36,868 bases of DNA, taken from positions 1-36,868 of the forward strand of contig JAJFGD010000155.1 in the NCBI GenBank assembly GCA_021776315.1, in the 5' to 3' direction. This stretch comes from Hyphococcus sp. (GTDB lineage: Bacteria; Pseudomonadota; Alphaproteobacteria; Caulobacterales; Parvularculaceae). The notes below the pieces were generated by a model. It did no database searches. It worked only from the letters and a program-made list of their open reading frames with translations, and was not told where the DNA came from. Both the position numbers and the translations under genes were made by a program. This document shows positions 1 through 36,868 of the stretch, piece by piece. Numbering within the stretch: the stretch's first letter is position 1; each line of letters starts with the position of its first letter.

Positions 1-366
1 GCGAACCCGCGCGCACGGCGCGCTGCAAAAGCGTTGAAAGAACTCGGTGCACACCCGACAACCGGAGATCCTGTCAATGTGATGGACGGCCGATATGGCC
101 CTTACGTCAAACACCAGAAAACCAATGCAACGCTGCCTAACGGGACAGAACCAGAATCCGTGACGCTAGAACAAGCGCTTGAACTGATCGCTGCGAAAGA
201 AAAGAAACCGGCCCGCAAGAAAGCAACAAAGAAAAAAGCAACAAAAAAGAAGACGACGAAGAAAAAGGCCACCAAAAAGGCAGCCAAGAAAAAGGCACCT
301 GCCAAAAAGAAGGCGACAAAAAAGAAAGCCGCCACCAAGAAAAAGGCAACAGCAGAAAGAGCTTAG
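1..366 (+). CDS. topA: DNA topoisomerase I, C-terminal fragment
   Basis: The reading frame is open from base 1, so this is the 3' end of a gene that starts outside the window. It encodes the last 121 residues. The motif [10 protein letters not shown] followed by KTNATLP is the typical C-terminal zinc-ribbon-like repeat of bacterial topoisomerase I, which relaxes negative supercoils. After it comes a tail of about 50 residues made almost wholly of Lys, Ala and Thr, a common non-specific DNA-binding extension in alphaproteobacterial TopA. The stop is TAG at 364-366. The catalytic domains lie upstream and cannot be checked. RNase R, two genes downstream, has a similar basic tail. Confidence 0.93.
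199..363 (+). repeat. Lysine/alanine/threonine-rich coding repeat in topA tail
   Basis: The 3' end of topA is an imperfect tandem repeat of short units such as AAGAAAGCAACAAAG, encoding KKATKK-like steps. It resembles histone H1-type tails and probably binds DNA through charge alone. Repeats of this kind vary in length between strains and produce false open frames on the opposite strand. Confidence 0.8.
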
Positions 367-492
367 GCGCAATTTAAAGCCTTTAGTCGTGGTCGCCGCA
401 AACTGCTGAAAATTTGCATAGCGGCCTTAACTTTTGTCTATCGTCACAGCATTATGCTTCCTGTCAGTGCCGCTGACAGGAAGTTTTTGTAT

Positions 493-1068
493 ATGCGTAA
501 TGTCATAATTGCCTTGTTGATCTTCACGCTGACAGCGTGTGTGAATGCGCCTAAACCAGGCCAGCAAGGCACCGTAATATCGGAATCGTTGAAAGTATGC
601 AGCGGGCTGCGCATCTCCAATGCACCGGACACCGACAACAAAAAACACCTGGTCGACTATTCAACGAAAGCTCAAATTGTCGGTGTTTCCCTTTTTCGCG
701 CACCTGTGAATGCCTGCGTTTCTTCAGGGTATGGTCCAAGGCGCGGTGGCGCGGGACCATTCCACCGGGGGGTCGATCTTTATACGGGCAATCCGACGCC
801 AATTTATGCTGGTGGCGATGGAACCGTGGAAGATGTCAAGACCATGCGTGGCTATGGAAAAACCGTCACCATACGCCACAACAAAAAGCTCATTACACGT
901 TACGCTCACCTCTCGCGCTACGCATCGGGACTTCGCCCCGGTGATCAGGTCGTCCAAGGACAGTATATCGGCAATACAGGTGAAACGGGGAACGCCACCG
1001 CCGTGCATCTTCACTATGAAGTTTGGGTCAATGGAAAAGCTAAAAACCCACTGACCATGGGGCGCTAA
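493..1068 (+). CDS. M23 family (LytM-type) peptidase, lipoprotein
   Basis: I place the start at ATG 493, not at an upstream in-frame ATG at 454, because it gives a clean lipoprotein signal: MRN, a hydrophobic stretch and the lipobox LTAC (Cys near residue 17). The mature part holds the M23 zinc-peptidase signatures: YGPRRG, then FHRGVD with the first His and Asp zinc ligands, and HLHYEV near the C-terminus supplying the HxH pair. Such proteins cut peptide cross-links in peptidoglycan, or act as EnvC/NlpD-type activators when zinc ligands are lost. Here the ligands appear intact, so an active endopeptidase is likely. The length of 191 residues is short for the family, a single catalytic domain plus linker. 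It lies between topA and the RNase R gene on the same strand. Confidence 0.88.
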   Translation: MRNVIIALLIFTLTACVNAPKPGQQGTVISESLKVCSGLRISNAPDTDNKKHLVDYSTKAQIVGVSLFRAPVNACVSSGYGPRRGGAGPFHRGVDLYTGNPTPIYAGGDGTVEDVKTMRGYGKTVTIRHNKKLITRYAHLSRYASGLRPGDQVVQGQYIGNTGETGNATAVHLHYEVWVNGKAKNPLTMGR

Positions 1069-1180
1069 TTTACGACCATCACAATTTATCGACACATGAC
1101 ACCAGCAATCGTTCGCGCTTGCTGACGAAGCATGCTACGCCACGACAATCGATGCACCGTTTACTATTGAAAGTTACCCC

Positions 1181-3505
1181 TTGGCCCGACGCTCAAAACC
1201 CGGTTCGGCTAGCGCAACCGAAACGCCTCTTCCCTCTAAGAAAGACATTCTCACTTATGTGAAAGCCAATGACGGCAACGTCGTTCGGCGGGAAGTTGCG
1301 CGTGCCTTCAATATTAAGGGGGCCGCACGGGCCGATCTGCGTGCACTCCTCAAAGAGATGGATGCAGAAGGGTCGATCAACCTGAAGGGCGGTAAACGGA
1401 TTGAGCAAAGCGGCACCTTACCACCAGTTGCCCCAATTGATGTGATGTCGGTCGACGATGATGGCGACCTTTTATGCATGCCTGCTAATTGGCGCGGCGA
1501 TGACGAACCGCCAATGATCCGCCTTTACGCAAGACGCGCCGAAAAGCTAAAGCCTGTTCCTGGCGTTGGTGACCGCTTGCTTGCGCGCCTTAAACCAGCC
1601 GGGGATAGTAGCTTTGAAGCCGACGTCATCAAACCGATCGGTAAAGGGGCGCATCGCTTCTTAGCGGTCTTTCGAAAACGTCGACGGGGTGGAATGGCGG
1701 ACCCCGTAGAACGCCGAGCACGTGACAAATTTACAATCGATCCAGGTGATGAAGGACAAGCAAAAGATGGCGACCTTGTTTGGCTAGAAACGAAAAACGC
1801 CCGCGGTTACGGACCCAAAAAAGCGCGTATTCGAAGCGTCGCCGGTCATATCGACGACAAAAATGCCTATTCCACGATCGCTCTTGCCAATCACGGAATT
1901 CCGACAGTTTTTCCACCGGGTGTGATTGCTGAAGCGGATAAAGCAAAACTGCCAGCCCTTGGTGACCGTGTTGATCTTCGTGACATACCCCTGTTCACGA
2001 TCGACCCGGCAGATGCGAAGGACCATGATGACGCGGTCTTTGCTGAACCAGACCCCAATCCAGAAAATTCCGGTGGCTTTCGCGTCATTGTCGCGATTGC
2101 TGATGTAAGTTTTTTTGTCAGCCCTGGGAGCGCCTTAGACAAAGAGGCAATTAAACGCGGAAACTCAACGTACTTGCCCGACCGCGTTGTGCCGATGTTG
2201 CCAGAGCGTTTATCGAACGACCTTTGTTCATTGCGGGAAAATGTTGATCGCCCCTGCCTCGCCGTTGAAATGATTATTGACAAAGGCGGTGTCAAAAAAA
2301 GCCAACGATTTATGCGGGCCATCATGCGGTCCCATGCCAAGCTTTCTTATGAAGATGCGCAAGCCATTAATGACGGCGGGTCGGCATCGCCAAAAATAAA
2401 AACGGCTATCAAAAATCTCTATGCCGCCTTTCACATCCGTTGGAAAGAACGCACGAAGCGCGCTCCGCTTGATTTGGACTTGCCCGAACGTAAAATTATT
2501 TTGAACGATTCTGGTGAGGTTCACAAAGTCATTAAGCGTGAGCGCTTTGACGCTCATCGGGTCATTGAGGAATTCATGATCCTCGCTAATGTCGCGGCAG
2601 CAGAAGCCTTAGAGCGGGCCCGAACACCTTTGATCTACCGCGTGCATGCGGATCCCGACCCTGAAAAATTAGAAGCAGTACGCGATTATCTCGGTACCCT
2701 TGATTATTCATTGACCAAAGGTGGATCAGTACGCCCGGCCAATTTTAATCAGCTTTTGAAAATTGCCGCTGATCGCGACCAAAAAGAAATGGTGTCAGAG
2801 GTGGTGCTGCGCTCGCAACGCCAAGCCGTCTATGAGACCGACAATGCAGGGCACTTCGGGCTCAATCTGCCACGATATGCCCACTTCACATCACCTATCC
2901 GTCGATATGCGGATCTCGTTGTCCACCGTGCACTTGTCAAAGCATTTAAGCTCGGAGACCATGGGCAATCGGCACAAGAAGCAGCAGAACTACCGCAAAT
3001 TGCCCAACAAATTTCAGACCTTGAACGTCGCGCCATCGCAGCGGAACGTGAATCAAATGATCGCTATCTCGCTGGCTTCTTGGAGGGGCGCATTGGCGAT
3101 GAATTTACTGCACGCATTCGCGGTGTCACCAAGTTCGGCCTTTTCATCATGTTGGATGAAACGGGTGCGGATGGATTTATTCCTATGCGCACCCTCGGCT
3201 TTGAACGGTTCCGGTTTGAAGAACGTGACCATGCGGTGATTGGCGAAAGCTCAGGCGGCATGTTCCGACTAGGGCAAGCAGTTGAAGTGCGCCTTGCCGA
3301 GGCAACACCCCTTACTGGTGGCTTGCGTTTTGAAATGCTCAGCGACCCCCTTCCTGGCGAAGGTAGTCCTCGCAGAAAGGGTCCAACAAAAAAGCGAAAT
3401 GCTGGCAAAAAAAAGAAAACCGCCAAGCGAACGACAACAGCAAAAACAGCAAAACCAAAAAAGAAAAAGCGCAAAAGAGGCAACGCTAAACCGAGGCGTG
3501 ACTAA
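1181..3505 (+). CDS. rnr: Ribonuclease R (3'-5' exoribonuclease, RNB family)
   Basis: 774 residues. RNase R degrades structured RNA from the 3' end. An N-terminal winged-helix-like region (residues about 20-70) is followed by cold-shock OB domains, then the RNB catalytic domain with TIDPADAKDHDDAV near residue 270, whose Asp cluster binds Mg2+. HFTSPIRRYADL is the other RNB signature. An S1 domain lies at about 640-725 (TARIRGVTKFGLFI). The last 45 residues are very Lys/Arg-rich, as is common in RNase R. The start is TTG 1181, with only weak ribosome-binding sequence (GAAAG), so the exact start is uncertain. Its TAA stop overlaps the TAG of the convergent S9 peptidase gene by 2 bases within a 4-base overlap. 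Confidence 0.96.
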   Translation: MARRSKPGSASATETPLPSKKDILTYVKANDGNVVRREVARAFNIKGAARADLRALLKEMDAEGSINLKGGKRIEQSGTLPPVAPIDVMSVDDDGDLLCMPANWRGDDEPPMIRLYARRAEKLKPVPGVGDRLLARLKPAGDSSFEADVIKPIGKGAHRFLAVFRKRRRGGMADPVERRARDKFTIDPGDEGQAKDGDLVWLETKNARGYGPKKARIRSVAGHIDDKNAYSTIALANHGIPTVFPPGVIAEADKAKLPALGDRVDLRDIPLFTIDPADAKDHDDAVFAEPDPNPENSGGFRVIVAIADVSFFVSPGSALDKEAIKRGNSTYLPDRVVPMLPERLSNDLCSLRENVDRPCLAVEMIIDKGGVKKSQRFMRAIMRSHAKLSYEDAQAINDGGSASPKIKTAIKNLYAAFHIRWKERTKRAPLDLDLPERKIILNDSGEVHKVIKRERFDAHRVIEEFMILANVAAAEALERARTPLIYRVHADPDPEKLEAVRDYLGTLDYSLTKGGSVRPANFNQLLKIAADRDQKEMVSEVVLRSQRQAVYETDNAGHFGLNLPRYAHFTSPIRRYADLVVHRALVKAFKLGDHGQSAQEAAELPQIAQQISDLERRAIAAERESNDRYLAGFLEGRIGDEFTARIRGVTKFGLFIMLDETGADGFIPMRTLGFERFRFEERDHAVIGESSGGMFRLGQAVEVRLAEATPLTGGLRFEMLSDPLPGEGSPRRKGPTKKRNAGKKKKTAKRTTTAKTAKPKKKKRKRGNAKPRRD

Positions 3506-5634
3506 GGTTTGTGTACCACTGGCTCTTGCCCATCGAGCCCCCATACACGCAAAGCAAACGCATAAAGATGCGCACGCTCGTCGAGTTGCTCAAACCGTGC
3601 TGCTGATCCGCCATGCCCAGCACCCATATTCATTCGCAGAACAAATGGCCCCCCCTTTGCTTGATCACGCAGCTTCGCAATCCATTTGGTCGGCTCCCAA
3701 TAGGTAACGCGATAATCAGTCAAACCACCGGTCGCCATTATCGGCGGGTATTCGTGATCCGCTATGTTATCATATGGGGAATATGTTGAGATCAGTTGGA
3801 AGTCATCAGCGCTTGTGATCGGGTTGCCCCACTCTTCCCATTCTGGCGGGGTCAGCGGTAGATCGGCATCAGAAATGGTGTTGATCACATCTACAAATGG
3901 TACCGCAGCAATCACACCGCCAAACAAATCGGGGCGTAAATTTACGCTGGCACCGACCAATAGCCCCCCTGCACTGCCGCCAAAAATAACGATTTTCTTT
4001 TTAGCTGTGTAACCTTTCTCAATGAGTGTTTCACCGACCGTAATGAAATCTGTGAACGTGTTCATCTTTTTCTTGAGCTTGCCATCGAGATACCATTGCC
4101 GACCTTTGTCTGCACCACCCCGAATATGGGCGACGGCGTAAACGGCACCGCGATCAACAAGCGGCAAGATATTCGTAGAAAATCCGGATGGCATTGAAAT
4201 GCCGTATGACCCATATCCGTAAAGTAACGCTGGTGCGGATCCATCGAGCGGTGTCGACCTCAATCGTATAATCGTAACTGGAATTTCAGCGCCGTCCGAT
4301 GCCAGAGCCGTCATTCGCTCAACCGCATATAAAGATGGGTCGTGACCACTTGGCACTGTTTGGGTTTTACGCAATTTGCGTTGTCGAGACGCCATATCAT
4401 AGTCAAACGTTTGTCGCGGCGTTGATGGAGATTCAAATGTGAAACGCAAGTTTTTCGTATCATACTCATAGCCTGCGCTCATGCTGAGGCTGTACGCCGC
4501 CTCATCAAAAGCAATCACATGTTCTTCGCCTGAATAGGTCGCAATCACGATGCGTGGCAGCGCATTTTCGCGCTCCAGGCGCACAATATAGTCTTTAAAC
4601 GTAGTGATCGTGACGATCTGCGTTCCGGCATGGTGACTGCGCCATTCTTCCCATTGATTGCGGCCTGGATTGGTAATCGCAGTCTTTACGATCTTAAAAT
4701 CAACGGCCCCGTCAGCATTAGTCATGATATAAAAATCATTACCATGATGATCCGGGTAATACTCGACCCCTGTTTCCCGTGGGGCAATCAGTATTGGTTC
4801 CATTTCGGGTGTGCCGGCTCGAATATACCTGACTTCACTTGTAATCTGAGAGCCTGAGGTGATGAATATATATGCACCGCTTTGACTTTTTGAGATTTGC
4901 AGAAAATATCCGTCATCGGGCTCTTCATAGATGACCTTGTCCGTTTCCGGACGATCCCCTAAGCGGTGAAATTTTACCCGTTTAGGGCGTTGATTGTCAT
5001 CGCGCTCCACATAGAAAAATGATTTTGAGTCTGCAGACCAAACGGCACCGCCGTCGTCTGCGCTCTCTATGACATCATCATAGTCTTTTCCGGTTTCAAT
5101 ATCTCGCACGCCAATTGAAAAGTATTCTGACCCCAATCGATCCACAGCATAGGCAATCAACCGATGGTCTGGACTGTGGGCGATCGCGCCAATATCAAAA
5201 AACTTTGCGTCGCCGCGCTCGTGATCACCCTCAAATAGTTTTTGTTCTGCACTTCCGCCGACCGGTGCCCGTACAAATGTTGGGTATTCGCCCCCTTCAT
5301 TGTATTTCGACCAATAAGCCCAGTCCCCGTCTTTCGCCGGTACTGACGATTCATCCTCCTTGATACGGCCTCGCATTTCCTTGAAAAGTTTTTTGCGCAA
5401 CGGCTCTAATTCGTCTGTCAGCGTCTCGTAATATTTGTTTTCCGCTTCAATTGCGCCGCGAATGTCAGCAGATAAGACTGACGAATCTCGCAATACGTCT
5501 TGCCATTTCTCGTCGCGCAACCACGCATAGTCATCGATGCTTGCTACCCCATGACGCTCCGTCCGTACCGGTCGTTTTTCGACTGACGGTGGATCAATTT
5601 TTGTCATTTTGGGAAAGGCAGGATGATGGGTCAT
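3502..5634 (-). CDS. ptrB: Prolyl oligopeptidase family (S9) peptidase, oligopeptidase B-like
   Basis: 710 residues, the usual length of oligopeptidase B, which cleaves short peptides after basic residues. An N-terminal beta-propeller (about residues 75-420) covers an alpha/beta-hydrolase domain. The nucleophile elbow GGSAGG lies near residue 550, the acid in GGLTDYRV near 638 and the His in GAGHGG near 672, so the triad looks complete. No signal peptide is visible, which fits a cytoplasmic enzyme. ATG 5634 was taken as start; an in-frame ATG at 5607 is possible and neither has a strong Shine-Dalgarno. Specificity for Arg/Lys rests on overall family resemblance, so the symbol is a best guess within S9A. 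Confidence 0.9.
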   Translation of the reverse strand: MTHHPAFPKMTKIDPPSVEKRPVRTERHGVASIDDYAWLRDEKWQDVLRDSSVLSADIRGAIEAENKYYETLTDELEPLRKKLFKEMRGRIKEDESSVPAKDGDWAYWSKYNEGGEYPTFVRAPVGGSAEQKLFEGDHERGDAKFFDIGAIAHSPDHRLIAYAVDRLGSEYFSIGVRDIETGKDYDDVIESADDGGAVWSADSKSFFYVERDDNQRPKRVKFHRLGDRPETDKVIYEEPDDGYFLQISKSQSGAYIFITSGSQITSEVRYIRAGTPEMEPILIAPRETGVEYYPDHHGNDFYIMTNADGAVDFKIVKTAITNPGRNQWEEWRSHHAGTQIVTITTFKDYIVRLERENALPRIVIATYSGEEHVIAFDEAAYSLSMSAGYEYDTKNLRFTFESPSTPRQTFDYDMASRQRKLRKTQTVPSGHDPSLYAVERMTALASDGAEIPVTIIRLRSTPLDGSAPALLYGYGSYGISMPSGFSTNILPLVDRGAVYAVAHIRGGADKGRQWYLDGKLKKKMNTFTDFITVGETLIEKGYTAKKKIVIFGGSAGGLLVGASVNLRPDLFGGVIAAVPFVDVINTISDADLPLTPPEWEEWGNPITSADDFQLISTYSPYDNIADHEYPPIMATGGLTDYRVTYWEPTKWIAKLRDQAKGGPFVLRMNMGAGHGGSAARFEQLDERAHLYAFALRVWGLDGQEPVVHKP

Positions 5635-5702
5635 TGAACGAACTTTCTGAGAATACCGGAGGGCACATTAACGAAGGCATTTCTTAAAGGCGTTGCTTAG
5701 TA

Positions 5703-5722
5703 AGAGGCAATATCGCGCCTCT
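5703..5722. other. Short inverted repeat upstream of msrA
   Basis: AGAGGC and GCCTCT form a 6-bp hairpin in the 246-base gap between the divergent S9 peptidase and msrA genes. No T-run follows. It could be a protein-binding site or chance. I see nothing else convincing in this gap beyond the msrA ribosome-binding site. Confidence 0.25.
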
Positions 5723-5880
5723 GATAGTTGAGCTATATTCACCGGAAAGCCATATAGGCCATTGTTTCACCTTGTTTTTCCTGACATCCTTGGTTGAAGA
5801 GAAAGCGAAACGGAAAATTAGGGTGGCAGTCGTCGCCAACAGTCCCTATGTCCGCTTCTAGAGTAAGGAGTTGCCCGCAT

Positions 5881-6480
5881 ATGAAAATCGTCCCCATCGC
5901 CCTCGTCAGCTTCACCATGGTTGTGATTGCTGCACTCGCTGCAACCCGCAGCACCGCAGCTGAGGAAACCACCACCTATTCTGATTTTGCTGTTTTCGCC
6001 GGTGGGTGTTTTTGGTGTGTCGAAGCTGACTTCGAAAAGCTCGACGGCGTTGGCGATGTGGTCTCAGGCTATACCGGCGGCACAATGCCGAACCCGACCT
6101 ATCGCGATCACACTGGCCATATTGAAGCGGCACGCATTCCTTATGATCCAAATGTTATTAGCTATCGCGAACTCGCTGATTACTTTTTTCGCCATGTAGA
6201 CCCATTAGACGATGGCGGCCAGTTTTGCGATCGCGGGCACTCTTATACAACGGCCATCTTTTATGATGGTGACGAACAGGCCGCCGATGCGCAAGCCTCG
6301 AAATCAGATGCTGAAAGTGAACTGGGCGAAACGGTCGTCACGCCTATCGAGGCTCTAACCGAATTTTGGGTAGCGGAAGATTACCACCAGGATTACTATA
6401 AAAAGAATCCACTGCGATACAAATTATACCGAACGGGATGTGGCCGTGACCGGCGCGTCAAACAAATTTGGGGCGGATAA
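5881..6480 (+). CDS. msrA: Peptide-methionine (S)-S-oxide reductase, exported
   Basis: MsrA reduces methionine-S-sulfoxide in oxidised proteins. The catalytic motif GCFWC is at residues 42-46 (Cys43), followed by SGYTGG, and DPTxxHDGQFxD-like sequence DPLDDGGQFCDRG. The start is ATG 5881, preceded by AAGGAG at 5865-5870. From this start the protein begins MKIV and has a hydrophobic stretch ending near AAA/E (residue 27), a probable Sec signal peptide, so the enzyme likely acts in the periplasm. The more upstream in-frame ATG at 5794 would bury the signal and lacks a good ribosome-binding site. Length is 199 residues. No fused MsrB domain is present. It stands alone, converging on the M3 peptidase gene. 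Confidence 0.95.
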   Translation: MKIVPIALVSFTMVVIAALAATRSTAAEETTTYSDFAVFAGGCFWCVEADFEKLDGVGDVVSGYTGGTMPNPTYRDHTGHIEAARIPYDPNVISYRELADYFFRHVDPLDDGGQFCDRGHSYTTAIFYDGDEQAADAQASKSDAESELGETVVTPIEALTEFWVAEDYHQDYYKKNPLRYKLYRTGCGRDRRVKQIWGG

Positions 6481-6509
6481 AATAAGGTTGTCGAGTCTTG
6501 AACGAATTG

Positions 6510-6544
6510 ACCGGCCATGCGCGCGAAATGCGAACATGGCCGGT
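6510..6544. terminator. Bidirectional hairpin between msrA and the M3 peptidase gene
   Basis: A perfect 10-bp stem, ACCGGCCATG at 6510-6519 and CATGGCCGGT at 6535-6544, encloses a 15-base loop. It sits between two convergent stops (6480 and 6556), the right place for a shared terminator. Neither side has a strong T-run, so intrinsic termination may be weak. Confidence 0.6.
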
Positions 6545-6555
6545 AATCGGTTTAT

Positions 6556-8826
6556 CTATTCGTCTGAATCGTTGTCTTCACCAGGTACCGGGAAGCCACG
6601 ATCACGCATAAGCGGCTCAATGCCAGCATCACGCCCGCGGAACAGGCGATATGCTTCCGCCGGATCGATTGCATTTCGTGGTGCAAACAAATAATCGACG
6701 AGGCGACGCGATACGTCTTTGTCATAGAAGCCACCAGGGGCCTCTGCAAAGGCCTCTGCCGCATCTGAGGTCAAGACATCAGCCCACATATAGCCGTAAT
6801 AACCAGCGGAATAGCCTTCACCAGAGAACGCATGACCAAAATGCGGAGATCGGTGACGCATCACCAATTCTGTCGGCATATTAAGCTCAGCAAGCGTCTC
6901 ACGCTCGAAGGCGTCGGGGTCGATTCCAGTTGGGTCAACTGAATGGTAGCGCATATCCATCAATGCTGACGCAAGATATTCCGTCGTTGCAAAGCCCTGA
7001 TTGAATGTTGCTGCAGCTTTAATCTTTGCCACCAATTCCACCGGGATTGGTTCGCCCGTTTCATAATGAACGAGGTAGTTGTCAATAACCTCATCGGTCG
7101 ACAACCAACGCTCCAATAATTGTGATTGGAACTCCGTATAGTCACGCACGCCGCCATTTAGCGTTGGGTAATCCACATTTGATGAAAGGTAATGCAATGC
7201 ATGACCAAACTCGTGGAAGAACGTTTCCGCATCATCCCAAGATATCAATACGGGTTCACCTGGCGCGCCTTTAACAAAGTTAGAGTTGTTTGACCCTAGC
7301 GGCGTTTTCTTGATGCTGCCTAACGTGTCGTGGCTTCGATAGCTTGTTGCCCACGCACCAGATCGTTTGCCAGGTCGTGAGAATGGATCAAGATACCAAA
7401 GGCCAATTGGATGACCTGATGTTTTGTCTGTGACTTCCCAGACCTTCACATCTTCATGCCAAACTGGCACGGAACCTTCTGGCACGGCGTCAAAGGCAAA
7501 GTTGAAGAGCTCACCAGCCACAAAGAACATCGCTTCTCGTAGATTATCGAGTTGCAAATATTGTTTTACCTCATCGGAATCGAGATCATATTTCGCCTGC
7601 CGTACTTTCTCCATGTAGTAGCGATAGTCCCAAGGTTCGATTTGAAAACCGCCCCCTTCAGCATCGACTAGGGCTTGCATTTCAGCAACTTCTTCGGCAA
7701 CCCGGCCAATCGCTGCGGGCCAAACTGCTTCCATCAATGCAATCGCATTTTCCGGCTGTTTTGCCATACGGTTTTGAAGACGCCATTCTGCATAATTGTC
7801 ATACCCAAGAAGGCCAACACGCTCATTACGAAGCTGCAGGATTTCTGCAATGATCGCGTTGTTGTCGTTCTCATCGCCATTGTCACCGCGATTGTAATAA
7901 GTGCGCCATACAGTTTCACGCAGATCGCGCTCATCGGAATAGTTTAAAAACGGGTCCATCGAGGACCGCGTATTTGTGATCGCATATTCGCCATCACGCT
8001 CTCGGTCGGTCGCCGCCGCTGCAGAAGCATTGGCAAAAGATTCAGGCAGGCCACTCAGCTGATCCGCGGTGATGTAAGTGACATAACCCTCTTCATCGGC
8101 AAGCACATTATTGCCAAATTGGGTATGCAATGCTGCTAGGCGTTTGTTGATTTCGCCGTAACGCTCTTTGGCTTCCCCTTCTAAAGTGGCACCATTTGAT
8201 GCGAACTGGTCGTAGGTGAGCCAAACCAAGCGTTGCTGCGCCGCTGACAAATTGTCTTTTTCAGGGCTTTCGTAAATAGATTTTACCCGTGCAAAGAGAT
8301 TTTCATTTTGTGTGATCGTTGTGAAAAACTCCGAGAGTTTTGGTGCCATCTCGCCTTGTATCGCTCTAAACTCTGGCGATGACATATTTGATGACCAAAT
8401 TCCCCAATAGGTGAATACCCGACCTAGATCGTCGCCGGTTTTTTCGAGCGCGACAATCGTGTTGCCAAAAGTTGGCGCATCTGGGTTATTGGCGATGGCA
8501 TCAATTTCAGCCAACTGTTTTTCCATACCTGTTTCGAGTGCAGTCTTGAGGCCAGCAAGGTCCATCTCATCGAAATGCGGCACACCCTGATATGGGCCGT
8601 CATATGCCGAGAGAAGCTTTGCAGCCTCCGCACTAGGCGCTTCAAAAGTTGCAAGACCATCTAATACGGCTGATGCTTCCGCATCCATTGCGGCCATTGG
8701 GTCTACAATGTCATCATCCATAGAATCATTGGTCCCAGTAGGCGCTGGTGTGCTTTCACCAATTTGATCACATGCAGCGAGTGCAGTCAGAATGGCAAGC
8801 GAAGATACAAGTGATTTGATCCGCAT
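6556..8826 (-). CDS. dcp: M3 family peptidyl-dipeptidase (Dcp-like), lipoprotein
   Basis: 756 residues. M3 metallopeptidases of the Dcp group remove dipeptides from the C-terminus of oligopeptides. The N-terminus has a signal sequence ending in the lipobox LAAC (Cys19), followed by an acidic Thr/Asp-rich linker, so the enzyme is probably tethered on the periplasmic side. The zinc site FHEFGHALH lies near residue 537, with the third ligand in the downstream DYTEFQSQ motif. MRHRSPHFGHAF and GYYGYMW match the C-terminal M3 substrate-binding signatures. ATG 8826 is preceded by AAGGAG (complement of 8834-8839). The enzyme is close to full family length and I see no missing catalytic residue. Confidence 0.93.
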   Translation of the reverse strand: MRIKSLVSSLAILTALAACDQIGESTPAPTGTNDSMDDDIVDPMAAMDAEASAVLDGLATFEAPSAEAAKLLSAYDGPYQGVPHFDEMDLAGLKTALETGMEKQLAEIDAIANNPDAPTFGNTIVALEKTGDDLGRVFTYWGIWSSNMSSPEFRAIQGEMAPKLSEFFTTITQNENLFARVKSIYESPEKDNLSAAQQRLVWLTYDQFASNGATLEGEAKERYGEINKRLAALHTQFGNNVLADEEGYVTYITADQLSGLPESFANASAAAATDRERDGEYAITNTRSSMDPFLNYSDERDLRETVWRTYYNRGDNGDENDNNAIIAEILQLRNERVGLLGYDNYAEWRLQNRMAKQPENAIALMEAVWPAAIGRVAEEVAEMQALVDAEGGGFQIEPWDYRYYMEKVRQAKYDLDSDEVKQYLQLDNLREAMFFVAGELFNFAFDAVPEGSVPVWHEDVKVWEVTDKTSGHPIGLWYLDPFSRPGKRSGAWATSYRSHDTLGSIKKTPLGSNNSNFVKGAPGEPVLISWDDAETFFHEFGHALHYLSSNVDYPTLNGGVRDYTEFQSQLLERWLSTDEVIDNYLVHYETGEPIPVELVAKIKAAATFNQGFATTEYLASALMDMRYHSVDPTGIDPDAFERETLAELNMPTELVMRHRSPHFGHAFSGEGYSAGYYGYMWADVLTSDAAEAFAEAPGGFYDKDVSRRLVDYLFAPRNAIDPAEAYRLFRGRDAGIEPLMRDRGFPVPGEDNDSDE

Positions 8827-8863
8827 TTGGCGGCTCCTTTTTAAAGCTGATAAAACCCCGATG

Positions 8864-8886
8864 GCACGGGCCTACAACGCCCGTGC
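8864..8886. other. Perfect hairpin in the leader of the M3 peptidase gene
   Basis: GCACGGGC (8864-8871) and GCCCGTGC (8879-8886) make a perfect 8-bp stem with a 7-base loop, 38 bases before the M3 peptidase start codon on the minus strand. There is no T-run. It may shape the 5' leader of that mRNA. The remaining gap up to the riboswitch (about 8890-9090) must hold two divergent promoters; I could not fix them. Confidence 0.45.
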
Positions 8887-9092
8887 GAAAAATTGGACGC
8901 ATGGTGCTGCCGGTGGGGCTTTCTTGCAAGCCGACAACTCAGGTTTTTGCTCGGTTTAACGCAATTTCGGCTCAGTTCATCCATGATTTTACCGGTTCCT
9001 GCTGCCTTTCGGCATGCCCACGCCTGCCGAGAGTTGTTGCGGCCGGTCTGATCGATGGCTATATAGGCCCCGCGGGTAACACCGCAGAACAT

Positions 9093-9241
9093 GAATCTTC
9101 GGGGCGGGGTGAAAGTCCCCACCGGCGGTAATGCAGGGAAATTTCCTGACGAGCCCGCGAGCGGCAGCGCAGATATAGCGCTAATGCAGATCCTGGTGAG
9201 AGCCCAGAGCCGACGGTCATAGTCCGGATGGTAGAAGATTC
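9093..9241 (+). promoter_or_regulatory. FMN riboswitch (RFN element) upstream of ribD
   Basis: The stretch carries the classic conserved RFN blocks in order: GGGGCGGGGTGAAAGTCCCC, then ACCGGCGGTA, GAGCCCGCGAGC, GGTGAGAGCCC, GAGCCGACGGTCATAGTCCGG (in pieces) and GATGGTAGAAGA. The closing stem P1 is perfect: GAATCTTC at 9093-9100 pairs with GAAGATTC at 9234-9241. FMN binding to such elements lowers expression of riboflavin genes. About 135 bases separate it from the ribD start; I see no clear terminator there, so control may act on translation or through Rho, but this is inference. Confidence 0.97.
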
Positions 9242-9376
9242 GAGGATGCAAGGTCGCTCACGCGTCGACGCCCGTAATGGGTCTTGATGTTTATGAGTGC
9301 GGCCGAATTCCTTGATGTGACCCCTAAGACAATTGTTTTTTTGATTGGCTTTGACCGTTTGGTCGAGGGGTTTTTG

Positions 9377-10486
9377 ATGAGCGTCACGCTGGAACAAGAT
9401 ATTGAGTTTATGACGGAGGCACTAGCGCTTGCTGCGTGTGGTGCTGGTCAAACGTCGCCAAATCCAATGGTCGGTTGCGTGCTTGTTCGTGACGGCAAAA
9501 TCATCGGCAAAGGCTGGCATGAAGCGCCGGGAAAAGCCCATGCTGAAGTCGCGGCGATTACCGATGCTGGTGAAGCAGCGCGCGGTGCCACCGCCTATGT
9601 GACATTGGAACCATGCAATCACACGGGACGGACTGGTCCATGCACCGAGGCACTAATCGAAGCAGGTGTTGCCGAAGTTGTTTACGCACTTTCTGACCCC
9701 AACCCCATCGCGGCCTTCGGTGGTGAACGCCTAACTGCTGCTGGTATCAAAGTTCGCAGTGATGTTTGCACAAACGAAGCGCAAGATCTCAATCGCGGGT
9801 GGATGCATTCGGTTACGCATAAGCGTCCCTACGTCATTGGCAAAACCGCGATGAGCCTAGACGGTCGTATTTCGACGTCGTCCGGCGAAAGCAAATGGAT
9901 TACGAGCGAGGCTAGTCGTAAGCGCGCCCATCAACTGCGTAAATTTTCCGATGCTATTATTGTCGGCGCAGAAACGGTGATAGCCGACGACCCTGCCCTT
10001 ACTGCGCGCAATGGCGAAGAAACAAAATTCCCACTACGTGTGATCATGGATTCGACGGGGCGTACGCCGCCAGGTGCCAAAGCTTACGAACGAACAGGAA
10101 AAAGCGCTCTGATCATCACCACGAAAAATGCACCTCACCGCATGATTGAAGCATATCGTGAGATCGGTGCAGAGCCGATCTTACTGCCGCCCGGGGCAGA
10201 CGGCCGCCCCGAACCAGTCGATGTTTTAGAAACACTTCATGAGCGCGGAATTGTGAACATATTGGTTGAAGGCGGCGGCGCAATCCTTGGTGCGTTTTTC
10301 GATGCCGACCTTATTGATGAATTGCATCTTTTCATTGCGCCTAAACTGATCGGTGGTGGAAAGCCCGCGTTCGGCGGACATGGAATCGATCAGTTACAAG
10401 ACTCAGAGCGATTTGTTTTTGCCGATGCAGAACAACTTGGTGCGGACAGATTTTTGCGCGCGATGCGACGCAGGGAGACATCCTAA
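9377..10486 (+). CDS. ribD: Bifunctional diaminohydroxyphosphoribosylaminopyrimidine deaminase / reductase
   Basis: RibD carries out the second and third steps of riboflavin synthesis: deamination, then NADPH-dependent ribosyl reduction. The N-terminal deaminase domain has the zinc site HAE at residues 55-57, with PCNHTGRTGPC supplying Cys80 and Cys89. The C-terminal reductase domain (about 150-365) has KTAMSLDGRI, ITSEASR and VEGGGAILGAF. I chose ATG 9377 because GAGGGG at 9365-9370 gives good spacing and the protein then starts at the usual place; an upstream in-frame ATG (9284) would add 31 unrelated residues. It is the first gene after the FMN riboswitch. Its TAA shares one base with the ribE ATG, so the two are probably coupled in translation. 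Confidence 0.97.
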   Translation: MSVTLEQDIEFMTEALALAACGAGQTSPNPMVGCVLVRDGKIIGKGWHEAPGKAHAEVAAITDAGEAARGATAYVTLEPCNHTGRTGPCTEALIEAGVAEVVYALSDPNPIAAFGGERLTAAGIKVRSDVCTNEAQDLNRGWMHSVTHKRPYVIGKTAMSLDGRISTSSGESKWITSEASRKRAHQLRKFSDAIIVGAETVIADDPALTARNGEETKFPLRVIMDSTGRTPPGAKAYERTGKSALIITTKNAPHRMIEAYREIGAEPILLPPGADGRPEPVDVLETLHERGIVNILVEGGGAILGAFFDADLIDELHLFIAPKLIGGGKPAFGGHGIDQLQDSERFVFADAEQLGADRFLRAMRRRETS

Positions 10487-11139
10487 TGTTTACCGGCCTT
10501 ATCGAAGAAATTGGCAATGTTGCAGCCATTCAACAAACTGAAAAGAGTTATGATCTGACCGTCAAAGCACAAACAGTGTTGGATGGCGTCAAGCTTGGTG
10601 ACTCAATCGCCATAAACGGCGTCTGCTTGACCGTCACAACTTTTGACACTGATACATTCACGGTTGGTCTGGCACCTGAAACATTAAAGCGTACCAACCT
10701 TGGCGACCTCACAGAATGCACGCCAGTTAATTTGGAACGATCGCTTCTTCCCACAACAAGACTTGGTGGGCATTTCGTTCAAGGTCATGTGGATACAACT
10801 GGCACTATTACATCGTTCCGTCCGGACAATGATGCATTGTGGCTGACTGTGGAAACCACACCCGAATTGATGCGTTACATTGTGACCAAAGGCTATATCG
10901 CTATCGATGGCACATCATTGACTGTTGTTGATACGGGTCCTGACTGGTTCAACGTTACGTTGATCAAATATTCGCAATCAAAAATCACCCTGCCACTCAA
11001 AAATGTAGGCGACCAGGTCAATCTCGAAGTCGATATCCTATCGAAATACATGGATCGGCTGACCCAAGAACGGACAGAGAAAAACCTGTCCCCAGAATTT
11101 CTTCAAAAACACGGATTTATTAAAGAAGGAGCACGCTGA
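10486..11139 (+). CDS. ribE: Riboflavin synthase, alpha subunit
   Basis: 217 residues beginning [10 protein letters not shown], the hallmark N-terminus of riboflavin synthase, which converts two lumazines into riboflavin and the RibH substrate. Two lumazine-binding repeats are visible: the first with INGVCLTV and APETL, the second with GTSLTVV and STI-like [17 protein letters not shown] is the conserved linker motif. The start overlaps the ribD stop (TAATG) and its TGA overlaps the ribB start (TGATG), a translationally coupled arrangement. The name ribE is used here for riboflavin synthase; some schemes call it ribC. Confidence 0.96.
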
Positions 11140-11786
11140 TGCCCATAGCATCCGCCTCTGAGGCTATTGAAGCATTTAAGACCGGGGAAATTGTCATCAT
11201 TGTTGATGACGAGGATCGCGAAAATGAAGGGGATCTCGCCATCGCGGCAGATTTCGTCACCGCGGAGAACGTCAACTTCTTCGCCAAAGAAGGTCGCGGC
11301 CTAGTCTGTTGTGCAATGGCACCAGAACTCATCGACAAGTTTGGTTTGCCATTGATGGTTCCCCATAAAGAAAATAGATCTGGTTTTGGGACCGCGTTTA
11401 CAGTTTCTGTGGAAGCTGCTGAAGGTGTCACCACCGGCATCTCGGCGCATGATCGTGCACATACAATTCAAACACTTATTGATCCAAAGGCTGCGCGCGG
11501 CGACATTGTCATGCCAGGCCATACATTTCCGTTGCGCGCCCAAGAAGGCGGCGTTCTAAAACGCGGTGGACAAACCGAAGCCAGTGTTGACCTTTCAATC
11601 CTAGCAGGCCTCACCCCGGCGGCGATGATCTGTGAGGTTATGAATGATGATGGCTCAATGGCCCGCCTACCCGATCTTGAGATTTTTGCGGAACGCCATG
11701 GGCTGAAGATTGTTTCCGTTAAAGCTTTGCAAGATTTCCGACAATCTACGGAACAAATGGGCGGCGCATTGCGCGCTGCCAGCTAG
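11139..11786 (+). CDS. ribB: 3,4-dihydroxy-2-butanone 4-phosphate synthase (monofunctional)
   Basis: RibB makes the four-carbon unit of the xylene ring from ribulose 5-phosphate. The acidic metal-binding loop [11 protein letters not shown] lies at residues 23-33, and [11 protein letters not shown] and [12 protein letters not shown] are the other signatures. At 215 residues it ends after the synthase domain. Many alphaproteobacteria carry a RibBA fusion with GTP cyclohydrolase II; that domain is absent and the next gene begins at once, so this is a stand-alone enzyme and not a truncated fusion. GTP cyclohydrolase II must be encoded elsewhere if riboflavin is made from GTP. Confidence 0.95.
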
Positions 11787-11797
11787 GAGTACGAGTA

Positions 11798-12286
11798 ATG
11801 GGACAGATTTTCGAAGGCGACATGAATGGCAGCGGATTGCGCATCGCGATTGTCGCGACCCGTTGGAATGAGTTTATTGTCGAGCGTTTAACGGCGGGTG
11901 CGCAAGACGCCCTAAACCGTCACGGGGTGAGAAAAGATGCCATTGATGTAGCGATGGCACCGGGGGCCTATGAAGTGCCATTTGTCGCCAAAAAATTGGC
12001 CGCATCCGGGCGCTATCATGGCGTCGTGACACTTGGCTGTGTCATCCGCGGTGCAACACCTCACTTCGATTATGTCGCTAGCGAAGCGGCCAGTGGTGTC
12101 AGCGCCGCGGCACGTGAGACGGGCGTACCAATCTCATTTGGGGTGCTTACCGTAGACAGTATTGAACAAGCGATTGAACGCGCTGGCACCAAAGCCGGAA
12201 ATAAAGGGGCTGAGGCTGCTCTGGCCTTGCTTGAAACCATTAATCTTTGCCGGTCTATCGAAGGCCGTTCTAGTGAGGAGGCGTAA
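11798..12286 (+). CDS. ribH: 6,7-dimethyl-8-ribityllumazine synthase
   Basis: 162 residues. RibH condenses the RibB and RibD products into lumazine. The motifs [19 protein letters not shown] and [14 protein letters not shown] are diagnostic; the last holds the substrate- and phosphate-binding residues. [11 protein letters not shown] is also conserved. The gene begins 11 bases after ribB, with GGAG upstream of ATG 11798, and its TAA directly abuts the ATG of folE. In many proteobacteria nusB follows ribH; here it does not. Confidence 0.96.
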
Positions 12287-12898
12287 ATGAGCGCTGAAAC
12301 AATTCAACTCAAACAGCCCACCAATGATCAAGATCGCCCATCGCGAGTGATGGCTGAAGAAGCGGTCAAAACACTGTTGGCTTATTTTGGTGAGGATCCA
12401 AAACGAGAAGGCTTGGTCGATACACCGCGCCGTTTTGTTGACGCCTATGAAGAGTTTCTTTGTGGGTATAGCGAGGACCCTGTGTCAATCTTGTCGCGTA
12501 CTTTCGAAGAAGTCGAAGGTTATCAAGACATCGTCTTGATGCGTGATATTCGCTTTGAAAGTCATTGCGAACACCATATTCAACCGATGATTGGTACGGC
12601 CCATGTCGCCTATCTCCCATCAAATCGGGTTGTTGGCATTTCAAAATTAGCACGCGTTGTTGATGCGTTTGCACGGCGCCTTCAAAGTCAGGAAATTCTC
12701 ACTAATCAGATTGCCCATGCTGTTGAAACCGCCTTGCAACCGCGCGGCGTTGCGGTCCTATTGGAAGCGGAACACCAGTGCATTTCAACGCGGGGCATTC
12801 ACAAAACAGGCGTTGCTTGTGTGACCCGCGCTATGACCGGTGAATTTCAAACAGATCATCGCGCAGAAGACCGATTCATGCGCTTGGTCGGCAAATAA
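12287..12898 (+). CDS. folE: GTP cyclohydrolase I
   Basis: FolE opens GTP to dihydroneopterin triphosphate, the first step towards folate or other pterins. The 203-residue protein has GLVDTPRRF, the zinc site SHCEHHIQP (Cys94, His97), SKLARVVD, and QCISTRGI with the third ligand Cys165. It is therefore the FolE1 type, not the COG1469 type. The ATG follows the ribH stop with no gap, which makes it part of the riboflavin transcript and puts a folate gene downstream of an FMN riboswitch. Its own ribosome-binding sequence is GAGGAG inside the end of ribH (12274-12281 region), so expression is probably coupled to RibH translation. Confidence 0.96.
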   Translation: MSAETIQLKQPTNDQDRPSRVMAEEAVKTLLAYFGEDPKREGLVDTPRRFVDAYEEFLCGYSEDPVSILSRTFEEVEGYQDIVLMRDIRFESHCEHHIQPMIGTAHVAYLPSNRVVGISKLARVVDAFARRLQSQEILTNQIAHAVETALQPRGVAVLLEAEHQCISTRGIHKTGVACVTRAMTGEFQTDHRAEDRFMRLVGK

Positions 12899-12947
12899 CC
12901 TAGCCGACCAAAAACTGACTTTTGCGTTGGTCAAATTCGAAGCGCCC

Positions 12948-14711
12948 CTACATCCGTTCGGGCGCTTCAATTCCCAATAATTCAAGAGTAAGGTGTAGCT
13001 GATCACCAACTACGCCGACCAATGAAAGTCGTGATGCACGAACCACATCATCTTTCTCATCGACGATTCGGCAGGCCGCGTAGAATTTCGAAAATGCCTG
13101 CGCCAAAACAAAAGCATGGTCGCAAAGAATATGTGGCATTCGGCGCGAATGCGCCTCACGAATACTTTGACCAAATGAAAGCAAGACCAAAGCGAGGTCT
13201 CGCTCTTCGGGTGTTGCCAGCGCGATATCACCTGGCTCGCCGGCACCAGCGGCACGCGCTTTCGCCAATACTGAATGAACCCGCACGCCTGCATAAAGCA
13301 GATAAGGCCCGGTTTTGCCTTCAAAGGCCGTAAAACGGTCGACGTCAAAAATGTAATCACTTGTTCTTGTATTCGAAAGGTCAGCAAATTTCAGTGCAGC
13401 AATGCCCACCTTGCGGGCAATGTCTGCAACCTCATCCTCGCCATAACCCTCGCCCAAACCGCTTTCTGCAAGTCGCTCGCGTGCGCGCGTAGTGACCTGA
13501 TCAATTAAGTGGCGCAATTTTAGGACGCCCCCGTCCCGGGTTTTGAATGGCTTGCCATCCTTACCGTTCATCGTTCCAAAGCCGATATGTTCTAATCGGT
13601 CTTCCGGAAAAATGCCGGCGAGCGCCGATGCCCGAAACACTTGTTCAAAATGTAGTGATTGGCGTTGATCAACAACATAGAGAATGCGGTCTGGGTTTTC
13701 GCTCTGCTTTCGGTCAACTATAGTTGCAAGGTCGGTCGTTCCGTAAAGAACGCTGCCATCCGATTTAAATAGGATTAGCGGTGGAATTTCCTTCTTGTCG
13801 TCATCGCGAGCGACACGAACAATTTCCGCACCATCACTTTGTTCAACCAACCCTTTGTCGCGAATGTTTTGGGCCATCTCCGCAATCAAATGATCAGCGT
13901 CAGCTTCGCCTTTCCAAAGATCGAATGTCACGCCAAGATCGGCATATTCTCGCTCGATTGCGGAGCGCGACAATGTCAAAAAATGCTGCCAAAGCGCACG
14001 GTAACCAGCACGGCCCTTTTGCAATTCAAAAGTCGCAACGCGCGCTTCTTCGGCACGAGTTTGGTCTGCTTTGCAAGCCGCCGACGCTTGCGGGTAGAGC
14101 CGTTCTAGGTCCGCGAGCGTGACTGGCGGATCACTTGGGAACGGTCCTGAATTGTCTTCGTTAAAATAGACCAAGTCAGGCTGTTCCTTGCGCAATTCGG
14201 ATATGAGTTGCCCCATAGGCATGCCCCAATCACCAAGATGCACATCACCAACAACGGTCTCGCCAGCGAACCTGAATATACGTTTCAGGCTTTCCCCAAT
14301 GATTGCGGCCCGTAAATGCCCAACATGCAGCGGCTTGGCCACATTTGGCCCGCCGTAATCCATCACTACTTTTTCAGGAATAGCAGTCTGCCAGCCACCA
14401 AGATTTTCATCGCTTTTCAAACGGCGTGCTTGAGTGCTCAAAAACGAATCCGTCAGCGTGATATTGATAAACCCCGGCCCGGCTACGGTTAGATCCCGGA
14501 ATTCTGACCGGCCTGACAGTTGTTCAATAACCGCCTCGGCCAATGCCCTTGGGTTTTTCTTGGCTACCTTTGCGGCGGCGAGTGCTCCATTACATTGAAA
14601 CTGAGCCAGGTCCGGGCGATCAGCCGGCTTTACCTGACCAAATTTGGTATCAAGTTCAGCCGCTGCGAAAGCTTCGCCAACGATCTCATTTAAGTTTTCA
14701 ATCAAAGTCAT
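12948..14711 (-). CDS. argS: Arginyl-tRNA synthetase
   Basis: 587 residues, normal for ArgS. The class I HIGH motif appears as HVGH at residues 129-132 within GGPNVAKPLHVGHLRAA. The N-terminal ArgRS additional domain precedes it (residues 5-90), and the C-terminal DALR anticodon-binding domain is seen in the last 120 residues (FTAFEGKTGPYLLYAG, then AFSKFYAACRI). A KMSK-like loop is replaced by KDGKPFKTRDGG, as in most ArgRS. The ATG overlaps the stop of the upstream lipoprotein gene by four bases (ATGA). It converges on folE with a 49-base gap in which I see no strong hairpin. Confidence 0.97.
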   Translation of the reverse strand: MTLIENLNEIVGEAFAAAELDTKFGQVKPADRPDLAQFQCNGALAAAKVAKKNPRALAEAVIEQLSGRSEFRDLTVAGPGFINITLTDSFLSTQARRLKSDENLGGWQTAIPEKVVMDYGGPNVAKPLHVGHLRAAIIGESLKRIFRFAGETVVGDVHLGDWGMPMGQLISELRKEQPDLVYFNEDNSGPFPSDPPVTLADLERLYPQASAACKADQTRAEEARVATFELQKGRAGYRALWQHFLTLSRSAIEREYADLGVTFDLWKGEADADHLIAEMAQNIRDKGLVEQSDGAEIVRVARDDDKKEIPPLILFKSDGSVLYGTTDLATIVDRKQSENPDRILYVVDQRQSLHFEQVFRASALAGIFPEDRLEHIGFGTMNGKDGKPFKTRDGGVLKLRHLIDQVTTRARERLAESGLGEGYGEDEVADIARKVGIAALKFADLSNTRTSDYIFDVDRFTAFEGKTGPYLLYAGVRVHSVLAKARAAGAGEPGDIALATPEERDLALVLLSFGQSIREAHSRRMPHILCDHAFVLAQAFSKFYAACRIVDEKDDVVRASRLSLVGVVGDQLHLTLELLGIEAPERM

Positions 14712-15265
14712 TGCAAATTTGGGAACTTCAAACTTTTGCCGGAGCGATTGTAGATCGTCTGCTCAGGGGTTAACGATAGCCCCACAACGATTTCAAAGTT
14801 CAAGCCCGATGTTTCCTCGGCAAAACGAGGAATAACGATCCGGTCGATATCCTCTTTTTTGACAACCACAATGCGATCGCCGTCAAAATTGACCGGAACA
14901 ATAAACTCATTTTTGGCAATAACTTCAGAATCTCTTTTGGTTACAGCGACAAAATATTTGAACAGTTTTTCGCCCTTCGCACCCTTTGGTCCTTTACCAA
15001 AGGCGAATCGGATATCCACTTCGGCATCAATCGGGTTTTCGCCAAAATAACGACAACGTGTCGTTACATCGGTGATCTCAGCAGTATATGCCACATCGTC
15101 TAGCTGTTGTTCGCCGTCAAATTCGATGGCGCGGGCGGCCTCTTGCAAGACGATGATGTTTGGACAGGGGTCGGGATTTGCCTCTCGCGCTTCCCGATCG
15201 AAGCTCCCACAGCCCGTTGTTGTCGCCACTGCGGCGATAAGCGCGCCTGATACCAGTTTGTTCAT
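14708..15265 (-). CDS. Conserved hypothetical lipoprotein upstream of argS
   Basis: 185 residues of unknown function. The N-terminus is a lipoprotein signal: MNKLVSG, a hydrophobic core and a Cys at residue 19 (TTGC). The mature part is mostly beta-type sequence with NPDPCPNIIVLQEA near the start and a second pair of Cys-containing motifs (TTRCRYFGEN), which may form a disulfide in the periplasm. ArgS begins inside its stop codon (ATGA), so both are likely read from one mRNA, though no shared function is evident. I recognise no catalytic motif. Proteins of this kind occur widely in alphaproteobacteria, but I cannot name a family with certainty. Confidence 0.8.
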   Translation of the reverse strand: MNKLVSGALIAAVATTTGCGSFDREAREANPDPCPNIIVLQEAARAIEFDGEQQLDDVAYTAEITDVTTRCRYFGENPIDAEVDIRFAFGKGPKGAKGEKLFKYFVAVTKRDSEVIAKNEFIVPVNFDGDRIVVVKKEDIDRIVIPRFAEETSGLNFEIVVGLSLTPEQTIYNRSGKSLKFPNLQ

Positions 15266-15436
15266 CTAAACTAATCCCTATATTTATCCATATCGCCCTC
15301 TGGTCGCCGGATCACTGCCGTGTCGGTGCCCCATTTTAGGGTCAGTAATCTCGTAGCGCCTCGGCACTCCCGGCGCAACGCTACCATAGACGTATGGACA
15401 TATGAATTTCTGAGCACAAGGAATACGGGGCCAAAC

Positions 15437-16390
15437 ATGACGACGAGTGATCCCAAATCGAAGCTGACCGTTCGTATGGCCTCCCCAAGAGGGTTTTGTG
15501 CCGGTGTTGAACGGGCCATTCGCACGGTCGAGGAAGCACTCAATATCCATGGTGCGCCGGTCTATGTTCGTCACGAAATTGTCCACAACCGCCATGTGGT
15601 AGAGCGATTGCGGGCCATGGGAGCAATGTTCATCGAGGATCTAAAAGATGCCCCCGACGACCGTCCAATCATTTTTTCAGCCCATGGGGCTCCGCAAAGT
15701 GCTCATGATGAAGCCTCTTCGCGCAACATGGTGGCCATCGATGCGACCTGCCCGCTTGTTTTAAAAGTTCACGCGCAAACACGCCGCCATGCCGCAAACG
15801 GCCGACATATTTATCTGGTAGGTCACGCCCATCACCCTGAAGTCGTTGGCACGATGGGCCAGGTCCCAAATAACAGCGTGACATTAGTTGAGACAGCGGA
15901 AGAAGTGGCGGCCTTGCCCGACCGAACAGAAGCGAAAGCCTATGTCACTCAGACGACATTGTCCGTCGATGACGCCCGCTGCATCATCTCGGCTTTGAAA
16001 AGTCGTTTTCCCGAAATCCAGGGGCCGGCGAAGGAAGATATCTGCTATGCAACGTCCAATCGACAAAATGCAGTAAAAGCAACAGCGGCCAATGTTGACC
16101 TGTTTGTGGTCATTGGTTCCGAAACATCTTCAAATTCAAAAAGGCTCGTTGAAGTCGCTCTATCGGCTGGTGCCCGCAATGCCATATTGATCGAAGACCA
16201 AAACGCATTTGACCCTACCTTGTTAAAGAGCGCTAAAACAATCGGCGTTAGCGCTGGTGCGTCAGCCCCCGAAAGCCTTGTCGAAGACTTCCTTGCATCC
16301 CTTGCCGCCATTCGAAGTTTGATCATTGAAGCTGTCGAAACGGTTCAAGAGGATATTGTGTTCAATACACCAATTCGTCTTGCGAGCTGA
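15437..16390 (+). CDS. ispH: 4-hydroxy-3-methylbut-2-enyl diphosphate reductase
   Basis: IspH catalyses the last step of the MEP isoprenoid pathway with a [4Fe-4S] cluster. The three cluster Cys are at about 21 (PRGFCAGV), 105 (DATCPLV) and 203 (DICYATSNRQ), and the substrate motif TSSNSKRL is also present. I prefer ATG 15437 to the upstream in-frame start at 15320, since the extra 39 residues have no family resemblance and run back towards the divergent lipoprotein gene; AAGGA lies at 15418-15422. The resulting 317 residues are typical. thrB and rnhA follow in the order often seen in alphaproteobacteria. Confidence 0.96.
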   Translation: MTTSDPKSKLTVRMASPRGFCAGVERAIRTVEEALNIHGAPVYVRHEIVHNRHVVERLRAMGAMFIEDLKDAPDDRPIIFSAHGAPQSAHDEASSRNMVAIDATCPLVLKVHAQTRRHAANGRHIYLVGHAHHPEVVGTMGQVPNNSVTLVETAEEVAALPDRTEAKAYVTQTTLSVDDARCIISALKSRFPEIQGPAKEDICYATSNRQNAVKATAANVDLFVVIGSETSSNSKRLVEVALSAGARNAILIEDQNAFDPTLLKSAKTIGVSAGASAPESLVEDFLASLAAIRSLIIEAVETVQEDIVFNTPIRLAS

Positions 16391-16395
16391 ATTCT

Positions 16396-17352
16396 GTGGC
16401 GGTTTACACCAATGTTTCTGACCCATCATTGCGCGCCTTTTTGCGCAACTACGCGATTGGTGCGCTCGTGCGCAAAACGCCAATCGCTGAAGGCGTGGAA
16501 AATACTAACTACCAAATAGAGACAGACACAGGACAATATATCCTGACGCTGTTCGAAAAACGCACACGCGAAGAAGATCTGCCATTTTTTATGGCCTTTA
16601 CCGACCAACTGGCACGACAGGGGCTACCCGTGCCCGCGCCGATCAAAAGCAGAGATGGCGAAATCATAAAGCGACTTTCCGATCGGCCTGCGGTCATTGT
16701 CGAGTTCCTAAACGGGCGTCCGCGCATGGTGCCATCTGCGAATGATTGCAAAGAATTGGGGCAGGTTTTAGCGACGCTCCATAACAAGGCTGGTGGTTTT
16801 GATATTAATCGCAAAAACCCCCTCTCTCTGCCTGGGTGGCTTAGCCTCGCCAAAACTTGTGGCGACGAAGCGGATCGGTGCGCGCCAGGTCTTGCCGCCG
16901 CTATCCGTGATGAATGCAAATTTCTTTCTGACCATTGGCCAGTCGATCTGCCCAGCGGGATCGTTCACAGCGATCTCTTTCCAGACAATGTGTTGTTTGA
17001 AGACGACAAAATTTCCGGCGTCATCGACTTCTATTTTTCATGCACCGACTTTTTTGCTTATGATTTGGCAATATGCATCAATGCCTGGTGCTTTAGAAAT
17101 GAACAGCTACAAAAAGGCCATGCACAAGATTTGTTGCAACAATATCAATTGGTGCGCGCCCTTAGCGCTGCAGAAATTGCCGCCCTGCCTGTCCTGCTTC
17201 GCGGTGCCGCACTACGATTTTTACTCACACGTCTTTTTGACTGGTTGAATCAGGTAGAAGGTGCTCTCGTGAAGGTCAAAGACCCGCTCGAATATTATCA
17301 ACTACTGCAATTCCACCAGAACCAATCCACCCCCTCACTATACGGACTTTAA
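16396..17352 (+). CDS. thrB: Homoserine kinase, ThrB2 (APH-fold) type
   Basis: 318 residues. This is the aminoglycoside-phosphotransferase-fold homoserine kinase typical of alphaproteobacteria and Pseudomonas, not the GHMP-fold enzyme of E. coli. EGVENTNYQI near residue 32 forms the nucleotide loop, HSDLFPDNVLF at 191-201 is the Brenner-type catalytic loop, and VIDFYFSC near 209 has the metal-binding Asp. It phosphorylates homoserine to feed ThrC, whose gene in this window carries a nonsense codon. The start is GTG 16396, five bases after ispH; an alternative ATG is not near. It abuts rnhA. Confidence 0.95.
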   Translation: MAVYTNVSDPSLRAFLRNYAIGALVRKTPIAEGVENTNYQIETDTGQYILTLFEKRTREEDLPFFMAFTDQLARQGLPVPAPIKSRDGEIIKRLSDRPAVIVEFLNGRPRMVPSANDCKELGQVLATLHNKAGGFDINRKNPLSLPGWLSLAKTCGDEADRCAPGLAAAIRDECKFLSDHWPVDLPSGIVHSDLFPDNVLFEDDKISGVIDFYFSCTDFFAYDLAICINAWCFRNEQLQKGHAQDLLQQYQLVRALSAAEIAALPVLLRGAALRFLLTRLFDWLNQVEGALVKVKDPLEYYQLLQFHQNQSTPSLYGL

Positions 17353-17775
17353 ATGCTTGAAATATTTACTGATGGTGCCTGCTCAGGAAACCCCGGCCCT
17401 GGCGGTTGGGGCGTTCTTATCATTGATGGAAACGAACGCCGCGAGCTAAACGGCGGGGAGCCAGAAACCACGAATAATAGGATGGAAATGCTGGCCGCGA
17501 TCGAGGCCATAAAAGCCACTGGCAATTCACCCATCACCATTCATACAGATAGTCAGTATTTGAAAAATGGGATCAACACTTGGATCCATGGCTGGAAACG
17601 CAATGGCTGGAAAACGGCATCCAAGAAACCAGTCAAAAATAAGGATTTGTGGGTCGCATTAGACGCACTTGCCGAAGGACGCCAAATCGAATGGCGTTGG
17701 GTCAAAGGCCATGATGGGCACCCCGGCAATGAGCGGGCTGACGAACTCGCCCGCCTTGGCATTGTCACATCATAG
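17353..17775 (+). CDS. rnhA: Ribonuclease HI
   Basis: 140 residues. RNase HI cuts the RNA strand of RNA-DNA hybrids, for example R-loops and Okazaki primers. The catalytic acids are all visible: Asp7 (IFTDGAC), Glu45 (NRMEMLA), Asp66 (HTDSQYL) and Asp130 (NERADELA), with His120 in the flexible loop ([10 protein letters not shown]). The basic protrusion ([16 protein letters not shown]) is present, so it is the E. coli-like form. ATG 17353 directly follows the thrB TAA, with no gap. No strong hairpin was found in the short space before the peroxiredoxin stop. Confidence 0.97.
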
Positions 17776-17824
17776 CGATGAAAGAAAACACCAGACGGGC
17801 GTTCGTCATGCGTGCAAGTGACGC

Positions 17825-18307
17825 TTAAAGCTGACCGATCATATAATCTGCAGTTGAAACTTCGAAAGCACCCGGCGCTTCAACATTCAGTTCAGTGACC
17901 GCGCCATCTTTGACAATGGCCGAAAACCGCTGCGAGCGTTCGCCCATACCAAAACCTTTACCGTCCATCACCAGCCCAAGCGCGCGCGCAAAGTCGCCAT
18001 TACCATCGGCAAGCATTTCAACAGTACCTTTAGCATTCTGACTTTCTGCCCAGGCGCCCATCACAAATGCATCATTGACAGACATACAGACAATCTTGTT
18101 GACGCCTTTTGCTTTTAGCGCATCGGCTTTTTCAACAAAGCCAGGCAAGTGTTTCGCGGAACATGTTGGGGTAAAAGCGCCGGGCACTGAAAATAGCGCC
18201 ACTGTGCCTTGACCAAAAATGTCTCCTGTTTCCACTTGTTCCGGACCATTATCCGTCGCCAGCATCACTTTTACATTTGGAATTTTTTCGCCAACCGAAA
18301 TTGTCAC
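17825..18307 (-). CDS. Peroxiredoxin, Prx5/AHP1 type
   Basis: 160 residues of a thiol peroxidase that reduces hydrogen peroxide and organic peroxides. The peroxidatic Cys49 lies in PGAFTPTCS, the hallmark of the Prx5 group, with the conserved Thr and Pro before it. A second Cys at about 74 (KIVCMSVND) is in the place seen in many members. The Arg of the active site is in the RSQRFSAIV segment. The start is GTG 18307, preceded by AAAGGAG. No glutaredoxin domain is fused, so reduction probably uses an external glutaredoxin or thioredoxin. It is divergent from the YqgE gene. Confidence 0.94.
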   Translation of the reverse strand: MTISVGEKIPNVKVMLATDNGPEQVETGDIFGQGTVALFSVPGAFTPTCSAKHLPGFVEKADALKAKGVNKIVCMSVNDAFVMGAWAESQNAKGTVEMLADGNGDFARALGLVMDGKGFGMGERSQRFSAIVKDGAVTELNVEAPGAFEVSTADYMIGQL

Positions 18308-18423
18308 GACAGCACTCTCCTTTAGAGGTTAATTGAGTTGCAATGCTTCTACGCCAGCCATGCAAAGAAGGAAAGGTAGACCATCGTTGCACGCTCTCCA
18401 TGACCACCTTAGAGTTCGCCGAT

Positions 18424-19050
18424 ATGAATGATCCAAAACAGCCTCTAGACGGCACAGAACGCGATTTCCTTGTGGGACAAATGCTGATCGCGATGCCCAA
18501 TATGGGTGATCCGCGTTTTGAGCATTCCGTGATCTTTGTTTGCACCCATGACGAAGAACATGCGATGGGCGTCATCGTCAACAAACCCCTGGTGGATGTT
18601 GAGCTTTCCGATCTTCTGGCACAATTGGGAATTGAACCGGAAACCACCCCTGAGGAGACACCGGTTTTTTTCGGTGGCCCGGTGCAAACAGAACGGGGCG
18701 TCGTCCTCCATACGCTCGATTACACCCTGGATTCCACTATCAAGCTGGATGAGAATATTGGCCTTACAGCAACCAAAGACGTGTTGGTTGATATCGCAGG
18801 ACTTGAACCAAACCGGCCACCGCCACGACGGTATTTATTGGCCGTTGGCCACGCTGGTTGGGGTGCCGGTCAGCTCGAACAAGAAATAGCTATGAATGTC
18901 TGGGCGCACTGTTCCCCGGACGAAAAAATCATCTTCGACGGCGCTACGAGCGCATCATGGAAACATGCGCTGGCAAAGCTTGGCGTTACCGGTGCTATGC
19001 TTTCGCCGGAATGGGCGTCGCCGCGTCGCGACGATCAACCCTTAAATTAG
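18424..19050 (+). CDS. YqgE/AlgH family protein (UPF0301)
   Basis: About 208 residues. The signatures FLVGQMLIAMPNMGDPRFEHSVIF, here given in part as LIAMPNM and GDPRFEHSV, HAMGVIVNKPL, FFGGPVQTERG and LAVGHAGWGAGQLEQEI are those of the YqgE/AlgH family. The family was linked to alginate regulation in Pseudomonas, but its biochemical role remains unclear. The start is uncertain: ATG 18424 was chosen, while the in-frame ATG at 18400 would add eight residues; neither has a strong ribosome-binding site. It converges on the EAL gene with a 13-base gap. Confidence 0.9.
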   Translation: MNDPKQPLDGTERDFLVGQMLIAMPNMGDPRFEHSVIFVCTHDEEHAMGVIVNKPLVDVELSDLLAQLGIEPETTPEETPVFFGGPVQTERGVVLHTLDYTLDSTIKLDENIGLTATKDVLVDIAGLEPNRPPPRRYLLAVGHAGWGAGQLEQEIAMNVWAHCSPDEKIIFDGATSASWKHALAKLGVTGAMLSPEWASPRRDDQPLN

Positions 19051-19063
19051 ACTAAATCTACCC

Positions 19064-21208
19064 TTAGCGCGACGTGATACTGCCCCAACTCTGCCACCGC
19101 ATCGGGCGTTTCTCGTCGTCCGCATCCGAAGCAAGGTCTTTGGATGAATCAATCGCAAGATCGCTCTCCGTGACAGTATCTCCAGCCGCTTCTTTTGAGA
19201 TTTCATCCAGCTTGGCATCATCAGATGCATCATCTGACTTGGCCTCAACTTCTACAAGTGCATCCTTTTGGTCGGCCAGTTTTGGCGGCTCATCCACTTT
19301 TGCTGGTGCGGGTTTGCCCAGCGCGAATCCCTGACCATAAGCACACCCCAAGCGCGCAGCAGCCTTCGCTGCAGCTGTCGATTCCACACCTTCGATGATC
19401 ACCTTCAAGCCAAGATCTTTACCCAATGATGTTAGCGAGCGAACAATTTTCGACCCGTCGCCCCCTTTTTCCAGATCGACGGAGAATGACTTGTCAATCT
19501 TCAAATAGTCGAAGTCATATTTTCGTAAATTTGTAAGGCAAGTAAAGCCTGCGCCGAAATCATCAAATGCTAGCGATGCACCAGCATTCTTCAGCGCGCT
19601 AAAGATTTTGCTTGCGCTGCCATCGTCGGCAACCGCATCACCTTCTGTTAGCTCAAGAACCAATGAATGTTTTGGCAATGAAAACTCTTTCATTGTTTCC
19701 CGTACGGCTTTCAGAAAGCCATCAGCACTAATTTGCGCCCAAGAAACATTCATGGCCACGAATAGGCCTTTTTGTTTCTCCGTTTTTATTTTCTCAGAAA
19801 GAAATGCACCGGCTTCGCGCAACATTGTGATGGCTAGCGCATCACCTTTGCCGGCAGCTTCAGCATACCGAACAAATGTCTCCGGTCCCTCATCGGCACC
19901 ATCTTCTTGATCGCGCCAACGTGCCAATGCCTCGTATCCTGCAACCTTTTTGTTATCCAAGCCGACTATTGGCTGAAATGCAGCGACAATATCGCCGTTA
20001 TCAAACGCCTCAACAAACTTAGAGACACCTGCTGTAATTGCCATTGGTACGATAGCTGCCGCAGTCGCTTTTTGAAGTTTTACATCATCGGCAGCCGATT
20101 TGCCGAATGATTTTGCACTTGGTGCAACTGTCTCAATAAAGGCAACGAGCCGCTCCAGTTTACCATTGTCATCATGCGCTGCCCGCGCGCCGCGTAATCG
20201 AATTTGACGGCCATCAAACAATTTTAATGAAACGTCAAACGGACCGTCGATTGGCGAGAGCACATCCTTTTCGAAGCGTACAACATCTTCTTTGTGAATG
20301 AAATTTCGCAGAGCATCTGGTGTAAATGGCGCTGATGAATCGGCCCCAAGAAGCTTGGGTAGCGAATCTGTTTGATCAACACTGTCGCCGCTCCAATCCC
20401 AAGTTGCCACACCGGCATAATCAAGCACTCGCGCGAGTTGGCTATCAAGATCCAAATCATCACGATCAGCGGAACGATTGTCATGGTGAGAACGGTGATC
20501 TGGCGCGGCTGCAAAACTTTGCATCGGTTCGCCTAAGCCGGCACCCATTGATGAAGCGCGTGGCGGCACGCCTTCAGTTAAAGCAACCAAGCTGGCGGCC
20601 AACACACCAAATGTGAAAAGTGCATGAGGCAACAATGAAAATGTCGCTGCTTCAACACCAGCGAGCGGTCCGAAGAATGGAGCCAATGCGGCAATCGCAA
20701 CGCCCGGTAAAATTAGTCGCGCACCGCTGTCACCGCGAAACGCTTGCGTAATCGCAAGGATGATCGCGAAGCCACCAACACCAAAGACCGCCAGACGCAT
20801 TAACGGCGCGAGATCGATGCGATCGAAAAAATTTATCAGCCCCATTCCACCAATGATGAGCGCAGCGGTAAACATGATGCCACCAAGAAGCGGGTTGTAG
20901 CGTGCGGCACCCACCGACGCTGACAAAAATACAATTGCTGAGGCGGCAAAAATACCTTGTATCAACACCGTCATATCCGACGGCATCGATGCAAAAAATC
21001 CGAGCCAAGAAAATTCGAGGGCAGCAGCACCAGCAACCATCAACAGTGCACAGACAGCTAAACCACTTCGTCTAATCGCAGCATAACCCGCCAAAAATGC
21101 GGCCCCGATGATAAATGCGCCAGCGATCGCGCCGCGTCCCAGTTCTAAGGCAGGTGTGCCTGAAATGAGACCACCATCAGCTAACCCTGCCACCAGAATT
21201 TGTATCAT
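19064..21208 (-). CDS. Membrane-anchored EAL-domain protein (c-di-GMP phosphodiesterase)
   Basis: 714 residues. Residues 1-215 hold about seven membrane helices. A PAS-like segment follows at about 255-365 (VATWDWSGDSV, FIHKEDVVRFE). The EAL domain covers about 400-635: FQPIVG, EALARW (EAL at 426-428), the Asn in AMNVSW, LELTEGD, DDFGAG at 549-554, LKID, IIEGVES and YGQGFALGKP. The metal-binding and catalytic residues seem present, so hydrolysis of cyclic di-GMP to pGpG is likely. There is no GGDEF domain. The last 75 residues are an acidic Asp/Ser/Lys-rich tail. It probably couples a membrane signal to c-di-GMP breakdown; the signal is unknown. Confidence 0.93.
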   Translation of the reverse strand: MIQILVAGLADGGLISGTPALELGRGAIAGAFIIGAAFLAGYAAIRRSGLAVCALLMVAGAAALEFSWLGFFASMPSDMTVLIQGIFAASAIVFLSASVGAARYNPLLGGIMFTAALIIGGMGLINFFDRIDLAPLMRLAVFGVGGFAIILAITQAFRGDSGARLILPGVAIAALAPFFGPLAGVEAATFSLLPHALFTFGVLAASLVALTEGVPPRASSMGAGLGEPMQSFAAAPDHRSHHDNRSADRDDLDLDSQLARVLDYAGVATWDWSGDSVDQTDSLPKLLGADSSAPFTPDALRNFIHKEDVVRFEKDVLSPIDGPFDVSLKLFDGRQIRLRGARAAHDDNGKLERLVAFIETVAPSAKSFGKSAADDVKLQKATAAAIVPMAITAGVSKFVEAFDNGDIVAAFQPIVGLDNKKVAGYEALARWRDQEDGADEGPETFVRYAEAAGKGDALAITMLREAGAFLSEKIKTEKQKGLFVAMNVSWAQISADGFLKAVRETMKEFSLPKHSLVLELTEGDAVADDGSASKIFSALKNAGASLAFDDFGAGFTCLTNLRKYDFDYLKIDKSFSVDLEKGGDGSKIVRSLTSLGKDLGLKVIIEGVESTAAAKAAARLGCAYGQGFALGKPAPAKVDEPPKLADQKDALVEVEAKSDDASDDAKLDEISKEAAGDTVTESDLAIDSSKDLASDADDEKRPMRWQSWGSITSR

Positions 21209-21295
21209 GTTTTCCCCAACCCCTTGGTTTACTCACTGCTTCGACCTGAACCATTGAATTCAGAAGCACTGTTCAAAAAACGTACCCAAAACCAA

Positions 21296-21319
21296 CTTTG
21301 CGTTGCCCGCCGCGCAAAG
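21296..21319. other. Inverted repeat upstream of the EAL gene
   Basis: CTTTGCG (21296-21302) and CGCAAAG (21313-21319) form a perfect 7-bp stem with a 10-base loop, about 90 bases before the EAL start. TCAC-GTGA at 21360-21375 is a second, weaker one. This 230-base gap between the EAL and GNAT genes holds no gene; these may be regulatory or part of the GNAT 3' end. Confidence 0.3.
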
Positions 21320-21438
21320 GTTTGTTTTCGGTCCCAAAACCTAATCCCAGTAACTATAATCACGCGAGTGTGACATTATCGCAAGGGCGCGGACACGGAT
21401 GAGAGCGGTTTTTTTGCTCCATTTATCGCATTTCGCCA

Positions 21439-22038
21439 TTAACTTAAATTTCGACACCGATACGCTCGTGCTGTAATCGCAAAAAGATCATGATTCCGCC
21501 AGGCACCATTGATCTTCAAATAGTCTTGCGCATGACCTTCTAGCGCAAAACCACAGCCGGCGAGCAAGTGCTGGGATGCTGAATTCTCAGATTGGCACGC
21601 TGCCTCCACCCGATTGAGATTTAACCCATCAAAAGCATGGCCCAACAGTGCCTCGACCAATGCCTTACCCATTCCTTGGCGCGTGAAAGGCGCGCCTATC
21701 CAGTATCCAAGCGATCCTGCTCGGGCAGCGCCATAGCGGATATTGGTGAGGCTGAGACCACCGACCAGCGCATCATCTTCATTGCGAAAACAAAATAATG
21801 AAAGACCACTGGCCCGCCGCGCATCCCGCTCAAAATGGCGTAAACGTTGGCGAAAAGACGATAAAGTCAGATTTTCTGCAGTCCAGTCCTGCTCCCACCG
21901 CGTTAGATGGGCCTGACTGTCCTCTCTCAGAGACCGCCATGAATCGTAGTCGCTCAGCTGTGGTGACCGTAAATAAACGGGATCCCGCACCAAAATCGGG
22001 TCGAATGCAGACCGGTTCCTGGATTTGAGCAAAAACAT
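21439..22038 (-). CDS. GNAT N-acetyltransferase, RimJ/RimL type
   Basis: 199 residues. The N-terminal part (VYLRSPQLSDYDSWRSLR) and the acetyl-CoA loop GYWIGAPFTRQGMGKAL, followed by LNLNRVEAACQSEN and NSASQHLLAGCGFALEG, match the RimJ/RimL group that acetylates protein N-termini, classically those of ribosomal proteins. The exact substrate cannot be told from sequence. The gene lies on the same strand between the M16 peptidase and the EAL gene, an order I know from other alphaproteobacteria, but here cspA and a small gene are inserted on the opposite strand. Confidence 0.88.
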   Translation of the reverse strand: MFLLKSRNRSAFDPILVRDPVYLRSPQLSDYDSWRSLREDSQAHLTRWEQDWTAENLTLSSFRQRLRHFERDARRASGLSLFCFRNEDDALVGGLSLTNIRYGAARAGSLGYWIGAPFTRQGMGKALVEALLGHAFDGLNLNRVEAACQSENSASQHLLAGCGFALEGHAQDYLKINGAWRNHDLFAITARAYRCRNLS

Positions 22039-22112
22039 GGGCTTTTACGACTTTAGGGAAAGACCTGACGATCTTCACCAAAAATGGCCTGAAATGTCAA
22101 AAAGAGAGCCCA

Positions 22113-22146
22113 GTGCAATTTGGCGATTTAATCGCCAGAATTGCAC
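22113..22146. other. Strong orphan hairpin between the GNAT and cspA genes
   Basis: GTGCAATT then TGGCGAT (22113-22127) pairs with ATCGCCA (22131-22137) and AATTGCAC (22139-22146). That is a 15-bp stem with a 3-base loop and one bulged G at 22138. It is the most stable small stem I found in the window. It begins 75 bases from the GNAT start and 225 bases before cspA, so it cannot be the terminator of either. TTGACA (complement of 22095-22100) next to it could be a -35 box for the GNAT gene. Confidence 0.6.
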
Positions 22147-22181
22147 AAACTACCGAAAAAACTAGGAAAATTGGCACCGTA

Positions 22182-22340
22182 CCCCGCCGCAAAGCAGGGG
22201 AAAACCTTGCAATTTGTAGGTGTAAGGTCCATATGCCCATTGCACCAATGATTTAGAGCCGTCCAATAGGCCTCTGTTACAAGCTTACGAACCTCCAAGA
22301 CATCGGTTGCTTTTTATACGGGTAAGGCCATGCCTCACCC
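22182..22340 (+). promoter_or_regulatory. Structured leader region upstream of cspA
   Basis: Three further hairpins lie in series before cspA: CCCCGC/GCAGGGG at 22182-22200, GGTGTAA/TTGCACC at 22219-22246, and GGGTAAGGC/GCCTCACCC at 22320-22340. The last is only 19 bases before the ribosome-binding site. Long, temperature-sensitive leaders are known for cspA in E. coli, and this could be an analogue; that is inference. No open frame with coding character lies in the 332-base gap. Confidence 0.45.
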
Positions 22341-22370
22341 GTCAACGCCATGTCTTAAAAGGAGATCTCA

Positions 22371-22571
22371 ATGGCTACTGGAAAAGTGAAATGGTACAAT
22401 CCGCAAAAAGGCTTCGGCTTTATTGAGCCTTCAGCCGGCGGTAAGGACGTTTTTGTCCATGCCACAGCACTTGAAGCCGCGGGCATCCGCAGCCTCGATG
22501 ATGGTCAGGAAGTAAATTACGAACTGACTGAAGAGCGCGGTAAAGTTTCTGCGACTTCCCTGAAAGTCTAA
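22371..22571 (+). CDS. cspA: Cold-shock domain protein, CspA family
   Basis: 66 residues, a single cold-shock OB fold that binds single-stranded RNA and DNA. RNP1 is KGFGFI (residues 14-19) and RNP2 is DVFVHATAL. AAGGAG at 22359-22364 gives an excellent ribosome-binding site. It is followed by a strong hairpin and then a small basic protein. Several csp copies are usual in such genomes, so the symbol marks the family and not a proven orthologue. Confidence 0.95.
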   Translation: MATGKVKWYNPQKGFGFIEPSAGGKDVFVHATALEAAGIRSLDDGQEVNYELTEERGKVSATSLKV

Positions 22572-22590
22572 ATCAGACCCAGGATTAATT

Positions 22591-22618
22591 TTGCGGCGTG
22601 CGACAACGCACGCCGCAA
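22591..22618. terminator. Hairpin downstream of cspA
   Basis: A perfect 12-bp stem, TTGCGGCGTGCG (22591-22602) and CGCACGCCGCAA (22607-22618), with loop ACAA lies 20 bases after the cspA stop. Only a short TT follows, so it may act as a partial terminator or as a 3' stabiliser on a cspA-plus-downstream transcript. Confidence 0.7.
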
Positions 22619-22670
22619 TTCGGGTCGATCTTGTGATCTACCGCAATGCAACAATTCGAACCGGAGGTAA

Positions 22671-22871
22671 ATGATGACGTCATTAAGCAACAGCCAGCTC
22701 AAAGCACCGGCCGCAACCTCCCCCGCTAATCGTCGGGAAGAGCGCGAGCGTGCCGAAGCCGAAGCGCTGGCTCAAATCGCATCAACGCTACGCGAACGCC
22801 AAAACAAATCTCGCAAACTTCGCGAATTGCGCCTCGCGCAGTCCGCAAAGAAGTCTGCCAAAAAAAAATAA
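22671..22871 (+). CDS. Small basic protein of unknown function downstream of cspA
   Basis: 66 residues, rich in Arg, Lys, Glu and Ala. The middle (RREERERAEAEALAQ) is strongly helical, perhaps a short coiled coil, and the C-terminus is a Lys-rich tail (SAKKSAKKK). The tandem ATGs at 22671 and 22674 have GGAGG at 22663-22667 just before, so it is almost certainly translated. No Cys and no known motif are present. Nearness to cspA hints at a nucleic-acid or ribosome-linked role, but this is a guess. It could share the cspA transcript if the hairpin between them is leaky. Confidence 0.75.
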   Translation: MMTSLSNSQLKAPAATSPANRREERERAEAEALAQIASTLRERQNKSRKLRELRLAQSAKKSAKKK

Positions 22872-22900
22872 GCGCCGAGATGTCGCGAAAGCGACGCGCT
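22871..22900. terminator. GNRA-type hairpin between the small basic protein and M16 genes
   Basis: GTCGC-GAAA-GCGAC (22882-22895) is a perfect stem with a GAAA tetraloop, extended by AGCGC (22871-22875) with GCGCT (22896-22900) across a 6-base bulge. AAAATTT follows on the plus strand. It lies between convergent stops at 22871 and 22906, so it likely terminates one or both. Confidence 0.65.
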
Positions 22901-22905
22901 AAAAT

Positions 22906-24150
22906 TTAGCTAAACACATTCGCGACTCGGTCAGGTTCACCTGCGCCGACGATCGCTATGGAAAATGCGCCATCAAGGGCTCTGACGGCACAGCGTTTAA
23001 TATCCTCAATGGTTACCGCATTGAGGCGTGCCACCAATGCATCGGGCGACACAATTTCGCCAAAGGTGAAAAGTTGACCGGCATTCGCCTCGATGCGCGC
23101 GGCCGGCCCTTCCATACCCATCATCAAAGATGCGCGTAACAAGGCGCGCGTGCGATCTATTTCTATTTGCGTCACGGATGTTGCCATGGCCTCAATTTCT
23201 TGGCGGATCAATTTTGCCGCATCGACGGTTTGGCTTTCTTCTGCACCAAGATAAGCACCAACGAGCCCACACTCCTCATAGCCATCGGCAAATGCGTAGA
23301 CGGAATAGGCAAGTCCGCGTTCCTCCCGGATGGTCTGAAACAGTCGTGACGACATCCCACCGCCTAACGCATCAGCAAAAATACGGGTCGCAAAAAAATC
23401 ATCTGCACCCGATGCAACGCCCGGTAGTGCAATGGCTAAATGAGTTTGTTCAATATCGCGGGCATCATGCTCTACACCGCCAACAAAGCTAGGCGTTGAT
23501 CGGACGTTCGCACCCTCTCCCTCCGGCATATCATCAAACTGCGCTTTGACATGGGCGATCACCTGATCTGTCTCTACCTTCCCCGACACGGCGACGATCA
23601 TGGCCTCAGGTCGATAGTGGCGTTCCATAAACCCCCTTAAACTGTCAGGTGTTTGAGCGCGCACACTCCCAGGCGTCCCTAAAATCGGTCGTGCCAGCGG
23701 ATGGCCTTCCCAGGTTGCCGACTGCAATAACTCAAACACGACATCATCCGGTGTATCAGCAGCTTCGCCTATCTCCTGTACGACAACTTCTTTTTCTTTA
23801 GTGAGCTCATCGTCTCCGAAAGCCGGTTGGCGCAAAATGTCGCCAAGCATGTCAAACGCCAAAGGAACGTCATCTTTCAATACGCGGGCATAATATCCGG
23901 TACGTTGATGGCTAGTTGCCGCATTCAAATACCCACCGACAGATTCAATCTCCTCAGCGATCTGTCGCGCGCTACGACGCGCCGTTCCTTTAAATGCCAT
24001 ATGTTCAAGGAGATGGGCGATGCCATGTTCTTCGTTACGTTCATCCATAGAACCCGCATGAGCCCAAATGCCCAATGCTGCGGTTTCCAATGCTGGCATC
24101 GGATCAACCACAATGCGCAGTCCATTTTTGAGTTTTACAATATCAACCAT
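22906..24150 (-). CDS. M16 family zinc peptidase (processing-peptidase-like)
   Basis: 414 residues. The inverted zinc motif HLLEH is at residues 46-50 (IAHLLEHMAFKGT), and QEIGEAADTPDD carries the downstream Glu ligand; the GGGMSSRLFQTIREERGLAYSV stretch (short form GGGMSSRL) is the conserved C-terminal half. This is the catalytic subunit type related to mitochondrial processing peptidase. ATG 24150 was chosen because GGAG lies just before it; ATG 24165 is the alternative. Both lie inside the 3' end of thrC, whose TGA is at 24143-24145, so the two genes overlap and are probably coupled. That coupling matters because translation of thrC stops early here. Confidence 0.94.
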   Translation of the reverse strand: MVDIVKLKNGLRIVVDPMPALETAALGIWAHAGSMDERNEEHGIAHLLEHMAFKGTARRSARQIAEEIESVGGYLNAATSHQRTGYYARVLKDDVPLAFDMLGDILRQPAFGDDELTKEKEVVVQEIGEAADTPDDVVFELLQSATWEGHPLARPILGTPGSVRAQTPDSLRGFMERHYRPEAMIVAVSGKVETDQVIAHVKAQFDDMPEGEGANVRSTPSFVGGVEHDARDIEQTHLAIALPGVASGADDFFATRIFADALGGGMSSRLFQTIREERGLAYSVYAFADGYEECGLVGAYLGAEESQTVDAAKLIRQEIEAMATSVTQIEIDRTRALLRASLMMGMEGPAARIEANAGQLFTFGEIVSPDALVARLNAVTIEDIKRCAVRALDGAFSIAIVGAGEPDRVANVFS

Positions 24151-25546
24151 TGTAGTCTCCGCCATGACGTTCGCGCATGATTGACTTGATCGCCCTCGCA
24201 TCTGCTTTTGCATTCAACAAAAATTCAGGCCGCTCGAACAGGTTTGAATACCGGTTGGGCAAGCTTGGGTATCTCCCCGTGGCTTGTTCGACGGCATCAG
24301 GGAATTTTGCCGGATGCGCTGTCGACAATGTAATCACTTTACCAGTCAACGCCCCTTTCGATCGCAGTCGTCGCGCAGCAACCCGCGCCACCGCTGTGTG
24401 CGGATCAATCAAAGCGTTTTGCTCGTCAAAGTGTTGCTAAATTTCCGTAGCAGTTTGATCTTCGCTCGCGGCATAAGATTGAAAAGTCTCACCTATGCGG
24501 TCGCGTTCAGCAACGCTCAGGGTCATCGCTCCCTCACGTTGAAACGTCGACATCCGATCAATAAGTTCCTCATGGTCGCGATCCATGACTTCAAACAGGA
24601 GGCGTTCAAAGTTGCTCGCAACTTGGATGTCCATGGATGGTGAAGAGGTTTTGGCAACGCCTGATGGTTTGTAATCACCATGCTGAATGGCGCGGTGTAA
24701 AATATCATTACTATTCGTCGCCACGACGAGTTTTGATATTGGCAACCCTATTCGTTTGGCAGCATAACCGGCAAAAACATCCCCGAAATTCCCAGTTGGT
24801 ACAACAAAGCTAACCGGTCCGCCGACCGATGCTGTTGCCGTGAAATAGTAAACCATTTGCGCCGCAAGGCGGGCCCAGTTGATCGAATTGACCCCGCTCA
24901 ATTGCATTTCATCGACAAATACTGCGTCCGCAAAAAGTGATTTCACAATCGCCTGACAGTCGTCAAAGGATCCATCAACTGCAATATTGGTGACTTGCCC
25001 ACTTTCGACACAAGTCATGATCCGCCGCTGAACTTCGCTGACCCTGCCTTGCGGGTGCAGCACAACTACATTGACGCGCTTGCAATGCTTAAGGGCTTCA
25101 ATTGCCGCGGCCCCGGTATCACCAGAAGTTGCAACAACGATGGTGATGCGTTGGTTTCGACGCTCAAGCACATCGTCAAAGAGACGCCCAAGAATTTGCA
25201 TCGCAAAATCTTTGAACGCCAGTGTCGGCCCGTGATAAAGCTCAAGAATCCAATCCTCTTCGCCGACCTGAGTCAGTGGCGCAACATCGCCATGGTCGAA
25301 AGCACCGTATACGCCGCGTGCCATCTCAAGTAATTTTTCTCGGGAAAACGCCTCACCTGTAAACAGCGCCATGATAGTGGCAGCAACGTCAGCATATGCC
25401 TGGTCACGCATAGCCGTTAAATCATTTGCTGATAGCTGCGGCCAGGAAGTCGGCATAAAAAGTCCACCATCCCCGGCGAGCCCTTTTAGCAATACATCTT
25501 CGAAATTGGCGGAACCGGCAGCACCCCGGGTGGAAACATATTTCAT
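24143..25546 (-). pseudogene. thrC: Threonine synthase with an in-frame amber codon
   Basis: ThrC converts phosphohomoserine to threonine with PLP. The start MKYVSTRGAAG is canonical, the PLP lysine is in PTLAFKDFAMQ, and TSGDTGAAAIEALK is the phosphate-binding stretch. After codon 369 (ATEI) there is a TAG at 24437-24439. The same frame then goes on without a gap as QHFDEQNALIDPHTAVA, a standard ThrC sequence, up to a TGA at 24143-24145. The full frame is 468 codons, the usual length of the long ThrC type. There is no frameshift. So either one nonsense mutation has removed the last 97 residues, or the base is a sequence error, or the codon is read through. Confidence 0.93.
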
Positions 25547-25561
25547 AAATAATGATGTGGC

Positions 25562-26599
25562 CTAAAATGTTGCCCTGGGCAAACCGCAAATCAAAAACCT
25601 ATCATCATAGAGCCCGCCAATCAGTAATCGACGATCTGCATGGGCTGCAGCGGTTGAGGCTGAAAGCTCCTCGCCATCGTCGAGATAGACCGTTTGCGGT
25701 TTATCATCAGCGCCAATCTGGATGACTTGCGAAGGTGATAGTGATTCTGGGTTTTCCCGATGGATGGGTGTCGTCAGTGGTTTAGGTAGCGCGGCCACCC
25801 AAACCGTTCCGTTCTCATCCACAGTTAAATTGTCTGGTGATGCGTCGAGCTTTATCTCGCCAGCCGCGGCGAGCAAATTCGTCTCAACGTTTCGGTCAAA
25901 TAGTTTCACGCTTCTGCCAGCGGTTTCCGCGACATACAATCGCGTACCGTCCCGGCTGAGATCGATACCATTGGCAAAACGTAATCCGTCAGCCGCAACA
26001 CGCCATATAGTACCATCCGAGAAAAACACCTGACCGGATGCTGTTCGGGCCAAGAAATGAAACTCCCCCATCCGGGATGAGCGTCCTGGTCGGACATCAT
26101 TGGTGACATAAAAACTGCGGGGGCCAATTGCGACGACACTATTGGGGCTGGTCAGACGACGTTCCGAAACAGTTTCTAAATGGGTCAACACACCGTCATC
26201 AGCAACATCATACAATTCAATGCCGTTGACCGCCTGATTGACGACAAACAATCGTTGTACTTCTCCATCATCAAAGAAATCCATCCCGAAGGGTTCAAAT
26301 GCGGCCGGCTTCCCGTCCGTTCGGTCCCGCCAGGTTGCCTCATCAAGTGGGTTATCGATGTCAAAAATATGGATTGCGCCCCGCGATCCCCTCGAACGCC
26401 GATCCAAAGAGGAGATAAAGGCACGGGACCGGGGAGAATCAATCTGAATGTCTTCAGGACCGACGATGCCCCGGACAGGTGTGCATTGCCCGTCAAAAAC
26501 ATGGTCGACCTGGGCAAAATGGTTGAAAGACATAAGGTTGGCAACGACCACTGCGCCGATCAGCAGTAGCAAAACAGCAAAGAAACCAAAAATACGCAT
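25562..26599 (-). CDS. Paraoxonase/arylesterase-like six-bladed propeller protein
   Basis: 345 residues. An N-terminal hydrophobic segment (residues 4-22) is a membrane anchor or uncleaved signal. The rest is a SMP-30/paraoxonase-type propeller. The order PEDIQID, PFGMDFF, LTSPNSVVAIGPRSFYVTND, FANGIDLSRDG, LYVAETAG and ASPDNLTVDENG follows the calcium-binding and blade motifs of PON arylesterases (compare VAVGPEHFYGTND in PON1). The enzyme is therefore probably a periplasmic lactonase or arylesterase; its substrate is unknown. It lies 15 bases upstream of thrC on the same strand, so they may share a transcript. Confidence 0.82.
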   Translation of the reverse strand: MRIFGFFAVLLLLIGAVVVANLMSFNHFAQVDHVFDGQCTPVRGIVGPEDIQIDSPRSRAFISSLDRRSRGSRGAIHIFDIDNPLDEATWRDRTDGKPAAFEPFGMDFFDDGEVQRLFVVNQAVNGIELYDVADDGVLTHLETVSERRLTSPNSVVAIGPRSFYVTNDVRPGRSSRMGEFHFLARTASGQVFFSDGTIWRVAADGLRFANGIDLSRDGTRLYVAETAGRSVKLFDRNVETNLLAAAGEIKLDASPDNLTVDENGTVWVAALPKPLTTPIHRENPESLSPSQVIQIGADDKPQTVYLDDGEELSASTAAAHADRRLLIGGLYDDRFLICGLPRATF

Positions 26600-26716
26600 A
26601 CAAGGGATTTCAGGGGCTTTTAGGGGCGAGTGATACCGATGGAACTAGGCTATCACTGGGATTCCCAACCGGCTAGAGCCTAGTCGTCCAATTCTAATAA
26701 GGAACGGGGTTGCGAA

Positions 26717-26731
26717 GCGCCATCATGGCGC
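26717..26731. other. Short palindrome in the rpmE leader
   Basis: GCGCC-ATCAT-GGCGC is a perfect small palindrome 58 bases before the rpmE start. L31 leaders that bind ribosomal protein L31 are known in several phyla, but this stem is too short to claim such an element. Confidence 0.3.
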
Positions 26732-26788
26732 GTATATGCCGCGTCTTGAATTTAATCAGCCAATTTTGACCTAAAGAGCGCCGCTGTC

Positions 26789-27019
26789 ATGAAGAAAGAC
26801 ATTCACCCAGAATACCACACCATCAAAGTCGTCATGACGGATGGATCGAGCTTTGAGACCCGCTCTACCTATGGTGAAGCCGGCGGCACATTGAATTTGG
26901 ATATTGATCCATTGAGCCATCCGGCCTGGACAGGTGGCCCAGCCCGGATTGGCGAAAAAGGTCGCGTTTCTAAATTTAACCAGAAATTTGGCGCGTTCGG
27001 TCTCAAAAAAGAGTCTTAA
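26789..27019 (+). CDS. rpmE: Ribosomal protein L31, cysteine-free form
   Basis: 76 residues starting [10 protein letters not shown], the standard start of bL31. The alphaproteobacterial motifs [15 protein letters not shown] and SKFNQKFG are present. The zinc-binding cysteines found in E. coli L31 are missing throughout, so this is the zinc-independent C-minus form. Such forms are regarded as useful when zinc is short, and are usual in alphaproteobacteria. It converges on rcdA with only four bases between stops; AGTCT/AGACT at about 27010-27030 could be a weak shared terminator. Confidence 0.97.
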
Positions 27020-27023
27020 TCTC

Positions 27024-27551
27024 TTAGAGACTATTTCCAAATGCTTTTAGGAGTGCCCGCTGCTGACCGGCAGCGTCGGTATCGCTTGAGCAATCTTCTT
27101 CTTGTGAGAAAAGATCACCGTCTAAACGGCTGATACGGGCGAAAAGTTGGCGCGCATTGTCATTCAGCAAAATCAGTTTTTCAGGCAGTCCATCAGCCAA
27201 CAAGTCGTCTCTCTCTAGCTCCTGCCCTACATCAATTCGGTATTTTTCACTGCCCGCCTCTGCAAGACCCATTTCGCCTTCGCGGACTGCGCGAAGAACC
27301 AATAGCCAAGACGCAATTTGCATTAACTGTGTGGTGAGACGCATGGATGCACCGGCATAGGCCAAAGCGGCGTCCCGGCTTAAGGATTTAGAGGCCTCGC
27401 GTCCTTCACCGTCCAAATAGTTGGCCGTATCTTCAACGAGGGTCATGCCTTCCTTGAAGGTCCGTGTGAATAGTTCCGACTGGACGAAATTCGCCGCTCC
27501 AGCTGTATCTGCTTCATCTACGCCAAACAAACTCATCTCCCCGTTCTCCAT
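27024..27551 (-). CDS. rcdA: RcdA-like (DUF1465) regulator of CtrA degradation
   Basis: 175 residues if started at ATG 27551, 170 at ATG 27536; GGAG lies 9 bases before the latter. A longer reading from 27803 would run through the DUF429 gene start and has no family resemblance. The core TFKEGMTLVEDTANYLDG, then SLSRDAALAYAGASMRLTTQLMQIASWLL (quoted in two parts: SRDAALAYA and MRLTTQLMQIASWLL) matches DUF1465/RcdA. In Caulobacter RcdA is a helical-bundle adaptor that helps ClpXP degrade the cell-cycle regulator CtrA. The acidic Ser/Asp-rich C-terminal part also fits the disordered tail of RcdA. CtrA and CpdR are not in the window. Confidence 0.85.
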   Translation of the reverse strand: MENGEMSLFGVDEADTAGAANFVQSELFTRTFKEGMTLVEDTANYLDGEGREASKSLSRDAALAYAGASMRLTTQLMQIASWLLVLRAVREGEMGLAEAGSEKYRIDVGQELERDDLLADGLPEKLILLNDNARQLFARISRLDGDLFSQEEDCSSDTDAAGQQRALLKAFGNSL

Positions 27552-27656
27552 TAACTCAGGATGCCGTCCAAAATCCGGACTGACAAGCGCGGAATTGTTC
27601 CATAAAACCGCCCTAACGCGATTATCGCGATAGTGACGGGTTAAAGAGCAACGCTT

Positions 27657-28403
27657 GTGCCAACAGCTGATCAATCGGCCAAAAACGGCGAATTCGTCCT
27701 TGGGATCGACGGTTGCCGGTCTGGATGGGTGGTCATTCAGCTGGATCTCAAGGATGGCAAAACCCGGGGATTCGTCGCCGCAAGCTTTGCTGAAATCCTT
27801 CATGGGCCTGCGAGCACAACCCTAATGACGATTGTGGATATGCCCATTGGCCTTGCAACCATTGGGCGACGGGCCTGCGAAGGCGACGCCCGGAAGCTGT
27901 TAAGCCCACGCCGACACGCCAGCGTCTTTTCAACGCCCCGCCGTGACATGCTGGCGTTTAACAATTACGCGGAGGCGAATGCATGGGGCAAACAGCAAGG
28001 ACCTGATGCAGGCGGAGGACTGTCCAAACAAGCCTGGATGATTGTGCCAAAAATTCGCGAAGTTGATAAGGCGATTGGACCCGCCGACCAAAACCGTCTC
28101 GCAGAGGGACATCCAGAGATAGCGTTCTGGCGTCTAAATGGTGAGAAACCATGCCACGATCCAAAACGGACAAATGAAGGAGCGCAAGAGCGGCTTGCCC
28201 TTTTGGAAAAAAATGGACTGTGCACAGGCGAAAAAATTTATGAAGCGTTAAAAGCAACAAATGATGCCGGGCTGGCGCGTGACGATGTTTACGATGCCTG
28301 CGCCCTAGCCCTCACCGCAAAAGCGAGGCTAACCGGCGACGCGATTTGCCTTGGCGACGGCGCATTAGATGCCCGCGGCCTAAAAATGGAAATCTGGGGT
28401 TAA
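27657..28403 (+). CDS. DUF429 family protein (predicted RNase H-like nuclease)
   Basis: 248 residues. The start GTG 27657 gives GIDGCRSGWV at residues 16-25; IVDMPIGL, RRHASVFSTPRRDML, LSKQAWMIVPKI, EGHPEIAFWRLNG and DDVYDACALALTA follow. These are the conserved blocks of DUF429, which is predicted to have an RNase H-like fold with acidic catalytic residues (Asp18, Asp in VDMP, Glu in HPE, Asp in DDVYDA). No experimental activity is established that I know of. It is divergent from rcdA, 105 bases away, and its stop is one base from that of the next membrane gene. Confidence 0.87.
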   Translation: MPTADQSAKNGEFVLGIDGCRSGWVVIQLDLKDGKTRGFVAASFAEILHGPASTTLMTIVDMPIGLATIGRRACEGDARKLLSPRRHASVFSTPRRDMLAFNNYAEANAWGKQQGPDAGGGLSKQAWMIVPKIREVDKAIGPADQNRLAEGHPEIAFWRLNGEKPCHDPKRTNEGAQERLALLEKNGLCTGEKIYEALKATNDAGLARDDVYDACALALTAKARLTGDAICLGDGALDARGLKMEIWG

Positions 28404-28404
28404 A

Positions 28405-29361
28405 CTATTCGCCAGTTTTCAACCTACGGTAAATGATGGCGGGAACCGCGGTTTGAAGCGCGATCATAAATAGCTGGTAGAAAATTGCTGCGGCCGCGGA
28501 CAGCAAAAACGCTCCCATCCCGACAAGCGCAAATATCGAGCCTTGGCTAATCAACAACGCTCCAAGCAGTTGAAAAACGGAGTCCGCAAGTGTGTAGATG
28601 ATCGCGATAACGATCATGAACAAGAAAAATAGAATATAGATCCCAATAATTGACCAAAAATGCCCAAAAGTCATGCCAATGGAACCGAATAGTATCAACC
28701 GATTTTCCGCAGCCGATCCGGCCGGAAAAGGCACCAACTTTACGCTGACATAGATCATTGGAATAAGGCCCAATAAAAATGTTAGTCCATAAACTTCCAT
28801 TGGACCCATGATAGCTGACATTGCCGCCACGCCGTCATCACTACCGTCTTCTGCATTAGCAATGATCTCCATTAGTGATTGAAAACTACCGGTCAGGCTG
28901 GAAATACTTTCACCGCTTATTGACAACGCACCCAAAAACGCAGCGCTCCAAATGGCACCATTTAGGATCATAATGATCACATAAGAAAAAAACACGCGAA
29001 TGGCGGGCCCGTCTAGTCGCAAATGAATAAGACCGGGACGTTCCTCACCAAGCGCCACCAGTCGGAACAATGATGCGGCAACACCGCAGAATAAAAGTCC
29101 AGCGATCAAATAAATGACGACAGCACCTGCGATGGCCGTTGAGATAGGGACGCGCAAAATTTCTTTGAATTCATCGATGCTCGTCGCTTCGTAATTCGAG
29201 CTGAAAATGGCCGGATCAAAAATACCGACAAAATATGACCCGAATAAAATCAAAGACAAAAGCCCAGGCACCCATGCATAGCGCAGAACGGTTGCCCAAC
29301 GGTGCAATCCGAATTGCACAGCCTCGTTCATAACCTCACCAATCGGTAGTTTTTGCGACAT
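28405..29361 (-). CDS. Hypothetical multi-spanning membrane protein, paralogue B
   Basis: 318 residues with about seven predicted membrane segments. The N-terminus IGEVMNEAVQFGLHRWATV precedes the first membrane helix, and after the second comes LVALGEERPGLIHLRLDGPA. The same pattern, a short amphipathic EA-F-R segment, then helices, then LGE followed by an LRL/IRL step, occurs in the next gene upstream, so they appear to be paralogues. GGAG lies just before ATG 29361. I recognise no known family or catalytic residue. The pair is on one strand, 23 bases apart, so they may form a heteromeric membrane complex; this is inference. Confidence 0.8.
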   Translation of the reverse strand: MSQKLPIGEVMNEAVQFGLHRWATVLRYAWVPGLLSLILFGSYFVGIFDPAIFSSNYEATSIDEFKEILRVPISTAIAGAVVIYLIAGLLFCGVAASLFRLVALGEERPGLIHLRLDGPAIRVFFSYVIIMILNGAIWSAAFLGALSISGESISSLTGSFQSLMEIIANAEDGSDDGVAAMSAIMGPMEVYGLTFLLGLIPMIYVSVKLVPFPAGSAAENRLILFGSIGMTFGHFWSIIGIYILFFLFMIVIAIIYTLADSVFQLLGALLISQGSIFALVGMGAFLLSAAAAIFYQLFMIALQTAVPAIIYRRLKTGE

Positions 29362-29384
29362 GGGTTGCTCCCATCATTAGAATG

Positions 29385-30731
29385 TTACTTACGCCAAATG
29401 GCTTTCTTGCCTGAAGCGCCTGCGTCGATCTGATCTTCTCGTTCGCTCTCGCGGTAAAGACGACCATATAGCCCCGCTAAGACACCGTAAGAGAAAAATG
29501 CCCAAACGAAGTTAAACGCTATCTTACTTAAATTCGACACCCAAATCTTCAACGGCCCTACCCACTCCGCTGTGACACCGCTATTTACAAGGCGTGTCGT
29601 CGATCCGAGCGCTGCAAATAGGGTTTCGACGGTGGCATCAAAGCTCGTAAAAATTATGACATTCACAAAATATTGAACCGCATAAAGCAATCCCAAAACC
29701 AGGGCCCAAACGATGGGCAAACGAACTAGATTCCACCCGCGCGTCACGCGCAAAAGATTGCCCGGCCCCATGGATTTGCGACAAACTGCAATCCCTTGAT
29801 AGGACGACAGTCGCAAATTCAAATATGTCACTAGTAAAATCAGAATTGCCCCAATCAACAAATAGGCATTTACCGGGGTGGTGCTGACGACTTGGCTAAG
29901 CTCTTGATTGGCGCTTGCGACCGAGGTGAGAAGGGTCGACAAAAATTCACTCATCAACCAATACACAAAAGCGATTGCCCCAATACTGGTCAATAACGTG
30001 ACGAGTAGTCGTAAAAATGCATTTCCGCCTTCGAGTGCTTTAACGCTATTGCGCGGATGAAAATGAAAAAAGTTGACACCCCAAACCATCAAGGCAAACG
30101 GTGCTGCGACTAGCAATGGCAATCCAAGATTAAAATGCCAAGACGTTCCACTCGCAGCCAATTGCTGGCCGACAGTTACAAATTCAATCGTGTGCAAACT
30201 GTTTGGGTCAGGGAAAGAGGCTAACGTTTTAGACATTGCATCAAATAAGTATTTTAAAATAAAATATGAAGCGCTCGTCATTGGAATCATGACAACGACG
30301 GCAGCAAAAATATTGCTAACAAAACCCGACAAAACATAACGGATCTGATCAGCCCCAAAGGGTAAGCGAATAAAACCAGGCGATGGTTTTTCACCAAGGC
30401 CTGAATAGCGGATTAGTGGAGCCATAAAGGATGCCATTAACAGCGCTTGTAGAAAAACGCTGACACCCGTAATCGCCAACATCTCAACCGGCTTTACCTG
30501 CCATGCCTGTTGCAAATACTGATTTAAAACGGCGGCGGCGTTCGCAAACGTTCCGGCATCCGAAAATGTAATAACTCTGCCTGCAATGACAGTTAGATAG
30601 GCAAATACCGTCACCATATTGACGATAAAAAGCAGACCCACGGGTAAGAGGGCAATACTCGCGATCGTGCCCATGCGGCGGCCGCCGAAATTGAGCGCCT
30701 CACCCACAATCGAAAAAATACGCAACCGCAT
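29385..30731 (-). CDS. Hypothetical multi-spanning membrane protein, paralogue A
   Basis: 448 residues. ATG 30731 was chosen because GAGGGG precedes it at close spacing; an in-frame start at 30764 would add 11 residues with no membrane character. At least eight hydrophobic helices are visible. IFSIVGEALNFGGRRMGTI at the N-terminus and YSGLGEKPSPGFIRLPFG near residue 120 match the corresponding blocks of the downstream protein. The longer C-terminal half has a repeat-like second set, with helices ending in VRLPIVWALVLG. No known domain is recognised. It is divergent from trmFO, with about 120 bases for both promoters. Confidence 0.8.
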   Translation of the reverse strand: MRLRIFSIVGEALNFGGRRMGTIASIALLPVGLLFIVNMVTVFAYLTVIAGRVITFSDAGTFANAAAVLNQYLQQAWQVKPVEMLAITGVSVFLQALLMASFMAPLIRYSGLGEKPSPGFIRLPFGADQIRYVLSGFVSNIFAAVVVMIPMTSASYFILKYLFDAMSKTLASFPDPNSLHTIEFVTVGQQLAASGTSWHFNLGLPLLVAAPFALMVWGVNFFHFHPRNSVKALEGGNAFLRLLVTLLTSIGAIAFVYWLMSEFLSTLLTSVASANQELSQVVSTTPVNAYLLIGAILILLVTYLNLRLSSYQGIAVCRKSMGPGNLLRVTRGWNLVRLPIVWALVLGLLYAVQYFVNVIIFTSFDATVETLFAALGSTTRLVNSGVTAEWVGPLKIWVSNLSKIAFNFVWAFFSYGVLAGLYGRLYRESEREDQIDAGASGKKAIWRK

Positions 30732-30853
30732 AAGCCCCTCAACACCAGATTTCCCCGGCACCACGCTAAACAGTCAGAGCCAAAACCACAAATAAAATCA
30801 TATGCGCCTCGAGAATGGTTTGCCTTGGGAATACAACGCGCTAGAAGCCCCTT

Positions 30854-32254
30854 ATGATTAACCAAACTGAAATTCACATCATTGGTGCCGGACTTGCCGG
30901 ATCAGAAGCCGCTTGGCAGGCAGCAAATGCTGGGGCCCGCGTCATTCTTCACGAAATGCGCCCCGTACGCCAAACCGAAGCCCATCAAACCGATGGTTGC
31001 GCTGAGCTGGTCTGTTCGAACTCGTTTCGCTCAGACGATGCCGAGCGCAACGCCGTCGGAGTCCTACATGAGGAAATGCGCAGAGCAAACTCGCTGATTA
31101 TGCGTGAGGCAGACGCCAATAAGGTTCCAGCCGGAGGTGCGCTCGCCGTCGACCGCGATAATTTTTCTGCCGGCGTGACAGCAGCGCTCAAAGCACATCC
31201 GAATATTGAGATCCGCCGTGAAGAAATTGATGGACTACCTCCTGAGGAGTGGGTCAACACGATCATCGCTACGGGGCCCCTAACCTCGTTGCCATTGGCA
31301 AATGCGGTTCACGAGCTAACCGGTGAGGATGCACTGGCATTCTTCGACGCAATCGCGCCCATCATCCACAAAGACAGCATTAATTTCGATGTCGCTTGGT
31401 TCCAGTCTCGTTACGACAAAAAAGGTCCTGGCGGCGATGGTGCCGATTACATTAACTGCCCATTGGATGCGGCGCAGTATGAAGCCTTTATCGCTGCCCT
31501 TATTGAAAGCGAAAAAACCGACTTCAAAGAATGGGAAAAGTCTACGCCCTATTTTGAAGCCTGTTTGCCAATAGAAGTTATGGCTGAGCGCGGCATCGAA
31601 ACGCTTCGGTTTGGACCAATGAAACCCATCGGTCTAACCAACCCGAATAGGGACGAAAAACCTCACGCGGTCGTGCAACTACGCCAAGATAATGCCATCG
31701 GCACTTTGTACAATATGGTCGGCTTCCAGACTAAAATGAAATATGGCGCACAGACCGAAGTCTTCAAAATGATTCCAGGTTTGGAAAATGCAGAATTCGC
31801 CCGTCTTGGCGGCATTCATCGCAATACTTTCATCAATTCTCCCATACTGCTTGATCAAACTTTGCGCCTTAACAAACGTCCATCGCTTCGATTTGCCGGA
31901 CAGATCACAGGGGTTGAGGGATATTTGGAAAGTGCGGCCGTAGGATTAATGACGGGACGGTTTGCGGCGGCTGACGCCCTCTCCCAATCCCAGCCCATCC
32001 CACCGGCAACAACGGCATTTGGCGCTTTGCTCAACCACATCACTGGCGGACATATGTCAGAGGGCGCTGGTGCCAAAAAATCTTTCCAGCCCATGAATGT
32101 GAATTTTGGCCTATTTCCGGAAATCTCCGTGCCGAGGACCGACGAAACTGGCAAACGGCTCAAAGGCAAAGAAAAGGGATTTGCCAAAAAAAGGGCCATA
32201 AGCCAACGCGCATTGACCGATGTTGATCAGTGGCTTGGCAAAAAAACGGCATAA
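30854..32254 (+). CDS. trmFO: tRNA (uracil-5-)-methyltransferase, folate- and FAD-dependent
   Basis: 466 residues. TrmFO makes m5U54 in the T-loop of tRNA using methylenetetrahydrofolate and FAD. The FAD loop [11 protein letters not shown] is at residues 11-21, [14 protein letters not shown] follows, and the catalytic Cys pair is visible: Cys54 in [10 protein letters not shown] and another near 236 in [13 protein letters not shown]. The C-terminal [17 protein letters not shown] and ALLNHITGG are conserved. The product depends on folate and flavin, both of which are made by enzymes coded in this window. The start is ATG 30854, with weak ribosome-binding sequence. Confidence 0.96.
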
Positions 32255-32358
32255 TCGCTCGATTTTTCAGAAAAACCTCGGGAATCGCCCGCAATTGCCT
32301 GCTCGCCCCATGGTTTCAGGGTTTTGATATCCGCCACTATAAGGTGTAAAAACGGGAC

Positions 32359-32388
32359 GGGCCGCGACAAGTTTCCTTATCGCGACCC
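32359..32388. other. Imperfect hairpin downstream of trmFO
   Basis: GGGCCGCGA (32359-32367) can pair with TCGCGACCC (32380-32388) apart from one C-A mismatch, with a 12-base loop. It lies 105 bases after the trmFO stop and could be a late 3' structure. No T-run follows. I see no open frame in the 303-base gap that holds it. Confidence 0.35.
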
Positions 32389-32453
32389 ACCGACGTGCAG
32401 CAGGGGGAGATCGCTACACTGCCGGGAACTTTAAAAAATGCCCAAACTCGTAT

Positions 32454-32503
32454 TTAGTACAGTCAACCAAGACTATGTAATCTATATAGGTCGAATGTAC
32501 TAA
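32454..32503 (+). promoter_or_regulatory. AT-rich promoter region with separated inverted repeat upstream of the TetR gene
   Basis: TTAGTACA at 32454-32461 and TGTACTAA at 32496-32503 are perfect inverted copies 34 bases apart. Between them lies an AT-rich stretch with TAATCT and TATATA, either of which could be a -10 box. The repeats end 54 bases before the TetR start, where self-repression sites are often found. The wide spacing is unusual for a single TetR dimer, so two half-sites or looping would be needed. Confidence 0.4.
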
Positions 32504-32557
32504 TAAATTATGGATAGTGTGACGCGACGAAACCGTCAACATGGATAGGAAAAATTT

Positions 32558-33265
32558 GTGACAAAGTTGTCGGCATCAGAAGACGTGGAACCAAAAAGTA
32601 CAAACGAAACAATCAGTTCCATCTTGCGTAACATTTGCGTGACCCGCCCATCGGCCAGTCTGGCTATCGGAAAGAAGGGCAAATCCAGTGAAACGATCGA
32701 CAAAATAATTGTTTCAGCACGAGAAATTTTTTCTGAAGACGGTCACGCTGCTCTGTCGCTGCGAAAAGTCGCTGAAAATGCTGGCATAGCCGTTGGCAAC
32801 CTCACCTATCATTTCCCCACAAAACGCTCATTGCTCATTGCAATGATCGAAGAGGCACGCGCTGATTTCGCCCAAATGAGTTTGAAACTGTTTGAAAATC
32901 CCGCAACCGAGCCCCTCGACACTCTTTTGAACTTGTTGGAACTGTTTATATCCGACGCACGAACCTCTCACCGGTTTTTTCTTCAAATGTGGGGTTTTGC
33001 TGCCTGCGACAGTGAAGCCAATGACGCTGTCAAAAGTTGGTACCGAGACTACTCAAATTTCGTCTATTATTTGATACGTGATGCAAATCCAGCATTGACC
33101 CACGACCAAAGGCTTGGTGCCATGATACAGATTGGTAGCCTTGCTGAGGCATCCAAAGTCTTTTTTAACATCGGTGTCGGAGACGATCCCGGGTTAATAA
33201 ATGCAGAAAAACGATACCGGCAACTAGCGATTAAATTCGTCTTCCCTAACGGTCGCCCAACCTAG
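32558..33265 (+). CDS. TetR/AcrR family transcriptional regulator
   Basis: 235 residues. The helix-turn-helix covers about 46-93: TIDKIIVSAREIF, then LSLRKVAENAGIAVGNLTYHF and the PTKRSLL helix, the classic TetR pattern. The rest is a helical ligand-binding and dimer domain with no motif that names the ligand. The start is GTG 32558 with AGGA upstream; about 45 N-terminal residues precede the DNA-binding domain, longer than usual and polar. Its TAG overlaps the TAG of the convergent methyltransferase-like gene by four bases. The target genes are unknown; the exported methyltransferase-like and pirin genes are the nearest candidates. Confidence 0.93.
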   Translation: MTKLSASEDVEPKSTNETISSILRNICVTRPSASLAIGKKGKSSETIDKIIVSAREIFSEDGHAALSLRKVAENAGIAVGNLTYHFPTKRSLLIAMIEEARADFAQMSLKLFENPATEPLDTLLNLLELFISDARTSHRFFLQMWGFAACDSEANDAVKSWYRDYSNFVYYLIRDANPALTHDQRLGAMIQIGSLAEASKVFFNIGVGDDPGLINAEKRYRQLAIKFVFPNGRPT

Positions 33266-34020
33266 TCGATCGAGGGCTTTACATATTTGTGGGTAAATCG
33301 ATCACTTTCACCGATTTTAATAAACCTCTTCCGAGCCGGCGTGCCAGGTATGGTTCGCGACAAGGTCGGTGGTAGTGACCAGACACCACGCGGATGATCC
33401 TTCGTGTCCGCTGAGTTCCGATTGTGATCAGATGCTGCGATGAGCGCAAACCCCGCCTCCTCCGCCAGCATCTTAAAATGGCTTTCATTTACATAACCAT
33501 TTTCACCGGTTGGATCTTGCGGAACGTTTTCGTCGCCTGCGTGGTCGACAATGCAAAGCTGACCACCGGGTCGCAACATACTGAAAACCGCATCGACGTG
33601 CTGTTGAGCGGGTTCATCATAGATCATGAAACCATGAGCGCGAAAAACCAACACCATATCCACATCACCATGAGGGAGGTCTTCTACTTCAGTTGGAAAA
33701 GCCGATCGGCCTAAAACGGGAATATAGCGCCCGCCACCTTCGGAAATCATTGGTTCAATAATTCGGCGATACCATCCACCCTGCCCACCCGGCCATATTT
33801 CGACAATGGTCATGTCGGGCTCAATACCGCAAACGGTCAATGTCTCAAACGGACGGCGATATTTGTCCCGCGCCTTTTGTTTTTCAGGGCGCGCATCGCT
33901 GTCGATATAAGTCCGTAATTTTACCTGTGTCTCAGCAGATGACATTTTATGTTCAGCTGCATGAACATTTGTAACGACCACAGCAAGGCCCAGTAAGGCA
34001 ACAATTGTGCGAAACATCAT
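33262..34020 (-). CDS. Exported class I methyltransferase-like protein
   Basis: 252 residues from ATG 34020 (GAGAAAG upstream; ATG 34017 is also possible). The N-terminus is a signal peptide (FRTIVALLGLAVVV, then NVHAAE). The core has IVEIWPGGQGGWYRRIIEPM, a SAM-loop-like motif, then VDMVLVFRAHGFM and MLRPGGQLCIVDHAG, as in the COG4798 predicted methyltransferases. These proteins are known to carry export signals although SAM is not expected in the periplasm, so their real role is open. It is divergent from the pirin gene, 104 bases away, and shares a 4-base overlap with the TetR stop. Confidence 0.85.
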   Translation of the reverse strand: MMFRTIVALLGLAVVVTNVHAAEHKMSSAETQVKLRTYIDSDARPEKQKARDKYRRPFETLTVCGIEPDMTIVEIWPGGQGGWYRRIIEPMISEGGGRYIPVLGRSAFPTEVEDLPHGDVDMVLVFRAHGFMIYDEPAQQHVDAVFSMLRPGGQLCIVDHAGDENVPQDPTGENGYVNESHFKMLAEEAGFALIAASDHNRNSADTKDHPRGVWSLPPTLSRTIPGTPARKRFIKIGESDRFTHKYVKPSID

Positions 34021-34124
34021 ACAAACTTTCTCGTCTTTGATTTCAATCCAGACCTTATTAGAAAACACAGGCACGATGAAGACTAATGAACTGCGAGCGG
34101 TCAAAGGGGAATGGAGAAAATATT

Positions 34125-35015
34125 ATGACGTCAATAGAAATTGTTATCGAACCGCGCAGCCGTGACCTTGGCGGCTTTCAAGTCGGACGTGTCTTGCCAT
34201 ACGCGAAACGGCGTACGGTTGGTCCGTTTATCTTTTTTGACGTTATCGGGCCCGCTGAGTTCAAGCCTGGTCAAGGCATCGATGTCCGCCCGCACCCGCA
34301 TATCGGACTGGCAACCGTCACCTACCTCTTTAGCGGTGAACTTCGACACCGGGACTGTTTAGGATTTGACCAAATCATCCGGCCGGGTGACGTAAATTGG
34401 ATGACGGCTGGACGCGGTATCACCCATTCAGAACGTACAGACGATGCGCGCCGCGCAAGCGGTCAGCTAATGCATGGTATTCAAAGCTGGGTTGCGCTGC
34501 CAGAAGAAGCAGAGGAAACGGATCCGGCTTTTCACCACCATCCAAAAGACAGTTTGCCCATCATTGAACAAAACGGTGCACAATTGCGCCTCATTGCTGG
34601 GCAAGCATTTGGGCAAACAGCACCGGTGAAAACTTTTTCACCCATGTTTTATGTCGCAGTTGAAACGATCGAAAAATCCACAATCACATTGCCTAATAAC
34701 TATGAAGAGCGTGCCCTTTTCATCGTCAACGGTAACGCCGACATTGAAAACAGCTCATATTCAGATGGTCAAATGATAGTGTTCAAACCGGGGGCAAATC
34801 CTGAAATAAACGTCTCAGCGAAATCAAAAATGATGGTGCTCGGCGGCGAGCCAATTGGACGGCGCAAAATTTGGTGGAATTTAGTGGCAACCAATCAAGA
34901 AAACATAGAACGTGCCAAGGAAAATTGGCGCTCCTCTGCAGATAACAATTTCAACAATACCTATTTTTCATTGCCGCCTGGTGAAAGTGAATTTATTCCG
35001 CTACCGGAGGATTGA
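34125..35015 (+). CDS. Pirin family bicupin protein
   Basis: 296 residues. The N-terminal cupin has the metal site RPHPHIGL (His57, His59) and GRGITHSER (His101, Glu103), all four ligands of pirin and of the quercetinase YhhW. TYLFSGELRHRD and GDVNWMTAGRG are also conserved. The C-terminal pirin domain spans about 180-285 with FIVNGNADIE and MMVLGGEPIG. Such proteins bind iron and some cleave flavonols, while in bacteria roles in redox control have been reported. ATG 34125 follows GGAG at the correct distance; the upstream in-frame ATG at 34086 overlaps the divergent promoter area and was rejected. The 217 bases after the gene (35016-35232) hold no recognised feature. Confidence 0.93.
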   Translation: MTSIEIVIEPRSRDLGGFQVGRVLPYAKRRTVGPFIFFDVIGPAEFKPGQGIDVRPHPHIGLATVTYLFSGELRHRDCLGFDQIIRPGDVNWMTAGRGITHSERTDDARRASGQLMHGIQSWVALPEEAEETDPAFHHHPKDSLPIIEQNGAQLRLIAGQAFGQTAPVKTFSPMFYVAVETIEKSTITLPNNYEERALFIVNGNADIENSSYSDGQMIVFKPGANPEINVSAKSKMMVLGGEPIGRRKIWWNLVATNQENIERAKENWRSSADNNFNNTYFSLPPGESEFIPLPED

Positions 35016-35250
35016 TGTCGCGGGTTAACGGCTGATCGCCTGGGCGCAACCATTGCAGATATGTCTCCGGCGAATTCTAATACGCTGCAAAACCCGCATC
35101 GGCTCCAATTGTGCATATAAAAGGCAATTGGATGCAACGGTTGCGCTAGCCGGGTTCCAGCTTGATTTAACTGGGTTACTTCGTACAATCACTCAAGGTG
35201 GTGGGATTCAGCAGGTTTGCTGAGCATTTGTAGTGGTGGGGTATCGTTTC

Positions 35251-36849
35251 ATGAGCTTTGGTTTTGGTCACCATGCATTTCGCTGGTGCGGTATTTTGCT
35301 GGGTCTTTTTGCACATAATCAATCATTTGCGCAAAGCCTTGCCATCGCAGATTGTAGGAGTGAAATCGAGAACGTCGACCGCAAAGACAAAAGCGGTCCG
35401 CTCTCGATCTATCAGCTACCAGATGATGAATTCCTCATAGAGTTGGATAATGAAACATTCCAAAATGAATTCATTTACTCAAATTATGTCGATAGAGGAA
35501 TTGCGCCCTATGTGGGACAATACGCAGAACCAAAGCTTATCTCATTTCGGTTGAATGGCGAAAAAATTGACGTCATTGAAAATGATAGTTTTGGATTCTT
35601 CGCAGATGACGGCCCCCTTAGCAGGACGCGTGCATTGACGATGAGCGATTCCGTTATAACGTCGTTAAAGCTACACGATTGCCAACCTGGCAATACTTAT
35701 TTTGCCTATATTGACCAAGACGCCTTGACCAGTTTGAGTTCAGGGTTTTTGGACGAATTTTATGACGCATTTGAAACGGATGCCGAAATCGAAGACTGGA
35801 AATCATTTTCAGATAACATCAATTTTGTATCCGAACACACCATGTCGTCATCTCGGCGTCCAAATTATCGGTCGTCAGGAGCGACTTTTTCCATTCAAGT
35901 TCGTCATTTTTTCATTGAGAGACGTCAAGAGGCATTTCGCTCGCGCCGACATGACGAGCGGGTCGGCTATTTTTCTGTATATCGAAAAAATTTGGCTGAC
36001 ATGGATCAATCGAATACTGACATTTACATCAATAAATGGCGACTGGATAAAGAAGACCCAGAACAGGCGGTTTCTAAACCCATTAAACCAATCGTTTTTT
36101 GGATTGAAAATACCACGCCCGAGAAATTTCGGTCCTATATTAGAGACGGTGTATTGGCGTGGAATGAAGCATTTCTTGCTGCAGGATTCTCCGATGCTAT
36201 CGAAGTCTATCAACAACCGGATGATGCCGATTGGGAAGCTGGCGATATTTCTAAAAACGTAATCCGGTGGCAGGTCGACTATGAAGAGCCCGGAAATTTC
36301 GGATTTGCACCGTCAGTTCATGACCCCGTAACCGGGGAAATCCTCGGTGCCGATATCTTGCTAAATTACGCTGGCATTGGGGATTATTTGGATGACTGGA
36401 CACGCCTGTCAGCAACCGACTCCTTCCCGCCAACGCCACCGCAAGCTCGATCAGCTAAAGCTAGCGCTTCACAAGGAGATCAGTCCCACAACAATAAAGT
36501 TTCCAACAGCAGCCTGGCGAGGCCTGACAGCTCCCTTTCGCATATTGAAGGGTCATATGTTTTGGCGTCTTTAATCGACGACCACCAAAATTTTTCGAGC
36601 GGCGAAGAGACACCCAAAAATTTCGAAAAAATTACTTCCCCCACCGCCGCTGGCGCAAATGAACCGCAAACACAAAAAACAAACGTCAATGAAACTCTTG
36701 ACCTCCCATCTGCGTCTGAAGTTGAAACGCTCACTCTTGCAGACAGACTGGTTAAAGAAGTTATCACCGACCTTACCATGCATGAAGTTGGGCATGCATT
36801 AGGTCTCAGGCATAATTTCAGCGGCAGCCATAGGCGTTCAATCGACTAA
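35251..36849 (+). CDS. Zinc-dependent metalloprotease (DUF5117/M84-like), cut short after its zinc motif
   Basis: 532 residues. The start ATG 35251 gives a signal peptide ending near SFAQS; an in-frame GTG at 35233 is possible. Family blocks include YIDQDALTSL-type sequence in the N-terminal domain, RVGYFSV, INKWRLDKED, PIVFWIENTTP, VLAWNEAFLAAGF, IRWQVDY and FGFAPSVHDPVTGEILGADILL. A long low-complexity Ser/Asn/Asp/Lys linker (about residues 390-490) precedes HEVGHALGLRHNF (HEVGH at 511-515). Family members run on for several hundred residues past this motif, with a Met-turn (SVMDY-like). Here a TAA at 36847-36849 ends the frame 11 codons later and a second TAA follows at 36862-36864. The enzyme is thus truncated as read, or a frameshift lies close to the window end. 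Confidence 0.85.
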   Translation: MSFGFGHHAFRWCGILLGLFAHNQSFAQSLAIADCRSEIENVDRKDKSGPLSIYQLPDDEFLIELDNETFQNEFIYSNYVDRGIAPYVGQYAEPKLISFRLNGEKIDVIENDSFGFFADDGPLSRTRALTMSDSVITSLKLHDCQPGNTYFAYIDQDALTSLSSGFLDEFYDAFETDAEIEDWKSFSDNINFVSEHTMSSSRRPNYRSSGATFSIQVRHFFIERRQEAFRSRRHDERVGYFSVYRKNLADMDQSNTDIYINKWRLDKEDPEQAVSKPIKPIVFWIENTTPEKFRSYIRDGVLAWNEAFLAAGFSDAIEVYQQPDDADWEAGDISKNVIRWQVDYEEPGNFGFAPSVHDPVTGEILGADILLNYAGIGDYLDDWTRLSATDSFPPTPPQARSAKASASQGDQSHNNKVSNSSLARPDSSLSHIEGSYVLASLIDDHQNFSSGEETPKNFEKITSPTAAGANEPQTQKTNVNETLDLPSASEVETLTLADRLVKEVITDLTMHEVGHALGLRHNFSGSHRRSID

Positions 36850-36868
36850 ATTATCGACAAGTAAAAAA

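Follow-up and report, generated by a model that had tools for sequence, protein, structure and literature searches.

An in-frame TAG codon in thrC of a Hyphococcus genome: a probable recent nonsense mutation or base error

In the assembly studied here, the threonine synthase gene thrC of Hyphococcus sp. carries a single in-frame TAG (amber) codon, with coding sequence that looks intact on both sides. The analysis concerned a window of 36,868 nucleotides, that is, the whole stretch of DNA under study, which is contig C63 of a Parvularculaceae genome (3,316,332 bases, 275 contigs, 95.05% complete, 3.42% contaminated). Judged by its fragmentation, this genome appears to be a metagenome assembly. 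The TAG is probably a nonsense codon of recent origin, or else a base error, and not a new decoding system. The explanation that we favor, and to which we give an even chance, is a recent nonsense mutation in thrC, tolerated through a redundant or already broken pathway.

Read on the minus strand, thrC begins with the ATG at 25546 and stays open for 369 codons until the TAG (24437..25546, the TAG itself lying at 24437..24439). ThrC-like sequence then continues in the same frame, with no gap, for 97 codons from 24436 to 24146 and ends at a natural TGA (24143-24145; part after the stop, 24143..24436), as the initial annotation had described it. A frameshift instead of a substitution was ruled out, since the reading frame is unchanged. 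The part before the stop matched PF14821 (Thr_synth_N; 86.7 bits, cut-off 25, profile positions 1-76 of 79), PF00291 (PALP; 70.5 bits, cut-off 35, positions 23-240 of 295), and the thrC model TIGR00260 (227 bits, cut-off 167). The part after the stop, taken alone, matched the end of TIGR00260 and the THR4_C domain (PF24857, E 9.9e-11), a match that is confined to the post-TAG part and absent from the pre-stop open frame. In the domain and relative searches, the thrC open frame was given as 374 residues and the PALP match in that frame as 472. Both parts aligned with the solved threonine synthase 4f4f, the first covering residues 6-375 and the second residues 385-456.

Downstream of thrC lies an M16 peptidase gene (22906..24213, minus strand). 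With a start at 24150, this gene would overlap the TGA of thrC, in agreement with the overlap first proposed for the two genes, and lower translation of the M16 gene through this coupled start is a possible consequence. The window also contains an intact homoserine kinase gene, thrB (16396..17352, plus strand; NF003558, 369 bits, cut-off 271), for the step preceding ThrC. As a side observation, the ~870 bases running from an acetyltransferase gene to the M16 gene (22038-22906) hold no listed ORF of 120 codons.

The first 369 residues, used as a query, found matches in 34 of the 39 relative genomes: 21 of the 23 from the same genus, the exceptions being G015 (86% complete) and G019 (83% complete), and 13 of the 16 others from the order, the exceptions being G025, G029, and G031 (all 100% complete). 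Since the nearest thrC was only 69% identical to that of the window, the event cannot be dated by a very close relative. We aligned 100 relative loci (90 distinct), namely, 29 of the 35 matches in relatives and 71 further loci. All 100 carried a sense codon at the stop site, none having TAG, and no stop was found anywhere within the alignment. This comparison of the codon in relatives had been suggested in the initial annotation, which also expected the residue to be variable. Ten different residues occupied the site (A 36, R 21, K 21, T 11, Q 3, G 2, S 2, N 2, I 1, and L 1).

We then compared protein divergence after and before the stop, a test which, at ~35% divergence, is blind to recent decay. 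The ratio was 1.04 between the window thrC and 20 genus loci and 1.05 between genus loci, with the partial G001 locus left out and single loci spanning 0.85 to 1.26. Of the 125 columns with 95% conservation or more across the 100 loci, the window thrC kept 123, including 17 of 17 after the stop, where they comprise the run TAHPAKFP. This retained conservation, with no long decay seen, argues for a stop that is recent on the scale of species divergence, erroneous, or read through.

Stop codons elsewhere in the genome were surveyed in a sample of 902,120 bases (27%), made up of the window and 82 further contigs or parts of contigs, which was compared with 1,386 ORFs taken from 165 loci of relatives. 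From 173 matches, the 119 best-scoring non-overlapping ones were kept (at least 35% identity, ~33,800 aligned codons), and 11 of these 119 contained a stop. Once the other ten were set aside, thrC alone remained with an internal stop that was not close to a contig end. In two of the ten, the frame breaks at a TAA within 80 bases of the end of a contig (L198, contig C10, position 76; L207, contig C19, position 3303). In L215 and L232, the stop coincides with the natural gene end or lies close to it, and one match in the window has two stops (26747 and 26753) that both precede the likely start. Five stop-bearing matches (two in L218, one each in L225, L233, and L269) face a longer opposite-strand frame, in the reference and in their own genome, and were discarded as false frames, so at least five of the 119 matches were false. 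A split alignment at window 24013-24416 (plus-strand matches 24013-24186 and 24267-24416) was read as antisense to thrC and the M16 gene, and in a broader listing, most internal stops fell in false antisense ORFs of the reference. The L198 and L207 frames are 86-87% identical to G004, and their breaks are possibly assembly-end faults.

These data bear on how the TAG is decoded. Genome-wide recoding of TAG has nothing in its favor besides this one codon. TAG ends 10 of the 30 other window ORFs taken as genes and 29 of 105 matched frames in the 27% of the genome sampled (TAA 46, TGA 30), and RF1 (prfA) is intact (505 bits, cut-off 423). On terminal stop use and RF1, we rejected recoding, whose probability we take to be negligible; the initial annotation had likewise noted TAG as an ordinary stop nearby and judged recoding improbable. 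Another proposal is that an amino acid is inserted at the TAG frequently enough for full-length ThrC to be made. It would fit with the lack of decay after the stop and with a tRNA set so incomplete that a suppressor could be missed. No CUA anticodon occurred among the 34 tRNAs read, a 35th match being cut at a contig end, and tRNAs for Asp, His, Ile, Phe, and Trp were not found among the 35 tRNA matches of the assembly. In an assembly devoid of such ordinary essential tRNAs, a missing CUA tRNA proves little. Yet, false antisense frames apart, no other internal TAG occurred in the 119 matches, the terminal use of TAG and the intact RF1 speak for release, no relative locus has a stop at the site, and a known read-through context does not occur in the window. 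We therefore regard read-through as unlikely, and the amber suppressor first envisaged found no support. A more elaborate version, in which a real TAG would be usefully read by a suppressor or near-cognate tRNA encoded in the unassembled part, setting the ThrC level while selection preserves the post-stop part, seems to us somewhat less credible again.

The stop could also be a new gene end, the 369-residue protein being still active or differently used. In favor of this, nearly all of Thr_synth_N and positions 23-240 of the PALP profile precede the stop. Against it, the lost part holds the 17 highly conserved columns mentioned above, TAHPAKFP included, and five of five solved relatives of this type match the lost part, one of them weakly (8g1y, E 0.0025). 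We consider an active or differently used short protein very improbable. The main rival of a nonsense mutation is an assembly or consensus error, in which a wrong base gives TAG where the cell itself carries a sense codon; we hold it to be a serious possibility, albeit a less probable one. The genome is split into 275 contigs with 3.42% contamination, conservation over the rest of the gene matches that seen in relatives, as expected of a wrong base, and thrB is intact. Assembly faults are common at contig ends, and the L198 and L207 frames break less than 80 bases from one. However, the TAG lies deep inside a 36.9 kb contig, and among the 119 matches (~33,800 codons) there was no other internal stop off contig ends, so the assembly is not generally poor.

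A possibility raised at the outset was that the genome has a second thrC. The THR4-type N-terminal domain had one match in the whole assembly, the window thrC itself. The PALP domain had nine, one being the window thrC, and we scanned the other eight proteins. One of them is encoded by an intact threonine-synthase-like gene on contig C39 (L140, 1288-2496), which matched NF006050 over its full length (655 bits, cut-off 303). The remaining proteins resemble enzymes of the cysteine synthase or cystathionine beta-synthase types, an ammonia-lyase, a diaminopropionate ammonia-lyase, and a tryptophan synthase beta chain, some of these family assignments falling below cut-offs. The sampled part of G004 (800,000 bases, 23%) has a copy with 80% identity to the C39 protein, and a close NF006050 copy was seen only there and in the window genome. 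G004 also carries an uninterrupted thrC, which is 63% identical to that of the window. The best solved relatives of the C39 protein are the threonine synthases 6cgq, 2zsj, 2d1f, and 1uim. From these similarities, the C39 protein is a putative second threonine synthase, its name being a family label, and the second thrC proposed initially thus has a candidate.

The initial annotation had also offered threonine auxotrophy as an outcome. This is possible, as a profile search of the window genome found no homoserine dehydrogenase (PF00742) in the assembly, an absence that may itself be an assembly gap. All 14 control genomes had PF00742, as did 21 of the 23 genus relatives and 6 of another 9 relatives from the order. 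The three order relatives devoid of it are 99-100% complete, so that such an absence has precedents among complete genomes of the order. A genus homoserine dehydrogenase protein used as a query gave no match in the window genome, G006, or G007, in a search without its own positive control. In the three loci read (G010, G012, and G004), the gene order was metB-like, homoserine dehydrogenase, proB, with proA next in G010; the names metB-like, proB, and trxB-like are putative and rest on Pfam matches.

The locus in G007 (L292, contig C15, 1267-2535) lacks the dehydrogenase gene between metB-like and proB when compared with that of G010 (L286, contig C25, 104-2094). A stretch of ~1.03 kb in G010 is unmatched there, while the flanks are 86-87% identical and ~70 bases are unaligned at the junction. 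The last codons of the G007 metB-like frame resemble the end of the G010 dehydrogenase, and proB follows. This points to loss of homoserine dehydrogenase in G007 by a deletion of ~1.03 kb. In the window genome, the neighbor after the metB-like gene is a thioredoxin-reductase-like gene in convergent orientation (L202, contig C14, 99-2359). The assembly gave no match for proB and one for proA, at 19.5 bits, far under the cut-off. The metB-like/dehydrogenase/proB order is thus broken there, the dehydrogenase, proB, and proA genes being either lost or located in unassembled DNA. G006 has no dehydrogenase, no proA, and a weak proB match; this genome is 84% complete, and its absences may be an assembly gap.

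If the nonsense mutation is taken as the explanation, a normal THR4-type thrC would recently have gained the codon, in the strain as a whole or in a subset of its population. Translation would end at the TAG, with RF1 releasing a 369-residue protein devoid of the C-terminal domain and probably inactive. The loss of ThrC might be tolerated because a second threonine-synthase-like enzyme is present, or because the homoserine branch was already broken and threonine is taken up. Several sequence observations are consistent with this scenario: intact coding on both sides of the TAG, a sense codon in 100 of 100 loci, an intact RF1, common terminal use of TAG (29 of 105 frames) with no CUA anticodon among the 34 tRNAs read, no sign of long decay, an intact NF006050 enzyme, no dehydrogenase found in the assembly, and the ~1.03 kb deletion in G007. 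On the other side, the TAG comes from a single assembly and its base may be wrong, and an intact thrB is not what a dead threonine branch would lead one to expect. The missing dehydrogenase may be a gap, as proB, proA, and five tRNA isotypes are missing too. Finally, G007 lost its dehydrogenase and yet retains an uninterrupted thrC.

In the portions of the literature consulted, thrC was a neighbor of the genes under study in one report, with a slightly shorter thrC frame in one clade (PMC9251427). Another warns that what looks like a gap in an amino acid pathway is often a gap in knowledge; Desulfovibrio vulgaris, a predicted threonine auxotroph, appears to have an unrecognized homoserine kinase (PMC5764234). 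A third reports that predicted auxotrophies were commoner in metagenome and single-cell genomes than in isolates, an excess that its authors attribute to genome reduction and not to incompleteness (PMC10665431). The passages of these last two papers contain nothing on the Hyphococcus sp. organism. Searches of the literature for an in-frame stop codon together with metagenome-assembled and threonine, and for a second threonine synthase, found none.

As a single codon, the thrC TAG matters little. If the TAG and the missing dehydrogenase are both real, related bacteria of this genus would stand at different steps on the way to losing threonine and methionine synthesis, and such a stepwise loss would have a second threonine-synthase-like enzyme in the background. 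This possible stepwise loss of the homoserine branch is a more interesting lead than the TAG itself.

Young pseudogenes of amino acid synthesis that bear nonsense codons are a known kind in bacteria. The window thrC resembles them in having a single in-frame stop in an otherwise intact gene, and in that the assembly search missed a further pathway step as well. It differs in that the stop is known from one assembly only, of one strain. Compared with the THR4-type threonine synthase (PF14821, PF00291, and PF24857; 4f4f), both parts of the window thrC are alike in domain order and sequence, whereas the protein is interrupted after residue 369. NF006050 (PRK08197) is named for the reaction of ThrC and has an intact member on C39 of the same genome, whose closest solved threonine synthases (6cgq, 2zsj, 2d1f, and 1uim) differ from those of the window thrC.
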